Source: Fusobacterium massiliense
GTDB lineage: Bacteria; Fusobacteriota; Fusobacteriia; Fusobacteriales; Fusobacteriaceae
Length of the DNA: 64,000 nucleotides
Direction of reading: 5' to 3'
Assembly (NCBI RefSeq): GCF_900095705.1
Contig: NZ_LT608324.1
Span: forward strand, 124,001 to 188,000
The notes under the pieces were generated by a model that saw only the letters and a list, made by a program, of their open reading frames with translations, was not told the origin of the DNA and ran no database searches. This document shows, piece by piece, positions 1 through 64,000 of the stretch. Numbering within the stretch: position 1 is the first letter of the stretch; each line of letters opens with the position of its first letter. The position numbers and the translations under genes were made by a program.

Positions 1-1011
1 ATCATATAAGTATTCAGGTCCTATAAATCCAACAACTGTATTTACTAGGAATGGTTGGAATCTTTTTGCAAATCCATAACATCTAGCTTCCATAGTAACT
101 TGGTCTGCTCCATTGTGAGCATCTGAAGATAATTCTGAACCTTGTCCTGTTTCAAAATACATTACATTTGGTCCAGCAGCTGTACCTTGTTTTAAAGCTA
201 GTTGTCTTGCTTCTTCTATCATAGTTCCTGTTATTCCGAAAGCTTCATTTCCTTTTTGAGAACCTGCTATACTTTGGAATATTAAGTCTACTTTAGCACC
301 TCTTCTTATTGCTTCCATTTGTGTAGTAACGTGAGCCAATACACAAGTTTGAGTTGGTATTTCATAGTCTGTTTTGATTTTATGGAATCTTTCCATAACT
401 GCCATAACACTATCAACACTATCATCAACTGGGTTTAATCCTAAAACAGCATCTCCCATTCCATATGTTAATCCTTCTAATGTAGATATCATTATTCCAT
501 CAGGATCGTCTGTTGTATGGTTAGGTTGTAATCTTACTGCTAGAGTATCGTATCCACCAATTGTTGTATTACAGTGAGCATGTACTTCAATTTTTTTAGC
601 TGCTACGATTAAGTCCATGTTAGACATTAATTTTGCAACTGCTGCGATCATTTCAGATGTTAATCCTCTTCTGATCCAGTTAATTTTTTCAGGAGTAGCT
701 TCTTCACTTAAAAGCCATTCTCTTAATTCAGAAACTGTCCAATCTTTAATTTCATCATAAATTTGTAGATTTAAGTCATCAATTATAATTCTTGTAACTT
801 CATCTTCCTCATATGGAACTGCAGGATTTTCTTTTAAATCTTTTAAAGTAACTTTTGATAAAACTACTTTTGCTGCAACTCTCTCTTTCGCTGAACTAGC
901 TGCAATACCAGCAAGTGCATCTCCAGATTTTCTTTCATTTGCTTTTGCCATTACTTCTTTTAAAGAAGAAAAATTGTAAACATGGTCAAATAGCTTTACA
1001 CTTAATATCAT
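1..1011 (-). CDS. eutB: Ethanolamine ammonia-lyase large subunit (partial)
   Basis: This is the catalytic large subunit of the adenosylcobalamin-dependent lyase that splits ethanolamine into acetaldehyde and ammonia. The 337 visible residues are the N-terminal part; the rest runs off the left edge (the family is about 450 residues). Recognisable family segments are SGDALAGIAA near residue 30, VTTQMEAIRRGAKVDLIFQS in the middle, GQGSELSSDAHNGADQVTME, and the FIGPEYLYD stretch at the window edge. The ATG at 1009-1011 follows a GAGGTG Shine-Dalgarno. It starts 23 bp after eutA ends, so the two are co-transcribed and under the leader upstream of eutA. Identity comes from recalled family sequence. 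Confidence 0.95.
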   Translation of the reverse strand, partial: MILSVKLFDHVYNFSSLKEVMAKANERKSGDALAGIAASSAKERVAAKVVLSKVTLKDLKENPAVPYEEDEVTRIIIDDLNLQIYDEIKDWTVSELREWLLSEEATPEKINWIRRGLTSEMIAAVAKLMSNMDLIVAAKKIEVHAHCNTTIGGYDTLAVRLQPNHTTDDPDGIMISTLEGLTYGMGDAVLGLNPVDDSVDSVMAVMERFHKIKTDYEIPTQTCVLAHVTTQMEAIRRGAKVDLIFQSIAGSQKGNEAFGITGTMIEEARQLALKQGTAAGPNVMYFETGQGSELSSDAHNGADQVTMEARCYGFAKRFQPFLVNTVVGFIGPEYLYD

Positions 1012-1034
1012 ACTTTCACCTCTTATATTTTTTA

Positions 1035-2465
1035 CTATTTATAGTTTTTTAACACCAGTGTTTTTACAACAACTGGTAGCACACTACCCATACCCAAAGG
1101 TTTCCCAACATCAATGTAATCTCCATCGTTTACGCTTATGCTATCTACACAGACAACGTCAGTTTTACCATTTGTATTCAACATTAAACATTGACCCAAA
1201 ACCTTACCAATATCTTTTTCAACTACTACAATAAGTCTTGGAACACTTTTAAATACTTGTGTTATAGCGTCTGCTAAACCAACTATTTTTTTGTATTTCA
1301 TATTGCTGTCTCCAACAATACCAATAGCAACATCTTGTCTTCCTTCGTTATTTCTAAACCAATCCAATCTTTGTTCTAGTCTTTCTTTGAACTCGAATAA
1401 ATTTTCTTCATCTTCTTTACTCATTTTTATAACCGGAATATTTTTGATTGGAAGAATGTCTTCATTAGTATAAGTTATAGTACTTCCACTTATTTCAGTA
1501 GTATAATTTCCAGCTCCTACAACAGTTGCTCCTATAGTTTCTCCAACTTTTACGAACTTAACTCCTGCTGTTTCAAAAGCTTTCTTTATTTCTTTTCCAA
1601 GTACTATTCCTATATCTCCATACTTGAATTCATCACCACTATAATCATTATAAACTAGATCAGCTACTCCCCCAGAAAAACTTACATAATCAAGTTCATT
1701 GTTTCTTGTATGAAAATCTTTGTAAGTTATCAACAAATCATAATTATCAGTTTTTGTTTTATAAGAAACTGATTGTAATAGAATATCTGCAACTTCTTTA
1801 CATAATTTAACTATTTCATTTTTATCACATTTAGAACCAACTTTAATATTAAGTCCTAATCTCGAAATAAGTTTTGTAAATTTATCACTTATATAATCAA
1901 TAGTCATTGTAGCAGTATTGATTTTTATAAGTCTTCCACCTACGTCTAAACAAGTTGTATCCATTACCTTTCCTCTGTCAAAGTAACAGATATTAGTTGT
2001 TCCTCCACCTATGTCCAAGTTAAATATTCTAGTGTTATTTTTTTCTGAAAAAGCCATAGCCCCAGAACCTTTACCTGCTATTATACTTTCAAGATCTGGC
2101 CCTGCAGTTGCAACAACGAAGTCTCCTGCCATTCCACTTAAAGCATTTAATACTTCATTTGCATTTGATTTTCTAGCAGTTTCTCCAGTAATAATTACTG
2201 CTCCAGTAGATATAGAAGATGGTGTCATACCTGCCTTTTTATATTCTTCTTCCACAATTTTTTTTACACCTTGAGAATCAATTTCAGTTTGACTTACTAA
2301 TGGCGTAAAATAAATATGACTTCTATAAACTACATCTTTAGATATAATTTTTATTTGAGGTACTCTCGCTCCAGAAGCTGTATTTTCTAAGACTATTTTA
2401 CTAAAAACAACCTGTGTTGTTGATGTTCCTATGTCTATCCCAACACTATTAATTTCTTCTCTCAT
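1035..2465 (-). CDS. eutA: Ethanolamine ammonia-lyase reactivating factor EutA
   Basis: EutA is an ATP-dependent reactivase that releases damaged cobalamin from the EutBC lyase. The protein belongs to the actin/Hsp70 ATPase superfamily: the phosphate-1 loop [15 protein letters not shown] is near the N terminus and a second nucleotide loop, [15 protein letters not shown], is near residue 150. It is about 476 residues, normal for EutA. A TTG six bases upstream extends the frame, but AAAGGAG sits six bases before the ATG at 2465, so the ATG is preferred. It directly precedes eutB. The leader between 2488 and 2563 looks like a EutV-controlled antiterminator. Confidence 0.95.
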
Positions 2466-2487
2466 AGACAACTCCTTTTTTTAGAAT

Positions 2488-2526
2488 AAAAAAAGCTGGA
2501 AATAGAAAAAAATCCTATTTGCCAGC
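2488..2526 (-). terminator. Conditional terminator in the eut leader
   Basis: On the minus strand GCTGG-C-AAATAG pairs with CTATTT-CCAGC around a nine-base loop (stem 2495-2526, one bulged base), followed by seven T (2488-2494). It lies only about 20 bases before the eutA start, so it would stop transcription before the operon unless prevented. The 5' edge of the stem (2524-2526) is shared with the second hexaloop hairpin listed next, making the two structures mutually exclusive. Confidence 0.8.
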
Positions 2527-2563
2527 ATCATTGCTTTTTAATTAATATACTCCGTTGTATACC
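2524..2563 (-). promoter_or_regulatory. Dual-hexaloop ANTAR (EutV) antiterminator
   Basis: Two small hairpins with six-base loops precede the conditional terminator. The first is TATAC-AACGGA-GTATA (2546-2561), the second AGC-AATGAT-GCT (2524-2535). Both loops carry A at position 1 and G at position 4, the signature recognised by ANTAR-domain regulators such as EutV. The second stem is only three pairs and overlaps the terminator stem. By analogy with Enterococcus eut leaders, phosphorylated EutV would bind both loops and block termination when ethanolamine and cobalamin are present. EutV itself is outside this window. A possible promoter (TTGATA at 2663-2668, 16-base spacer, TATTAA at 2641-2646) lies upstream. 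The remaining bases to 2846 hold nothing else clear. Confidence 0.75.
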
Positions 2564-2846
2564 ATTTTTATTTTATTATTCTAATTTTATAAATTTTATT
2601 ACATTTCTAATTTTTCAAAATTAATTATCACTTAAATTTTTTAATAAATTTTTTGACGCCATTATCAAAAATTATAAAATTAAGTATTAATTTTATCACA
2701 ACTGATACATTTCTCTGAACCATTCTGTTCCTAACTTGTATCATTTATTAGAAAGTATAATAAATTTTACTTTCTCCTATATTAAACTCTATTTTTTATA
2801 TTTTGTCAATATATTTTTTTAATAGATTAAATCAAATAATTTTATC

Positions 2847-5126
2847 TTATTTAAATCTCTTCAATCTTAAAGCGTTAGTCACAACAGAAACAGAACTCAA
2901 TCCCATAGCAAGACCAGCTATCATTGGATTTAATAAATGGCCAGTTAATAAGTAAAGTATTCCTCCTGCTATTGGTATTCCACAAGTATTGTAGAAAAAC
3001 GCCCAAAATAAATTTTCTTTTATATTCTTTATTGTAGCTCTACTTAATCTTATTGCTGTAAGTATCACTTCAATATTCTTATTCATAAGAACTATATCTG
3101 CACTCTCTATTGCAATATCTGTCCCACTACCTATTGCTAATCCAACATCTGCTTGAGCAAGTGCTGGAGAATCATTTATTCCGTCTCCTACCATTGCAAC
3201 TTTCTTACCTTTTTCCTGTAACTCTTTAACTTTTTTATATTTATCTTCTGGTGAAACTTCTGCAATAACATTATCTATATTCAATTTTTTGGCTATAACT
3301 TTAGCTGTTCTTTCATTATCTCCAGTAAGCATATATGTTTCAATTTTTTCTTTTCTTAATTTTTCTATTAACTGAATACTTTCTTCTCTAATAACATCTG
3401 CTATTGTAATAAAAGCTATTAAATTATCTTTGTCTGCCAATAATATAGTAGTTTTACCTTCTAATTCATACTTATGTATTAGCTCTTCTTTGATATTCCC
3501 TATATTATTTTCAATTAATAATTTTCTATTTCCTAAAAAATATTTATTATTCTCAATTTCTCCAATAACTCCTCTACCAGAAATTGATAAGAAATTTCTA
3601 ATATCGTATTCAGAAAAATTCTTTTCTTTTAATTTTTCATAGACAGCTTTTCCTAGTGGGTGTTCTGAATTTTTTTCCATAGAAGCAGCTATTTTTACAA
3701 TTTCATCTTCACTTAAATCACTAAGACTTATAATATCTATAACTTTAGGATTTCCCTCTGTTAAAGTACCAGTTTTATCAAAAACGATAGTATCTATTCT
3801 ATTTAATTTTTCCAGTGCCTCTCCAGATTTAATAAGTATCCCTAATTCTGCTCCTTTACCTGTACCAACCATTATTGCTGTAGGAGTTGCAAGTCCCAAC
3901 GAACAAGGACAAGCTATAATAAGTATAGAAATAAATATTGTTAAAACAAATTCAAATGGACTTCCTATTATTCTAACAGCATTATATTTTATAGCAAACC
4001 ACCAAATTAAAGATACCACTATTGCTATTGTAATTACTGTTGGAACAAATACCAAAGACACTTTATCTGCAAGTTTTGCTATTGGAGCTTTTGTCATTTG
4101 AGCGTCCTCAACAAGTTTTGCTATTTTTGAAATTAAAGTTTCATCTTTTGTTGCATTTACAAGAACTTTTAAAGCTCCATCTTTGTTGATACTTCCACTG
4201 TATACACTGTCGTTTTCTCCTTTTTCAACTGGTATACTTTCCCCTGTAATCATAGCTTCATCTATACTGGAATGCCCTTCTACAATTACTCCGTCAACAG
4301 GGATTTTTTCTCCAGGTTTTATAAAAACAGTATCTCCTTTTGAAACTTCTTCAATATTTACTTCAAATATTTCACCATTTCTTATTATATTAGCTTTTTT
4401 TGCTTGAAAATTAACTAATTTTTTGATAGCTGCTGAAGCTTTTCCCTTACTCAATGTTTCTAAATATTTTCCTAGCATAACAAAAGCTATAATCATTGTT
4501 GCCGACTCATAATATAAGGAATGCATCAAATGAACATTACTTTCAGCAAAAATTCTATAACTTATATACAAACTATATACAAATGCCGAACTTGTTCCAA
4601 CAGCCACCAAGCTATCCATATTTGGACTTAACATTATTAATTGCCTGAATCCAACTCTATAAAATATTTTACCTATCCACATAACTATTATCGTTATAAC
4701 TAATTGAGTCAATACATAGTTTAATATTTTTATTTCCGGATTCAAGAAACTTGGCAAAGGCATAGAAAACATATGGCTCATAGAAATATACATTAATATA
4801 AATGATAATAAAACAACTATTTTAGTCTTTGCTAATTCATTTTTTAATTTTTTTTCTGCTTTTATATTTTCTTCCTTTTCTCTCAAGTCTTCTCTTTTTT
4901 TAGGAATATACCCAAGTTTTTCAATAATTTTTGTTATTTCACTAGCTTTTATTTCACTTTCATTATAATCAATATCAGCCATATTATTTGAAATGTTAAC
5001 TAATGCTTTTTTTACTCCATTAGTTCTAGATAATTTTCTTTCAATTTTTGCTACACAAGCTTGACAACTTATTCCCTCTATTTTTAGTTCTAATTTTTTA
5101 AAATTTTCTTTTGTTAAATCTTCCAT
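2847..5126 (-). CDS. copA: Copper-exporting P1B-type ATPase
   Basis: This is a 759-residue integral membrane pump for Cu(I) efflux. It has an N-terminal heavy-metal-associated domain with GISCQAC (Cys21, Cys24), the TGES actuator motif, the intramembrane metal site CPC near residue 405 (ACPCSLGLATP), the phosphorylated Asp in DKTGT near 449, the SEHP nucleotide-domain motif, TGDN near 601 and GDGINDSPA near 646. Only one HMA domain is present, as in many short CopA proteins. The copper chaperone gene lies upstream on the same strand, separated by a 76-bp dispersed repeat. Specificity for copper over silver follows from CPC and the chaperone; it is not tested by sequence alone. Confidence 0.95.
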   Translation of the reverse strand: MEDLTKENFKKLELKIEGISCQACVAKIERKLSRTNGVKKALVNISNNMADIDYNESEIKASEITKIIEKLGYIPKKREDLREKEENIKAEKKLKNELAKTKIVVLLSFILMYISMSHMFSMPLPSFLNPEIKILNYVLTQLVITIIVMWIGKIFYRVGFRQLIMLSPNMDSLVAVGTSSAFVYSLYISYRIFAESNVHLMHSLYYESATMIIAFVMLGKYLETLSKGKASAAIKKLVNFQAKKANIIRNGEIFEVNIEEVSKGDTVFIKPGEKIPVDGVIVEGHSSIDEAMITGESIPVEKGENDSVYSGSINKDGALKVLVNATKDETLISKIAKLVEDAQMTKAPIAKLADKVSLVFVPTVITIAIVVSLIWWFAIKYNAVRIIGSPFEFVLTIFISILIIACPCSLGLATPTAIMVGTGKGAELGILIKSGEALEKLNRIDTIVFDKTGTLTEGNPKVIDIISLSDLSEDEIVKIAASMEKNSEHPLGKAVYEKLKEKNFSEYDIRNFLSISGRGVIGEIENNKYFLGNRKLLIENNIGNIKEELIHKYELEGKTTILLADKDNLIAFITIADVIREESIQLIEKLRKEKIETYMLTGDNERTAKVIAKKLNIDNVIAEVSPEDKYKKVKELQEKGKKVAMVGDGINDSPALAQADVGLAIGSGTDIAIESADIVLMNKNIEVILTAIRLSRATIKNIKENLFWAFFYNTCGIPIAGGILYLLTGHLLNPMIAGLAMGLSSVSVVTNALRLKRFK

Positions 5127-5195
5127 TTTTCCCTCATTCTATAAACAATTACTAAAAGTTAATCAGATTTTTTATTAAATTTAAATATTAAAATT

Positions 5196-5271
5196 AGTCT
5201 CTTGACAGCCGTATGAGTTCTACGAGCTGGATAAATACAGGCTCTTCGGACTAATACGGACGTCAGAGACT
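5196..5271 (-). repeat. 76-bp palindromic dispersed element, copy A
   Basis: Full-length copy, core on the minus strand; the ends AGTCTCT and AGAGACT are inverted repeats. It lies between copZ and copA, inside what would otherwise be one operon. The adjacent TATACTTTCC flank is not recognisable here. Confidence 0.9.
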
Positions 5272-5275
5272 TTGT

Positions 5276-5470
5276 TTATATTAAATCATATCCTGCATCA
5301 TCTAATTTTTCTCTTATTTTAGTTAATACACTTTCATCTTTAACTTCAACTTCTGCCGAACCAACTTTAACATCTAAGACTTTTATTTCGTCTATCTCTT
5401 CTAACGCCTTCTTTACAGATTTTACACAATGTTCACAAGCCATACCTTCAATTTTCAAATTTAATTTCAT
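5276..5470 (-). CDS. copZ: Copper chaperone (HMA domain)
   Basis: A 64-residue single heavy-metal-associated domain with the metal site GMACEHC near residues 9-15. Length and the beta-alpha-beta pattern match CopZ-type chaperones that hand Cu(I) to the HMA domain of CopA. An AGGAGG-type ribosome site precedes the ATG. It is transcribed towards copA, and a palindromic element fills the gap, which may set the ratio of the two products. CxHC rather than CxxC of the pump is common in chaperones. Confidence 0.9.
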   Translation of the reverse strand: MKLNLKIEGMACEHCVKSVKKALEEIDEIKVLDVKVGSAEVEVKDESVLTKIREKLDDAGYDLI

Positions 5471-5499
5471 AAAACTCCTCCTAATTTATATTTTAATAT

Positions 5500-6588
5500 T
5501 TATCCTTTTATTTTCTTTAAATTTTCACTCATCATAAAAAATAACCACTTATCTTTTCTACCTAATTCTTCGGCTTTTTTTAAATTTTTTAACGACTCTT
5601 CATATTCTCCAATTTCAAACTCAATAGCTGCTTTTTCAGAATAAAACCATATATCTTTTCTACCTAGTTTTTCAACTATTTCTAGATATTCTAAAGCTTC
5701 ACTATATTTCCCTAAAGCCCTATATGTCCAAGCTATTTCAGAAATTAAAAATATATCCTTTCCATTGTCTAATTTGTAAGCTAAAAGATAGTTCTTTAAA
5801 GCTGTTTCAAAATCTCCTAAAGCTCTATAACATAAACCTATTTGAATATTTATCCATTTATCATTTCTTCCTAAATCATTTGCTTTAAAATACCACTCTA
5901 AAGATTTTTGAAAGTCTTTTATTACACCGTATGTCCAAGCTATTTGTGAGCATATCCAAATATCATTTCTTCCAACTTCTACTGCTTTCAGATAATACTC
6001 TAAAGATTTTTTATATTCTTTCATTTCTCCTAGACAATAACCAAGTTCAGAATAAATCCAATCATCATTTCTTCCTAGTTGCAATACATATTCTAATAAT
6101 TCTTTAGCTTCTTCCCATCTAGATATCTTATTTAAAATCCAAGCTATATTTGATTCACAATAGATTTTATCCTCTAATGTTTCAACATATTTTCTAGCTT
6201 CAAAAGCATATTTTATAGCAATTTCTATTTCATTTTCATCTTCTTTTAATTCAGCGAGACTTATATACGATCTCAACAAGTATTCTTTTGTTCCTTCCGC
6301 TTCCGGTTTTATATTAAATGCTTTTAAAAAATATGTAATAGCATTTTCATATTCGTTTTCAAAAAAATAAGCACTCCCTATTCTATAATTCCATAAAAAT
6401 GATTTTCCTTCTTCAGCTTCTATTCCTTTTAATACATCAATTGCTTGTCTATATTCAGATATAGCAATATATGTTTTTCCAAGATAACTAAGAATTTCTG
6501 AAGTTAATTCTTCTTTTTTTATTTTTTTTATTTCATCAATGATTACATCATATTTTTCATCTTGAAATAAACTTTCAAATTTTTCCAT
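5500..6588 (-). CDS. Tetratricopeptide-repeat protein
   Basis: A 362-residue soluble protein made almost entirely of TPR-like helical pairs. The central half carries near-regular units ending in L-G-R-N-D-x-W-I or L-G-R-K-D-x-W (for example LGRNDDWIYSELGYCLGEMK and LGRNDKWINIQIGLCYRALG), about 34-36 residues apart. There is no signal peptide or membrane segment. Such repeats usually bind proteins; the partner is unknown. It lies just upstream of copZ (about 30 bp) and could be co-transcribed with the copper genes, but no functional link is evident. Confidence 0.85.
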   Translation of the reverse strand: MEKFESLFQDEKYDVIIDEIKKIKKEELTSEILSYLGKTYIAISEYRQAIDVLKGIEAEEGKSFLWNYRIGSAYFFENEYENAITYFLKAFNIKPEAEGTKEYLLRSYISLAELKEDENEIEIAIKYAFEARKYVETLEDKIYCESNIAWILNKISRWEEAKELLEYVLQLGRNDDWIYSELGYCLGEMKEYKKSLEYYLKAVEVGRNDIWICSQIAWTYGVIKDFQKSLEWYFKANDLGRNDKWINIQIGLCYRALGDFETALKNYLLAYKLDNGKDIFLISEIAWTYRALGKYSEALEYLEIVEKLGRKDIWFYSEKAAIEFEIGEYEESLKNLKKAEELGRKDKWLFFMMSENLKKIKG

Positions 6589-6708
6589 AATTTCTTATTT
6601 ATAAACCTTTCTAAGATTTTGTACATTCTACCATAAAAAGTATTTTTTTTATATTAGAAATTTAATTATTTTTTTATTTACTTGTTATTACAAATAAAAA
6701 ATAAATAA

Positions 6709-6784
6709 AGTCTCTGACGTCCATATTAGTTCGAAGAGCCTATGTTCATTGAGCTCGTAGAACTCATATGGCTGTCAAGAGACC
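6709..6784 (+). repeat. 76-bp palindromic dispersed element, copy B
   Basis: Full-length copy in forward orientation with the right end AGAGACC instead of AGAGACT. It lies between the TPR gene and the 3' end of the pyruvate oxidoreductase gene. The rest of the gap (6785-6953) holds an inverted repeat GTAGATTT/AAATCTAC at 6836-6909 with an inner AGAGT/ACTCT pair, perhaps the 3' end structure of the oxidoreductase transcript. Confidence 0.9.
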
Positions 6785-6953
6785 ATTTTTTTTATTTAAG
6801 TATAGTAAAAAAGTAAAAATAAATTAATTACAATTGTAGATTTTGGATAAAAAATTAAATTAGAGTGAGCCCAGCAAACTCTCCATTTTTTTACTGTTAA
6901 GAAATCTACTAAATAACTAACTATTTTTACTTTTTAAATAATATTTTTTTTAT

Positions 6954-9900
6954 TTATCTTTTTTCTTCTGAGAAATCAAGACTTGCAAGTCTTTTATATT
7001 GTCTCCATCTTCTTTGAGCATCAAACATATTCTTTTCAAATAACTCATTTGCTTCTTCCGGATTGGATTTTTTCAAAGTCATATATCTTGTTTCTCCCAT
7101 CAAATATTCTTGATATAACTCCCACTTAGGTTCCTTACAATCTAGTTGTAAAGGATTTTTTCCTTGTGTCTCTAATGTAGGATTATATCTAAATATTGGC
7201 CAATATCCACATTCAGTAGCAAGTTTCATTTCTGTTTGAGATTTTGACATACCTTTTTTTATTCCATGATTAATACAAGGTGAATAAGCTATAATTATTG
7301 ATGGCCCGTTATAACTTTCCGCTTCTTGTATAGCTTTTAAAAATTGTTGTTGATTTGCTCCCATAGAAACTTGTCCAACATAAATATGTCCATAGCTCAT
7401 ACAAATAGCAGCTAAATCTTTTTTCTTCAAAGGTTTTCCGGCAGCAGCAAATTTTGCAACGGCAGCTGTTGGTGTAGCTTTAGATGATTGACCTCCAGTA
7501 TTAGAATATACTTCTGTATCCATAACAATGACATTTATATCTTCTTTAGAAGCAAGAACATGGTCAAGTCCACCATATCCTATATCATATGCCCAACCAT
7601 CTCCTCCAACTATCCATTGAGATTTTTTTATCAAATATTGTTTTAATCCTATAATTTCTTTAGCATATTTATCATTTTTTCCTTCTAATAAAGCTAAAAT
7701 TTTAGGACTAATCTCTCTAGTTTTAGCTGCATAAGCTCTATTTTCTATCCACTCTCTAAATAATCCTTGTAATGCGGGACTGACTACTTCCATATTAATT
7801 TCCATTATATGTTGTAATCTATCGCGAAGAGCTTCAACTCCAACATGCATACCAAAACCGTATTCAGCATTATCTTCAAATAATGATGAAGCCCATGCAG
7901 GTCCTTCTCCACAACAATTTTTTGTATATGGTGTTGACGGTGCAGAACCACTATAAACTGAAGAACATCCACTTGCATTAGCTACCATCATTCTATCTCC
8001 AAACATTTGAGAAATCACTTTCAAATAAGGTGTTTCTCCACAACCTGGACAAGCCCCATTAAATTCAAATAATGGTTGAGAAAATTGTGAGCCTTTGACA
8101 GTGTTTGTTGCTATCTTATCATTTTTATAGCTCACTTCACTATAAATATATGCTGCTTTTTTATCTTCCTGATTTCCCAATGCTGTAGCTATAGGCTTCA
8201 TATTAAGAGCTTTTCCTGGAGCTGGGCAGACATTTGCACATGAACCACAACCTGTACAATCAAGTGGTGTAACTTGTATTCTGTATGTCAAGTCTTCTAA
8301 GCCTTTTCCGGTAGCTTTTTTACTTTCAAATTCAACTGGGGAACTTTTCTTTTCTTCTTCTGTTATTAAAAATGCTCTAATTGCAGCATGTGGACAAACA
8401 TATGCACATTGGTTACATTGTATACATTTATCCATATCCCATTGAGGAACATCAACAGCTACTCCCCTTTTTTCAAAAGCAGCAGTTCCATTTTCAAAAG
8501 TTCCATCCTCTCTTCCTAAAAAAGTTGATACCGGTAATTCATTCCCTTTAATAGCATTAATTGGTTCTACTATATCTTTGATAAAAGATGTTAACAACTC
8601 TGTTTTACAATTTGAAGTATCATTATGTTTTTCTACTTTTTCTTTATTTCTAATTTCTAAATTTACCCAATTAGGATCAACTTCTATTTCAACTAATCCT
8701 TCCGCTCCCACGTCTATTGCTTTGTAGTTTAATTGAACTACATCGTCACCTTTTTTACCATAAGATTTATAAGCATAATCTTTCATATATTGTTGTGCTT
8801 CTTCATAAGGAATTATTTCTGCTAATTTGAAAAAAGCTGATTGCATAATAGTATTTGTTCTATGTCCTAATCCAATTTCTTGAGCAAGTTTTGTTGCATT
8901 AATAATATAAAACTTAGCTTCTGCTTTTGCTAAATCATATTTTATATTATTTGGAATATGTTCTAAAACTTCATCTTTATCCCAAACACAGTTTAAAAGA
9001 AATTTTCCACCTTTTTTTAATCCGGAAGTCATATCATACTGATTTATATAAGCCGGAACAGAACAAGCTACAAAACTTGGACTCGATACTAAATATGTTG
9101 ATTTTATAGGATTCTTTCCAAATCTTAAATGCGATCTTGTAACTCCTCCAGATTTTTTAGAATCATAAGCAAAATATCCTTGTGCATATAAATCTGTTTT
9201 ATCTCCTATGATCTTGATAGAGTTTTTATTAGCACCTACCGTTCCATCTGCCCCTAATCCATAAAATAAGCAAGCTTTAGTTGTCGGATCAGCAACATTT
9301 AATTTTTCTCCAACTTCAAGAGATGTAAACGTAACATCATCAACTATTCCAACTGTAAAATTTGTCTTAGGCTCATCTAATAATAAATTATCAAAAACAG
9401 CCTTTATTTGTGCTGGTGTTGTGTCTTTTGAAGAAAGTCCATATCTTCCTCCAACTATTACTGGAGCATTTTCTTTTCCATAAAATATTGATTTAACATC
9501 TAACAATAATGGTTCACCTGGAGCTCCTTGTTCCTTTGTTCTTTCTAGTACAGCAATTTTTTTAACTGTTTTAGGTAGTACATTAAAGAAATATTTTTCA
9601 GAGAAAGGTCTATACAAATGAACTGTTATTAACCCAACTTTTTCTCCATTTTCTACTAAGTAATCAACAGTTTCTTCAGCAGTTTGACATACGGATGTCA
9701 TAGCAACTATAACCCTTTCTGCATCAATCGCTCCTCTATATTTGAATGGTTTATATTCTCTTCCAGTTTCTTTTGATATTTCTTCCATATAATGAGCAGC
9801 TATATCTGGCACTGCATCATAAAACTTATTTTGAACTTCTCTTGTTTGAAAATAAATATCATCATTTTGTGCTGTTCCTCTTGTAACTGGATGTTCTGGA

Positions 9901-10526
9901 TTTAATGCCCTATCCCTAAATCTTTGTATTTCTTCATGATCTACCAATTTATTGCAAACATCAAAATCCATAAGTTCTATTTTTTGAATTTCATGTGAAG
10001 TTCTAAAGCCATCAAAAAAATGTAATACTGGAACTCTTGTTTTTATCGCTGTTAAATGAGCTACCGTTGCCATATCCATAACTTCTTGAACGGAACCACT
10101 TGCCATCATAGTGAATCCTGTTTGTCTTGTAGCATATATATCTTGATGATCTCCGAAGATTGATAATGCTTGTGCTGATAGAGAACGAGCTGAAACATGT
10201 ATTACTCCTGGCAATAGTTCTCCAGCTATTTTATACATATTTGGTATTTTTAGAAGCAAACCTTGTGAAGCTGTATATGTAGTTGTTAAAGCTCCCGCTT
10301 GTAAAGAACCATGAACTGTCCCTGCTGCTCCTCCTTCTGATTGCATTTCAACCAATTTAACTGGAACTCCAAATATATTTTTCATTCCTTTCGATGCCCA
10401 TTCATCAACATATTCTGCCATTGGTGAAGAAGGTGTTATTGGGTAGATACCTGCAACTTCTGTAAAAGCATATGAAGCATAAGCTGCTGCTTGGTTTCCA
10501 TCCATCGTTTTCATAACTCTTTTCAT
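6954..10526 (-). CDS. nifJ: Pyruvate:ferredoxin (flavodoxin) oxidoreductase
   Basis: This single-chain 1190-residue enzyme oxidises pyruvate with CoA to acetyl-CoA and CO2, reducing ferredoxin or flavodoxin. Domains in order are the pyruvate-binding N-terminal domain (YPITPSSPMAE near residue 30), the CoA/transketolase-C-like domain, two 4Fe-4S motifs CIQCNQCAYVC near 699 and CTGCGSCANVC near 755, a proximal cluster cysteine in CPGCGE, and the thiamine-diphosphate domain with GDGWAYDIGYGG near 975 and the Mg motif region DTEVYSNTGGQSSK. The gene has its own AGGAGG site. Length is typical (about 1170-1200). It is the central fermentative enzyme of this anaerobe. Confidence 0.97.
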   Translation of the reverse strand: MKRVMKTMDGNQAAAYASYAFTEVAGIYPITPSSPMAEYVDEWASKGMKNIFGVPVKLVEMQSEGGAAGTVHGSLQAGALTTTYTASQGLLLKIPNMYKIAGELLPGVIHVSARSLSAQALSIFGDHQDIYATRQTGFTMMASGSVQEVMDMATVAHLTAIKTRVPVLHFFDGFRTSHEIQKIELMDFDVCNKLVDHEEIQRFRDRALNPEHPVTRGTAQNDDIYFQTREVQNKFYDAVPDIAAHYMEEISKETGREYKPFKYRGAIDAERVIVAMTSVCQTAEETVDYLVENGEKVGLITVHLYRPFSEKYFFNVLPKTVKKIAVLERTKEQGAPGEPLLLDVKSIFYGKENAPVIVGGRYGLSSKDTTPAQIKAVFDNLLLDEPKTNFTVGIVDDVTFTSLEVGEKLNVADPTTKACLFYGLGADGTVGANKNSIKIIGDKTDLYAQGYFAYDSKKSGGVTRSHLRFGKNPIKSTYLVSSPSFVACSVPAYINQYDMTSGLKKGGKFLLNCVWDKDEVLEHIPNNIKYDLAKAEAKFYIINATKLAQEIGLGHRTNTIMQSAFFKLAEIIPYEEAQQYMKDYAYKSYGKKGDDVVQLNYKAIDVGAEGLVEIEVDPNWVNLEIRNKEKVEKHNDTSNCKTELLTSFIKDIVEPINAIKGNELPVSTFLGREDGTFENGTAAFEKRGVAVDVPQWDMDKCIQCNQCAYVCPHAAIRAFLITEEEKKSSPVEFESKKATGKGLEDLTYRIQVTPLDCTGCGSCANVCPAPGKALNMKPIATALGNQEDKKAAYIYSEVSYKNDKIATNTVKGSQFSQPLFEFNGACPGCGETPYLKVISQMFGDRMMVANASGCSSVYSGSAPSTPYTKNCCGEGPAWASSLFEDNAEYGFGMHVGVEALRDRLQHIMEINMEVVSPALQGLFREWIENRAYAAKTREISPKILALLEGKNDKYAKEIIGLKQYLIKKSQWIVGGDGWAYDIGYGGLDHVLASKEDINVIVMDTEVYSNTGGQSSKATPTAAVAKFAAAGKPLKKKDLAAICMSYGHIYVGQVSMGANQQQFLKAIQEAESYNGPSIIIAYSPCINHGIKKGMSKSQTEMKLATECGYWPIFRYNPTLETQGKNPLQLDCKEPKWELYQEYLMGETRYMTLKKSNPEEANELFEKNMFDAQRRWRQYKRLASLDFSEEKR

Positions 10527-10702
10527 TTTGTATCCTCCTCAATAAATATAGTTTATTTTTATTTTAAAAATACTTTTTTAGTTTAATATATCGTTTTTAC
10601 AAACATATTATATATCATTTATTAAAAAAAATAAAGAATTTTTTCCCGATTTTCTAATTTTTTTTATTGTATAGGAAAGTATAAAAATAAATAGAAAAAA
10701 TT

Positions 10703-10778
10703 AGTCTCTGACGTCCGTATTAGTTCGAAAAGCCTGTGTTTATTGAGCTCGTAGAACTCATACGACTGTCAAGAGACT
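10703..10778 (+). repeat. 76-bp palindromic dispersed element, copy C
   Basis: Full-length forward copy between the pyruvate oxidoreductase start and the NhaC stop. Here the conserved flank lies on the left and is inverted (TATAGGAAAGTATAAA, about 10673-10688), unlike most forward copies, whose flank is on the right. Confidence 0.9.
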
Positions 10779-10791
10779 TTTTTAATACAAA

Positions 10792-12147
10792 CTATATTTT
10801 TTCATCTTTCTTATTTTTTCTGTCAACTATTTTTAAAGTTATCTCACTTATTTTAGGAACAAATATATATATTATAGTAAAAAATCCTAACAATACCTGA
10901 TACCACAATAAAGGAATTATTTCTATTGGAGATACACTATCATTTGCAAATCCTAATAATATAAGCATTTGAGCTCCATAAGGTATTAATCCTTGCCAAA
11001 TACAAGAAAATATATCTAAAAATGCTGCACTTTCTCTTGCATCGACTTCATATTTTTCTGATATTTTTTTAGTTATATTTCCTGTTATAAGTATTGCAAC
11101 AGTATTATTTGCAACTGCAATATCTGCAAGTGAAACTAAAAGTCCTATCCCAATTTTTGCACTTCGTTTACCAGAGATAAATTTTTGAACAGTTTGAATA
11201 ACCCATTCAATTCCACCTTCTTTTGTTACCAATTGTGCCATACCACCTGTTAAAAGAGAAAGCACAAATATTTCTGTCATGTTAGTAAAACCATTATATA
11301 TCTCTTGACCAAAACTAAGTAAAGTAAAATCTCCATAAAAAAGTCCTATAAATCCTGACAAAATAACCCCTGATGCAAGAACAACAAAAACATTTACTCC
11401 AATTAAAGCCATTACCAATACAAAAATATATGGAAATACCTTTATCAATTTATAATCCTGACTTGCAACTTCTGGTATAACTTCTGGTCTAGCAAACAAG
11501 AATAGCAAAATTATTGTTAGCACTGCTGCTGGTAATGCTATATACATATTTATCCTAAACTTATCTTTCATTTCAACATTTTGTGTTTTAGTCGCTGCTA
11601 TAGTTGTATCAGATATAACTGATAAATTATCTCCAAACATTGCTCCACCCATGACAGCAGCCAATATAAGCGGCATAGGAACACCACTTTTTTCTCCAAG
11701 ACCAACTGCTATAGGTCCTAATGCAACTATAGCTCCAACTGAAGTTCCTGTCGCTGTCGAAATAAATGCACCTATTATAAATAATCCAACTGCTATATAT
11801 TGAGGTGGAATATAAGTTATTCCAAAATTAACTGTTGCCTCAACCCCTCCCATCGCTTTAGATACAACTGCAAAAGCTCCGGCTAATAAATATATAATAC
11901 ACATTGTCATTATATCTGGATGCCCACAACCTTCTAAAAATGTTGTGAATTTATCTTGTATTTTCCCTTTAAAAATTAAGAAAGCTACAATTATTCCAAC
12001 AAAAGCAGCTACTGGTCCAGGTAATTGATAAAAAGCTAATTTTGTTCCTTTTAAATGTAATAATATTCCTGTTCCAAGATATATCAAAATAAACACAATA
12101 AATGGTACTAATCCTATAAAACTTTTCTTATTTTCATCGTTTTCCAT
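10792..12147 (-). CDS. NhaC-family cation/solute antiporter
   Basis: A 451-residue membrane protein with about 11-12 hydrophobic segments and the family signature MFGDNLSVISDTTIAATKTQ near residue 170. NhaC-superfamily members exchange Na+ or H+ for cations or organic solutes. It ends about 14 bp from repeat C and lies about 50 bp downstream of megL on the same strand, so it is probably co-transcribed with it. This context makes an amino-acid substrate such as methionine or a sulfur compound conceivable; some relatives have been predicted as methionine transporters. That substrate is inference only. Confidence 0.85.
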   Translation of the reverse strand: MENDENKKSFIGLVPFIVFILIYLGTGILLHLKGTKLAFYQLPGPVAAFVGIIVAFLIFKGKIQDKFTTFLEGCGHPDIMTMCIIYLLAGAFAVVSKAMGGVEATVNFGITYIPPQYIAVGLFIIGAFISTATGTSVGAIVALGPIAVGLGEKSGVPMPLILAAVMGGAMFGDNLSVISDTTIAATKTQNVEMKDKFRINMYIALPAAVLTIILLFLFARPEVIPEVASQDYKLIKVFPYIFVLVMALIGVNVFVVLASGVILSGFIGLFYGDFTLLSFGQEIYNGFTNMTEIFVLSLLTGGMAQLVTKEGGIEWVIQTVQKFISGKRSAKIGIGLLVSLADIAVANNTVAILITGNITKKISEKYEVDARESAAFLDIFSCIWQGLIPYGAQMLILLGFANDSVSPIEIIPLLWYQVLLGFFTIIYIFVPKISEITLKIVDRKNKKDEKI

Positions 12148-12198
12148 AGCGTTTCCTCCACAATTTTATAGTACAGTTTACTTCTCTACTCATTCCTT

Positions 12199-13389
12199 CT
12201 ATTTAATTTTTTCAAGACCTTGTTCTAAGTCAGCTATTATATCTTCAACATTTTCAAGACCAACAGATAATCTTACTAAACCATCTGTAATTCCTGCTTT
12301 TAATCTTTCTTCTTTTGTGTAAGGAGAATGTGTCATTGAAGCAGGGTGTTGTATTAAAGTTTCTGTATCCCCTAAAGAAACAGCCAAAGAACACAATTTT
12401 AAATTATTTAATAAAGTTATTCCTGCTTCATATCCTCCTTTTAATTCAAATGAAATCATTCCACCAAAAGCTTTCATTTGTTTTTTAGCTATCTCATATC
12501 CAACATGTCCAGCTAATCCTGGATAATATACTTTATCTATTTTAGAATGTTTATCTAAAAATTCAGCTACTATTTGAGCATTTTTACAATGTCTTTCCAT
12601 TCGTACTTCAAAAGTTTTCATTCCTCTAATTGCATAATAAGCATCTTGAGGTCCTAAAACAGAACCTGTCATATCTTTCAATCCAACAAAACGAATTTGA
12701 GTTGCAAGTTCTTTATTAGTTATAACTAAACCCGCTATTACATCTCCGTGTCCATTCAAATATTTCGTTACCGAATGAACTACAATATCGGCACCTAAAG
12801 TTAAAGGTTTTTGTATATAAGGTGTAGCAAAAGTATTATCTACAACAACTAAGGTATTTGGATTCTTATGTGCTATTTTACTAACTTCTTCTAAGTCAAC
12901 TATTTTTAAATTAGGATTAGCAGGCGTTTCAAGGTAAACAACTCTTGTATTTTCTCTCATAGCTGCTTTTACTTCTTCTAAATTTGAAGTATCAACAAAA
13001 GTTACATCTATCCCAAATTTAGTTAAACCATGACTCATCAAAGCAAAAGTACAACCATAAAGTGTTTTATCAGTCACAATATGATCTCCAGCTTTTAAAA
13101 CAGTCCATAATGTTGAAGCAATAGCTCCCATACCAGAACTAGTCGCTATAGCTGCTTCTCCTTCTTCGAGAGCTGCTATTTTTTCCTCTAAAACTGTTGT
13201 TGTCGGATTCCCTAATCTCGTATAAATATATCCTCCTTCTTCTAAAGCAAATCTTCTTCCACCTTGTTCTGCTGAATCAAAAATAAAAGTTGAAGTTTGA
13301 TATACAGGTACTGCTAAAGTCCCATATAAATTCTTAACTGTTCCTGAATGTATAGCCACTGTCCCTAACCCTTTTTTTCTCATTTCCAT
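12199..13389 (-). CDS. megL: L-methionine gamma-lyase
   Basis: A 396-residue PLP enzyme of the Cys/Met-metabolism family that cleaves methionine to methanethiol, 2-oxobutyrate and ammonia; it may also desulfurate cysteine or homocysteine. Visible features are the PLP phosphate-binding SSGMGAIAS near residue 85, the Asp of [10 protein letters not shown], and the Schiff-base lysine in [13 protein letters not shown] near 205. AGGAGG lies eight bases before the ATG at 13389. Neighbours are an NhaC transporter downstream and a divergent MocR-type regulator 133 bp away. Cystathionine gamma-lyase or gamma-synthase are close alternatives, but the whole-length resemblance and fusobacterial context favour MegL. 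Confidence 0.9.
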
Positions 13390-13522
13390 AATCTAGTCCT
13401 CCTTATATAATAAAATTTGATATTTTAATTTTTTATATTATAATAATAGTATTAATAGTTTTAAATTTCAATATTTTATACTAAAAACTGTCATAGTACA
13501 CTTTTATAAGGAGGATATTTCT

Positions 13523-14950
13523 ATGAAAGATTCAATTATTAGAGAATCTGATATCTCTATTTCAACTCAACTTTATGATATTTTAAGGAAAACTATTATT
13601 GAAAAGAAATGGAAAGAAAATCAAAAATACTATTCTGTAAGACAATTATCTATAAGATATAACGTTAATCCAAATACTGTTTTAAAAGTAATACATATTT
13701 TAGAAGACGAAGGATATTTATATAGTGTGAAAGGTAAAGGTTGTTTTATAAAAAAAGGTTATAACAACGATATTAGTGTGAGAATGACACCCATTTTAAA
13801 CACTTTTAAATTCGGGCAGTTTTCTAAAGAAACTGAAATTAATCTTTCAAATGGAGCACCCCCTAAGGAATTTTTTCCTATCAAAGATTATAATAAATTA
13901 TTAAATGAAATTTTAAACGATAAAGAAAATATAAATTCTTTGATGGGTTATCAAAATATACAGGGCTTAGAAAGTTTAAGAGAAGTTTTAAGTGATTTCA
14001 CAAAAAAATATGGAATTATTTCTGATAAAAATAATATGATTCTATGTTCTGGTACTCAAATGGCACTTCAACTTATTAGTACCTCTTTTGGAATAAATCC
14101 TAAAAAAACTATAGCATTATCTAATCCAACCTATCAAAATGCAATCTTTATATTAAAAAACTTTTGTGATATTGAGTATATAGACTTACAATATGATGGC
14201 TGGAATATGAAAGAGTTTGAAAATTTATTAAAAAATAAAAAAATAGATTTTGTTTATATTATGACAAATTTTCAAAATCCAACTGGAATTAGTTGGAGTT
14301 TTGTTAAAAAAAGACATTTATTGGCTCTTGCTGAAAAGTTTGATTTTTATATTATTGAAGATGAATGTTTTTCTGATTTTTTTTATTACTCTCAAAAAAC
14401 TCCTCATTCTTTAAAAGCATTAGATAAAAATGATAGAGTTTTCTTTATTAAAACTTTTTCAAAAATTGTTATGCCAGGAATTTCTTTAGCTTTATTTATT
14501 CCACCTAAAAAATATATAGAAAACCTAAGCTTAAACAAATATTTTATTGAAACTACAACATCTGGAATAAATCAAAAATTTTTAGAATTTTTTATTAAAA
14601 GAGGGCTTTTAGACAAACACCTATCTAACCTTAGAAATGTTTTAAAAGAAAAAATGGATTTCACTTTAAACTTACTTCAAAATATTAAGCATATTGAAGT
14701 TATATTTGAGCCTAAAGGTGGCTTTTTTATTTGGCTCAAACTTGCACACTACATAGATAGTGAGAAATTTTATTATAAGTGTAAACTTCGTGGGCTTAGT
14801 ATTCTTCCAAGCTTTGTTTTTAGCTCTACTACTAAAGAGTTGAAATCAAGAATAAGAATTAGTATAGTTTCGGCTTCTATGCAAGAAATTAAAAAAGGTG
14901 TTGAAATAATAGAAGATATTCTGAATCATTGTGAAAATTTAGATATGTAA
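13523..14950 (+). CDS. GntR/MocR-type regulator with aminotransferase domain
   Basis: A 475-residue fusion. Residues about 10-75 form a GntR winged helix-turn-helix (VRQLSIRYNVNPNTVLKVI). Residues about 110-470 form a fold-type-I aminotransferase-like domain with NLSNGAPP, the NPTG-like segment NFQNPTGISW, and the probable PLP lysine in IKTFSKIVMPG near 318. MocR regulators sense PLP or amino-acid adducts. The gene is divergent from megL with a short shared upstream region (13390-13522), so megL is its likeliest target. The start follows AAGGAGG. No operator is obvious by eye. Confidence 0.88.
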   Translation: MKDSIIRESDISISTQLYDILRKTIIEKKWKENQKYYSVRQLSIRYNVNPNTVLKVIHILEDEGYLYSVKGKGCFIKKGYNNDISVRMTPILNTFKFGQFSKETEINLSNGAPPKEFFPIKDYNKLLNEILNDKENINSLMGYQNIQGLESLREVLSDFTKKYGIISDKNNMILCSGTQMALQLISTSFGINPKKTIALSNPTYQNAIFILKNFCDIEYIDLQYDGWNMKEFENLLKNKKIDFVYIMTNFQNPTGISWSFVKKRHLLALAEKFDFYIIEDECFSDFFYYSQKTPHSLKALDKNDRVFFIKTFSKIVMPGISLALFIPPKKYIENLSLNKYFIETTTSGINQKFLEFFIKRGLLDKHLSNLRNVLKEKMDFTLNLLQNIKHIEVIFEPKGGFFIWLKLAHYIDSEKFYYKCKLRGLSILPSFVFSSTTKELKSRIRISIVSASMQEIKKGVEIIEDILNHCENLDM

Positions 14951-14954
14951 ATAA

Positions 14955-15030
14955 AGTCTCTGACGTCCGTATTAGTTCGAAGAGCCTGTATTCATTGAGC
15001 TCGTAGAACTCATACGGCTGTCAAGAGACT
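14955..15030 (+). repeat. 76-bp palindromic dispersed element, copy D
   Basis: Full-length forward copy starting only five bases after the MocR-type gene stops. The flank TATACTTTCC starts at 15047, followed by the deoD terminator hairpin. It may end the regulator transcript. Confidence 0.92.
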
Positions 15031-15070
15031 AATAAGCATTTAAATTTATACTTTCCTATAGAATAAATAA

Positions 15071-15122
15071 AATCCCCTGACAGTCCTATAAGTTTTTACA
15101 AGTCAAATAGATGTCAGGGATT
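15071..15122 (-). terminator. Terminator of the deoD operon (CCCTGAC-type hairpin)
   Basis: AATCCC(C)TGACA at the left pairs with TGTCAGGGATT at the right, followed on the minus strand by a T-rich run. It lies just after deoD. The CCCTGAC...GTCAGGG ends resemble the hairpin at 44459-44532 and, more loosely, the 76-bp elements. Confidence 0.75.
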
Positions 15123-15138
15123 AATTTTATTTATAAAT

Positions 15139-15849
15139 TTATTTTATCTTTACTGCTGTTTCTAAAGCTAGTTCTATCATTTCTGAAAAACTTTTTTCTC
15201 TCTCTTCTGAAGTAGTAATTTCAGGACTAACTAAAGAATCAGATACAGTTAAAATTGATAAAGCTTTAGTCTTATATTTTGAAGCCAGTGTATAAAGTCC
15301 TGCCGTTTCCATTTCAACAGCTAACACTCCAAAATCTGCCCATTTTTTGTAATAATTTGGATCATCGTTATAAAATTCATCACTCGTTAATACATTTCCT
15401 GCTTTTATATTAATTTTTAACTCTTTTGAAGTTTCTAGTAATTTTTCGAACAGTTCAAAATTTGCTGTCGGTGAAAAATTTCCATTTGGAAATCTTCTAT
15501 TATTTATATTTGAGTCTGTAGAAGCTGACATTGCAACAACAACATCTCTTATTTTAATTTCTTTTTGATATGAACCTGCTGAACCGACTCTAATTAAATT
15601 TTTTACACCATAGTCTTTCATTAACTCTGTAGCATAAATACTCATTGAAGGAATCCCCATTCCTGTACCTTGAACAGATATCCTTTTCCCTTTATATACT
15701 CCTGTAAATCCAAACATTCCTCTTATATCTGAATAACAAACTACATCTTCTAAATATTTTTCAGCTATCCATTTAGCTCTCTTTGGATCTCCAGGTAATA
15801 AAACAGTATCAACAATTTCTCCCATCTTAGCTGCAATATGAATACTCAT
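15139..15849 (-). CDS. deoD: Purine-nucleoside phosphorylase, DeoD type
   Basis: This enzyme phosphorolyses (deoxy)inosine, guanosine and adenosine to base and (deoxy)ribose-1-phosphate. Family motifs are SIHIAAKMGEIVDTVLLPGD at the N terminus, RVGSAGSY near residue 85, EMETAGLY with the ribose-binding Glu near 180, and the catalytic Asp in TVSDSLV near 204. It is about 236 residues, normal for hexameric DeoD. A GTG six bases upstream is possible, but the ATG at 15849 gives the family N terminus and is preferred. It starts about 10 bp after ybeY ends, so it is the last gene of the ybeY operon. Confidence 0.95.
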   Translation of the reverse strand: MSIHIAAKMGEIVDTVLLPGDPKRAKWIAEKYLEDVVCYSDIRGMFGFTGVYKGKRISVQGTGMGIPSMSIYATELMKDYGVKNLIRVGSAGSYQKEIKIRDVVVAMSASTDSNINNRRFPNGNFSPTANFELFEKLLETSKELKINIKAGNVLTSDEFYNDDPNYYKKWADFGVLAVEMETAGLYTLASKYKTKALSILTVSDSLVSPEITTSEEREKSFSEMIELALETAVKIK

Positions 15850-15869
15850 AAACACTCTTCTCCTTATTT

Positions 15870-16358
15870 TTAGTTATCTCTAGTATATCCAAAAGAAGAT
15901 AAAATTATTTCTTCTCGTTCTCTCATTATTTTCTTATCTTCTTCTTCTATATGATCATAGCCTAAAATATGTAATATTCCATGTGTTAAAACATAATAAA
16001 ATTCTCTTTTAAATGAATGATTATATTCTTTAGCTTGTTCTTCTACCCTTTCAAGAGAAATAATAATATCTCCCAAAGTATCATAGGGTCCTATATTAAA
16101 ATCTTCTGTTTCATGATAAGCAAAGGAAATTACATCAGTTGGGGCATCTTTTGATCTAAAATCTCTATTAATAACTTGTATTTTTTCATTATCTGTCAAT
16201 AATAAAGATAAATAAAGTGGTCTATCTGACTCAATCTCTTCAATTTCTAATACTTTCTTTATATAGTTTTCTAAATAATCATTCGCATTTAATTCATCTA
16301 TAAATTCATCAAATTTTTCATCTGATATATCACAACTAAAATCAACTACTAAATCCAT
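15870..16358 (-). CDS. ybeY: Endoribonuclease / rRNA maturation factor YbeY
   Basis: A small Zn-dependent RNase acting in 16S rRNA 3'-end maturation and ribosome quality control. The zinc motif HGILHILGYDH is near the C terminus. It is about 162 residues. GGAGGAG lies three bases before the ATG at 16358; an earlier in-frame ATG at 16370 overlaps that ribosome site and is unlikely. It follows the 7TM-HD gene almost without a gap, the common PhoH/HD/YbeY arrangement here lacking phoH. Confidence 0.95.
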   Translation of the reverse strand: MDLVVDFSCDISDEKFDEFIDELNANDYLENYIKKVLEIEEIESDRPLYLSLLLTDNEKIQVINRDFRSKDAPTDVISFAYHETEDFNIGPYDTLGDIIISLERVEEQAKEYNHSFKREFYYVLTHGILHILGYDHIEEEDKKIMREREEIILSSFGYTRDN

Positions 16359-16372
16359 TTTCTCCTCCATTT

Positions 16373-18445
16373 TTATTTTTGACCAGGGTATTTAATTCTT
16401 TCATGATATATAGCACTAAACGTCTTTAAGAAAGAATTTATTATAGTTTCAACTTCCTTAAATGTTATATTTGCATCTGAAAGCTGATTGTCACTAATTT
16501 TCGCATTAACAATTCTTCTAACCATTTCCTCAATCTTAACAGGATCTTTTACATCTAAAGATCTAACAGCAGCTTCTATCGAATCAGCCAAAAGAATTAC
16601 AGCTGATTCCTTTGATTGAGGCTTTGGTCCAGAATATCTAAATTCTTCTTCAGGTATTTCAGGATTATCTTTCTTCACTTTATTATAAAAATAAGCAAGT
16701 AAAGTTGTTCCTTGGTGTTCAAACATAATATCTCTAATTTCTTTTGGAATTTTATATCTCTTAGCCATTTCAGCTCCCTCTCTAGTATGAGCTAAGATTA
16801 TCATTTTACTCATAAAAGGAGAAATACTGTCATGTAAATTTGTCCCATTAGATTGATTTTCCACATAATATTGAGGTCTTTTTGTTTTTCCAATATCATG
16901 ATAATAACAAGCAACTCTTGTAAATATAGCATCTCCTCCAATTTCAATAACTGCATTTTCAGATAAAGTTGCAACCATCATTGAATGTTGGAAAGTTCCC
17001 GGAGCTTCTATCGAAAGCTTTCTAAGTAACGGATGAGATAAATCTGCTAACTCTATAAGTCTAAAGACAGTTAATATATTAAATGTCTTTTCAAAATATG
17101 GTAAAAGAGCTATTGTTATCATTCCAGAAAACATTCCAGAAACAAACATTTTAATTGTATTTAAAGCCACTTCAAAACTTTCTTCAACTGAAAAGAAACT
17201 CAAAATTAAGTATAAAAGTATTTTTAAAATAGCTAATTGTATTCCAGTAGCAATTATTGAAGATCTAGTTCCCATATTTTTACTTAAAAAGCCTGTTGCA
17301 AGTATTGTAATTACTTCGACTGTAAAATACTTTAAATCATAATCTGTCATCGGTAATATATAAGCTAACATTATCATAGTTAAAAATATACTAAATCTAG
17401 GCCTAGTTATAAATAATAACAATAATAATATTGTATCAAAAGGCAATAAGTATATCATTGAGCTTGGAACTATTCTAAATAATAGTAAAGTGACTACTGT
17501 TAAAAGAAAACAGGCCCTATATTTATTTTTTTGTAGTATTTCTCTGCTATAAAATCTTAATGTAACTACATTAAATATACTTGAAATTACCAATAAAAAT
17601 ACTATATTTAGAAGAATTATAAATATACTCATTTTATAGTTATATATTCCTAATTTATCTAAAATATTTATTTTTCTTTCTGTTAAAACCTCTCCTGTTT
17701 TTGCTATTAATGTTCCAGCTTTTATTTCTATATACTGATCTTTTATTTGTGAAACTTTTTCACTTATTATATTTTTAGTTTTTTCTTCATCATAAATATA
17801 GTTTGGTACTAAAAAATTCTCTACAATCTCTTTTTCTAAACTATTTAACTCGTTTATTTCGGAATTTACAGGTTCATTTATTTTTATTGAGTTATTCTCT
17901 CTATATACTCCTTGTGAGTAAGCTTTTTTCAGTATTTTCCCAATTTTTTCAAATGTTTTATTGATTGTTTTTTCATCTTTTTCTAAAATTCTTTTTATTA
18001 ATTTACTCGAAAGTGCTTTCCCTGTCTTTTTTTCAAAACTACCGTAATCAAAATTTTCTAACTTTCCCTTTTTTATAGCTATTATTTCTTTATCAAAATT
18101 TTCAAATTCTGTTAAATATATATCAGCTGCATCACTTGAATAAATATATTCTTTATCAAAATTATTTATCATATCCTGTATTATCTTATCTTTTGCAGCT
18201 TTATCTCTAAAAACAATAGTTTTAGATGAATATATATCCGATTTTACAACATCTCCAACCATATAGTTATTATTTCTAAATAATATTGGTATTTTTGAAG
18301 ATATTGTTATCAAGAAAAATGCTAAAAGTAAGTAAAATACTTTTTCTTTGAGCAAATAACTATCGGAAAATTTTTCTTCTTCATTTTCTTCAGTTTTTTT
18401 TATATCCAAAGAAAATTTAAAGCCAAATAAAGTAAATTTTTTCAT
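16373..18445 (-). CDS. 7TM-HD cyclic-di-AMP phosphodiesterase (PgpH-like)
   Basis: A 690-residue membrane protein: one N-terminal membrane segment, a 7TMR-HDED extracellular region (about residues 60-270), seven membrane segments (about 275-460), and a cytoplasmic HD domain with HSMMVATL, the YYHDIGK metal motif near residue 515 and further His/Asp ligands. PgpH proteins of Listeria and relatives hydrolyse c-di-AMP. Placement directly upstream of ybeY matches the family in Firmicutes. c-di-AMP as substrate is inferred from the family. Confidence 0.9.
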   Translation of the reverse strand: MKKFTLFGFKFSLDIKKTEENEEEKFSDSYLLKEKVFYLLLAFFLITISSKIPILFRNNNYMVGDVVKSDIYSSKTIVFRDKAAKDKIIQDMINNFDKEYIYSSDAADIYLTEFENFDKEIIAIKKGKLENFDYGSFEKKTGKALSSKLIKRILEKDEKTINKTFEKIGKILKKAYSQGVYRENNSIKINEPVNSEINELNSLEKEIVENFLVPNYIYDEEKTKNIISEKVSQIKDQYIEIKAGTLIAKTGEVLTERKINILDKLGIYNYKMSIFIILLNIVFLLVISSIFNVVTLRFYSREILQKNKYRACFLLTVVTLLLFRIVPSSMIYLLPFDTILLLLLFITRPRFSIFLTMIMLAYILPMTDYDLKYFTVEVITILATGFLSKNMGTRSSIIATGIQLAILKILLYLILSFFSVEESFEVALNTIKMFVSGMFSGMITIALLPYFEKTFNILTVFRLIELADLSHPLLRKLSIEAPGTFQHSMMVATLSENAVIEIGGDAIFTRVACYYHDIGKTKRPQYYVENQSNGTNLHDSISPFMSKMIILAHTREGAEMAKRYKIPKEIRDIMFEHQGTTLLAYFYNKVKKDNPEIPEEEFRYSGPKPQSKESAVILLADSIEAAVRSLDVKDPVKIEEMVRRIVNAKISDNQLSDANITFKEVETIINSFLKTFSAIYHERIKYPGQK

Positions 18446-18455
18446 ACTTTTCTCC

Positions 18456-20930
18456 TTACAACAAATCTAATATCTCTTTTTTCTCAAGTAATTTAATTTT
18501 TTTCATTGGAAGTGCTTTTATAAAGGATGAACCATATCTTTTTTTATAAATTCTACTATCCAATATAAATATATTTCCACTATCTGTTTTTTTTCTAATA
18601 AGACGTCCTACACCTTGTTTAAATTTTATAATAGCCTCTGGTAATTGAAAATCACTAAATGAATTTCCTCCATTTTCCTCTATTCTTCTACTAACAGCTG
18701 CAACTACGGGGTCTGTTGGAACTAAAAACGGAAGTTTAACTATAATTACATTACTTAAATTTTCCCCTTGAACATCTACTCCTTCCCAAAAAGAAGTAGT
18801 TCCAAATAAAACTGGGTTTTTCGCCTCTTTAAATTCCTTTATTATATGACTTCTTTGTTTTTCACCATGTAGAAATACTTCAAAACCTAATCTTTTTAAA
18901 TTATTTTGTATTGAATAGTAAATAGCATTCAACATACTGTATGAAGTAAATAAAATGAATGCTTTCCCCTTTGTTTTTTTCAATATATCTAAAATAAACT
19001 TACTTCCATCATTAATAAATGCATTTATATTTTCTGAATCCAATATATCTGTTGGTATATAAACTGACATTTGTTCTTCATAATTAAAGGGAGAGTCTAT
19101 AATTTTTTCTCTACATTTTTCTCCATTAAGCCCCAGAGAATTTTTAAAATATTTAAAACTTCCATCTGTTGCTAAAGTTGCTGAAGCAAAAACTAATCTA
19201 TTTAAATTTTCATATAAAACAGAATTTAATTTTTTCGATATATTAAGAGGTGTTGCTGTTAAAACAACATTTGTTCTCTTAGCATTTATATCTAACCAAT
19301 AAATGTAGTCCTTATCTTCAAAATTATTTATAAAATTAAAGTTCACAATATATTTTTCAAATATTTTTAAGTGATTATCAAAATTTGTAACTTCTGGATT
19401 TTTTTTATCATCAGAAATTATTTGAGAAAGTCTTTTCATTTTTTTATCCAACGAATAAATCTCTCTCAAAAACTCTTCTCTTTTCTCTCTTGTTTTTTCC
19501 AAAAATTTAGATTTATTAACTTCAAAATCATTTAAAGTTTTTCTTATTGGAGTATCGAAAGCATTATTTTCATAAGTTTTTTCAATTTCTGAAAAATAAT
19601 CATCTGACAACTTGTGTAAATTTGAAATTTCTTCTTTTAAATCATTTAAAATTTTAATATACTCTTCACTATTTTCTTCAAGAAGAGACTCATCAAAAGT
19701 AGTTTCCAATTTTCTTAAAGCAGTCTGTTCTCTTTTTTTTGCATTCCTTTTATTATAAATTCTATTTAAAAGTCTTGAAAAAGATATCTTTGAAACTTCA
19801 ACAGAGAAATAACTCCTTGCAACAGACTCTATATTATGAGCTTCGTCAAAAACTACCATATCATATTTAGGTAAAATTAGATATTCACTATCAAATTCTG
19901 TTTCTTCTCTAATATTTAAATCAGCAAAAAATATATGATGGTTTGAAATTAATACTTGAGCCTCCATTTTCTGTTCTCTTGTTTTTACAAAAAAACAACT
20001 TTTCCTATAAGGACATTTTTTCCCCACACATAACTCCGAAGTACTTTGTATTCTTTCCCATACTTCATAAGACACTTCGAATGGTAAATCTGCCTTATCT
20101 CCTGTTTTTGTTTTAGTTCCCCAATCTAATATATATTCTAACTGTTTTTTTTCTTCATCTGTTAAATTATCTATATCTATATTTTTTTTACTATTAATAG
20201 CCAATTCATTAAAAAGTCTTTTACAAAGATAATTACTCCTACCTTTTATTAGATAGTATTTAAAATCTTCTCCTATTACACTTTTTGCTAAAGGAATATC
20301 TTTATGTAGAAGTTGCTCTTGTAAATTAATAGTGTTTGTTGCTATTACAACTTTCCTATCATTTTCAATAGCCCATTTTATAGCAGGTATTAAATATGCC
20401 AAGGTTTTCCCTGTCCCTGTTCCTGCTTCTACAATGACTTTCTTATCATCATTTATACCTTCCTCTATAAATTTAGCCATTTCCTCTTGTTCTTTTCTGT
20501 ATTCAAAATTTTTAATTTCTTCAACTAATTTCCCTTTTTTCGAAAAATAATTATCTATGTTTATTCTATTTAAATATTCTCTTTCTATATCTTGAACAAA
20601 ATAAAAATCATCTAAATCTGAACTTAACAAACAATATCCTATATTTTTATTTATCAAATTTTCACATAGCTCTAGCTCTGCATCACTAGGATAAAGTTGT
20701 TGAGGTTTTGTAGTTCTTATTATTATCTCATTTTTTTTAATATTTTCTAAAATATTCTCAAAATTTTTTCTTTTATAAATTGATAAAAAAAATGGGTTAT
20801 GGATAAGTTCTTCCTCATCTAAAGTTGCCTTTAAAAGAATAGATTTATCTTCATTTTCTTCTAAATATTTTTTTATTTCCAGCAAACTCTCCTCAGAAAA
20901 TCTTTTTCTTATATCCATAACCATTCCCAT
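18456..20930 (-). CDS. dinG: DinG-family ATP-dependent DNA helicase
   Basis: An 824-residue superfamily-2 XPD/DinG-type helicase. Walker A is VEAGTGTGKTLAYLIPA near residue 165, a four-cysteine iron-sulfur motif CVGKKCPYRKSC is near 300, the DEAH box is VVFDEAHNIESV near 355, and the C-terminal motif VI segment is FKQGVGRLIRKK. No N-terminal exonuclease domain is recognisable. ATGs at 20930, 20924 and 20918 are all possible starts. It begins five bases after the DUF1456 gene ends, and is followed by the 7TM-HD gene at 10 bp, so all lie in one operon. Confidence 0.9.
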   Translation of the reverse strand: MGMVMDIRKRFSEESLLEIKKYLEENEDKSILLKATLDEEELIHNPFFLSIYKRKNFENILENIKKNEIIIRTTKPQQLYPSDAELELCENLINKNIGYCLLSSDLDDFYFVQDIEREYLNRINIDNYFSKKGKLVEEIKNFEYRKEQEEMAKFIEEGINDDKKVIVEAGTGTGKTLAYLIPAIKWAIENDRKVVIATNTINLQEQLLHKDIPLAKSVIGEDFKYYLIKGRSNYLCKRLFNELAINSKKNIDIDNLTDEEKKQLEYILDWGTKTKTGDKADLPFEVSYEVWERIQSTSELCVGKKCPYRKSCFFVKTREQKMEAQVLISNHHIFFADLNIREETEFDSEYLILPKYDMVVFDEAHNIESVARSYFSVEVSKISFSRLLNRIYNKRNAKKREQTALRKLETTFDESLLEENSEEYIKILNDLKEEISNLHKLSDDYFSEIEKTYENNAFDTPIRKTLNDFEVNKSKFLEKTREKREEFLREIYSLDKKMKRLSQIISDDKKNPEVTNFDNHLKIFEKYIVNFNFINNFEDKDYIYWLDINAKRTNVVLTATPLNISKKLNSVLYENLNRLVFASATLATDGSFKYFKNSLGLNGEKCREKIIDSPFNYEEQMSVYIPTDILDSENINAFINDGSKFILDILKKTKGKAFILFTSYSMLNAIYYSIQNNLKRLGFEVFLHGEKQRSHIIKEFKEAKNPVLFGTTSFWEGVDVQGENLSNVIIVKLPFLVPTDPVVAAVSRRIEENGGNSFSDFQLPEAIIKFKQGVGRLIRKKTDSGNIFILDSRIYKKRYGSSFIKALPMKKIKLLEKKEILDLL

Positions 20931-20934
20931 CTTT

Positions 20935-21408
20935 CTAATTTCTGTAAAATTCTATTAATCCTTTGAGAAAAACTCTTATATATTTATCTCCACATTCCTT
21001 ATAATTAGAATGTCCTTCTGATCTAAACAAAGCACTTAGTTCCCCATCAGATATTTCTACTCCACCTAAATGAAAAACCTTTTGCATATCATAACTCTTG
21101 AAAGATAATGCTATTCTTAATTTTCTAAGAATTATATTATTCAAATTATTTTTTGTTATTTTTACTTCTTGAACAGGTTTTCCATCTGTTTTTTCTCCTC
21201 TTTTAAATATTATTAATCCATCTAAAAAAGCCATTAAATTTGCATTGTTCAATTTTTTAAAACCTTCATCTATATTTTCTTTTTTTAAATAATCAAGCAC
21301 TTCTTCAACAGATAAATTAACTTTACCTAACTTAAATATTTGAACCATAGTTTTATCTTTTAAATTTAAAGCATATCTCAATCTTCTCAAAAAGTCATTA
21401 TTTGTCAT
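20935..21408 (-). CDS. DUF1456 (YehS-like) family protein
   Basis: A 157-residue protein with two tandem, similar halves, each beginning with L-R-R-L-R-Y-A-L-N or L-R-K-L-R-I-A-L-S followed by a short helical repeat (residues about 6-70 and 90-155). This duplicated pattern is that of the DUF1456/YehS family, of unknown function. It sits 18 bp after proS and five bases before dinG on the same strand. No catalytic motif is visible. Confidence 0.85.
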   Translation of the reverse strand: MTNNDFLRRLRYALNLKDKTMVQIFKLGKVNLSVEEVLDYLKKENIDEGFKKLNNANLMAFLDGLIIFKRGEKTDGKPVQEVKITKNNLNNIILRKLRIALSFKSYDMQKVFHLGGVEISDGELSALFRSEGHSNYKECGDKYIRVFLKGLIEFYRN

Positions 21409-21426
21409 TTTTCCTCTTTTCTTAAA

Positions 21427-23130
21427 TTAATATAATTTTATTAATTCTTTTATTTTAGATATAACTTCAGTTTCTGATATTTCAAAAACTTCATTTGTCT
21501 TTCTTACCTTTACTTCAACAATTCCTTCATCAGCTCTTTTTCCAACTACAACTTTGAAAGGAAATCCAATTAAATCAGCATCTTTAAATTTAAAACCTGG
21601 TTTTTCATCTCTATCATCTATCATAGTATCTATATTTTCATTTTGTAAATCAGTATAAATTTTTTCAGCTAATTTTATTTGAGCTTCATTTTTTACATTC
21701 ACCGGAATCACATCAACAATATATGGTGCTATTGATACAGGCCATATAATCCCATTTTCATCATAGTTTTGCTCTATTGCTGCTGCCATAGTTCTAGTAA
21801 CTCCTATTCCATAGCACCCCATCAACATAACTTGAGTTTGTCCTTTTTCATCAAGATATGTTGCATTCATAGCCTTAGAATATTTATCACCAAGTTTAAA
21901 TATTTGTCCACATTCAATCCCTCTAGCTGAATGAAGTTTTCCACCTGTAATACAATTTTCCCCAGCTTTTGCTGTTCTTATATCATCAATTATATCTGCT
22001 TTATAATCTCTTCCATAATTTACATTAGAATAGTGATAGTCTTTTTGATGAGAACCAACTATCTGATTTGAAACTTCAGGAACTGATAAGTCTGCAACTA
22101 TTTTTACTTCAGTAGGTAGTTTGTATGGCCCAATATATCCTTTTTTCAATCCTAATTTTTCTATTTCTTCATCAGTTGCCATTTCTACTTCTACTGCTTT
22201 TAAAATATTTTTTAATTTTACTTCGTTTACTTCAAAGTCTCCTCTTATAAGAACCATATAAATTTCATCTGTTCCCATATCTTTATACATTAGAGCTTTT
22301 ACAGTCTTATTCATAGGTACATTTAAATATTTTGCAAGTGCTTCTATTGTTGGACAATCTGGTGTATGAACAAGTTCAACTTCTTTTGGTTCTTCTTTTG
22401 GAGGATTTATAAGTTCACTTACAGCTTTTTCAACATTTGCTGCATAGTCTGAACCATCTGAATAAATAATTTCATCTTCTCCTGATTCAGCTAACACTTG
22501 AAACTCTTGTGAACCGCTTCCACCTATATTTCCTGTATCTGCATCAACAGGTCTAAATGTTAGCCCACATCTTGTAAAAATTCTTGAATAAGCATCTCTC
22601 ATATTCAAAAATTCTTCGTCCAATGATTCTTGAGAAGTATGGAAAGAATAAGCATCTTTCATTGTAAACTCTCTACCTCTCATAAGTCCAAATCTAGGTC
22701 TTCTTTCATCTCTAAATTTTGTTTGAATATGATATAAATTAATAGGAAGTGATTTATAAGAAGAAATATCACTTCTTATTATTGCTGTTATCATTTCTTC
22801 TTGTGTTGGAGATAAAACAAAATCTCTTTCGTGTCTATCTTTTAATCTTAACATTTCAGGACCCATTATATTCCATCTTCCACTTTCTTGCCAAAGTTCA
22901 GCCGGTTGAACAACTGGCATTAAAAGTTCTTGAGCTCCTGCTCTATCCATTTCTTCACGAACAATATTTTCTATTTTTCTAATTGTTCTATATCCTAATG
23001 GTAAATATGCATAAATACCACTTGCTAATTTTTTTATCATTCCAGCTCTTAACATCAACTTATGACTAACTATTTCAGCTTCCTTAGGTGTTTCTTTCAA
23101 AGTCTTTATATACGCTTTACTGAATCTCAT
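21427..23130 (-). CDS. proS: Prolyl-tRNA synthetase
   Basis: Class II synthetase charging tRNA-Pro. It has the bacterial-type layout: catalytic core with motif 2 around KFRDERRPRFGLMRGREF near residue 145, an editing (INS) insertion in the middle (VELVHTPDCPTIEALAKYL onward), motif 3 with GCYGIGVTR near 440, and a C-terminal anticodon-binding domain. It is about 567 residues. An in-frame TTG at 23151 lengthens the frame, but GGAGG lies five bases before the ATG at 23130, which is chosen. First gene of the proS-DUF1456-dinG-HD-ybeY-deoD run. Confidence 0.97.
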   Translation of the reverse strand: MRFSKAYIKTLKETPKEAEIVSHKLMLRAGMIKKLASGIYAYLPLGYRTIRKIENIVREEMDRAGAQELLMPVVQPAELWQESGRWNIMGPEMLRLKDRHERDFVLSPTQEEMITAIIRSDISSYKSLPINLYHIQTKFRDERRPRFGLMRGREFTMKDAYSFHTSQESLDEEFLNMRDAYSRIFTRCGLTFRPVDADTGNIGGSGSQEFQVLAESGEDEIIYSDGSDYAANVEKAVSELINPPKEEPKEVELVHTPDCPTIEALAKYLNVPMNKTVKALMYKDMGTDEIYMVLIRGDFEVNEVKLKNILKAVEVEMATDEEIEKLGLKKGYIGPYKLPTEVKIVADLSVPEVSNQIVGSHQKDYHYSNVNYGRDYKADIIDDIRTAKAGENCITGGKLHSARGIECGQIFKLGDKYSKAMNATYLDEKGQTQVMLMGCYGIGVTRTMAAAIEQNYDENGIIWPVSIAPYIVDVIPVNVKNEAQIKLAEKIYTDLQNENIDTMIDDRDEKPGFKFKDADLIGFPFKVVVGKRADEGIVEVKVRKTNEVFEISETEVISKIKELIKLY

Positions 23131-23230
23131 TTTTTCCTCCACTTTTTTCAATAAAATCCTTTATTATTCCTTAGAATTTTATCACAATTTACATTTTTTT
23201 TCTAGTTTATCAATTCAAATATTTTTTACT

Positions 23231-23482
23231 TTACTTTATTTCAAAAATGTCATCTCCTAAAATTATTTCATTGTCATCTGTTAAGATAGCTGGAATACAT
23301 ACATATCCTAATCTCTTCATTTCCTCAAATTCTTTTCTATTATCTCTTAAATAAAGAAATTCTTTTAAATTTCTTATACTTGCTGTAATATCTATAAATT
23401 CATATTTGTAATTTATTTTTTCAAAATACTCCTTCGCTTCAACACAATCTGGACAAAGCATAGTTCCATACATTTTTAACAT
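23231..23482 (-). CDS. Glutaredoxin-related thiol protein
   Basis: An 83-residue thioredoxin-fold protein with the redox motif MLCPDCVEAK near residues 8-17 and the cis-proline region GYVCIPAIL near 62. Length and motif match the short glutaredoxin-like proteins common in fusobacteria and clostridia. Its target is unknown. AAGGAAGG precedes the ATG. Confidence 0.8.
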   Translation of the reverse strand: MLKMYGTMLCPDCVEAKEYFEKINYKYEFIDITASIRNLKEFLYLRDNRKEFEEMKRLGYVCIPAILTDDNEIILGDDIFEIK

Positions 23483-23500
23483 ACATACCTTCCTTTTTTT

Positions 23501-23545
23501 CTGAATCTCTCACGACTAAATAAAGCGTTCTGGCATAATTCATAA
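23501..23545 (-). mobile_element. Solo right-end relic of an IS200/IS605-type element
   Basis: On the minus strand the sequence ATGAATTATGCCAGAACG, a short run, then AGTCGTGAGAG and TTCAG closely matches a second copy at 56273-56320. A terminal hairpin plus TTCA(G/C) end is typical of IS605-family right ends. No transposase or TnpB remains next to it. It lies upstream of the glutaredoxin-like gene. Confidence 0.5.
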
Positions 23546-23560
23546 AATTATACTCTATAC

Positions 23561-24541
23561 TCATATAACAGAGTAAAAAGCAACCTCATTAGCGAAATCC
23601 ATTCTAGCTTTTCCTATAGCTCTTAGATGCTCTAAATTTGCTAGTGCTTCTCCTGTTGCAAACCATTTTTGATTATTAGGAAACTCATCAAAATTATTTG
23701 CTCTATAATCCCAATGCATTTTTCTAGCAATATCAACAGCCGTAAACTTCTCTCCATCTTTTAACAAATTATAGACTTCTTCGTTCCTATCTGCATAATG
23801 TTTTTTTAACTCATCTATTCTAGTTTTTGGATTATCTATTATTCCTCTATGAGCTGAGTAGATAACATCTACCTCCATATTATAAACTTTATCTAAATTT
23901 TTAAGATAAGTCCCCAAAATATCTTCATATTTAAATTCCCAAAAACTTATATTAGGAGTTATTTTATTCAAAATATGATCTCCAGAAAATAAAATTTTAT
24001 GTTGTTTATCATAAATACCAACTTGTCCAGGAGTATGACCACTCAAATCAATAACCTCAAACTTATAATCTCCAAAATCTATAATATCTCCATCTTTAAC
24101 AATTGTAGTATCTAATTTCCCTTTTACACAATATACAAGCCCCGGATGAGTTTCAAAAAATTTAAAATCAGGCTCTATTCCCATAACTTTTAAAGTGGGA
24201 ACAAATCTATCAGCATATAGCTCGTGTTTCATTTGGTTAATATAATCTGTATCTATTTGACTACAATAAACTTTTCCTTGATATTTATTTTTAAATTTTA
24301 GAGCAAGTCCTGAATGATCAGCATGTAAATGAGTTAAAAACATATCTGTTTTCCCAATTTTTGCTCCTAATTCTTCTAAAGCTTCAAAGAATATTTTTTC
24401 ACTTTCTTCATGGTCAAAACCACTATCGATGACTAAAATATTATCTCCATTTTTTATAAAATAGCAATTTAATGCTCTTAAAGGATTTTTTGGTAACGGT
24501 ACTTCAACTAAAAATATATTTTTTTGAATTTCATTTAGCAT
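23561..24541 (-). CDS. MBL-fold metallo-hydrolase
   Basis: A 326-residue metallo-beta-lactamase-fold enzyme with the metal motif THLHADHSGLA near residue 85 (HxHxDH), a further histidine in DLSGHTPGQVG near 165, the bridging Asp of LFSGDHIL near 185, and a late histidine in YSAHRG. A C-terminal helical domain (about 235-326) resembles that of YflN/Rv-type and glyoxalase-II-like hydrolases. The substrate cannot be told from sequence. GAGGTG precedes the ATG. It appears monocistronic. Confidence 0.88.
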   Translation of the reverse strand: MLNEIQKNIFLVEVPLPKNPLRALNCYFIKNGDNILVIDSGFDHEESEKIFFEALEELGAKIGKTDMFLTHLHADHSGLALKFKNKYQGKVYCSQIDTDYINQMKHELYADRFVPTLKVMGIEPDFKFFETHPGLVYCVKGKLDTTIVKDGDIIDFGDYKFEVIDLSGHTPGQVGIYDKQHKILFSGDHILNKITPNISFWEFKYEDILGTYLKNLDKVYNMEVDVIYSAHRGIIDNPKTRIDELKKHYADRNEEVYNLLKDGEKFTAVDIARKMHWDYRANNFDEFPNNQKWFATGEALANLEHLRAIGKARMDFANEVAFYSVI

Positions 24542-24674
24542 ATTTACACCTCTTTCAATAAAAATCTTTTATTCATATTATACAATAAAATAGCTTTTTT
24601 AGATATTATAAAAATATTAATATTTTATTTTAGAGTATTTTATTTAAAAATAGGGGCTAGAATGTGGATATTTT

Positions 24675-24970
24675 ATGGATAAAATTCAGAGAGATATGGA
24701 TGAAATTTCGATAGAGCCTAACACTTGGGATTTACATTCGTCTAATGTAACAGTCTTTTTATTTGGTGGGCAATAGTAAGTGGAATAATAATAGGAGTCT
24801 CTTTTGTTTTTTATTCATATAACTTACAAAAAGTTAAAAACGGTAATCTTTTAGGAATAGTTGCTCTTATAAATATTATTTCAGCAGTATTTTACGGATT
24901 TCTTTTATTATTTAGATACAGCTCTCCTCGTTACAGAGATTGTTTTTTCATTCAACTTTTCAAAAAATAA
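24675..24970 (+). pseudogene. Frameshifted small membrane-protein gene
   Basis: An ATG at 24675 opens MDKIQRDMDEISIEPNTWDL and stops at an in-frame TAG near 24778. A different frame from about 24750 then reads WWAIVSGIIIGVSFVFYSY and GIVALINIISAVFYGFLLLF, two clear membrane spans, to a stop at 24970. The two parts join if one base is restored around 24745-24755. The family is not recognised. The remainder of 24542-25178 holds repeat E and a terminator. Confidence 0.45.
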
Positions 24971-24974
24971 AAAA

Positions 24975-25050
24975 AATCTCCGACGTCCGTATTAGTTCGA
25001 AGATCCTGTATTTATTAAGCTCGTAGAACTCATACGGCTGTCAAGAGACT
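24975..25050 (+). repeat. 76-bp palindromic dispersed element, copy E
   Basis: Full-length forward copy (left end AATCTCC). TATACTTTCC begins at 25070 and runs into the terminator at 25088-25125. Confidence 0.9.
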
Positions 25051-25087
25051 TTATTTTACTATTTAACTTTATACTTTCCTATAAAGC

Positions 25088-25125
25088 AAAAAAGCCTTCA
25101 ACTTTTTGCATGTTCGGGCTTTTTT
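25088..25125. terminator. Bidirectional terminator after the toxin-antitoxin pair
   Basis: AAAAAAGCC pairs with GGCTTTTTT, giving T-runs on both strands. It lies between the broken membrane gene and repeat E on one side and the toxin stop on the other. Confidence 0.8.
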
Positions 25126-25178
25126 GTAGAAATTAAAGTATAAAGTATACATTGATATTAATTAGTATTATTATGTTT

Positions 25179-25445
25179 TTAATTATCATTATAATGCCCT
25201 TTGCACTGTAAGATAATTATAAAATCATTTTCTAACTTATAAACTAATCTATCTTTGTCGTTGATTCTTCTACTATATAGTCCACTAAGATTATTAGTTA
25301 GTTTTTCAGGCTTACCTATTCCATTCAATACACCATTTCTTTCAATATCTTTTATTAGTTCATTTATTTTCTTTAATGTCTTTTTATCTTGACTTTGAAA
25401 ATATAAATATTCTTCCCAAGCTTGAATAGAAAAACTAATTTTCAT
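25179..25445 (-). CDS. Txe/YoeB-type toxin
   Basis: An 88-residue RelE-superfamily ribosome-dependent mRNA interferase. Family landmarks are the N-terminal F-S-I-Q-A-W-E-E-Y, GIGKPEKLTNNLSGLYSRRI in the middle, and KDRLVYKL followed by a C-terminal His/Tyr (GHYND), the catalytic end of YoeB proteins. Its ATG overlaps the stop of the antitoxin gene, so the two are translationally coupled. Confidence 0.92.
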   Translation of the reverse strand: MKISFSIQAWEEYLYFQSQDKKTLKKINELIKDIERNGVLNGIGKPEKLTNNLSGLYSRRINDKDRLVYKLENDFIIILQCKGHYNDN

Positions 25446-25711
25446 TACTCCATAGACTCCAATTCTTCTATAGTTTTCATAATAACTTTACCATCTTTTA
25501 CTTCATCTATTGAGTTTTGTAAGGCTTTTATATTTTCACTTGAATAGAAAGGGTCTATTGATACATTAAAAGGGATTCTCTTTTCTCTTGTTAATTTCTT
25601 GGCAAATATAGTAAATGCAGTTGTTATATTAATACCTAAGTCATTACAAACAATTTCCATTTCTTTTTTCAAATCTTCATCCATTCTAATATTTATTAAT
25701 TTCATCGACAT
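25445..25711 (-). CDS. relB: RelB/DinJ-type antitoxin
   Basis: An 88-residue antitoxin with an N-terminal ribbon-helix-helix domain (KLINIRMDEDLKKEMEIVC) and the DinJ-like segment LGINITTAFTIFAKKLTRE; the C-terminal part should wrap the toxin. AAAGGAGG lies seven bases before the ATG at 25711. The consensus promoter and paired repeats just upstream suggest autoregulation. Confidence 0.9.
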   Translation of the reverse strand: MSMKLINIRMDEDLKKEMEIVCNDLGINITTAFTIFAKKLTREKRIPFNVSIDPFYSSENIKALQNSIDEVKDGKVIMKTIEELESME

Positions 25712-25728
25712 TTTAAAACCTCCTTTAT

Positions 25729-25774
25729 TATCTTTATATTGTATATATTATATCTTTATATTTGAAAAAGTCAA
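25729..25774 (-). promoter_or_regulatory. Toxin-antitoxin promoter with paired operator repeats
   Basis: On the minus strand TTGACT (25769-25774) and TATAAT (25747-25752) are spaced by 16 bases. Two identical 12-bp direct repeats, TATCTTTATATT on the plus strand, lie at 25729-25740 and 25751-25762, 22 bp apart (two helical turns). One abuts the -10 box. They are likely binding sites for the RelB ribbon-helix-helix domain. Confidence 0.7.
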
Positions 25775-25787
25775 GTTTAAAAAATAA

Positions 25788-25863
25788 AGTCTCTGACGTC
25801 CGTATTAGTTCGAAGAGCCTGTGTTCATTGAGCTCGTAGAACTCATACGGCTGTCAAGAGACT
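25788..25863 (+). repeat. 76-bp palindromic dispersed element, copy F
   Basis: Full-length forward copy, one of the closest to the consensus. The flank TATACTTTCC starts at 25883 and leads directly into the T-run of the cold-shock gene terminator. Confidence 0.92.
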
Positions 25864-25900
25864 AATTTTCTTTATTTATTATTATACTTTCCTATAGAAT

Positions 25901-25929
25901 AAAAAAGCTGTTGTATTTCTACAACAGCT
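25901..25929 (-). terminator. Terminator of the cold-shock gene
   Basis: AGCTGTTGTA pairs with TACAACAGCT around a four-base loop, followed on the minus strand by a run of T (25901-25905). Confidence 0.9.
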
Positions 25930-25949
25930 AAAATTCTCTAATAATATTA

Positions 25950-26150
25950 TTATTTAACTATAACTATATTAGAAGCTTGAGGTCCTTTTTGTCCTTCAGT
26001 TATATCAAACTCAACTTCTTGACCTTCAAACAATTCTTTGAATCCTTCTTTTTGAATTTGTGAAAAGTGTGCAAAAACATCTTTTCCATCTTCACCAGTA
26101 ATAAATCCAAACCCTTTTTCTTTGTTAAACCATTTAACAGTACCTTTCAT
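25950..26150 (-). CDS. csp: Cold-shock protein (CSD domain)
   Basis: A 66-residue single-stranded nucleic-acid-binding beta-barrel with RNP1 KGFGFI and RNP2 VFAHF, full-length for bacterial CspA-type RNA chaperones. An upstream ATG at 26165 overlaps the GGAGG ribosome site; the ATG at 26150 with spacing of about seven is the real start. The gene has its own terminator. Confidence 0.96.
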
Positions 26151-26330
26151 TTTGTAAACCTCCATAAAAATAAATATGATTAAAAATAAATAACTAACAT
26201 AAATGAATATATCTATAAAAGCATATAGAAATTTAATATTAGAAAAAGGAACTAAAAAGAATCACTTATCACAATATTAAAAGAATAATTCAATCTAAAA
26301 AGTTATATATCTTACCTTGACATATTATAC
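26151..26330 (-). promoter_or_regulatory. Long leader of the cold-shock gene
   Basis: The nearest good -10 box is TATAAT at 26324-26329 on the minus strand, giving a leader of about 165 bases without an ORF. Long 5' leaders that refold with temperature are known for cspA genes; no -35 box is convincing, and the leader role is inferred. From 26331 to 26556 only AT-rich sequence is seen. Confidence 0.35.
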
Positions 26331-26556
26331 TATAAAATTTCATAGATGTATACTATTTTTTTAATTTTTTTTTAAATTTTAAACAATTTATTTAAAAAAT
26401 AAAAATCTTAAGTGAAAATTTAATGACTAAATATAACATTTTATGTTTTTTAGACTTTTTTATAGATTAAAAATAATTTTTAAAATAATAATTGAACTAA
26501 AAATAATCATTTTTGCCTTATTTTTATTAAAAATCATAAGAAAATAAAAAACTGTA

Positions 26557-26584
26557 TTGTTTTTTTTACAAAAAAGTGTAATAT
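26557..26584 (+). promoter_or_regulatory. Probable nox promoter
   Basis: TTGTTT (26557-26562), a 16-base spacer and TAATAT (26579-26584) precede nox. If used, the transcript leader of about 165 bases would carry repeat G as a hairpin just before the ribosome site. Confidence 0.45.
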
Positions 26585-26626
26585 ATAAATAGTTAAGAAA
26601 TTATATTAATTAAGTATATAAAAAAA

Positions 26627-26702
26627 AGTCTCTGACGTCCGTATTAGTTCGAAGAGCCTGTGTTTATTGAGCTCGTAGAACTCATACGGCTGTCAAGAGA
26701 CT
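26627..26702 (+). repeat. 76-bp palindromic dispersed element, copy G
   Basis: Full-length forward copy lying between divergent genes. Its flank (TATACTTTCT from 26720) runs straight into the nox ribosome site, the only copy placed in a 5' leader this close to a start codon. Confidence 0.92.
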
Positions 26703-26757
26703 AATTTTTATATTAAATTTATACTTTCTTAGAGAATAAAAAAAAGGAGAGATTGTA

Positions 26758-28092
26758 ATGAAAATAGTTGTAGTAGGAGCAAACCATGCTGGAACAGCTT
26801 GTATCAACACAATGCTTGATAATTATCAAGGAAATGAAGTAGTTGTATTCGACCAAAATTCTAATATTAGTTTTTTAGGTTGTGGAATGGCATTATGGAT
26901 AGGACATCAAATTGCAGGTTCTGAAGGTCTTTTTTATTCATCAAAAGAAAAATTAGAAGCTAAAGGTGCTAAAATTCATATGGAAACTGGAGTTACTAAT
27001 ATTGACTTTGATAATAAAATTGTATATGCTACTGGAAAAAATGGAGAAAAATACGAAGAAAAATATGACAAACTAATCTTATCAACTGGTTCTTTACCTA
27101 TGAATTTACCAATTGTTGGAAAAGAATTAGAAAATGTACAATATGTAAAACTTTTCCAAAATGCACAAGAAGTTATAGATAAGTTAGATTCTAACAAAAA
27201 TATTCAAAAAGTAGCTGTTGTTGGAGCTGGATACATCGGAGTTGAGCTTGCAGAAGCATTTAAAAGATGGGGAAAAGAAGTTTATTTAATAGATGCTGCT
27301 AAAGGTTGTCTATCTGTTTATTACGATAAAATATTTAGAGATCAAATGGATGCACAATTAAAAAATCATGGAATTAACCTTGAATATGATCAATTAGTAA
27401 AAGAAATTCAAGGAAATGGTAAAGTTGAAAAAATTATAACTAATAAGGGAGAATTACCAGTAGATATGGTTATTTTATGTGCTGGATTCAGACCTAATAC
27501 AGATTTAGGAAAAGATAAAATAACTTTATTTAAAAATGGAGCCTATGTGGTAGATAAAACTCAAAAAACTAATTTAGATGATGTTTATGCTATTGGAGAT
27601 TGTGCTACTGTTTTTGATAATTCAATCAATGATGTAAACTATATTGCTCTTGCAACTAATGCAGTTAGATCTGGAATTATTGCTGCTCATAATGTATGTG
27701 GAACTAAAATAGAAAGTGTTGGTGTTCAAGGTTCTAATGGTATTTCTATATTTGGATTAAATATGGTTTCTACTGGTCTTACTTTAGAAAAAGCTGAAAA
27801 ATTAGGAATAGAAGCATTAGAAACTACTTTCCATGACTTACAAAAACCAGAATTTATGGAACACAATAACGAAGAGGTTTATATAAGAATCGTATATAGA
27901 AAAGATAACAGAAAAATAATAGGAGCTCAAATGTCTTCTAAATATGATATTTCTATGGCTATGCATGTATTCTCTTTAGCTATACAAGAAGGTGTAACTA
28001 TTGACAAATTTAAACTATTAGATATATTATTCTTACCTCATTTTAATAAACCATACAACTATATAACTATGGCTGCTCTTGGAGCTAAATAG
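26758..28092 (+). CDS. nox: NADH oxidase (H2O-forming type)
   Basis: A 444-residue FAD enzyme of the pyridine nucleotide-disulfide oxidoreductase family that removes O2 with NADH. The N-terminal FAD motif is [12 protein letters not shown] with His10; the redox-active single cysteine is Cys42 in [10 protein letters not shown]; the NAD-binding fold is [17 protein letters not shown] near residue 160; the second FAD motif is [10 protein letters not shown] near 280. His10 and Cys42 match four-electron water-forming Nox; CoA-disulfide reductase is the main alternative. AAAGGAGAG precedes the ATG. It probably protects oxygen-sensitive enzymes such as the pyruvate oxidoreductase. Confidence 0.93.
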
Positions 28093-28118
28093 AAAGCACA
28101 AAAATAAATATAAAAATT

Positions 28119-28180
28119 AGTCCCTGATTTCCATTATCTATGTTATAATTTCATAGAATATGTATTAAGGGACTTTATTA
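28119..28180 (+). terminator. Terminator of nox
   Basis: AGTCCCT at 28119 pairs with AGGGACT ending at 28174, with an inner CTATG/CATAG pair, followed by TTTATTATTT. The ends loosely resemble the 76-bp element family (56-bp hairpin). Confidence 0.65.
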
Positions 28181-28255
28181 TTTATTTAACTTGTTTTTTT
28201 GAGCTTATAAACCTATACAGCTCTCAGTGTTTTTATTAAATTTGAAAGGAGAACT

Positions 28256-29698
28256 ATGGAAAATAACTTACAAAAAAAATTTTACACAAAAAAAACTTCC
28301 CCAATTATGAAAAAAATTATATTCTTATTTATTTTTTCACTTTTATTACAAATACCTTTATCGTTTATTGGAAGTTTAATTTTTGATAGAGGTGATTTAT
28401 ATAATAAAACTGTAATTAGCATTGGTAATGAATGGGGAAAAAATCAAAAAATTATAGCTCCTGTAATTACTATTTCATATACAGATACAGGTATAGATAA
28501 TGAAAAAGATATCATTAATTCAAAAACTCTTGCAGTGGTTCCAGTTGAAAAGAAATTTGTAATACTTCCTGATGAGCTTAATGCAATTATTAAAATAAAA
28601 GATGAAATAAGACAAAGAGGAATATATAATGCCACTGTCTATAATGCAAATATGAAATTAAAAGGTTTTTTTTCGCCTAAAGATTTTCCAAAAAACAAAA
28701 AAATTAAATCTTATTTATCTATTGGATTATCAGACACTAAAGCTCTTATAAAAATCAATAAATTAAAAATAGGAAATTTAGAAAAAGATTTAGATGCTAT
28801 GTCTGGAACTATGGCTGTTCCTTTAATCACTAATGGAATATCTGCCGAACTTAAATTAGATTTTAATAAAATTTTAGAAGAAGAAAAAATTCCTTTTGAA
28901 ATTGATATAGACTTTAGAGGAAGTAAGGATATTTCAATATTACCTCTTGGAAAGAAAAACAATATCGAAATTAGTTCAAATTGGAAATCTCCAAGTTTTT
29001 CAGGCATCTTACCAAGTGAAAAAAATATCAATAATAACGGTTTTTCAGCTAAATGGGAGGTTTCAAATTTAGTTAGAAATTATCCTCAAATTATAGATAT
29101 AAACGAAGATAAATACGATGATTTCTATTACGATGATTCCTATTACGATGATTCCTATTACGATGATTCCTATTACGATGATTCCTATGATGAAAATAAC
29201 TCTAATAATGAAAATACTGTTATAAAAACTGGATTATTTGATTCTATAACAGATTATACTCAAATCACTAGAGCAAGTAAATACGGAATCTTGTTTATTA
29301 TGATGAGTTTGGTCATAGTTTATATATTTGAAGTAATTAGCAGAAGATTTACTCACTATGTACAATACCTAATTGTAGGACTATCTCTTATTATTTTTTA
29401 CCTACTATTACTATCTTTATCAGAGCATATAGGCTTTGAATGGGCTTATTTAATTTCCTCATTAGCTATAGTTATTCCAAACTCCTTATATATAATGAGT
29501 CTAACTTCAAATAAAAAACTTGGAATCGGAATGTTCTTTTTCTTAAGTGGTATTTATGCAATATTATTTTCTATCTTAAGAATGGAGCAATATGCTTTAC
29601 TAACTGGAAGTCTATTGATACTTACTGTACTTTATGTTGTTATGTACCTAACAAAAAACACTGAAATTTTTGAAAGACTTGAAAATAGAGAAAAATAA
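28256..29698 (+). CDS. creD: CreD-family inner-membrane protein
   Basis: A 480-residue protein with an N-terminal membrane anchor (IIFLFIFSLLLQIPLSFIGS), a large extracytoplasmic domain (about residues 45-335), and four to five C-terminal membrane segments (about 345-470). Order and motifs fit CreD of unknown, envelope-related function. Residues about 286-311 are a Tyr/Asp/Ser repeat, YYDDS, encoded by a 15-bp tandem repeat. GAAAGGAG precedes the ATG. No creBC genes are adjacent. Confidence 0.88.
   Translation: MENNLQKKFYTKKTSPIMKKIIFLFIFSLLLQIPLSFIGSLIFDRGDLYNKTVISIGNEWGKNQKIIAPVITISYTDTGIDNEKDIINSKTLAVVPVEKKFVILPDELNAIIKIKDEIRQRGIYNATVYNANMKLKGFFSPKDFPKNKKIKSYLSIGLSDTKALIKINKLKIGNLEKDLDAMSGTMAVPLITNGISAELKLDFNKILEEEKIPFEIDIDFRGSKDISILPLGKKNNIEISSNWKSPSFSGILPSEKNINNNGFSAKWEVSNLVRNYPQIIDINEDKYDDFYYDDSYYDDSYYDDSYYDDSYDENNSNNENTVIKTGLFDSITDYTQITRASKYGILFIMMSLVIVYIFEVISRRFTHYVQYLIVGLSLIIFYLLLLSLSEHIGFEWAYLISSLAIVIPNSLYIMSLTSNKKLGIGMFFFLSGIYAILFSILRMEQYALLTGSLLILTVLYVVMYLTKNTEIFERLENREK
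29111..29185 (+). repeat. 15-bp in-frame tandem repeat inside creD
   Basis: Four identical units TATTACGATGATTCC (29126-29185) follow one degenerate unit (29111-29125). Each encodes Tyr-Tyr-Asp-Asp-Ser. Unit length is a multiple of three, so copy-number change keeps the frame. Confidence 0.95.
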
Positions 29699-29703
29699 AA
29701 AAA

Positions 29704-29779
29704 AGTCTCTGACGTCCGTATTAGTTCGAAGAGCCTATGTTTATTGAGCTCGTAGAACTCATACGGCTGTCAAGAGACT
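29704..29779 (+). repeat. 76-bp palindromic dispersed element, copy H
   Basis: Full-length forward copy five bases after creD stops. TATACTTTCC starts at 29798 and is followed by the bidirectional terminator at 29821. Confidence 0.92.
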
Positions 29780-29820
29780 AACTTAGTTATTTAATTTTAT
29801 ACTTTCCTTATAAATAAAAT

Positions 29821-29852
29821 AGGACTATTGCAATTTTTATTACAATAGTCCT
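29821..29852. terminator. Bidirectional terminator between creD and the YuiF-like gene
   Basis: AGGACTATTG pairs with CAATAGTCCT around a 12-base loop with T-rich sequence on both sides, between converging genes. Confidence 0.85.
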
Positions 29853-29881
29853 TCTTTTTCTTTGAATTCAAATCTTAGTTA

Positions 29882-31183
29882 TTAGAAGAACATTCCTCCA
29901 ATAAATCCTCCAATAAGAAGAGGTATATTATAGTGTATAAATGTAGGAACACAAGTATCCATTATATGATCATGTTGACCATCGGCATTAAGCCCAGATG
30001 TTGGTCCTAATGTTGAATCTGATGCAGGTGATCCAGCATCTCCTAATGCTGCTGCTGCTGCAAGAACTATTACTGATCCTTCTACTGATAGCCCTAATTT
30101 TATACATAAAGGAATATATATAGCAGCAACAACTGGAATAGTTCCAAAAGAAGTTCCAATTCCCATAGTTATTAACAATCCTATTAACAACATTACAGCA
30201 ACTCCTATAGCTTTGCTTCCTCCTATCATATCATGTATACTCAATACTAATGAATCAACAGCTCCAGTTTCTCTAATTATATTTCCATAACCAGCAGCAA
30301 CTAGCATGATGAAAGCTATTAGCCCCATAAGTCCTACTCCACCATTGATATATTCATCAATATCTTTCCATTTTATAGTTCTAAATATAAACATTGCAGC
30401 TAAAGCAGCTATTGCTCCTAAAGGTAAAGAACCTGTTAATAATTGAATAATAAATGCAAGTGCAGCAGCAACTAATGTTAACCAATGTTTAGTTTCCATT
30501 TCAGTAGCTTCTACTTCTTCCATACCTTTTAGAGGTAAATCTTTATATTCTCTACTTCTTGTGTAAGAAACAAAAATTGCTAATAATAAACCAATAATCA
30601 TAAATAAACCTAAAAACCATGTAGATTTCCATACATCAGTTTTTGCTATTTCCATACCATTTTTACTCATTTCTGCTGAAAGAATACCATGGAAAATTAA
30701 TCCAAACCCAACTGGTAATGCTATATATGGTGCTTTTAACCCAAATGTTAAAGAACAAGCCATAGCTCTTCTATCCAATTTCAAAGAGTTCATTAATTTT
30801 AATAAAGGTGGAATTAATATAGGAATAAATGCTATATGAACCGGTATTAAATTTTGTGAAAAACAAGAAAATACAGCTATAACTATAAGTAATATTTTCT
30901 TTTTACCATCAACTAATGAAGCTATCTTTCTAGATACTATAGTAGCAACTCCTGTACTATTAATAGCAACAGCTAGTGTTCCTAACAGTATATAACTCAA
31001 AGCTGTTTCAGCATTTCCTCCCATACCATTTATTAGATTTCCCATTATGTCTCCAACAGGCATTCCTGCTGTGAAACCAGCAACTAAAGCAGATACAACT
31101 AAAGCCAAAAGAACATTTAATTTTAATAAGCATAAAATAGTCATAACAATGACTGATATAACAACTGGATTTAATAAAATCAT
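29882..31183 (-). CDS. YuiF-like Na+/H+ antiporter-family transporter
   Basis: A 433-residue membrane protein with about 11-12 spans. It carries the family motif LGDAGSPASDSTLGPTSGLN near residue 380 followed by DGQHDHIMDTCVPTF, typical of the YuiF/Na+-H+ antiporter family; a Bacillus relative is reported as a histidine permease. A cytoplasmic loop with acidic residues lies near residue 215-230. The next upstream gene is the cyclophilin (43 bp). A hut gene elsewhere in the window makes a histidine-related substrate conceivable, but that is inference. Confidence 0.8.
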   Translation of the reverse strand: MILLNPVVISVIVMTILCLLKLNVLLALVVSALVAGFTAGMPVGDIMGNLINGMGGNAETALSYILLGTLAVAINSTGVATIVSRKIASLVDGKKKILLIVIAVFSCFSQNLIPVHIAFIPILIPPLLKLMNSLKLDRRAMACSLTFGLKAPYIALPVGFGLIFHGILSAEMSKNGMEIAKTDVWKSTWFLGLFMIIGLLLAIFVSYTRSREYKDLPLKGMEEVEATEMETKHWLTLVAAALAFIIQLLTGSLPLGAIAALAAMFIFRTIKWKDIDEYINGGVGLMGLIAFIMLVAAGYGNIIRETGAVDSLVLSIHDMIGGSKAIGVAVMLLIGLLITMGIGTSFGTIPVVAAIYIPLCIKLGLSVEGSVIVLAAAAALGDAGSPASDSTLGPTSGLNADGQHDHIMDTCVPTFIHYNIPLLIGGFIGGMFF

Positions 31184-31226
31184 AGACTTACCTCCACATA
31201 TTTAAAAATACACTTTAGATAATTTA

Positions 31227-31730
31227 TTAGATTTTTAGAAATTCGGTTAATTGTGCATAAAATTCTTTATTATCTTCTACTAATTTATCTGTTTCTCCTA
31301 CAATAACAATTTCTTTCATCACATCTCCCTGTTCAACTTTATCAACTACATCTTGATCAGCTTGTTCTACAACTTCACCGAAGATAGTATGATGATAATT
31401 TAGCCAATCAGTTGGAACATGTGTGATAAAAAATTGAGAACCATTTGTATTTGGCCCAGCATTTGCCATAGCCAAAAGCCCTTTTCTATCAAATACAACA
31501 CCTTTTTTGAATTCATCACCAAATTGATATCCAGGTCCTCCTGCTCCAGTTCCACTAGGATCTCCACCTTGAATCATAAAATCTTTTATAACTCTATGAA
31601 ATGTCAATCCATTATAATAGCCAATTTTTGCTAATGTAACAAAATTTAGAACTGTTATTGGAGCAACCTCAGGAAATAAATTTAGTTTTATCTCCCCCTT
31701 GTCTGTTTTAATAATAGCTTGTAAACTCAT
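31227..31730 (-). CDS. Cyclophilin-type peptidyl-prolyl isomerase
   Basis: A 167-residue enzyme that speeds proline isomerisation. Active-site landmarks are the FHRVIKDFMIQGGDP segment near residue 47-61 with the catalytic Arg, NANGPNTNGSQFFIT-like sequence near 90, and W-L-N-Y-H-H-T-I-F-G near 110. There is no signal peptide, so it should be cytoplasmic. AGGAGG precedes the ATG. Confidence 0.95.
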   Translation of the reverse strand: MSLQAIIKTDKGEIKLNLFPEVAPITVLNFVTLAKIGYYNGLTFHRVIKDFMIQGGDPSGTGAGGPGYQFGDEFKKGVVFDRKGLLAMANAGPNTNGSQFFITHVPTDWLNYHHTIFGEVVEQADQDVVDKVEQGDVMKEIVIVGETDKLVEDNKEFYAQLTEFLKI

Positions 31731-31772
31731 CTGTCCTCCTTTCTTTATATTTTTTTATAAATTAATTATACA

Positions 31773-32435
31773 TTAATTTCCACTTTTATAGGTGTCTAGA
31801 AGTATTTTTTCTTCTGTCGTTCCATAAATTTCATAATACCATTTCTTATTTAACTTATTTTCAGTATCTTTTAATTCAATTTGATACTTTTCTAAAATCG
31901 TATTTAAATTTCTATATTTTTTACTAACTTCAATAATTTTTTCCATTATAGGTAATTGCTCTTCTTCTTGAATTGTATTAGTTAATTCAAAATTTAATTT
32001 TTTTTCTTCTGAAAGGAGCTTATTTATTTTTACCATAAAATCCCCTTTTATTCTCTTCAACTCTTTCAATTTATATTTATAAAATCTCTCTAGAACTTCA
32101 GAGCCAGATTTACCTTTTAGCATTTTTCTTTTCTCAATCTTTTTATTCAAAAAGTCTTCAGAAAAGTTATATTCAATAGCTAGTTTTTCTATATTATTTT
32201 TTAGTTTATTAAATTTTTCTATATTTTCACTAGCTAATTTTGAGATTTCTTCTATATTTAAAGATAAGAACATTGTTTCATAAATAGGAATAACTTCATT
32301 CTTTAATTTTTCAATACCGGCAATATCCTCTTTTTCTTTTAAATCATCATATACTCTTTTCACTAGTGTCAAAACTTGTAATATAACCTCTCTTGAATAG
32401 TCTAAAAACATATCTACATTAATTTTTGTATCCAT
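31773..32435 (-). CDS. Unrecognised coiled-coil protein
   Basis: About 220 residues, rich in Lys, Glu and Leu, with long predicted helices (for example KLKNNIEKLAIEYNFSEDFL and a stretch around residues 120-210). No membrane segment, signal or catalytic motif is seen, and the family is not recognised. An in-frame TTG at 32450 extends it, but the ATG at 32435 behind GGAGCAGGG is more likely. It overlaps the end of the THUMP methyltransferase gene by 17 bp and is last in the pncB operon. Confidence 0.7.
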   Translation of the reverse strand: MDTKINVDMFLDYSREVILQVLTLVKRVYDDLKEKEDIAGIEKLKNEVIPIYETMFLSLNIEEISKLASENIEKFNKLKNNIEKLAIEYNFSEDFLNKKIEKRKMLKGKSGSEVLERFYKYKLKELKRIKGDFMVKINKLLSEEKKLNFELTNTIQEEEQLPIMEKIIEVSKKYRNLNTILEKYQIELKDTENKLNKKWYYEIYGTTEEKILLDTYKSGN

Positions 32436-33564
32436 TTTTCCCTGCTCCAAAATATTGATAGAAATGACATTTTATTCCACCATTATACAATTTTCTATTT
32501 TTTGTTGATTTTTCTGAAAAAGCTTTTTCAAAATCTTCATATGATGTTATTACATAATACGACCACTTTGCTAACTTTCTCTTACAAAAATCTCCAAATT
32601 CCTTATAAAATTGATATATATCTTCATCTTCTCCATTCATAAGTCTTTCTCCATAAGGAGGATTTACTATTACTGCCCCATATTTTGCTGGACTTTCTAA
32701 CTCTCTATAATCTTTTACTGAAAATGTTATATCGTCTAAGACACCTGCTTTTTCAGCATTCCCTTTAGCAATTTCTATACTTTTTTCGTCTATATCAGAA
32801 GCCATTATTTTTAGTTCTATATCGAGATTTTCATTTGAAAAAGCTTCATCTCTAGTGTCAGTCCAAATATTTTCAGGAATAATAGACCATTTTTCAGATG
32901 AAAAATTTCTATTAGCTCCTGGAGCAATATTTCTAGCTATCATAGCTGCTTCAATAGCTATAGTTCCTGTTCCACACATCGGATCTAAAAAAACTTCGTT
33001 AGCTCTCCATTTCGATAGCAATACTAGAGCTGCCGCTAAAGTTTCTTTAATAGGAGCTACTCTTTGATTTGCTCTATATCCTCTTTTCGTTAAAGACTCT
33101 CCAGAACTATCAAGCATAACTATAAAAATATCTTTATGACAATGAATTTTTATTGAATATAAAGCTCCATTTTCTAAAAAGATTTCTCTTTTATACTTTT
33201 CTTTCAACTTTTCAACCATAGCCTTTTTAACTATTCTTTGAATATCTGATTTTGAATACAATTTTGATTTTACAGAACTTACCCAAGAAACTGGGAATTC
33301 TCCGTTTTCATCAATATAATCTCCCCACTCTATCTTTTTTATATTTTGAAAAAGTTCTTCATAAGTAAGAGCTTTAAATTCAGCCATTTTTATAAAAACC
33401 CTATCAGAACATCTTAAATGGATATTAGCTTTAACCAAATCTGTAAAATCACCTTCAAACTCAACTCTACCATCAAAAACTTTTATATTTTTAAAACCAA
33501 GAGAAAGACATTCTTCTTTAACAACACTTTCTAATCCCATTGTAGTTGATGCTATAAAAATCAT
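32419..33564 (-). CDS. THUMP-domain RNA (guanine-N2) methyltransferase
   Basis: A 381-residue class I SAM-dependent methyltransferase of the RlmL/YpsC group. An N-terminal ferredoxin-like and THUMP RNA-binding region (about residues 1-160) is followed by a Rossmann domain with DPMCGTGTIAIEAA near 200 and the catalytic NPPYGERL near 305. Relatives methylate a guanine at N2 in 23S rRNA; the exact site here is inferred. Its start overlaps the AI-2E-family gene stop by 4 bp. Confidence 0.9.
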   Translation of the reverse strand: MIFIASTTMGLESVVKEECLSLGFKNIKVFDGRVEFEGDFTDLVKANIHLRCSDRVFIKMAEFKALTYEELFQNIKKIEWGDYIDENGEFPVSWVSSVKSKLYSKSDIQRIVKKAMVEKLKEKYKREIFLENGALYSIKIHCHKDIFIVMLDSSGESLTKRGYRANQRVAPIKETLAAALVLLSKWRANEVFLDPMCGTGTIAIEAAMIARNIAPGANRNFSSEKWSIIPENIWTDTRDEAFSNENLDIELKIMASDIDEKSIEIAKGNAEKAGVLDDITFSVKDYRELESPAKYGAVIVNPPYGERLMNGEDEDIYQFYKEFGDFCKRKLAKWSYYVITSYEDFEKAFSEKSTKNRKLYNGGIKCHFYQYFGAGKNGYKN

Positions 33565-34655
33565 TTTTCTCCCTCTCTCTCAGCTTTTTTTACTAAATCT
33601 TTATAAAATAATCTTATTATTGATAATAATGGTGTTCCTAAAAACATTCCTAGTAAACCAAATAAATTACCAAAAACTATCATTGAAACCATAACCCAAA
33701 ATGAACTCAATCCTACCTTATCTCCAATTATCTTCGGTCCAACTATAAAACCATCAACAAGTTGAGAAATTACAATAGCAACTATTAAAAATATTGTTTT
33801 TATTGGAGCAATTATAAGTATTAAGAAAAATGCTATTATTCCTCCAACTAATGAACCTACATAAGGTATCATATTTCCTATTCCTAGTAGTATGCCACTT
33901 AATGCTGCATAAGGAGTTCCTGTTATCAATAAAGTTATATAGACGCATAAACCCACAATGAAAGAAACTATTATTTTCCCACCAATATAGTTTAAAAATA
34001 TAGTTTCTGAAGCTTTTAATTTAAGCATTACATAATCTGTATTTTTCTCTCCAAATATTATTTTTACAATATTTTTTAATGTATTTAACAGTCTTTCTCT
34101 ATCTAGCAATATTAAAAATGCTAATATAAAAGCTACTACTACATTTGTAAGTCCCACTGACCAACGAACAATATTTCCTAATAATACTGAGCCTATTTTT
34201 TGTATACTAGAAGAATTAGCTTTAATAAAATTAGAAAAATTGGTATTTAATTCACTAACATTTATTTTATATATATTTTTCTCTTCTAAAATTTCTATAC
34301 CTCTAGTCATAAAATTATAAATTTTATCTGAAATATAAGGAAAAATATTATTCATCTCTTTCATTGAAGCTAAAATTTGAGGAATAATTATCATTAATAA
34401 TACTAATATTATCAGTATTACAATCAGAATAGATGCAATAAGTGAACATATTAAATTCATTTTAATTTTTCTTCTAAAAAATTCTGCTATAGGATTTAGT
34501 AATACAGCAAGAAATAAAGCCATTATTATTGATGTAAAATAACCACTCCACTTGCTAATTATTTCTAAAAAGTTAGCAGTACTTAAAAAATATGCTTGAA
34601 CAACTATAATTAATAAAACTATCCCTAAAATTTTTGTTACTTTTTTTAAACTCAT
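33561..34655 (-). CDS. AI-2E family transporter
   Basis: A 364-residue membrane protein with eight hydrophobic segments: two pairs at the N terminus, a soluble stretch around residues 95-150, and the family core with GNMIPYVGSLVGGIIAFFL near 265 and the late segment GLLGMFLGTPLL near 340. Members are variously linked to AI-2 export or Na+/H+ exchange, so the substrate is left open. Confidence 0.9.
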   Translation of the reverse strand: MSLKKVTKILGIVLLIIVVQAYFLSTANFLEIISKWSGYFTSIIMALFLAVLLNPIAEFFRRKIKMNLICSLIASILIVILIILVLLMIIIPQILASMKEMNNIFPYISDKIYNFMTRGIEILEEKNIYKINVSELNTNFSNFIKANSSSIQKIGSVLLGNIVRWSVGLTNVVVAFILAFLILLDRERLLNTLKNIVKIIFGEKNTDYVMLKLKASETIFLNYIGGKIIVSFIVGLCVYITLLITGTPYAALSGILLGIGNMIPYVGSLVGGIIAFFLILIIAPIKTIFLIVAIVISQLVDGFIVGPKIIGDKVGLSSFWVMVSMIVFGNLFGLLGMFLGTPLLSIIRLFYKDLVKKAEREGEK

Positions 34656-34676
34656 TTATTTTAAACCTCTTACTAT

Positions 34677-35066
34677 TTATCTCAAAATGAAATCAACTTC
34701 ATTCTCTTCTGAATCTCCAACAATTTTTATTACTAACCTATCAGGTATACCAATAATAACCTCTCCTGGAGATTTTATAAAACCTTGTTTAACTGCAATT
34801 TTCAATGGAGAATTTGAGCTTGTTACTCTAACCATTTCATCTTTAAATTGCACATTACAACCACCAATTCCTGTTTCTACAAAAATATTTTTTTCTTCTT
34901 TTTGCAATGGTTGAACATACTTCAAATCTCCATCAACCCATATTTCTGCCTTAGCACCTTTTACATCTTTAAAGTTTCCTATTTTTGATAAAAAAACTCC
35001 AAAAAATACTATTAAAAATATATAAATTACAGTATCACCTATCTTAAAATATCTATTTTTTTGCAT
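34677..35066 (-). CDS. Membrane-anchored NusG domain II protein
   Basis: About 129 residues: one N-terminal membrane segment (GDTVIYIFLIVFFGVFLS) and a small extracytoplasmic beta domain of the NusG-II family (IWVDGDLKY, GGCNVQFKDEMVRV, PDRLVIKI). No NGN or KOW parts are present, so it is not a transcription factor; function is unknown. The ATG at 35066 overlaps the psd 3' end; a TTG at 35072 has better spacing to GGGAG and is an alternative start. Confidence 0.8.
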   Translation of the reverse strand: MQKNRYFKIGDTVIYIFLIVFFGVFLSKIGNFKDVKGAKAEIWVDGDLKYVQPLQKEEKNIFVETGIGGCNVQFKDEMVRVTSSNSPLKIAVKQGFIKSPGEVIIGIPDRLVIKIVGDSEENEVDFILR

Positions 35067-36033
35067 TGGCAAATTTTTCTCCCATGTATATCCTTGTTTC
35101 TATTTTATTTTTTGTATTATCTAAAATATCTTTATCTATTTCAACCTTATCTTTCTCAAAAACTAAAATACAAGTTGATCCACCAAATAAGAAATAACCT
35201 TTTTCATCTCCTTTATTTACAAAAGAGTTCTCTTTATAAGTTTGAACTATTCCACCAACCATAGTAGCTCCAACATCAACCATTGCTATATCCCCAAACT
35301 TTTCAGTGCTTAATATAGCATATTCTCTCTTATTTTCAGAAAAAATTCTAAAATTTGTTTTTATAGCATGAGTTGAAACAGAATAATAATATCCTTCTAT
35401 CTTTTTATTTTCAGATATTTTTCCACTTGTTGGAAAATGAAATCTATGATAATCTGCTGGTGCTAATCTAAAAATTACAAATGTTCCACCCTTATACTTT
35501 TCAGCTAAATCTTTACTCTGAAAAAATTCTTCTAAAGAAAATTCAGATCCTTTCACAAAAAATTTTTGAATCTCATCTATATTTTCATAAGCTAATATTT
35601 TTGAATCTGCTGGTGATGCAAGACTTTCTTCATTCTTGTCAATTATTCTAGCTCCATCTTTTAATTCTCTATAAAAAAATTCATTAAAATTATTATAATA
35701 CTCAGCTGGATACTTATATTCATTCATATTTATATCCATATCTTTTATAAAATCTTTAATTTTATTTTTTGATTCTGGACTAGACATTTTTTTACCATAC
35801 CAATCAGATAAAATTTTTCTTTTTACAACTGCATTTAAAGTTAGTTTTCCAAAAGGATTATAGTAAAGAAACTCCAAAAAATTCTCTCCCATAACCTTTT
35901 CTATTTTTACTTCTCCTGTTTTTCTTTCAATATATCTTATTTTTTCAAACTTCATATTATTTCCCTTACTAGTAATAATTAGAAAAATTATTATTACTAG
36001 AACTACTATTATTTTTTTTCGTTTCTTAAACAT
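35053..36033 (-). CDS. psd: Phosphatidylserine decarboxylase proenzyme
   Basis: A 326-residue membrane enzyme making phosphatidylethanolamine. An N-terminal hydrophobic stretch (IIVVLVIIIFLIIT) anchors it. The active region has APADYHRFHFPTSG near residue 200 and the self-cleavage site FGGSTCILVF near 288, where the Ser becomes the pyruvoyl group. It overlaps pncB by 8 bp. PE is the source of ethanolamine, which ties loosely to the eut operon. Confidence 0.93.
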   Translation of the reverse strand: MFKKRKKIIVVLVIIIFLIITSKGNNMKFEKIRYIERKTGEVKIEKVMGENFLEFLYYNPFGKLTLNAVVKRKILSDWYGKKMSSPESKNKIKDFIKDMDINMNEYKYPAEYYNNFNEFFYRELKDGARIIDKNEESLASPADSKILAYENIDEIQKFFVKGSEFSLEEFFQSKDLAEKYKGGTFVIFRLAPADYHRFHFPTSGKISENKKIEGYYYSVSTHAIKTNFRIFSENKREYAILSTEKFGDIAMVDVGATMVGGIVQTYKENSFVNKGDEKGYFLFGGSTCILVFEKDKVEIDKDILDNTKNKIETRIYMGEKFANAKK

Positions 36034-37531
36034 TTTTTATTTTATTAATTAATCCATATTTTAATTTTAATAAATCAGAAGATAAATCTACCTTATAACT
36101 ATGTGGATTTTCCAATCTTTTTCTTTCAGGAGATATTTTTCCTAATGTATCAAAATAATAATTTTGTGATTTTTTTACATCTAAAAGTTCACTGTATAAA
36201 TTTTCAATTATATTTCCATTTTCTATGTAAATATTTGTAAGTTTTTTATATGAATAACTATCTTTTTTTAATAAACTACTTTTAAATTCATACTTTTCAT
36301 CTCTTATAGAAAATTCTTTATTAGCTGTTAATTTTTCTTTATCCTCATCATTTTTTACTAAAGTTATTAGGTCGGCATAAGCAAACCCTTCTTTATCAAA
36401 AATTCTGTACACTTCTTTAAATCCTGGATTTGAAATTTTTATAACATCTCCTGAAATTTTTATTAAAGGTTCTTCATCTAACTCAACTATCTTATAAACT
36501 CCTCCAAAACAAGGAAATGATTTGCTTACTGCTATTGCATCTCCCACTCCATACATATCTACACAAGCTCCTTGTTCTTTCAAAGACCTTATAAGTTTTT
36601 CATCTAAACCATTAGTTAAAGTTATTTTAGCTTTTGTAAAGCCTTCTTCATCTAATCTTTTACGGCATTTTTTTGATTGATATGCCAAGTCCCCTGAATC
36701 AAGTCTTATACCATATATTCCTTGATAGTTGTCATCTATGCCACATTCCTTAAAAGCTTTTATTGCATTTTCTATACCAATATTTATTGCATCATATGTA
36801 TCTATCAATAATATTAAACTATTATTTTTTCTTTCTCTTCTGTGTGTTATAAAAGTTTTAAAAGCAATTTTTTCAGCTTCTACACCTACCCCAAATGCTT
36901 GAATATATGAATGAGACATTGTTCCGTTCGAAGGAAGTCCATACTTATATTCAGTCATTAAATTTGAATGCCCAAAACATCCTCCAATTATAGCTGCTTT
37001 ATTTCCCTCAACAGCACTATCAAAACCATGAGCTCTTCTACTTCCAAATGCTAAAACCTTTATAGGTGCAGCTACTCTTGTTATCATAGAAGCTTTTGTA
37101 GCTATTGCCATATTCATATTCATTATATTTAATATGGGAGTTTCTAAAATTTTAGCTTGTATCAATGGAGCCTTAATAGTTATTATTGGTTCATTAGGAT
37201 AAACTATTTCTCCATCTCTTAATGCATATAAATCACCAGTGAATTTTAACTTTGATAAAAATTCTATTAAATGCTGTTCTTCTAAAATTTTAGAGAAATA
37301 TTTTTTCTTTTCTTCTTCCGGAGTATTATTTAAAATCTCTATTAAATGTATAACTTCCTGTATTCCTGAAACAACTGCAAAACCACCATCTTCCGTCTTT
37401 CTAAAAAACATATCAAAGACTGCAACTTTATTTTGCATATTTTCCATTAAAAAAATATCACTTTCTGTATATTGATATCTATCAGAGTTGATAACTCTGG
37501 CAAATTCTGTTAAAATTAATTCATTATTCAT
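36026..37531 (-). CDS. pncB: Nicotinate phosphoribosyltransferase
   Basis: About 501 residues; makes nicotinate mononucleotide from nicotinate and PRPP in NAD salvage. Family landmarks are FDMFFRK near residue 40, AFGSRRAHGFDSAVEGNKAA near 170, GTMSHSYIQAFG near 205 with the phosphorylated-His region, and YGIRLDSGDLAYQSKK near 275. A GTG nine bases upstream overlaps the ribosome site AAGGTGG, so the ATG at 37531 is chosen. First gene of the pncB-psd-NusGII-AI2E-THUMP operon. Confidence 0.95.
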   Translation of the reverse strand: MNNELILTEFARVINSDRYQYTESDIFLMENMQNKVAVFDMFFRKTEDGGFAVVSGIQEVIHLIEILNNTPEEEKKKYFSKILEEQHLIEFLSKLKFTGDLYALRDGEIVYPNEPIITIKAPLIQAKILETPILNIMNMNMAIATKASMITRVAAPIKVLAFGSRRAHGFDSAVEGNKAAIIGGCFGHSNLMTEYKYGLPSNGTMSHSYIQAFGVGVEAEKIAFKTFITHRRERKNNSLILLIDTYDAINIGIENAIKAFKECGIDDNYQGIYGIRLDSGDLAYQSKKCRKRLDEEGFTKAKITLTNGLDEKLIRSLKEQGACVDMYGVGDAIAVSKSFPCFGGVYKIVELDEEPLIKISGDVIKISNPGFKEVYRIFDKEGFAYADLITLVKNDEDKEKLTANKEFSIRDEKYEFKSSLLKKDSYSYKKLTNIYIENGNIIENLYSELLDVKKSQNYYFDTLGKISPERKRLENPHSYKVDLSSDLLKLKYGLINKIKNV

Positions 37532-37648
37532 AAGTTCCACCTTGAAAATTTATTTTATTAATTATACCACATTTTTTTGTTTTTCCAAATAATAATTTAA
37601 ATACGATAAGTGAACTTAATATATTAAAAAAATATAGAGGTGATTTTA

Positions 37649-38101
37649 ATGAGAACAGTTATTCAAAAAGTTAAATGTGCTAAAGTCAGTGTAGATAGTA
37701 AAATTATAGGAGAGATTAATCATGGTTTTCTTGTCTTATTGGGAATTACACACGATGATAGTGAAAAAGAAGTTAAATGGCTCGCAAACAAAATAAAGGA
37801 TTTAAGGATTTTTGAAGATGAAAATCAAAAGATGAATTTATCACTAGAAGATGTAAAAGGTGAAATATTAATTGTCTCACAATTTACTCTTTATGGTAAT
37901 TGTATAAAAGGTCGTCGTCCATCTTTTATCGATGCTGCTAGACCTGAGTATGCAAAAGAATTATATCTAAAATTTATAGATGAATTTAAAAATTTTGGAA
38001 TAAAAACAGAAGTTGGAGAATTTGGAGCTGATATGCAAGTTGAACTGCTAAATGATGGGCCAGTTACCATGATAATAGATACAAAAGATGCTAAAATTTA
38101 G
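37649..38101 (+). CDS. dtd: D-aminoacyl-tRNA deacylase
   Basis: About 150 residues; hydrolyses D-amino acids, and glycine mischarged on tRNA-Ala, from tRNA. The two active-site motifs are SQFTLYGN near residue 77 and NDGPVTMIID near 133 (the Gly-cisPro motif). A GTG at 37640 overlaps GAGGTG, the ribosome site, so the ATG at 37649 is the start. It is convergent with the DUF1904 gene. Confidence 0.95.
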   Translation: MRTVIQKVKCAKVSVDSKIIGEINHGFLVLLGITHDDSEKEVKWLANKIKDLRIFEDENQKMNLSLEDVKGEILIVSQFTLYGNCIKGRRPSFIDAARPEYAKELYLKFIDEFKNFGIKTEVGEFGADMQVELLNDGPVTMIIDTKDAKI

Positions 38102-38122
38102 TTTTATTCCTTTGATAAATAA

Positions 38123-38195
38123 AGTCTCCTGACAACCGTATGACTCTTCCGAGCTCACCGAAATGCTCTCCAGAGTAATACGGAGGTTGGAGACT
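38123..38195 (-). repeat. Diverged member of the palindromic element family (73 bp)
   Basis: AGTCTCCTGACAACCGTATG at the left and CCGTATT/CTCTGGAG-like sequence at the right match the family in reverse orientation with many compensating changes; TATACTTTCC lies at about 38213. A fragment of another half-element (CTCTTCGAACTAATACAGAC) follows at 38231-38263. Located between converging genes. Confidence 0.7.
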
Positions 38196-38281
38196 AATTT
38201 TCATATTAAATTTATACTTTCCTATAAAATAAACTCTTCGAACTAATACAGACATCAGGAGATATTATTTTATTTATACAT

Positions 38282-38614
38282 TTATGCAAAAAATTCTCCA
38301 TTATCACAATAATTTTCACCAGTCAATGTAAAAAATATAACACAGCAATCTTTATTGTTATTTACTTTTTTTATAAGTTCTGTTAAATACTTAGCAACCT
38401 CTTTTTTTATTTTTTCTTCCCTTGCAAACCAATATATTTCAACAAAAGTATAGCCTTCTACAATTTTTCCATCAAAAATATATTCAGTTTCTTGGTGCTC
38501 TATGGTCACCCAAGTTCTATCACAATTTATAATTTTAGATAAATTATCTACTATTTCTTTACTGTGTTCCACTATTATTTTTTTCTCAATTCCTCTTATT
38601 TTTAAATGTGGCAT
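38282..38614 (-). CDS. DUF1904 family protein
   Basis: A 110-residue protein with the tautomerase-like layout of DUF1904: PHLKIRGIEKKIIVEHS at the N terminus, FVEIYWFAREEKIKKEVAK in the middle and a CVIFF strand near the end. The N-terminal Pro2 would be the catalytic base if it is an active tautomerase; activity is not established. It lies 20 bp after the NhaC-type gene on the same strand. Confidence 0.8.
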   Translation of the reverse strand: MPHLKIRGIEKKIIVEHSKEIVDNLSKIINCDRTWVTIEHQETEYIFDGKIVEGYTFVEIYWFAREEKIKKEVAKYLTELIKKVNNNKDCCVIFFTLTGENYCDNGEFFA

Positions 38615-38634
38615 AATTCCTCCTAAACTATATT

Positions 38635-40014
38635 TTATTTTTTTGTTAAAGTCATTCCTGTAAATCCAAAAATTAATGTTAATATCAATGAAAGGTAACA
38701 GAAAAATGAAAATGGTAAGTAAGCTACTGTACTAACTCCTAAAACACTAGTTATAAAAACCCCACAAACTCCCCAAGGAACTAAAGGATTGATAACAGTT
38801 CCTGAATCTTCTAAGGTTCTTGATAAATTTTTAGAATGTAGTTGCAATTCATCATAGATAGGCTTAAAAGTTTTTCCTGAAAGTAAAATACTTAAGTATT
38901 GCTCTCCCACTATGTAATTTACTCCTAAAGCTGTAAAAGCTACACAAAAAGTCGCTCTTGATGGTGTTGTTAATAAATGAGCTATGCTTTCTAATAATGT
39001 AGGAATAATTCCTAAACCAAATAATAAACCTCCCAAGGCCAAAGCAAGTATTACTATTGTCAATGTAAAAAACATACTGTTTATTCCACCTCTATTTAGA
39101 AGACTTGCTATTGTTTGTGGTAAATCAGCCTTTGAAAATCCTGCAAATAAAAACCCAGCTATTTCTTCTAAACTATAAGAATTATTAATGAATGCTATTC
39201 CTAGTCCAACTATACTTGTATATATAATTGTTAATATTGCTGGAACTTTTAATATTGAAAATATTATTAATAAAATGAAAGGTATAAAAGATAAATTATT
39301 AACTAAACCTGTATTTAAAATATCATTCTTAAATTGTACAACACTTGATATATCTCCAACCTTATTCCAAGGAGAAAGTAAAGTAAATGCAAGAGCTGAT
39401 AATATAAAAGCTGGAACTGTTGTATACATCATATTTTTTATATGTTCAAATAAATCAACTCCGACTATACTTGCCGAAATACTTGTTGTATCTGATAAAG
39501 GAGACATTTTATCTCCAAAAAATGCTCCAGATACTATTGCTCCAGCAGTGATTGCAGGATTTAATCCAAAAGCATTAGACATTCCCATAAGAGCAACTCC
39601 TAAAGTTGCAACAGTAGTCAAGCTACTTCCAATAGCTATTCCAATAATTGCTGTTATTACAAAAGATGAAAGGTAAAACACCTTTGTTGAAATTATATCT
39701 AAACCATAAAAAATTAATGTTGGTATAGACCCTGCCATCATTAGTACTGTAACTAAAATTCCAATGAAAAAAAACAAAAATACAGCTCCCATACTTGTAC
39801 TAACAGATTGAATCATACTATTTTGTAATAATGAAAATTTAACTTTATTTATAGAACCATATAATAATAAAAATACAATAGTTATTAAAACTGGAATATG
39901 TGGTGTCATATTTGGAATTCCTATCATTGAGTATCCTAGTATTAGAAATACTATCAAAATTATAAGTATTGCTTCCATTTTCTTCGGTTTGTGATGTTGT
40001 ACTAAATCAAACAT
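38635..40014 (-). CDS. NhaC-family antiporter downstream of a Tyr-rich leader
   Basis: About 459 residues, 11-12 membrane spans, with the family signature GAFFGDKMSPLSDTTSISAS near residue 165 and the late GVNYIVGEQYLSI segment. GAGGGAGAG lies seven bases before the ATG at 40014; a longer frame to 40086 only runs through a decayed repeat. Upstream are two palindromic elements and, beyond a terminator, a 28-codon ORF with a YVYYY run. Some NhaC-family genes have been predicted as tyrosine transporters (yheL, T-box controlled in Firmicutes), which fits a Tyr-sensing leader. The substrate is not proven. Confidence 0.88.
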   Translation of the reverse strand: MFDLVQHHKPKKMEAILIILIVFLILGYSMIGIPNMTPHIPVLITIVFLLLYGSINKVKFSLLQNSMIQSVSTSMGAVFLFFFIGILVTVLMMAGSIPTLIFYGLDIISTKVFYLSSFVITAIIGIAIGSSLTTVATLGVALMGMSNAFGLNPAITAGAIVSGAFFGDKMSPLSDTTSISASIVGVDLFEHIKNMMYTTVPAFILSALAFTLLSPWNKVGDISSVVQFKNDILNTGLVNNLSFIPFILLIIFSILKVPAILTIIYTSIVGLGIAFINNSYSLEEIAGFLFAGFSKADLPQTIASLLNRGGINSMFFTLTIVILALALGGLLFGLGIIPTLLESIAHLLTTPSRATFCVAFTALGVNYIVGEQYLSILLSGKTFKPIYDELQLHSKNLSRTLEDSGTVINPLVPWGVCGVFITSVLGVSTVAYLPFSFFCYLSLILTLIFGFTGMTLTKK

Positions 40015-40043
40015 AAAAATCTCTCCCTCTAATTTTTTTATAA

Positions 40044-40119
40044 AGCCCATTAACAACCTTATGAGTTTTAAAAATTTAATAAACACAGTTTATTCAAACT
40101 AATATAGCCATTTGAGCCT
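40044..40119 (-). repeat. Decayed 76-bp palindromic element, copy J
   Basis: Exactly 76 bp, with AACCTTATGAGTT, CACAG and CAAACTAATA still recognisable in the reverse orientation, followed by a decayed flank TATACTTTTC near 40139. It shows the family includes old copies. Confidence 0.65.
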
Positions 40120-40168
40120 AATTTTTATTTTAAATTTTATACTTTTCTAACAAATAACAAATAAATAA

Positions 40169-40244
40169 AGTCTCTTGACAGCCGTATGAGTTCTACGAGC
40201 TCAATGAACACAGGCTCTTCCAACTAATACGGATGTCAGAGACT
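40169..40244 (-). repeat. 76-bp palindromic dispersed element, copy K
   Basis: Full-length reverse copy with the flank TATACTTTCC on its right at about 40263, directly next to the T-run of the leader terminator. It lies between the leader and the NhaC-type gene. Confidence 0.92.
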
Positions 40245-40280
40245 ATTTTTGCTATTTAATTTTATACTTTCCTAATAAAC

Positions 40281-40383
40281 AAAAAAGGCTTTTTACATAT
40301 TGTAAATGTAAAAAGCCTTAGGTACCTTATTATAAATTAGAGGCTCTTTACAAATACAAATAGAGCCACTAATTAATGACTCT
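40281..40383 (-). promoter_or_regulatory. Candidate tyrosine attenuator (terminator and antiterminator)
   Basis: On the minus strand a 14-bp perfect stem (40285-40298 with 40306-40319, seven-base loop) followed by six T is a strong terminator. Upstream, a stem of 12 pairs plus one mismatch forms between 40362-40374 and 40335-40347. Its 3' arm plus flanking bases (40341-40351, GTAAAGAGCCT) can alternatively pair 11 of 11 (one G-U) with the terminator 5' arm (40308-40318). AGAGTC immediately after the leader stop codon (40378-40383) can pair with GGCTCT (40362-40367), releasing the antiterminator strand. A ribosome at the stop codon would cover AGAGTC. No RNA-folding computation was possible. 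Confidence 0.6.
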
Positions 40384-40470
40384 CTAATTCTTATAATAAT
40401 ATACGTAACCAAAATGATTTTTATTTATATTTAGGTTTTTATTTAATTCTATTGATAGTAAGTTTAACAT
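40384..40470 (-). CDS. 28-residue Tyr-rich leader peptide
   Basis: ATG at 40468-40470 follows AAAGGAG and opens a 28-codon ORF. Its last ten residues are H-F-G-Y-V-Y-Y-Y-K-N, with Tyr at codons 22, 24, 25 and 26, immediately before TAG. A consensus promoter lies 36 bp upstream and attenuator-like RNA follows the stop. This is the arrangement of an amino-acid biosynthesis or transport leader peptide. A free-standing small protein is the alternative; the sequence has no membrane span. Confidence 0.65.
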   Translation of the reverse strand: MLNLLSIELNKNLNINKNHFGYVYYYKN

Positions 40471-40505
40471 TTTGATTACTCCTTTCTTATTAATTATGAT
40501 TTTGA

Positions 40506-40534
40506 ATTTTAACATAATATAAAGAGCTTGTCAA
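40506..40534 (-). promoter_or_regulatory. Consensus promoter of the leader ORF
   Basis: TTGACA (40529-40534), exactly 17 bases, TAAAAT (40506-40511) on the minus strand. Transcription would start near 40499 and reach the terminator at about 40281, giving a leader RNA near 220 bases. It is divergent from recJ. Confidence 0.8.
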
Positions 40535-40620
40535 GTAGTGAAATTTTATTTTTTTTACCCCCATTTTTAATAAAAATGATATAATGAATATTATAAAATA
40601 TTTTTTAGAAAGGAAAAAAT

Positions 40621-43179
40621 ATGAGAAAAGAAACTAAATGGATTTTAGAAAACGAAGTTAATTATGAATATGTTTTTAATAAAGAAAAAAATAAAAAATT
40701 AGATTACATAGTAAAAGAAATTTTAGAGAATAGAAATTTATCTCTTGAAGATGACTTTTCTTTTGATCCTTTTGATTTAAAAGATATTGATATTGCATAT
40801 GAAAGAATAATGAAAGCAATAGAAAAAAATGAAAAAATTTATATCTATGGAGACTACGATGTAGACGGGATAACTTCTGTTTCACTTCTATATTTATCTT
40901 TATCTGAACTAGGTGCAAATGTTAACTATTATATTCCATTGAGAGATGAAGGTTATGGTCTTAATAAAGAAGCTATACAAACATTAAAAAACGATGGAGC
41001 TAATCTCGTTATAAGTGTTGACTGTGGTATAAACTCCGCAGAAGAAATTGACTTAGCTAATGAATTAGAATTAGATTTTATTATAACAGATCATCATGAA
41101 ATAACAGGGAATTTACCAAAAGCTATGGCAGTTATCAACCCTAAAAGAAATGAGAATATATACTCTTTCAAATATTTAGCAGGTGTTGGAACAGCTTTTA
41201 TGCTTGTTTATGCTATTTATAAAAAACAAAATAAAATGAATGATTTAAACAAATATCTAGATATCGTAGCTATTGGAACTGTTGCAGATATAGTCCCTTT
41301 AGTTTCTGACAACAGAAAATTTGTAAGAAGAGGTTTAAAAGTTTTAAAAAATACAAGATGGATAGGAATAAAGCAACTTATTAGAAAAATTTTCCCTGAT
41401 GATTGGGATAGTAGAGAATATTTTGCTTACGATATAGGTTATATAATTGCCCCTATTTTTAATGCTGCTGGTCGTTTAGAAGATGCAAAACAAGCCGTTT
41501 CTTTGTTTGTTGAAGAAGATGGCTTTAAATGCTTACAAATTATAGATAAACTTTTGGAAAATAACAATTCAAGAAAAGAGATACAAAAAAGAATATTTGA
41601 AACATCTTTAGTTGAAATTGAAAAAAAACAACTATACAATAGAAAATTAATTTTAGTGGCTAATAAAAATTTCCATCATGGTGTTATAGGTATAGTTGCA
41701 TCTAAAATTTTAGATAAATACTATAAGCCTAGTATTATCATGGAAATAAAAGAAAATGAAGGAATAGCAACTGCCTCTTGCAGAAGTATTGATGGTATAA
41801 ATATAGTAGAATGTTTAAATTCTGTTAGTGATATTTTAGTAAAATACGGTGGTCATTCAGGAGCTGCAGGTTTTACAATAAATATTGAAAATATTGATGA
41901 ATTTTATGATAGGGTAGAAAAATATATAGACGAGCACTATGACACTGAAGTTTTTAAAAAAAATATAAAAATAGAATCAATTTTAGAGCCTTACAAAGTA
42001 AATTATAATTTTTTAAAAGAGTTAGAATTACTTGAACCATACGGAGCTAAAAATCATACTCCTATTTTTATTTTTAAAAATTGTAGATTTGAAAATCTAA
42101 GATTTACTAGAAATAGTACAGAACATCTTATGATGGATATTATGAAAGATGGATACTATTTCAAAAATTGTATTTTTTTTGGTGGTGGGGATTACTATGA
42201 TTTGGTAGCTGAATCAAAAAGTATTGATATAGCTTTTAAATTAAAATTAGAAACTTTTAAAGATAGATATATGTGTAAGTTACAACTTGAAGATATTAAA
42301 AATTCAGAAAATAATTCAGATATTTTTGATAGCATTCTAAAATTAGAAGGTAAAGATATTACTTTTCCAATAGAAACAGTTGTCTATCCTAAGAGAATGG
42401 ATATTGAAAATCCCATATCTTTAAGTTTTAACGATTATGGGGTAGCTTTAACTAAAGATAGAGTTATTTTTGAAAATATTGACTCTAATCTTTCTAAAAT
42501 TTTAGTAACACTAAAAAGGGATTTCAATTATGATTTTTCAGTAGAGATAAAAGAAAGATATATAAAAAAAGAAAATATAAACTTACATATTGTAATAAAC
42601 AAAAAGGAAGCTGAACTGAAAAGTTTTCCAATAAAAGACAATCAAATTTTTATGGAAATTAAAAATATGTTAATAGGAAATTTTTCGTATAACTCTATTC
42701 AGAAAAAAATACTTTCTTCTATTTTTAAAGAGAAAAATCCTACTCTTGCTATAATGGAAAAAGGAAGAGGAATAGAAACTATTATAAATACAATAAAATT
42801 TTTCTATGAATACAAAAATTTAACTATAAGTATAAATGACGCTTCTAAAAAAGCTAATTTCTATATCTTTACTTTAAATTTTAATCACGATACAATTTTA
42901 GAAGATTTTCTTAAAAGTCTTGAAAAAATTGAAAATAAAAATAATATCTTAATTATTTCAAACAGAGATTTTAATATCAATAATTTTATAAAAATTGAGG
43001 ATACTTACTCTGTTCCAAAAAATGTTGAGTATATAGATTATAAAGAAATTAAAAAATTAAAAGATTTTGATAACTTATATTACCCATTCTTATCAAATGA
43101 AAAGAAAGAAATTTTATTAAAAAAAGTAGAAGAAAATGAAAAAATATATTCAACAAAAGAAATAGTTGTTCATTTCTAA
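40621..43179 (+). CDS. recJ: Single-stranded-DNA-specific exonuclease RecJ, long form
   Basis: An 852-residue 5'-3' ssDNA exonuclease. The DHH domain has YGDYDVDGITS near residue 80, DCGINSAEEI, ITDHHEITG near 160 and NAAGRLEDAKQAV near 285. DHHA1 has RKLILVANKNFHHGVIGIVA near 345 and GGHSGAAGF near 415; an OB-like part follows. Typical RecJ is about 570 residues, so the last roughly 280 residues are an extra domain. That part is Lys/Asn-rich, with no motif recognised. Start follows GAAAGG. Confidence 0.93.
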   Translation: MRKETKWILENEVNYEYVFNKEKNKKLDYIVKEILENRNLSLEDDFSFDPFDLKDIDIAYERIMKAIEKNEKIYIYGDYDVDGITSVSLLYLSLSELGANVNYYIPLRDEGYGLNKEAIQTLKNDGANLVISVDCGINSAEEIDLANELELDFIITDHHEITGNLPKAMAVINPKRNENIYSFKYLAGVGTAFMLVYAIYKKQNKMNDLNKYLDIVAIGTVADIVPLVSDNRKFVRRGLKVLKNTRWIGIKQLIRKIFPDDWDSREYFAYDIGYIIAPIFNAAGRLEDAKQAVSLFVEEDGFKCLQIIDKLLENNNSRKEIQKRIFETSLVEIEKKQLYNRKLILVANKNFHHGVIGIVASKILDKYYKPSIIMEIKENEGIATASCRSIDGINIVECLNSVSDILVKYGGHSGAAGFTINIENIDEFYDRVEKYIDEHYDTEVFKKNIKIESILEPYKVNYNFLKELELLEPYGAKNHTPIFIFKNCRFENLRFTRNSTEHLMMDIMKDGYYFKNCIFFGGGDYYDLVAESKSIDIAFKLKLETFKDRYMCKLQLEDIKNSENNSDIFDSILKLEGKDITFPIETVVYPKRMDIENPISLSFNDYGVALTKDRVIFENIDSNLSKILVTLKRDFNYDFSVEIKERYIKKENINLHIVINKKEAELKSFPIKDNQIFMEIKNMLIGNFSYNSIQKKILSSIFKEKNPTLAIMEKGRGIETIINTIKFFYEYKNLTISINDASKKANFYIFTLNFNHDTILEDFLKSLEKIENKNNILIISNRDFNINNFIKIEDTYSVPKNVEYIDYKEIKKLKDFDNLYYPFLSNEKKEILLKKVEENEKIYSTKEIVVHF

Positions 43180-43236
43180 ATGATTGAAAATAATATTTTT
43201 TTGGTTTATAATGCAATTAAAGTAGGCTATTTGTCA

Positions 43237-43280
43237 AATAGTGTTGATGAACTATTAAAAGTTCTGATACACTATTTTTT
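43237..43280 (+). terminator. Terminator of recJ
   Basis: AATAGTGT-GAACT pairs with AGTTC-ACACTATT with a symmetric TGAT/TGAT internal loop, followed by TTTT. The inverted flank of repeat L follows directly. Confidence 0.85.
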
Positions 43281-43315
43281 CATTTATAAGGGAAGTATAA
43301 AAATAAATAAAAAAT

Positions 43316-43391
43316 AGTCTCTGACGTCCGTATTAGTTCGAAGAGCCTGTGTTCATTGAGCTCGTAGAACTCATACGGCTGTCAAGTGACT
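43316..43391 (+). repeat. 76-bp palindromic dispersed element, copy L
   Basis: Full-length forward copy with right end AAGTGACT. The flank is on the left (GGGAAGTATAAA near 43290), next to the recJ terminator, giving terminator-flank-core order in the recJ transcript. Confidence 0.92.
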
Positions 43392-43395
43392 TTAT

Positions 43396-44193
43396 TTATT
43401 TATCATATCTATACATTCCTAAACGATTATTCATAATCCAAAAAAGTGGAATAAATATTTTTTTTGATAGGGGCAAAATTTTTGCCATTTTTTCTGTAAA
43501 ATTAATAAGTCCTATTTGTTTTAATTTAGGTTCTAATTTTACAACTTCACTACCGTCTTTTACACCCCATTTAAATACAGCATTATTCATTTTCTTTAGA
43601 GCATCGTGTTTTGAACTCATTTTTACAGTTCCTTTATAAAGTAAATCTAAATGTAACTCAAATTTATTAAAGCTATTAACTAAATTTTCTAAAATTTTCT
43701 TTACTTCACTTTCATCAAAATACATAAAAACTCCTTCAGAAATTATAAGCAACTCTTTGCCGTTAGTTACAACTTCTTTGGTCCAATCAGATTCAAAAAC
43801 TGACTTTGAAATATTTTTTACTCTATCATTTTCTTTAAAAAAATTTTTTCTTACTTCTATTACTTCTGGCAAATCAAGATTATACCAAATTATTTTTCCA
43901 TTATCTACTCTTTCAAATCTGGTATCAAGTCCACAACCTATTGAAATTATTACACAATCTTGATATTTGGCTATAAACTTCTTTACTTCTTTATCCATTA
44001 TATATGCTCTTGCTAATACTCCATAATAACTAGCCCAAGCAGTATCAAATTTTTTAAAATCATAATCTAATTGTGAAACAATTTCAAAAGATTTTTTATC
44101 TTGTAAAATAGATTTTGTACTTTCATAATCTTTAGCCCTTACATTTAATGTTATAAGCAATGTTTCTGCTACACCATCTAATTTAATTTTCAT
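43396..44193 (-). CDS. LCM/TcmP-type SAM-dependent methyltransferase
   Basis: A 265-residue enzyme of the leucine carboxyl methyltransferase-like (PPM1/TcmP) superfamily. SAM-binding motif I is CVIISIGCGLDTRFERV near residue 85, followed by WYNLDLPEVIEVRK near 110 and ISEGVFMYFDESEVKKIL near 160. Members O-methylate small molecules or carboxyl groups; the substrate here is unknown. It has no obvious operon partner. Confidence 0.82.
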   Translation of the reverse strand: MKIKLDGVAETLLITLNVRAKDYESTKSILQDKKSFEIVSQLDYDFKKFDTAWASYYGVLARAYIMDKEVKKFIAKYQDCVIISIGCGLDTRFERVDNGKIIWYNLDLPEVIEVRKNFFKENDRVKNISKSVFESDWTKEVVTNGKELLIISEGVFMYFDESEVKKILENLVNSFNKFELHLDLLYKGTVKMSSKHDALKKMNNAVFKWGVKDGSEVVKLEPKLKQIGLINFTEKMAKILPLSKKIFIPLFWIMNNRLGMYRYDK

Positions 44194-44348
44194 AAAAAGC
44201 CTCCTTCGTGATTAGATAATAAATATAATTAATTTTATTATACTCTTCATAAATGAAACTTTCAATATTTTTTACTAGCTAAATTTCTTTAAATCAAAAT
44301 ATTTGTATATATAATTTTTATAGAAAAGTCTAAATTTAAATACTTATT

Positions 44349-44413
44349 AGTCTCTGACGTCCGTATTAGTTCGAAGAGCCTGTGTTCATTGAGCTCGTAG
44401 AACTCAAGAGACT
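44349..44413 (+). repeat. Palindromic element copy M with an 11-bp deletion
   Basis: This forward copy matches the consensus except that ATACGGCTGTC is missing between GAACTC and AAGAGACT, leaving 65 bp. The deletion removes the partner of the CCGTAT arm. TATACTTTCC and the hutG terminator follow. Confidence 0.92.
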
Positions 44414-44458
44414 AATTTTCATTATTCACTTTTATACTTTCCTATAGAATAAACAAAA

Positions 44459-44532
44459 AATCCCTGACAAACGTACAAAATTTCCTGTTTTTAGTAAATA
44501 CAGGTTTCAAAGTAATACGAATGTCAGGGATT
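44459..44532 (-). terminator. Terminator of hutG (74-bp hairpin)
   Basis: AATCCCTGACA at the left pairs with TGTCAGGGATT at the right with additional internal pairing (CGTA/TACG and CCTGT/ACAGG), followed by T-rich sequence on the minus strand. It resembles the deoD terminator and is a distant relative of the 76-bp elements. Confidence 0.75.
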
Positions 44533-44537
44533 ATTTT

Positions 44538-45494
44538 TTATTTAACTTCAGCACCAAAATATTTTAGTACAACTTGATAAATCAAGTTAGCCACAAGTCT
44601 TGAAGTTCTATCATCATAGTCATATCTAGGGCTAATTTCTGCTACTTCAAGTGTCAAATTCTTTTTAGTACTAGCTATAATATCTAGCAATCTAATTGCT
44701 TGGCTTGGCCAAATTCCAAAAGTTTGTGGAGCACTTACTCCTGGAGCACAAGTTATATGGAATACATCTGTACATATAGTTAGATGTATAAAATCATTTC
44801 TTTCTAAAATTGGATTTAAATTTAAATCACTAACTTTTTGTATATCTTCTGCTAAATAATATCTTACGCCATATTCTTTTGCTCTATCAAAAAGTCTTTT
44901 AGTATTTGAAAATCTTTGAATTCCTATAACATTATAGTCAAATTTTATATTATCTCTTTTACAATCTTCAGCAATTTGGTAGAACATAGTTCCTGAATTT
45001 CCACCTTTACTAAAATCTCTCATATCAAAGTGAGCATCAAAACTTATAATTCCAACCTTAGGTTTTGAACTAAGAGTTTTTGCATAATTCATTATACCTG
45101 TATATGTTCCATAAGCTATATCATGTCCACCACCCATACATACAACAAAATAATTCTTTTCTTTTAGTTTTGCAACAGTATCAGCAAGTTGCATTTGGGC
45201 TTCTTCCAGTTTTCCATTTTTTACATCTATTGGGTTTTTTAAATCATAAAATTTTATAGAAGTATCAAATATCGGAAAATTTGACAATGCAGATTTTAAA
45301 TGTTGCCACCCTTCTCTTGCTCCTAATCTTCCATTATTTCTTCTAATTCCTTCATCAGAATTATAGCTTACAAAACAAACTTTTTTCCCGTCACTACTTT
45401 CTTCCAACAATTCTTCTAAAGTTTTTACTTGAATAACTTGGTGTATTCTAAGTACATCTTCATCATATCCATCTATACGACCATTCCAATCCAT
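44538..45494 (-). CDS. hutG: Formimidoylglutamase (arginase family)
   Basis: A 318-residue Mn enzyme converting N-formimino-glutamate to glutamate and formamide in histidine degradation. Ureohydrolase metal motifs are visible: GGGHDIAYG near residue 122, SFDAHFDMRD near 152, and TICTDVFHITCAPG near 242. Agmatinase or arginase are alternatives in the same superfamily, but overall resemblance favours HutG. No other hut genes are in the window. Confidence 0.88.
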   Translation of the reverse strand: MDWNGRIDGYDEDVLRIHQVIQVKTLEELLEESSDGKKVCFVSYNSDEGIRRNNGRLGAREGWQHLKSALSNFPIFDTSIKFYDLKNPIDVKNGKLEEAQMQLADTVAKLKEKNYFVVCMGGGHDIAYGTYTGIMNYAKTLSSKPKVGIISFDAHFDMRDFSKGGNSGTMFYQIAEDCKRDNIKFDYNVIGIQRFSNTKRLFDRAKEYGVRYYLAEDIQKVSDLNLNPILERNDFIHLTICTDVFHITCAPGVSAPQTFGIWPSQAIRLLDIIASTKKNLTLEVAEISPRYDYDDRTSRLVANLIYQVVLKYFGAEVK

Positions 45495-45568
45495 TTTATA
45501 CCTCTTTCCATTAAATATATGTTTCTATTATTTATTTTAAGAATATTTATAACAAACTTTAAATATAT

Positions 45569-45741
45569 TTATAATTTTAACACATTGTTATAATTATTCA
45601 AGTAAAAATATTTCTCTTTATCATATTCTATAGCTTTTTCTTCTAATAATTTAAAGTTGCAGCACCTTTCTTTTATATTGTTAGGCAATTTATCAAGCAA
45701 CATATATTCATAAAGCTTTGTAGCAGTTTTTAACCAATTGA
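45569..45741 (-). pseudogene. Possible 3' fragment of a gene cut by the TnpB element
   Basis: An open stretch ending at 45569 reads NWLKTATKLYEYMLLDKLPN then ERCCNFKLLEEKAIEYDKEK to a stop, with no start codon before the TnpB-element boundary near 45742. It looks like the C-terminal end of a helical protein whose 5' part was lost. The family is not recognised. Confidence 0.3.
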
Positions 45742-46141
45742 GGCAAGAATTCTCCGATCTCTGTAGCTGGGAGATGAATTGCCTTGTTTTTTAGGTAGAA
45801 TAATCGTATAATTGATATATATAATTAAAAAATAGCAAGAAGATAGAGAAGATGATACAACTAAAAGCATACAAATACAGAATATAACCAACAGAAGAAC
45901 AAAAATATTCATAAGTAAAACTTTTGGTTGTGTTAGACTTGTCTACAACCTTATGCTCAACGATAGAGATATAAATGCAGCGAAAAATATATTAGCTGAA
46001 GGTCTAAGAATAAGACAGACAGCTTGATGAAAAGATAAAAAGAACCATAGGAACTATGGGGATAGCCTACTCAATATAGGTAGCTAGTAAAAGTACCTAC
46101 TTCATAGGAAGCTCCCACCTCTTTAGGTGGGAGTAGTTCAC
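45742..46141 (+). mobile_element. Internally deleted TnpB (IS200/IS605-type) relic
   Basis: From ATG at 45852 the frame reads MIQLKAYKYRI, a TAA, then PTEEQK, a one-base loss, then KTFGCVRLVYNLML: the N-terminal signature of TnpB. It jumps directly to NDRDINAAKNILAEG, the C-terminal RuvC-III end of TnpB, stopping at 46027. About 300 codons are missing between. The left part carries a GGCAAGAATTCTCC-type inverted repeat (45740-45787); the right end has the hairpin CTCCCACCT/AGGTGGGAG (46112-46133) and ends TTCAC at 46141. It is a non-autonomous relic. Confidence 0.85.
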
Positions 46142-46291
46142 GTAATTCTAAAAGTGCAAGTTTGTGTTTTTACAATTTGTGAATTATTTCGCTTTATAAG
46201 GGTATATGCAAAATGGTATAATTAACATAGAAAAGTAACTATGAATTTATATTCTACAATCTTATTTTGAAAGTAAATAAGGAGAAAATTT

Positions 46292-46798
46292 ATGGATAAT
46301 ACATTTATAAGATTAAAATCTTTTTTAGAAGATACGAACAATTTTGAAGAACTTTTAGAATCCGATACTCTTATATGGGTCGATCATAGAGAATATGATG
46401 AAGATATCATCTCTTATGTGAATGAAAAACTAGAAGATAAGATAGAAATAGTATTAAAAGATAATGGGAAACCTTATGGAGAAGATATTTATTTAAAACA
46501 TAAAGATAAGTCATTTATGATACCCTATAAGGAAAAAATGGATAGAGATACAACCATTAAATCTATAAATGAGTTTATTCAACCCAAGTATGAAATTCGT
46601 TTTTGTATTGAAAGTCTTGGGAATGATACTTTGGCATTTGTGGTATTAACTAAAGATTTATGGAAACAATTAGAAAATGAATTCGACAAAGAAAAAGTGA
46701 GCTATTATTTTGAAGAAATAAATTTCAAAAGCAAGATGTTTGATATGGATGTGGATACTGTTTTTAAAATACGTGGTGAAAGATTAGGAATAGTGTAG
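46292..46798 (+). CDS. Unrecognised 168-residue protein, possible immunity protein
   Basis: An acidic, soluble 168-residue protein beginning MDNTFIRLKSFLEDTNNFEE, without signal or membrane segments. The family is not recognised. Its size, acidity and position first in a run of small unrelated genes, 26 bp before a DUF4241 gene, resemble polymorphic-toxin immunity clusters. AAGGAG precedes the ATG. Confidence 0.6.
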   Translation: MDNTFIRLKSFLEDTNNFEELLESDTLIWVDHREYDEDIISYVNEKLEDKIEIVLKDNGKPYGEDIYLKHKDKSFMIPYKEKMDRDTTIKSINEFIQPKYEIRFCIESLGNDTLAFVVLTKDLWKQLENEFDKEKVSYYFEEINFKSKMFDMDVDTVFKIRGERLGIV

Positions 46799-46824
46799 AA
46801 CGATAAATTTTTGAAGGAGTATAT

Positions 46825-47538
46825 ATGAATACAACAAAAGAATGGATTAAAAAATATGAAACAGTAAAACATTTATTAGTTGCCCCTATGAACTATGCAG
46901 AAGTTTTTGAAAAAAATGAAATTCATGGAAAAAAATTATTTGTTTTAGAAATGGGAGAAATCATATTTCCTACGGGAGAACTTTTGGTAAGAGATCCTTT
47001 GGTTTGGCTGAGTAGAGCAGAAAAACCTTACTTAACCAAAGTACCAAGAGGAAAGTATAGCATTGAAACTTTGGTAGCAGAAATCGAAGAAGAACACTAT
47101 CGTTATGTACTTACAAGAGTAAAATTTAATGAAAATAAGCCTGTGATTTATTACGAAGCTTTAAAAGGTGATGAAAACCTAGAAGGTGTAGATAATGAAA
47201 GTATTTTTGGATTTATGGTTGATGCAGGATTGGCAACTATAGTTGATGTAGAAACAAGAGATAAATATTGTGATTTTGTAGAGAAGTGGTATAAAGAAAA
47301 TACTGAAAAAAATATTTATAATGATTTTTTTGCAAAGGAATTTAAAGAAAATGCCATGAAAAATCCAAAATTTCAAAGAGAAGATGGAGACTGGATAAAC
47401 TTTAAAATTCCTAATACAGATTTATCAATTCCTATGATTCAGTCTGGTTTTGGAGATGGACAGTATCCTGTATATTTTGGGTATGATGAAAAGGGAAATC
47501 TTTGTGATATTGTTTTAGAGTATATACCGATAAATTAA
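46825..47538 (+). CDS. DUF4241 family protein
   Basis: A 237-residue soluble protein with DUF4241 landmarks: MGEIIFPTGELLVRDPLVWL near residue 40, GFMVDAGLATIVDVET near 130, and the C-terminal IPMIQSGFGDGQYPVYFGYD near 210. The family is of unknown function and often appears beside toxin-immunity genes. AAGGAG precedes the ATG; next gene is 16 bp away. Confidence 0.82.
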   Translation: MNTTKEWIKKYETVKHLLVAPMNYAEVFEKNEIHGKKLFVLEMGEIIFPTGELLVRDPLVWLSRAEKPYLTKVPRGKYSIETLVAEIEEEHYRYVLTRVKFNENKPVIYYEALKGDENLEGVDNESIFGFMVDAGLATIVDVETRDKYCDFVEKWYKENTEKNIYNDFFAKEFKENAMKNPKFQREDGDWINFKIPNTDLSIPMIQSGFGDGQYPVYFGYDEKGNLCDIVLEYIPIN

Positions 47539-47554
47539 TTTCAAAGGGGGATAT

Positions 47555-47893
47555 ATGAACTATTTATTAAATAAAGAAGATTTTATTTTATATGAATCCA
47601 AGTATGTTTCGACTTATGAATTTGATGATGAAAATATTAATGTAACCATTTATAAAGACGATTTCACACAGGAAGAAATTGATTTTACTAACAAGCTAAT
47701 TAATCTTTATGAGAAGAATTTACCTAAAATAGCTTTGGCTTGTGTAAATTTAGATACTTTTAGGCTTGTATGAAGATATTTTTGATGTAAGAATTGATAG
47801 CTAAAATTAACAAATAGTGTATTGGTGATAAATATTTTACTTAAAGAATATAATATTAAAAATATCGAAGCCTATATGAAAGTTAGAGGATAA
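47555..47893 (+). pseudogene. Frameshifted small acidic gene
   Basis: An intact start behind AAAGGGGG reads 72 codons (MNYLLNKEDFILYESKYVST onward) and stops at 47773. A shift near 47755-47765 continues as GLYEDIFDVRIDS to a stop near 47810, and a third piece, LLKEYNIKNIEAYMKVRG, ends at 47893. This fits a gene broken by one or more frameshifts or a deletion. Family not recognised. Confidence 0.6.
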
Positions 47894-47894
47894 A

Positions 47895-48308
47895 ATGAAA
47901 AAATTTGATACAGAATACATTAGCAATAAAAAAGCGGATATAGAAGAAATTAAAGAGATTATAAAAAATCTGTTTACAGAAAATAGTGAGGAGTGGATAT
48001 CTATCATTGACACTTCTAAGAAAAATCCTAACTATATTCAAGTTCATTCAGATATAGGAATACTCGATGATTTAAAACCTGTAGTGAAGTTTATTAAGTC
48101 TAATTTAAATTATGAAGCAAATGCTATAGATGAATTAGATTTTTACATAATAGAATATAGAAAATATGAACATAAAAAGAACTTTAAGCATTATCGAGCT
48201 TTCTTTGATAAATCAGAAACTATTATTTCTTATCTTGAAAAGTATTTAAACGATGAAGAAATTGATGCAGAAAAATGGATAGATGTAACAAGTGAATTTA
48301 CAGAATAA
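47895..48308 (+). CDS. Unrecognised 137-residue acidic protein
   Basis: A soluble, charged protein (MKKFDTEYISNKKADIEEIK) without signal or membrane segment. Not recognised. It starts one base after the broken gene ends and 27 bp before the DUF2004-like gene, all on the plus strand, so it belongs to the small accessory cluster. AGAGGATAAA precedes the ATG. Confidence 0.6.
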   Translation: MKKFDTEYISNKKADIEEIKEIIKNLFTENSEEWISIIDTSKKNPNYIQVHSDIGILDDLKPVVKFIKSNLNYEANAIDELDFYIIEYRKYEHKKNFKHYRAFFDKSETIISYLEKYLNDEEIDAEKWIDVTSEFTE

Positions 48309-48335
48309 ATAAAAATTGTAATGAGGTGGTAGAAT

Positions 48336-48809
48336 ATGGAAAAAATAAAACATGAATTTTTTGGAGAATTAGATTTAGTAAATGGATTAGACGATGGTAT
48401 GGGATTTAGTGACGATGTTGTTGTATTGTGGGAAGAAGAGATAAATGGAATTAATACAACACTTTGGTATGGTAAACCAGCTAAAATCACAACAGAATTA
48501 TTAGATAATTTTACGAAGTTTTTACAAAATTTTGATGAATATAACATAAAAGCTAGAAAAGCAATAGAAGAATTTCTATTAGAAGATAATACATATATTA
48601 CATTTCATAAAGAAGAATTAGAACTTGATTTACCAGAAGATGTAAATGAATTTGTACAATGTATGAAAGTTACGAATATTGGATTATGGGCAGATGGAGA
48701 GAATGTAATGATTGTAGATTATATGATTTCTCCAGAAGAAAGTGATGAAATTTTAGCTGTTAAATTTGATGATAGTCTTGATATTATAGATATTGCTTGG
48801 GAAAGTTAA
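48336..48809 (+). CDS. DUF2004-like protein
   Basis: A 157-residue acidic protein with the layout of DUF2004 proteins: HEFFGELDLVNG at the start, TLWYGKPAKITTELLDNFTK near residue 50, and a final strand pair near VKFDDSLDIIDIAWES. Function of the family is unknown; relatives occur among immunity proteins. GAGGTGG precedes the ATG. From 48810 to 48973 only short ORF debris is seen (for example MKEFYKKYLNKTVML). Confidence 0.65.
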   Translation: MEKIKHEFFGELDLVNGLDDGMGFSDDVVVLWEEEINGINTTLWYGKPAKITTELLDNFTKFLQNFDEYNIKARKAIEEFLLEDNTYITFHKEELELDLPEDVNEFVQCMKVTNIGLWADGENVMIVDYMISPEESDEILAVKFDDSLDIIDIAWES

Positions 48810-48973
48810 AATTTAAAATTAAAGGGTAACTATTAGAACATTTTGAAAATATGAAAGAATTCTATAAAAAATACTTGAACAAAACGGTAATGCTTTAGTT
48901 ACGATTTATTAGTTATCAATAAACAAAATAAAAAAATTTGGTTACCACTAGGGCGGAATTTTCACTATTAAAG

Positions 48974-49040
48974 TATAGGTAGCTAGTAGAAGTACCTACT
49001 TCGTAGGAAGCTCCCACCTCTTTAGGTGGGTGTAGTTCAC
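48974..49040 (+). mobile_element. Second copy of the TnpB-element right end
   Basis: These 67 bp match 46075-46141 at all but about three positions, including the hairpin CCCACCT/AGGTGGG and the TTCAC end, in the same orientation. No TnpB sequence precedes it. The two copies bracket the small accessory gene cluster. Confidence 0.85.
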
Positions 49041-49189
49041 ATTATATACTTCATATTTATTTTTGAAAATGAAGAGAAAAAAATATTTTTCTTCCCTTTT
49101 AGCAATAAAATTTATTTTAATTTTAACGAATAATTTAAATTTTATTTAATTATTTTTGCTACCTTCACTAGAACTTTTTAAGAAAATAA

Positions 49190-49223
49190 AAAACGAAGCT
49201 ATTGAAAATTATAGCTTCGTTTT
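49190..49223. terminator. Bidirectional terminator after the queuosine transporter gene
   Basis: AAAACGAAGCTAT pairs with ATAGCTTCGTTTT around an eight-base loop, with T-runs on both strands. Confidence 0.9.
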
Positions 49224-49245
49224 ATTTTTAATATTAAATTTATTT

Positions 49246-49953
49246 TTAAATGTTCTCAGGAATTTTCTTACCTCTAAATAATTTATCTGCTAAGTAGATA
49301 AATGGTGTATCACAAATAGCAACAATAAACTTTATAATATATGTAGATAAGAAAATATTAAACATTACATCAATAGGGTAAACTCCATAGAAAGCTATTG
49401 TTGTAAATACAGCATTATCTAATAATTGACTTAACATTGTACTTCCGTTATTTCTAAGCCATATATGTTTTTTTGCCGGGAATTTTTCTCTTATTTTTTC
49501 GTATAGCCATACATCATGAAATTGTGAAATTAAATAAGCAACTAATGATGCAAAAGCAAGTCTTGGTAATAAAGAAAATATACTTTTAACACTTTCAAAC
49601 ATAGCTATACCTTCTGGTACATCAAGAGGTGTAAAATGTATAGCACATTGCATAATTAAAGTGGTTGCTATCAACCCAAAAAATCCAATTTTTACAGCTT
49701 TTTGAGCTGCTTCTTTTCCGTGATTTTCACTTAATATATCTGTCACTAAAAATCCTCCAGCATACAATATATTTCCAAGTGTTGCTTCCATTCCAAAAAG
49801 ATTTACAAGCATAACTACTTGTATATTTGCAAGTATAGTTGAAATTGGAACCCAAATATATAAACCTGTTTTTCCAAATTTTTTATAAGCAAATAAAATA
49901 CAAGAAAAATTTATTACCAACATTAAAAACCATAAAAAAATATTATTCATCAT
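49246..49953 (-). CDS. Queuosine precursor transporter (YhhQ/VUT family)
   Basis: A 235-residue membrane protein with about six spans. Family landmarks are GNILYAGGFLVTDILSENHG near residue 70 and SQLLDNAVFTTIAFYG near 175. COG1738 proteins import queuosine precursors (preQ0, preQ1 or queuine). Its ATG overlaps the stop of the radical-SAM gene (ATGATG at 49953), implying coupled translation and a shared role. Confidence 0.9.
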   Translation of the reverse strand: MMNNIFLWFLMLVINFSCILFAYKKFGKTGLYIWVPISTILANIQVVMLVNLFGMEATLGNILYAGGFLVTDILSENHGKEAAQKAVKIGFFGLIATTLIMQCAIHFTPLDVPEGIAMFESVKSIFSLLPRLAFASLVAYLISQFHDVWLYEKIREKFPAKKHIWLRNNGSTMLSQLLDNAVFTTIAFYGVYPIDVMFNIFLSTYIIKFIVAICDTPFIYLADKLFRGKKIPENI

Positions 49954-50666
49954 TATTGTTCAAACACTCCTAACTCTCTATTATTCATTAAAATTTCTAC
50001 CCTATCATTATCAAATAAATCTCTCATTTCTATTTCAAACCATCTAACTAATTCAGGGTCACTTTTTACTTCCGTTCCATTGTCATCAAAGACATTTACA
50101 GTTATAGCTTTAAAATATTTAAGTCCTATTTCAATATCTTTTCTTATCATTTCTTGAGTTTGTCCCTTAGTTGCTATAAGTAAGCAAACCGAATATATTT
50201 TTTCTGACAACTCCTTTATTTTTTTTTCATCTAAAATTATATTTTTACCATATACATTTCTTCTATAATCATTATCAAAACTTTCTATGCCTGTCCTAAA
50301 TCTTATTTCAACTTTTTTCTTTTCGTTAAAAAAATCTACAATTTCATTTAGTCTTGGTAAATAAAAATAGAATATTTCAAAATATAAAATTTTTATATCC
50401 TTTTCATATACTATTTCCCTTATTTTTTCCAGTGTTTTTCTAGGTAATTCAAATACTGAACCAGAGTTTATAACTTCTAAAACTCCTAAATCTCCACTAA
50501 CTTCTTTCAAAACTTCAAAATTTACACTATTAATTTCACTCTCATTTGTAGAATTATCCTCTATGTAATTACAAAATTTACATTTTCCATAAACACAAGG
50601 AAAAGACTTCAAAAGAGTTATTTCTCTTGCAAATTTTCCTTCAACTCTATTATAGCGTACTCCCAT
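49953..50666 (-). CDS. Radical SAM-like protein coupled to the queuosine transporter
   Basis: About 237 residues, with a cysteine cluster CVYGKCKFCNY near residue 25 (C-x4-C-x2-C, slightly unlike the usual C-x3-C-x2-C) and the barrel segments LGVLEVINSGSVFELP, EIFYFYLPRL and VEIRFRTGIESFD. The ATG at 50666 behind AAGGGGG is chosen; longer starts would lie inside repeat P. Translational coupling to a queuosine-precursor transporter suggests a queuine-salvage reaction, possibly of QueL type; this is inference. A YhcC-like radical SAM is another possibility. Confidence 0.72.
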   Translation of the reverse strand: MGVRYNRVEGKFAREITLLKSFPCVYGKCKFCNYIEDNSTNESEINSVNFEVLKEVSGDLGVLEVINSGSVFELPRKTLEKIREIVYEKDIKILYFEIFYFYLPRLNEIVDFFNEKKKVEIRFRTGIESFDNDYRRNVYGKNIILDEKKIKELSEKIYSVCLLIATKGQTQEMIRKDIEIGLKYFKAITVNVFDDNGTEVKSDPELVRWFEIEMRDLFDNDRVEILMNNRELGVFEQ

Positions 50667-50682
50667 ATTCCCCCTTATAATA

Positions 50683-50758
50683 AACATCTTGATATCCATA
50701 TGAGTTCTACGAGCTCAATGAACATAGGCTTTTCAAACTAATACGGACGTCAGAGAGT
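50683..50758 (-). repeat. 76-bp palindromic dispersed element, copy P
   Basis: Full-length reverse copy, left end diverged (AACATCTTGATATCC). It abuts the radical-SAM start on the left; the flank TATGCTTTCC and a terminator lie on the right. Confidence 0.88.
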
Positions 50759-50795
50759 ATTTTTTGTTATTTAATTTTATGCTTTCCTTACAAAT

Positions 50796-50825
50796 AAAAA
50801 AGGGGACTTGTCATCCCCCAAGTCT
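50796..50825 (-). terminator. Terminator of the tsaC-type/unknown operon
   Basis: On the minus strand GGGGA pairs with TCCCC (with an alternative GACTTG/CAAGTC pairing overlapping it), followed by six T. Confidence 0.75.
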
Positions 50826-50869
50826 AGTTTTTTATAGATGGTTTAAGCTAGCACATCTTTTATTCGTTT

Positions 50870-51304
50870 TTAATTAAATTTTTTCAAAAGGTCTCTATAT
50901 TGTCTGTTTAACATTTTTACAGTAAACTTTCTAATAAATTGATACCAGAAAAATTGCATTTTTTCCATTCCTTTTACTGAATCTTGTAACATTCTTTTTA
51001 TAAAATCATGCTCTTCATAACTAACTTTTAATTCAGTACTAGTTTTATTAGAAGCTACATCTGTAATATAAGTTAAAAATTCATAAACTCCTGCATATTG
51101 ACTATTAGATCCTGCATCAGCAAATTGTTTTTTTGCTTCATTTATAAATCTAACAAGAAGTTTTTTATCGTTTTTTTCTAATTTTACAGAATATTTTCTT
51201 TTCCCTTTTCCTATTTTTTGAATACTATTCATCATTCCAAGCATAGATGACATATTATTCATTTCCATAGGATTTAGAGTTCCAGGATTTATTCTAGTTT
51301 TCAT
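50870..51304 (-). CDS. Unrecognised 144-residue basic protein
   Basis: A soluble basic protein with a Met/Asn-rich N terminus (MKTRINPGTLNPMEMNNMSS) followed by a helical body ending FTVKMLNRQYRDLLKKFN. No motif recognised. It starts 6 bp after the tsaC-type gene and ends the glmU-prs-tsaC operon. An unknown-function fusobacterial family is likely. Confidence 0.7.
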   Translation of the reverse strand: MKTRINPGTLNPMEMNNMSSMLGMMNSIQKIGKGKRKYSVKLEKNDKKLLVRFINEAKKQFADAGSNSQYAGVYEFLTYITDVASNKTSTELKVSYEEHDFIKRMLQDSVKGMEKMQFFWYQFIRKFTVKMLNRQYRDLLKKFN

Positions 51305-51310
51305 AAATTA

Positions 51311-51958
51311 TCACTCCACTTTTCCTATAATTTTCTCAATTTCTTCTGTTGTTATTGCACCTTTTCTAAGTATCTTAGGAACTTTTTTTGTTAAATCAAT
51401 AATTGTAGACACTTCTCCTAATTTACATTTTCCTCCATCTATAAGTAGATTAACTTTAGATTTTATAGCTTCTGAAAGTTCTTCATAAGATTTTGGGCTA
51501 GGCTCTCCAGAAATATTTGCACTTGTTGTTGCTAGTACCCCGCCAGCTAAATCTATAATTTTTATAGCCAAATCCAAGTTAGGTATTCTAACTCCTATTG
51601 TATTTCCTCCAGAAACCATTATTTCAGGAATATAATCTTTTTTTCTTAATATTACTGTCAATGCTCCTGGCCAAAAAGCTTTAGCTAATTTATTCAATAA
51701 CTCTCTATCTTCAACAGAAACTTCAGCCACTTCATCTACTTTATCTACTGAACTCAAAAGTGCAATAAGAGGAGAATTAAAACTTCTACTCTTTGCAAAA
51801 TAAATATTATTTATACTTTCTTCATTAGAAATAATAGCACCCAAACCATAGACTGTATCTGTTGGATAAATTATTAATTCTCCAGATTTTATTCTTTGAG
51901 ATAAACCTACCCATTCTTCATCTTTTACAGTCATAATATTATCTATTTTTTTATACAT
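51311..51958 (-). CDS. tsaC: L-threonylcarbamoyladenylate synthase (Sua5/YrdC/YwlC)
   Basis: A 215-residue enzyme forming threonylcarbamoyl-AMP from Thr, bicarbonate and ATP, the first step of tRNA t6A37 synthesis. Motifs are GELIIYPTDTVYGLGA near residue 27, AKSRSFNSPLIALLSS near 55 and TTSANISGEPSPKSYEEL near 145. Without the C-terminal Sua5 domain it is the short TsaC form. It follows prs by one base. Confidence 0.92.
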   Translation of the reverse strand: MYKKIDNIMTVKDEEWVGLSQRIKSGELIIYPTDTVYGLGAIISNEESINNIYFAKSRSFNSPLIALLSSVDKVDEVAEVSVEDRELLNKLAKAFWPGALTVILRKKDYIPEIMVSGGNTIGVRIPNLDLAIKIIDLAGGVLATTSANISGEPSPKSYEELSEAIKSKVNLLIDGGKCKLGEVSTIIDLTKKVPKILRKGAITTEEIEKIIGKVE

Positions 51959-51959
51959 A

Positions 51960-52910
51960 TTAGTTGAACAATTCTGAAACTGATCTATTGTTTACTATTC
52001 TATCTATAGCATCAGCAAAAACTTCATCTACTGAAAGTATTTTTACTTTATCTATTTTCTTTCTTTCTGGTAGTGCTATTGAATCAGTTATTATTATTTC
52101 TTTCAATGAACTTTTTTGTAGTCTTTCTATTGCAGGGTCAGAGAATACAGCATGTGAACAACAAGCATAAGCTTCTATTGCTCCTCTTTCTACTATAGCA
52201 TCTGCTCCATTAGTTATAGTTCCTGCTGTATCAATCATATCATCTATGAATATAGCAATTTTCCCTTCAACTTCTCCTATTAAGTTCATAACTTCTGATA
52301 AATTTGGTTTAGGTCTTCTTTTATCAATAATTGCAATTTTACAATCTAATTTTTCAGCTAATTTTCTTGCTCTTTTTACTCCACCAATATCTGGAGAAAC
52401 TACTACTACTTTATCTCCGTATAGTCCTTTTTCTTTAAAATATTTAGCCATTAAAGGTAATCCTTGCATATGGTCAAATGGGATATCAAAAAATCCTTGT
52501 ATTTGATCAGCGTGTAAATCCATTGCAACTACTCTGTTAACCCCAGCAGTTGTCAATAAGTTTGCAACTAATTTTGAAGTAATTGGTTCTCTTGGTTTTG
52601 ATTTTCTATCTTGTCTAGCATACCCATAATATGGAATAATTACATTAATTGTTTTAGCTGAAGCTCTTTTTAAAGCATCAACAAATATTAAAAGTTCCAT
52701 CAAGTTTTCATTTACAGGTTCTGATGTTGATTGTACAACAAAAACATCTCTTCCTCTAACTGTTTCTTCAATTTCAATATAGATTTCTCCATCTTTGAAT
52801 CTTAAGATTTCAGCATGTCCTAATTCTAATCCACATTTCGCAGCTATTTTTTTTGCAAGTTCCAAGTTTGCATTTCCCGAGAAAATTTTAACATTATTAA
52901 AATTTACCAT
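51960..52910 (-). CDS. prs: Ribose-phosphate pyrophosphokinase
   Basis: A 316-residue PRPP synthase using ribose-5-phosphate and ATP. Landmarks: [12 protein letters not shown] at the start, [16 protein letters not shown] near residue 60, [17 protein letters not shown] near 95, the metal-binding [11 protein letters not shown] near 130 and the PRPP loop [17 protein letters not shown] near 215. Overlaps glmU by 14 bp; glmU-prs is a common pair. Confidence 0.97.
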
Positions 52911-54261
52911 CTTCTTTTCTCCACCCTTCTTTTATTATTTGTTTACTTCTTGACACAGCAAGAGAGTTATTTGGTACATCTTTAGTTATAACAGAGCCTG
53001 CTCCTACAAGAGCATTAGCTCCAACATTAACAGGAGCTACAAGCATAGTATCACTACCTATAAAAACATTTTCTCCTATCTCTGTTTTAAATTTATTTTT
53101 TCCATCATAGTTACAAGTAATAGTTCCTGCTCCTATATTAGTTTTTTCTCCTACATGAGCATCTCCTAAATAAGTTAAATGCCCGGCTTTTACACCTTTT
53201 TCAAGGGTTGATTTTTTAGTTTCAACAAAATTTCCTATATGTACATTTTCTTTTAAATGAGATTTTGGTCTTAAATGAGCAAACGGTCCTATAGTAACTC
53301 CATTTTCAATTATACTTTCTTCTATGACAGAATTTTCTATTCTAACATTATTTAGAATTTTACTATCTATAATTCTAGTTCCTGAAAGAATTTCACAATT
53401 TTCCCCTATCTCTGTATTTTTTTGAATAGTTACATTAGGGTAAATTACTGTATCTTTTCCTATTTTTACTTCATCATCTATATAAGTTGTTGCAGGATCT
53501 ATCAAAATAACTCCTGATTCCATTAAAGACTTATTTTTTCTTTCTCTTAAAACTCTAGAAACAAGAGCTAACTCAACTTTAGAATTTACTCCTTGTATCT
53601 CCATAGAATCTTCTAAAGAGTAAGAGATAATTTTTTTATTTTCAGAAGCTAATATTTCTATAACATCTGTTAAATAATATTCGCCTTTTTCATTATTGTT
53701 ATTAATTTTTCCTAGAGCATAAGCTAGATGCTGAGCTTTAAAAATATAGACTCCTGCATTAACTTCCTTAATCTTTTTTTGCTCTTCATTAGCTTCTTTT
53801 TCTTCAACTATTTTTAAAACTCTATCGTTTTCTTTAAAAATTCTTCCATAACTAAATGGATTATCAAAAATTGCTGTTAAAACGATTCCATCTGCATTCT
53901 CTTTTTTATATTCATTATAAAAATTAACTAACGTTTCTTTTTGAATTAAAGGAATATCTCCATTAATTATAAGAATATCTCCATTATAATTTTTTATTTT
54001 TTCTTCTGCCTGTTTTACAGCATGACCCGTTCCTAGTTGTTCTTCTTGAATAACATAACTGATATCATTTCCTAAAACTTCTAAAACTTTTTCTCTCTTA
54101 TGTCCTAGTATCAATACATTTTCTTCTACATCTAGGGCATTCAATGCATCTATAATTCTAACTACCATAGGTTTTGAATGAGCTAAATGAATAACTTTTG
54201 GTAATTCAGACATCATTCTACTTCCTTTTCCAGCAGCCATTATAATCGATTTTAATGACAT
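52897..54261 (-). CDS. glmU: Bifunctional GlmU (UDP-GlcNAc synthesis)
   Basis: A 454-residue enzyme: N-terminal uridylyltransferase with [18 protein letters not shown] near residue 10, and a C-terminal left-handed beta-helix acetyltransferase from about 250 with hexapeptide repeats and [20 protein letters not shown] near 360. Makes GlcNAc-1-P and UDP-GlcNAc for peptidoglycan and LPS. Confidence 0.97.
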
Positions 54262-54283
54262 TTTTCCTCCATTTTAACTGTTT

Positions 54284-54874
54284 TTATTTACTTATTTTAT
54301 CATATGCTTCATTTATTTCTTTCATTTTATTTTCATACTTCTTTTTTTCTTCAGCTGTTGCATTTGGAAATCTATCTGGGTGATATTTTTTTACTAAAGC
54401 ACGATAAGCTTTCTTTATTTCTTCTTCACTTGCTGATTCAGAAACTCCTAAAATCCGATAATACTTACTTTTATCTTCAGTATAAGTATTATAGCCATAA
54501 TTTCCCTGATTTTGATTCTGTCTGCTATATCCGTTATTATATCCGGAATAATTACCATAGTTATTATAACTATTTTGCCCCCCAAATTGAGATTCAAAAT
54601 TTCTAAAAAATTCTTCTGCTTCTTCTCTGGTAAATGTTCTGTATCCTCCATAGTTTTGTCTTCTTGTGTTTGAACTTGCTGAATTTCTACCTCTTGACAT
54701 TATTTGACGAAATAATACTAAAGCTAAAATTATCCAACCATATCTGACAAAAATCCAACCAAACAAATATACTAATATCCCGAATATTATTAAAGCCGGT
54801 AAAAATCTTATAACATTCTTTATTCCAAATGATGCAATTAAAATTAGAAATATAGCTATTGCAAAAATTTCCAT
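54284..54874 (-). CDS. Membrane-anchored J-domain protein
   Basis: A 196-residue protein with two N-terminal hydrophobic segments (residues about 1-60), a Gly/Tyr/Asn/Gln-rich linker (about 75-130) and a C-terminal J domain (about 138-196) with the HPD motif in [10 protein letters not shown]. It is a class III J-protein that would recruit DnaK to the membrane. GGTGATTGAATG-type spacing supports the ATG at 54874. It is 22 bp upstream of glmU. Confidence 0.88.
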
Positions 54875-54906
54875 TCAATCACCTTTTTTTATTTAATTTT
54901 AAATAA

Positions 54907-54982
54907 AGTCTCTTGATAGCCGTATGAGTTCTACGAGCTCAATGAACACAGGCTCTTCGAACTAATACGAACGTCAGAGACT
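54907..54982 (-). repeat. 76-bp palindromic dispersed element, copy Q
   Basis: Full-length reverse copy; TATACTTTCC lies on its right near 55001. It separates the J-protein gene from the second toxin-antitoxin pair. Bases 55020-55176 are AT-rich with nothing else recognised. Confidence 0.92.
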
Positions 54983-55176
54983 AATTTTTGATGTTTATTT
55001 TTATACTTTCCTATAGAATTAATAAAATCTTTTCTCAATTATACCACAAAAAAAAGTCTTTTTGCAATTATTAGAAAATTTTAATTCTTTTTTTATAATT
55101 TTATATGATTATTATTATTTTTTGTTATAATATTATAAAAAGGCTTAAAGTTTTTACTCTAAACCTTTTATAATTA

Positions 55177-55443
55177 CTATAAATAAATTTTACTTCTATG
55201 TTCAAAATCTACTGCTACAATAATTAATTGTTTATCTTGGATATCGACAATTAACCGATAATCCATTATTCTATATCTCCATAAGCCTTTTAAATTCCCA
55301 GTTAAAGCTTTCCCATGTAATCGTGGATTATCAGTATCCTTTAAATTTTTACTTATATAGTCATACAATAATTTCCTAGTATTCTTATCAAATCCCAAAA
55401 TCTTTTTATTGACTTTATCAGGAATCATTATTCTATATCCCAT
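55177..55443 (-). CDS. RelE/ParE-family toxin
   Basis: An 88-residue RelE/ParE-fold toxin: RKLLYDYISKNLKDTDNPRL, then GLWRYRIMDYRLIVDIQDKQ and the final strand VAVDFEHRSKIYL with the conserved H-R. Its start overlaps the antitoxin gene by 16 bp. Target (mRNA or gyrase) cannot be told from this sequence. Confidence 0.88.
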   Translation of the reverse strand: MGYRIMIPDKVNKKILGFDKNTRKLLYDYISKNLKDTDNPRLHGKALTGNLKGLWRYRIMDYRLIVDIQDKQLIIVAVDFEHRSKIYL

Positions 55444-55655
55444 TCTTTAACTGCCTCCTCAAATGGAATTAAATTTAATGTCCCTTCAGATTTTGCTTTT
55501 AGATATTCTTGAACAAGTTTTAAATCATATTCTTCTTCAATTTTTTCAAAAATGATATTTTTTATGTATTGAGATAAATTTGTTCCTTTACTTTTAACAT
55601 AATTTTTTACTATTTCTTCTTCCTCATCATTAAATCTAATTGAAACAACAGACAT
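55428..55655 (-). CDS. RelB-like ribbon-helix-helix antitoxin
   Basis: A 75-residue antitoxin with an N-terminal ribbon-helix-helix (SVVSIRFNDEEEEIVKNYVK) and an acidic C-terminal toxin-binding tail (SEGTLNLIPFEEAVKEWDIE). GAGGTG precedes the ATG. It is unrelated in sequence to the antitoxin at 25445. Confidence 0.88.
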   Translation of the reverse strand: MSVVSIRFNDEEEEIVKNYVKSKGTNLSQYIKNIIFEKIEEEYDLKLVQEYLKAKSEGTLNLIPFEEAVKEWDIE

Positions 55656-55682
55656 ATAATCACCTCTTTATCATCTAGTTGT

Positions 55683-55715
55683 TTACATTGTAATACTTTT
55701 TTGAGTTAAAGTCAA
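55683..55715 (-). promoter_or_regulatory. Promoter and operator of the second toxin-antitoxin pair
   Basis: On the minus strand TTGACT (55710-55715), 17 bases, TACAAT (55687-55692). A palindrome TTACA-T-TGTAA (55683-55693) covers the -10 box and is a likely antitoxin operator. The -35 box overlaps the stop of the truncated gene upstream. Confidence 0.7.
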
Positions 55716-56275
55716 TTATCAAACTCTATTCTTGGAAGATAACCTTCAAAATAAGTATTTATAACCTGAATATCTCTATTTATTTCTTCAATTTTTTCTA
55801 TTTTATTATCTTTATTATAGTATTCCCTTTTTTCTAATACTCCTTGCAATTTTACATTAGTATGTAAATTTGCATTTTCCGAAATCTCCACTATTCTTTC
55901 AACTTTATAAATATCTTTTTTTATGATTTTTCCATTGCTATAATATTCAGTCATTGTTGGAAAACTTTCAAAATAATCAATATACATTTCAATATCTTTT
56001 CGTTCTATTTTTATATTCTCTTTCAATGTTCTCAACATTAAAGCTTCTTCCTCAGCCTTTATCATATCACTTGGATAATTCCCCAAAAAATTAAAACCAT
56101 ATTCTGTATTAGTATAAATCTTTATATCACTTTCTTTTAAAAATTTTGTTTCAAAATATTTGTCTAAATTGTAGAAATCAAAATCTAAATATATATATGA
56201 GAGGCTCGTTTCCTCTTTAGCATAATAAATATCAAAATAATTTATATTATTAATACTTCTATCTTTATTGTACTG
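55712..56275 (-). pseudogene. 5'-truncated gene abutting an IS relic
   Basis: The reading frame is open from an in-frame stop at the IS relic (56282-56284) through QYNKDRSINNINYFDIYYAK and YGFNFLGNYPSDMIKAEEEA to a stop at 55712, about 188 codons, without a plausible start. A TTG at 56086 is the first possible initiator but lies mid-protein. The 5' end was evidently lost with the IS insertion or excision. The family is not recognised; the end has YYSNGK and REYYNKDNKIEK segments. Confidence 0.6.
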
Positions 56276-56320
56276 AACCTCTCACGACTGAAGTCGCAAG
56301 TGTTCTGGCATAATTCATAA
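56273..56320 (-). mobile_element. Solo right-end relic of an IS200/IS605-type element
   Basis: On the minus strand ATGAATTATGCCAGAACA, GCGACTTCAGTCGT (hairpin GCGACT/AGTCGT) and GAGAGGTTCAG. It matches 23501-23545. It joins the truncated gene exactly at the TTCAG end. Confidence 0.6.
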
Positions 56321-56323
56321 GAA

Positions 56324-56399
56324 AGTCTCTGATGTCCGTATTAGTTCGAAGAGACTGTGTTTATTGAACTCGTAGAACTCTTACGGCTGTCAAGAGACT
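56324..56399 (+). repeat. 76-bp palindromic dispersed element, copy R
   Basis: Full-length forward copy four bases from the IS relic. The flank TATACTCTCC lies near 56420, followed by the leuS terminator. Confidence 0.92.
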
Positions 56400-56435
56400 G
56401 ATTTTGGTTATTTAATTTTATACTCTCCTTATAAA

Positions 56436-56477
56436 CAAAAAAGAGAATTCTTAAGTTTTTATTCTTAAAAATTCTCT
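56436..56477 (-). terminator. Terminator of leuS
   Basis: AGAGAATTCTTAAG pairs with CTTAAAAATTCTCT (one mismatch and one bulge), followed on the minus strand by TTTTTT. Confidence 0.85.
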
Positions 56478-56545
56478 TAATTTTACTAAGTCATAGTCTA
56501 AACTTTTTATTTACTAAAATTATAAATTTAAAAAATATTTAAATT

Positions 56546-59122
56546 TTATTGTGGTTTTACAACAATATTTACTATTTTATTAGGAACAACTATAACTTTT
56601 ACCACATTCATTCCTTCTAAATGCTTCATAACATTTGGTAACTCTAATGCAGTCTTTTCAACTAAAGCCTTATCACTATCCTTTTCTATTTCAAAACTTC
56701 CTCTCATTTTTCCATTTACTTGAACAGCGATAACTACTTCATCAGAAGCTAAAAATCTCTTATCATATTCAGGCCATTTTTCATTAAATAAATAAGTATT
56801 TTCTCCTAATTCTTCCCAAATTTCATCACAGAAGTGTGGTACAAACGGAGAAAGCATTAAAATTATTTGTTCTAAAACAAATCCTAAAATTTTAGCTGCT
56901 TGTTCTGATGACATAGAACTTGCATAAGTTTGCACTTCATTTATAAGCTCCATATTTGCTGCAATAGCAGTATTAAAGTGATAATTATTTTCTATTGCAT
57001 CTGTTACTTTTTTTATAGTTTGATTTAATTTTATAAGCAATGCTTTATCTTCTTTAGATAAATTTTCATAATCTATTTCATTTTTATTATTTTTTATTAA
57101 ATCAGAATTTTCAAGTACCAATCTCCAAACTCTTGTTAAGAATCTATAAGCTCCGGCAAGTCCATTTTCATTCCATTCTAATTCTTTTTCAGGTGGTGCA
57201 GCAAACATTATAAATAATCTTGTAGTATCTGCTCCATATTTATCCATCATTTCTTCAGGATCTACACCATTATTTTTTGATTTTGACATCTTTTCAACTT
57301 TTATTACCAATTCTTCTCCAGATTTAGAGTAAGCCCTATCTCCTTTTAATTCAACTTCACTAGGATATAAGAATTTATTTTCTTTTTCAGAATAATAAGA
57401 TGGTCCTAACACCATTCCTTGAGTTAACAATCTTTTAAAAGGCTCATTTGTCGATAATAAACCTAAATCTCTCAAAACTTTATGGAAGAATCTAGCATAC
57501 AATAAATGCATTACTGCATGTTCTACTCCACCTATATATTGATCAACAGACACCCATTTATCTACTATCTCTTTATCAAATGGTAAATTTACATTTTTAG
57601 GATCACAGTATCTCAAGAAATACCAAGAAGAATCCACAAATGTATCCATAGTATCAGTGTCTCTTCTAGCTTTTCCACCACAACAAGGACAAATTGCGTC
57701 CTTAAATTTATTAGAAGTTTCTAGAGGATTTCCATTTCCAGAAAATTCTATATCATCTGGTAATAATACAGGTAAATTTTCATCTTTTTCTAAAACTTCT
57801 CCACATTTTTCACAGTATAATACTGGTATAGGTGTTCCCCAATATCTTTGTCTTGAAATTCCCCAATCTTTCAATCTGTATTTAAAAGTTTTTTGTCCAT
57901 AACCTTTTTCTTCTACAAATTCTACTATTTTTACTAAAGCATCTTTAGTAGATAATCCATTGAAATTTCCAGAATTTATCATTACTCCTTCTTCTATATA
58001 AGGAAGTTCAACTTTTTCTGCATTTTCTTTTGAAGTTATAACTTGTTTAACTGGCAAACTATATTTAGCTGCAAAAGCAAAGTCTCTTTCATCATGAGCA
58101 GGAACTCCCATAACAGCTCCTGTTCCATAATTCATTAGCACATAATCAGCTATCCATAGTGGAACTATTTCTTTATTAACAGGATTTTCTATATGCCAAC
58201 CACTGTCTATACCATTTTTTTCTCTACCTTCTGCTCCTCTTTCAATTATATCTGTATTTCTCATTTCTATTACTTTATCTTTAATTGAAGGATTAACTTT
58301 TAAAATCTTTTCAACTATTGGATGTTCAGGTGCAACAACTGCATAAGACACTCCGTAAATAGTATCTATTCTTGTTGTGAATATAGGTAAATCTTCTCCT
58401 GTTTCAACAACTTTTAATGTTAATTCAGTTCCAAAAGATTTTCCTATCCAGTTTTTTTGCATAGTTAAAACTTTTTCAGGCCAACCATCTCTTATTTCTT
58501 CATGACCTTCTAACAATTCATCAGCATAATTTGTTATTTTAAAGAACCATTGTTCTAATTCTTTTTGAATAACATGAGTTTTAGAATGACGCCAACACAT
58601 TCCATCTTCAACTTGTTCATTTGCTAAAACTGTTTGACAATCAGGACACCAGTTTACTAGAGATTTTTTCTTATAAATTAATCCTTTTTCATACATTCTT
58701 TTAAATAACCATTGATTCCATTTATAGTATTCAGGAGTGTAACTTGCTATTTCTCTTTCCCAATCATAAGAAAATCCCATAAGTTTTAATTGTCTTTTCA
58801 TATTTTCTATATTTGATTTAGTCCAAATTGATGGGTGAATACCATGTTGAATAGCTGCATTTTCTGCTGGAAGACCAAAAGAATCCCAACCCATAGGTTG
58901 TAATACATTATATCCTTTCATTCTTTTATATCTTGATATAACATCTCCTATTGTATAGTTTCTAGCATGTCCAACATGTAATTTACCTGATGGATATGGT
59001 AGCATTGAAAGGACATAATAATTTTCCTTACCTACTATTTCATTTTCAGTTTTAAAAATATTATCTTTTTCCCATTTTTCTTGCCATTTTTTTTCAATTT
59101 CTTTATAGTTATAATCTCTCAT
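56546..59122 (-). CDS. leuS: Leucyl-tRNA synthetase
   Basis: An 858-residue class I synthetase. HIGH motif is PYPSGKLHVGHARNYTIGD near residue 42, zinc-type cysteines CPDC and CEKCGE/CPCCGG are present, the CP1 editing domain spans about 220-415, and the KMSKS loop is VEKMSKSKNNG near 615. Full length. Its start overlaps the sigma-factor gene by 4 bp. Confidence 0.98.
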   Translation of the reverse strand: MRDYNYKEIEKKWQEKWEKDNIFKTENEIVGKENYYVLSMLPYPSGKLHVGHARNYTIGDVISRYKRMKGYNVLQPMGWDSFGLPAENAAIQHGIHPSIWTKSNIENMKRQLKLMGFSYDWEREIASYTPEYYKWNQWLFKRMYEKGLIYKKKSLVNWCPDCQTVLANEQVEDGMCWRHSKTHVIQKELEQWFFKITNYADELLEGHEEIRDGWPEKVLTMQKNWIGKSFGTELTLKVVETGEDLPIFTTRIDTIYGVSYAVVAPEHPIVEKILKVNPSIKDKVIEMRNTDIIERGAEGREKNGIDSGWHIENPVNKEIVPLWIADYVLMNYGTGAVMGVPAHDERDFAFAAKYSLPVKQVITSKENAEKVELPYIEEGVMINSGNFNGLSTKDALVKIVEFVEEKGYGQKTFKYRLKDWGISRQRYWGTPIPVLYCEKCGEVLEKDENLPVLLPDDIEFSGNGNPLETSNKFKDAICPCCGGKARRDTDTMDTFVDSSWYFLRYCDPKNVNLPFDKEIVDKWVSVDQYIGGVEHAVMHLLYARFFHKVLRDLGLLSTNEPFKRLLTQGMVLGPSYYSEKENKFLYPSEVELKGDRAYSKSGEELVIKVEKMSKSKNNGVDPEEMMDKYGADTTRLFIMFAAPPEKELEWNENGLAGAYRFLTRVWRLVLENSDLIKNNKNEIDYENLSKEDKALLIKLNQTIKKVTDAIENNYHFNTAIAANMELINEVQTYASSMSSEQAAKILGFVLEQIILMLSPFVPHFCDEIWEELGENTYLFNEKWPEYDKRFLASDEVVIAVQVNGKMRGSFEIEKDSDKALVEKTALELPNVMKHLEGMNVVKVIVVPNKIVNIVVKPQ

Positions 59123-59724
59123 ATCTCCACCTCATATAATTTTATCCAAGTTTCACTTTTCTTTCTTATTCTTTGAATTGCATTATCTATACTTTTTAAA
59201 TCTTTTTCTAAAATCTTTGCTATTTCTCTGTAAGAATAACCTTCTATTAAATAATTTAAAGTTTTCTTTTCAAATTTACTAAAATTTTCATTACTAAACT
59301 TTTTAAAATCTTTTATTTTTTCTTTTAAAAAGAAATTTTCTTCTGGGTTTTTTTCTTTTGAGACATATTCATCTAGTTTCAAATTATTATCTAAACTTTC
59401 ACTAGTATCTTCGAACTCTCTCAGGGATTCATTCAAAAGTATATGTTTTTGCCTGTTAGCTTTTTTTATAGCTGTTATCATTTGACGTCTAACACATAAA
59501 TTTGCAAAATTATTAAAAGGAATATTTTTACTTTCATCATATAATTTTATAGCTTTTAAAAGTCCTAATAAACCTTCCTGTTTTAAATCATCTTGCTCTG
59601 CTCCGATTAAATAGTACTTATTAGCATTGAAAGATAAAATTTTTGAATATTCCTCCAATATCACATTTATAGCATCTGAATCTCCAGCCTTAGCTTTTTT
59701 TAAAAGAATATTTAAATTATTCAT
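59119..59724 (-). CDS. SigH-like sigma-70-family factor
   Basis: A 201-residue sigma factor. Region 2 covers about residues 25-90, with QDDLKQEGLLGLLKAIKLYD near 43 and FANLCVRRQMITAIKKA near 72; region 4 is C-terminal with the helix-turn-helix GYSYREIAKILEKDLKSIDN near 165. There is no region 1.1. Resemblance to SigH and the adjacency to rlmB recall the rlmB-yacP-sigH order of Bacillus. Fusobacteria do not sporulate, so its regulon is open. Confidence 0.85.
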   Translation of the reverse strand: MNNLNILLKKAKAGDSDAINVILEEYSKILSFNANKYYLIGAEQDDLKQEGLLGLLKAIKLYDESKNIPFNNFANLCVRRQMITAIKKANRQKHILLNESLREFEDTSESLDNNLKLDEYVSKEKNPEENFFLKEKIKDFKKFSNENFSKFEKKTLNYLIEGYSYREIAKILEKDLKSIDNAIQRIRKKSETWIKLYEVEI

Positions 59725-59733
59725 TTTTCTCCT

Positions 59734-60438
59734 TTAGATATTTACGATTCTTGAAAGCAATATTCCTGTTGCAACAGATACATTCAAAGAGTTTATTTTT
59801 CCATACATAGGAATTTTTATAAGTTTATCACAGTGTTCTCTCACTTTCTTTCTTATTCCATTCCCTTCATTTCCTAAAACCAAAGCAACCTTATCTGGAT
59901 ATTTTTCTGTATTGTAATCAATGTTAGCTTCTCCAGCTGCTCCATAAACCCAATATCCTATCTTTTTTAACTTATTAATTGTATCAGAAAGATTTGTAAC
60001 CTTAGCTATATCAACATATTCAATAGCTCCTGTTGAAGTTTTCACAACAGTCTCATTAATTCTAACTGAATTTCTTTCAGGAATTATTATTAAATCTACT
60101 TTAAAAACTTCTGCACTTCTTATTATTGCACCAAAATTTCTAGGGTCTTGTATTTCATCCAAAATTAAAATTAAAGACTTATCTTTCTTTAGAATATTCT
60201 CATATACTTCATCAAATTCTTTATAGTATTCAAAGTTACTTATATAAACAGCAACACCTTGAGAATTTTCTATCTTTTTTCCTGTATAAAATATTTTTAT
60301 ATTTCTCTTAGAAGCTAAATCTTTTAATTTTTGTATGTGTTCTCCCTTTACTCCGTTATATAATTCTAATTTTTCTATATTTTTTTCTTTATTCAATAAT
60401 GCTTCTGTTACTGGGTTAATTCCAATTATTCTTTCCAT
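59734..60438 (-). CDS. rlmB: 23S rRNA (guanosine-2'-O)-methyltransferase RlmB
   Basis: A 234-residue SPOUT methyltransferase. An N-terminal substrate-binding domain is followed by the knotted domain with LDEIQDPRNFGAIIRSAEVF near residue 100, VLGNEGNGIRKKV near 190 and IPMYGKINSLNVSVATGILL near 210. It modifies G2251 in E. coli numbering. It lies 9 bp from the sigma gene and 7 bp from murA. Confidence 0.95.
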   Translation of the reverse strand: MERIIGINPVTEALLNKEKNIEKLELYNGVKGEHIQKLKDLASKRNIKIFYTGKKIENSQGVAVYISNFEYYKEFDEVYENILKKDKSLILILDEIQDPRNFGAIIRSAEVFKVDLIIIPERNSVRINETVVKTSTGAIEYVDIAKVTNLSDTINKLKKIGYWVYGAAGEANIDYNTEKYPDKVALVLGNEGNGIRKKVREHCDKLIKIPMYGKINSLNVSVATGILLSRIVNI

Positions 60439-60445
60439 TTTTCAC

Positions 60446-61717
60446 CTAAGCCTCTAATTTTATTCTTTCAATATCTGCTCCCAAAGCTCTAAACTTTTCT
60501 TCAAAGTTTTCATAACCTCTATCAACATGATAAATTCTATTAACTATACTTTGTCCATTTGCTTTTAAGGCAGCTAATATTAATGAAGCTCCTGCTCTTA
60601 AGTCACTTGCCATAACTTCTGCCGATGAAAAATTTTCTACTCCATAGATTTTAGCTGTTGAAGAATCTACTTCTATTTTTGCTCCCATTCTATTAAGTTC
60701 TGGAACATGCATAAATCTATTTTCAAATATTGTTTCTTTTATTTCACTAACACCTTTTACTAAAGACATAAGTGTCATTATTGGAGATTGTAAATCTGTT
60801 GGGAAACCAGGATGAGGCATTGTTGTTATCTTAATTGGTTTTAAATCACTTAATTTTGATAACACTTCTAATTTATTTCCTTCAATTTTAAATTTAGCTC
60901 CCATTTCCTCTAGTTTCAATAAGAAACTAGATATATGTTCCGGAACAACACCTTCTACTGTTATACTTCCATCAAATAATATAGAAGCTATAATATAAGT
61001 TCCTGCAACTATTCTATCTGGAATAATACTATATTCACAGGCAGTTAATTTTTCAACACCTTCTATTTCTATTCTACTTCTTCCAGCACCACTTATTTTT
61101 GCTCCCATTTTTATTAAGAAATTACATAAATCAACTATTTCTGGTTCTTTAGCCGCATTTTCTAATATTGTTTTTCCTTTAGCTTTTACAGCTGCCATTA
61201 TTATATTTTCTGTTGCTCCAACACTGGGAAAATCAAGAACTATATTAGAACCTATAAGACCATTCTCAGCATTAGCTTCAACATATCCATGTTCTATGTT
61301 AATTTTAGCTCCCAATGCTTCAAAACCTTTCAAATGTAAATCAACAGGTCTTGCTCCAATAGCACAACCTCCTGGTAAAGCTACCTTTCCTTTATTTTCT
61401 ATTGCAAGCATTCCTCCCATAACTAAAAATGAAGCTCTCATCTTTTTTACAAGCTCATAACTTGCTTCAGCACTAGTTAATCCATTGTTTATTATTTTAT
61501 ATGAATTTTTATCTATTTTTTCTACTTGTAGCCCTAAGCTTTCCAACAGTGCAACTAAAGTTCTTATATCCCTTAAATCAGGAACATTTTTTAAAACATA
61601 AGTTCCTTTTTCAACCAAAGTTGCTATCATAATTGGAAGCGTTGAGTTTTTTGACCCATCTACAACCAAATTTCCTTCTATTTTTTTTCCACCTACTATT
61701 TTAAATGCTTCAACCAT
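60446..61717 (-). CDS. murA: UDP-GlcNAc 1-carboxyvinyltransferase
   Basis: A 423-residue enzyme of the first committed step of peptidoglycan synthesis. It has [20 protein letters not shown] near the N terminus with the catalytic Lys, the PEP-reactive Cys in [18 protein letters not shown] near residue 117, the [10 protein letters not shown] segment near 305 and DLRAGASL near 370. The Cys (not Asp) predicts fosfomycin sensitivity at this site. Confidence 0.97.
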
Positions 61718-61794
61718 TTTTCTCTCCTAATCTTTTTTGATATCTTAAAATTATAACATAAAAAACTAAATTTTTATATTTTTATTTAAATTTA

Positions 61795-62271
61795 TTATAA
61801 ATGAACTTTACAAGAAATAGTTGAAACTTCTATTTTAAAAACAGCCACTGACTCTAGCATATTTTCTTTAAATTCCCAATCTCTTTTTCCTGTGTTTTGA
61901 AACATAATTTCCTTTAATGCTATTATTTTTTCACTATTATCATTTATAAAAGAAATTTGGCCAGTTCCCATAACAGAGGAGAATCTTTCAGAAAATTTAC
62001 AAGCAATATCACCTTCAATAAGCTTATGATTCGTATCTATTTCAAAAGATACTTTGTTTATTTTTTTTATTAAATCAATTTTTCTTCCTTCTTTTGCTCC
62101 ATGAAAATAAAAAACTTTTTTTAATTTAGTATTAGAATATCCAAAATTTAATGGAACAATATATACTTCATCTTCTTCTTTGTCATAAAACCCTATCCTA
62201 CAACAATCAGCCATTCTAATTATTTCATCAATTTTATTTTCATCTATTACTTCCCTATCTTTTCTTCTCAT
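61795..62271 (-). CDS. Pyridoxamine-5'-phosphate-oxidase-like (FMN split-barrel) protein
   Basis: About 158 residues of the NimA/PNPOx-like split barrel: MRRKDREVIDENKIDEIIRM, CCRIGFYDKEEDEVYIVPLN, KVFYFHGAKEGRKIDLI and KVSFEID. Such proteins bind FMN or heme and are annotated as nitroimidazole-resistance-like; activity is unknown. GGAGG five bases before the ATG at 62271 makes the upstream ATG at 62283 unlikely. Confidence 0.85.
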   Translation of the reverse strand: MRRKDREVIDENKIDEIIRMADCCRIGFYDKEEDEVYIVPLNFGYSNTKLKKVFYFHGAKEGRKIDLIKKINKVSFEIDTNHKLIEGDIACKFSERFSSVMGTGQISFINDNSEKIIALKEIMFQNTGKRDWEFKENMLESVAVFKIEVSTISCKVHL

Positions 62272-62364
62272 AAAAACCTCCATAAAAAAATCATATATAT
62301 ATATTATAAATTTTTTCCTTATTTTTCAAGCTAAAAAAAATTTTTTATTTTTTTAAACAAATAC

Positions 62365-62393
62365 TTGACATTCTATACAAAACACGATATAAT
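62365..62393 (+). promoter_or_regulatory. Consensus promoter of the tRNA cluster
   Basis: TTGACA (62365-62370), exactly 17 bases, TATAAT (62388-62393), about 22 bases before the first tRNA. Both boxes are perfect matches. Confidence 0.92.
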
Positions 62394-62415
62394 TGACAAT
62401 GTATCAAATATAAGT

Positions 62416-62492
62416 CGGAATATAGCGCAGTCCGGTAGCGCACCTGCCTTGGGAGCAGGGGGCCGCAAGTTCGAATCTTGCTATTCCGACCA
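62416..62492 (+). tRNA. tRNA-Pro (anticodon TGG)
   Basis: The acceptor stem CGGAATA/TATTCCG, T-arm GTTCGAATC, anticodon TGG in the loop CTTGGGA, and an encoded CCA end are visible. Confidence 0.96.
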
Positions 62493-62499
62493 TTGAAGT

Positions 62500-62575
<76 letters not shown>

Positions 62576-62582
62576 ATATAAT

Positions 62583-62659
62583 GGTGATTGTAGTTCAGTT
62601 GGTAGAGCGCCAGTTTGTGGCACTGGTTGTCGCGGGTTCGAGTCCCGTCAATCACCCCA
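62583..62659 (+). tRNA. tRNA-His (anticodon GTG)
   Basis: Acceptor GTGATTG/CAATCAC with the extra G-1 (62583) opposite C73, anticodon GTG, T-loop GTTCGAGTC and encoded CCA. Confidence 0.96.
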
Positions 62660-62663
62660 TTAT

Positions 62664-62739
62664 GCGTCATTAGCTCAGTTGGTAGAGCACACGACTTTTA
62701 ATCGTGTTGTCACAAGTTCAAATCTTGTATGACGCACCA
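62664..62739 (+). tRNA. tRNA-Lys (anticodon TTT)
   Basis: Acceptor GCGTCAT/ATGACGC, anticodon TTT in CTTTTAA, T-loop GTTCAAATC and encoded CCA. Confidence 0.96.
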
Positions 62740-62761
62740 TTTTTTTATAATAGACTTTTTT

Positions 62762-62845
62762 GCGGGGATGGCGGAATTGGCAGACGCGCTAGACTTAGGA
62801 TCTAGTGTCTTAGACGTGAGAGTTCAAGTCTCTCTCTCCGCACCA
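62762..62845 (+). tRNA. tRNA-Leu (anticodon TAG)
   Basis: Acceptor GCGGGGA/TCTCCGC-type pairing, anticodon TAG in CTTAGGA, a long variable arm (TGTCTTAGACGT), T-loop GTTCAAGTC and encoded CCA; class II length of 84. Confidence 0.95.
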
Positions 62846-62856
62846 TCTTATTTTAT

Positions 62857-62931
62857 TGGGGTGTCGCCAAGCGGTAAGGCAACGGACTTTGACTCCGTTA
62901 TGCGTTGGTTCGAATCCAGCCACCCCAGCCA
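62857..62931 (+). tRNA. tRNA-Gln (anticodon TTG)
   Basis: Acceptor TGGGGTG/CACCCCA, anticodon TTG in CTTTGAC, T-loop GTTCGAATC and encoded CCA. Confidence 0.96.
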
Positions 62932-62947
62932 TATATAAACTAAAATC

Positions 62948-62973
62948 ACTAGAGATATTTCTCTAGTTTTTTT
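62948..62973 (+). terminator. Terminator of the tRNA cluster
   Basis: ACTAGAGA pairs with TCTCTAGT around TATT, followed by seven T. Confidence 0.92.
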
Positions 62974-63001
62974 AATATATTACTTTTATTAAGGAGCTTT
63001 T

Positions 63002-63577
63002 ATGATTATTGAAAATATTAAAAGAACTCGTTCACATAGAAAATTCTCTGAAAAAGAAATAAAAAGTAATGAGATTCTACAAATAATAGAAGGAGCAAGA
63101 TTTACAGCTTCTGCTAAAAATTCTCAAATTCTAAGATATTCATACACTACAGATCAGGAAAAATGTAAAAAATTATTCTCATCTATTTCTTTAGGAGGAC
63201 TATTAAAATTAGAAGACAAGCCAATTTTTGAAGAAAGACCTAAGGCATATATATTAATAGCCATCGAAAAAAATACTACCATTTCTGAATCAATGCTATA
63301 CTTTGATATAGGGATGGCTAGTCAAAATATTCTTTTAATTGCAAATGATTTAGGATATGCTTCTTGTGTTGTAATGTCATATAATAAAAAAGAATTAGAA
63401 GAAACTTTAGAATTACCAAACAATTACGATTCTAAAGCTCTTATAGTCTTAGGAGAGGCTAAAGACGATGTAATCTTGATAAATGCTAAAAATACAAAAG
63501 ATACAAGATATTACATTGAAAACAAAAAACATTATGTACCCAAATTAACTTTAGAACAAATACTTTTAAATAAATAA
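63002..63577 (+). CDS. Nitroreductase-family FMN protein
   Basis: A 191-residue nitroreductase fold: RTRSHRKFSEKEIKSNEILQ at the N terminus with the FMN-phosphate Arg/Ser-His-Arg, ARFTASAKNSQIL near residue 32, DIGMASQNILLIANDLGYAS near 102 and IVLGEA near 147. Members reduce nitro compounds, quinones or flavins with NAD(P)H; the substrate is unknown. AAGGAGC precedes the ATG; the birA start lies 18 bp after its stop. Confidence 0.9.
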   Translation: MIIENIKRTRSHRKFSEKEIKSNEILQIIEGARFTASAKNSQILRYSYTTDQEKCKKLFSSISLGGLLKLEDKPIFEERPKAYILIAIEKNTTISESMLYFDIGMASQNILLIANDLGYASCVVMSYNKKELEETLELPNNYDSKALIVLGEAKDDVILINAKNTKDTRYYIENKKHYVPKLTLEQILLNK

Positions 63578-63594
63578 TGGTTCTAGGAGGGAAT

Positions 63595-64000
63595 ATGAAA
63601 TTTTTAAAATTTGATGAAATTGATTCAACTAATAATTATATGAAAGAACATATTAATGATTTCAATAACTATGATATAGTATCTGCAAAAACACAGACTA
63701 CTGGTAGAGGTAGACGTGGGAATATTTGGCTTTCTCCAGAAGGTATGGCTCTTTTTAGTTTTTTATTAAAGCCAAATAAAAAAAAAGAAATTGAGGAATA
63801 TACAAAATTACCTCTGTTAGCAGGAATTTCAACCCTTTCTGCTTTAAGAAAATTTAAGGAAGATGTTTTTTCTTTTAAATGGACCAATGATGTATTTTAT
63901 CAAAATAAAAAAATATCTGGAATCTTAGTCGAAAAAATAGATAAAGCATTTATTATAGGTATTGGTATTAATATAAACAATAAAATTCCAGAAGAAATCA
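63595..64000 (+). CDS. birA: Biotin-[acetyl-CoA carboxylase] ligase (partial)
   Basis: The first 135 residues are present; the gene runs off the right edge. The N terminus MKFLKFDEIDSTNNYMKEHI lacks the helix-turn-helix repressor domain, so this is a short (class I) ligase. The biotinyl-AMP loop TTGRGRRGNIWLS is near residue 40, FKWTNDVF with the catalytic Lys near 101, and KISGILVE near 113. AGGAGG precedes the ATG at 63595. Confidence 0.95.
   Translation, partial: MKFLKFDEIDSTNNYMKEHINDFNNYDIVSAKTQTTGRGRRGNIWLSPEGMALFSFLLKPNKKKEIEEYTKLPLLAGISTLSALRKFKEDVFSFKWTNDVFYQNKKISGILVEKIDKAFIIGIGININNKIPEEI

Follow-up and report, generated by a model that had tools for sequence, protein, structure and literature searches.

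Leader-peptide attenuators are textbook devices, and those of trp and his terminate transcription when the leader is not translated. The model of both attenuators is set out in PMC1183508. In Firmicutes, control of NhaC genes by Tyr T-boxes has been published (PMC2494555), and in bacilli His leader peptides replace T-boxes before hisS (PMC2965389). Leader ORFs have also been related to aromatic amino acids: AroR of Corynebacterium glutamicum, with the control codons Phe-Tyr-Phe, controls a DAHP synthase operon and is reported to respond to the limitation of Phe and not of Tyr (review PMC11802643), and before aroF of Acholeplasma, a gene of aromatic amino acid metabolism, the uORFC-13-1 motif is a candidate attenuator with a leader ORF (PMC8632094).

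In the 64-kb stretch of Fusobacterium massiliense DNA that was analysed (the window), the region upstream of an nhaC gene very probably encodes a ribosome-mediated transcription attenuator. It would respond to charged tRNA-Tyr and regulate an NhaC-family transporter whose most likely role is the uptake of tyrosine. Like the enterobacterial his and trp attenuators, it presents a run of cognate codons in a short ORF, mutually exclusive stems among which the ribosome would select, and an intrinsic terminator before the gene, and its five strands presumably correspond to strands B-F of his. Unlike those attenuators, it would sense Tyr, it precedes a transporter gene, it is found in Fusobacteriota and it carries an additional hairpin over the ribosome site of the leader ORF, called the lock here. 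The order of the parts is also different: the control codons precede strand 1 and the stop codon is placed at the edge of this strand, and it is the finishing ribosome, not the stalled one, that would mask strand 1.

This leader shares with AroR the presence of Tyr among the control codons. It resembles the Acholeplasma motif as a candidate leader-ORF attenuator, although the latter has Phe codons and a biosynthetic gene. It also resembles the hisS case, where a leader peptide stands in for a T-box before related genes, although amino acid, gene and phylum are different there. No leader family (Trp, His, Leu, Thr, Phe) was matched at the locus with Rfam, even at E values up to 5. A tyrosine-sensing leader was not found in Rfam or the open-access papers searched, nor a leader-peptide attenuator from Fusobacteria in these papers, which is in both cases weak evidence of absence.

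The leader and its gene in the window

The leader is located in the intergenic region between the divergent genes recJ (40621-43179, plus strand) and nhaC, and is read on the minus strand. The first-pass annotation had placed a promoter, a 28-codon ORF with a good ribosome site and a set of pairing segments there, and every part was found at its position (Table 1). The promoter it described also has a TG ahead of the -10 box. The numbering of the Tyr codons had to be corrected, since they had been given as codons 22-25. The peptide ends in NHFGYVYYYKN-stop. The 242-nt leader fold has a z-score of -5.0, and none of 200 shuffles was equally stable. Moreover, no other short ORF in the 64-kb window has a Shine-Dalgarno sequence, four or more Tyr in a run close to its end and a nearby downstream terminator.

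Table 1. Elements of the nhaC leader and neighbouring features, in coordinates of the window.
Feature	Position	Strand	Remarks
Promoter TTGACA-17-TAAAAT, extended -10 (TG)	40506-40534	-	11/12 matches
Shine-Dalgarno AAAGGAG of leader ORF	40479-40485	-	
Lock, 5' strand GUAAUCAAAAUG	40468-40479	-	last Shine-Dalgarno base through AUG
Leader ORF, MLNLLSIELNKNLNINKNHFGYVYYYKN	40384-40470	-	28 codons + TAG
Lock, 3' strand CAUUUUGGUUAC	40405-40416	-	codons just ahead of the Tyr run and first Tyr codon
Control codons TAC GTA TAT TAT TAT	40393-40407	-	Tyr 22, 24, 25, 26; then two sense codons and stop
Strand 1 AGAGTCATT	40375-40383	-	abuts stop codon; masked by ribosome at stop
Strand 2 AATTAGTGGCTCT	40362-40374	-	partner is strand 1 or strand 3; near-invariant in four genomes
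Strand 3 TGTAAAGAGCCTCTAATT	40335-40352	-	partner is strand 2 (40347-40335) or strand 4 (40352-40341, antiterminator)
Intrinsic terminator, strands 4 and 5	40285-40319	-	14 pairs, then U tract
Imperfect-palindromic repeat, two copies	40050-40262	-	between terminator and nhaC; absent here in three orthologous loci
nhaC, controlled gene	38635-40014	-	NhaC-family transporter, 459 aa; PF03553; TIGR00931

The nhaC product passes the TIGR00931 model (395.8 bits, cut-off 370), and no sequence relatives of it were found among solved structures. The repeat before the gene is about 100 bp long. The window contains it at about 15 places, in either orientation, mostly with 77-97% identity to the copy at 40150-40262. 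These places are 5196-5286, 6692-6797, 10684-10786, 14936-15030, 24969-25056, 25780-25883, 26608-26702, 29693-29792, 38115-38213, 40040-40262, 43300-43401, 44348-44406, 50687-50777, 54900-55001 and 56324-56413. It is also present on other contigs of the genome and is MITE-like or REP-like. Elsewhere in the window, six tRNA genes are clustered at 62416-62928.

Close NhaC orthologs (74-76% identity) were found in three genomes only: G036 and G037 (loci L018 and L017), from another genus of the same family, and Oceanivirga miroungae (L045), from another family. Two further genomes of the genus of the window encode distant NhaC paralogs only. The element is present in all four orthologous loci, covering three genera and two families, each with a short ORF predicted to be translated that has a start codon, a Shine-Dalgarno sequence (strong in all the orthologs) and a codon run for one amino acid. 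The promoters of the orthologs are TTGACT/TTGACA/TTGACA and TAGAAT/TAAAAT/TAATAT with 17 nt between the boxes, and a TG is located one base ahead of each -10. Their leader peptides end in ...FANFFYYYYMN, ...FANFFYYYYYMN (FFYYYYYMN) and ...CLKSYYYMN. The leader ORFs have 19-28 codons and have diverged in their first halves, with in-frame length changes. Conservation of the Tyr codons, which the first-pass annotation had named as a test, was observed in every ortholog found: the Tyr run is kept, it uses both Tyr codons, and in each of the four leaders the last Tyr is followed by exactly two sense codons and then the stop. Downstream of the ORF, GAATTAGAGAGTCA, TTAGTGGCTC and GAGCCTCTAAT are identical in the four loci and are followed by strand 4 and the terminator.

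The upstream neighbour genes differ among these loci, so the leader has remained with nhaC although the genomic setting is not the same. When 96 genomes of the order were searched with a covariance model of the element, only these four loci matched convincingly, and an exact pattern search recovered the same four, with none in the reversed control. A possible fifth copy in G020 (L086:11-116, E = 3.4e-4) is terminator-like, lacks a Tyr leader and lies at a contig end, and it was judged to be due to chance. No convincing Tyr leaders were found before other fusobacterial NhaC paralogs or before the relatives from Neisseria, Moraxella and Erysipelotrichaceae.

Alternative pairings and the position of the ribosome

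Sequence and computation establish the parts of the leader, how far they are conserved, where the stop codon lies, which pairings are alternatives and in which direction the energy shifts. All the mutually exclusive stems of the first-pass annotation are present (1:2, 2:3, 3:4 and 4:5), including the 12-bp middle stem. Hairpin 1:2 (40383-40362) has nine pairs in the window including wobbles, and 7-9 pairs across the leaders, so it is longer than the six pairs that had been considered a weak point. Stem 2:3 has 12 pairs and one U-U mismatch, and the antiterminator 3:4 has 12 pairs (40352-40341 with 40318-40307) and excludes the intrinsic terminator. Regarding the covariation expected for these stems, compensatory changes appear in the terminator (T-A to C-G in relatives) and in the ribosome-site hairpin, but there is little in strands 1-3, which are almost invariant. 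With four sequences in all, covariation cannot be shown for 1:2 or 2:3.

The stop codon TAG adjoins strand 1. A ribosome footprint reaching 12-15 nt past the P-site base ends before this strand when the last Tyr codon occupies the A site and masks it when the stop codon does, which bears out computationally the geometry proposed in the first-pass annotation. For the window leader, full-length equilibrium folding with footprints P+12 to P+15 gave 1:2+3:4 with the ribosome at each of the Tyr codons and 2:3+4:5 with the ribosome at the stop. In most footprints, the open state appears when the ribosome is at a Tyr codon but not when it has moved on to the Lys/Asn codons. This sharp flip was not retained as decisive evidence. 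It is weaker once the 5' part is omitted, since the terminator tail is another possible partner of the 5' leader, and the energy differences computed without the 5' part were therefore used instead.

By these differences, the move of the ribosome from the last Tyr codon to the stop raises the terminator drive by 5.6, 6.3, 5.9 and 1.6 kcal/mol (window, L017, L018 and L045, respectively) and cuts the antiterminator preference, before strand 5 is made, by 6.0, 7.3, 7.8 and 6.8 kcal/mol in the same order. Hence, in the computed energies the shift is towards termination in the four leaders, and it is small on one measure, the terminator drive, in Oceanivirga. The antiterminator pairing was reached by 0, 0, 0 and 6 per 100 shuffles of the four leaders. 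Before strand 5 exists, 3:4 is still favoured by 7.4 kcal/mol in the window leader with the ribosome at the stop, so the off state would depend on kinetics or displacement and not on equilibrium alone.

When no ribosome is present, a transcript that ends at the terminator loop adopts 1:2+3:4 in the four leaders, and read-through is therefore predicted if the leader is not translated. A strand equivalent to his strand A, which pairs with B and gives extra termination without translation, was not seen in this leader, and for this reason too read-through, not extra termination, is predicted without translation.

The lock in the window is a hairpin of 12 bp with no mismatch and one G-U (-13.3 kcal/mol). 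Its 3' strand encodes His-Phe-Gly-Tyr at the edge of the Tyr run; it is hidden wholly or in part while the ribosome is at the Tyr codons and is free when the ribosome is at the stop. The number of codon shuffles per 2000 that reach the lock energy is 2 for the window and 1, 0 and 54 for the other leaders. This hairpin recurs in L017 and L018, where it contains an internal loop and is accompanied by a further stem over the Shine-Dalgarno sequence. The Oceanivirga hairpin, formed by AAGUGAUCUGUAUG and CAUAUUGAUUGCUU, keeps the register; in it A-U is replaced by U-A, several positions have changed on one side only, and there is one mismatch. The His codon CAU is kept in the four leader peptides, presumably because CAU is the complement of AUG in this hairpin. 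The likely role of the lock would be to block further initiation after one ribosome finishes. Other leader-peptide attenuators could be checked for a hairpin of this type.

The probable connection to tyrosine and competing explanations

Prephenate dehydrogenase is below the cut-off in the four leader-bearing genomes and above it in the 14 controls; tyrosine is therefore probably imported in the former. The product of nhaC is most likely a transporter for tyrosine uptake, as predicted from its regulation. Tyrosine phenol-lyase was considered as another metabolic link, and it is above the cut-off in G037 only, which gives no consistent link.

In a phylogeny of 73 NhaC proteins, those from the four leader-bearing loci group together as a clade (support 100/99), nested in a larger clade of Firmicutes and Proteobacteria and apart from the other fusobacterial NhaC proteins. 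This larger clade includes 11 Firmicutes loci with a T-box directly before nhaC, and at the eight for which the alignments were read (L061, L063, L065, L070, L071, L073, L076 and L077) the specifier position is, by our reading, UAC or UAU, that is, Tyr. The parallel with tyrosine T-boxes drawn in the first-pass annotation thus holds within the same clade. In one case, Priestia taiwanensis (L071:1990-2817), three tandem T-boxes precede one nhaC, all of them above the Rfam cut-off, and the aligned one reads UAC. Among the 96 genomes of the order, T-boxes above the Rfam cut-off appear in two (L078 in G023 and L079 in G033). The annotation had also seen no T-box at the present locus; in agreement with this, Rfam gave no T-box match in the window or in the whole genome, and the antiterminator-bulge motif TGG(T/A)ACCGCG is absent from the locus. 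The leader and the Firmicutes Tyr T-box before NhaC have the same transporter clade, the charging of tRNA-Tyr as predicted signal and a terminator/read-through output in common (PMC2494555). They differ in the sensor, which would be the translating ribosome here and not a tRNA-binding RNA.

It is rather unlikely that a real leader peptide would react to any slowing of translation, or to more than one aromatic amino acid (Phe and Tyr), instead of to tyrosine alone. The Phe codons found shortly before the Tyr run in three of the four leaders would fit such a response, as would the behaviour of AroR described above. However, the Oceanivirga leader keeps YYY without any Phe, the open state arises in most footprints from the Tyr codons instead of the next Lys/Asn codons, and the T-boxes of the same NhaC clade read Tyr codons. 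A riboswitch or degenerate T-box that senses tyrosine or tRNA directly, with an incidental ORF, is very improbable. It would account for the conservation of strands 1-3 and their loops beyond the needs of pairing, but there is no Rfam match above threshold and no T-box motif at the locus, and the frame, the Shine-Dalgarno sequence, the Tyr run and the two-codon spacing are kept in an ORF that has otherwise diverged with in-frame length changes.

We also give hardly any credit to the idea that the stem-loops merely close a small RNA or other transcript at its 3' end and that nhaC is transcribed from its own promoter in the spacer, unregulated by them. The 266 bp and two repeats between terminator and gene in the window, already noted in the first-pass annotation as a weak point, are what would favour it. 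Against it, the scan found no promoter-like site on the minus strand of the spacer, the gene comes directly after the terminator in the three relatives, and element and gene always occur together with differing upstream neighbours. Since nhaC starts shortly after the terminator in the relatives, the repeats are genome-wide and no spacer promoter was found, the spacer is best explained as an insertion acquired later and confined to this genome, and that weak point falls. The tyrosine attenuator that had been proposed is thus supported computationally by the conserved Tyr codons, the geometry of the ribosome and the T-box parallel.

Proposed mechanism and biological meaning

From these results we infer the tyrosine response in cells, together with the NhaC substrate, the role of the lock and read-through without leader translation. 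When tyrosine is sufficient, the ribosome at the stop would cover strand 1, 2:3 and 4:5 would form, and transcription would end. When tyrosine is short, the ribosome would wait at a Tyr codon with strand 1 free, and 1:2 would form; strand 3, freed in this way, would pair with strand 4 and transcription would enter nhaC. The lock hairpin would be kept open by the ribosome at the Tyr codons and may close after it moves to the stop, and this closure would restrict the leader to about one reading.

A broader and tentative description is that of a fail-open, read-once attenuator, in which nhaC may be on unless a ribosome reaches the stop and the lock may limit the measurement to one ribosome. It may also form an independent unit that travels together with nhaC and takes the place of the Tyr T-box found before the related Firmicutes genes.

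Two unrelated RNA devices, this leader peptide and the Firmicutes T-box, would serve one gene and one signal, which makes a direct comparison possible. Furthermore, the order of the strands predicts a default opposite to that of trp and his, with read-through in the absence of leader translation. Finally, as far as the genome sequences indicate, an orphan NhaC clade may be tied to tyrosine uptake in predicted tyrosine auxotrophs.
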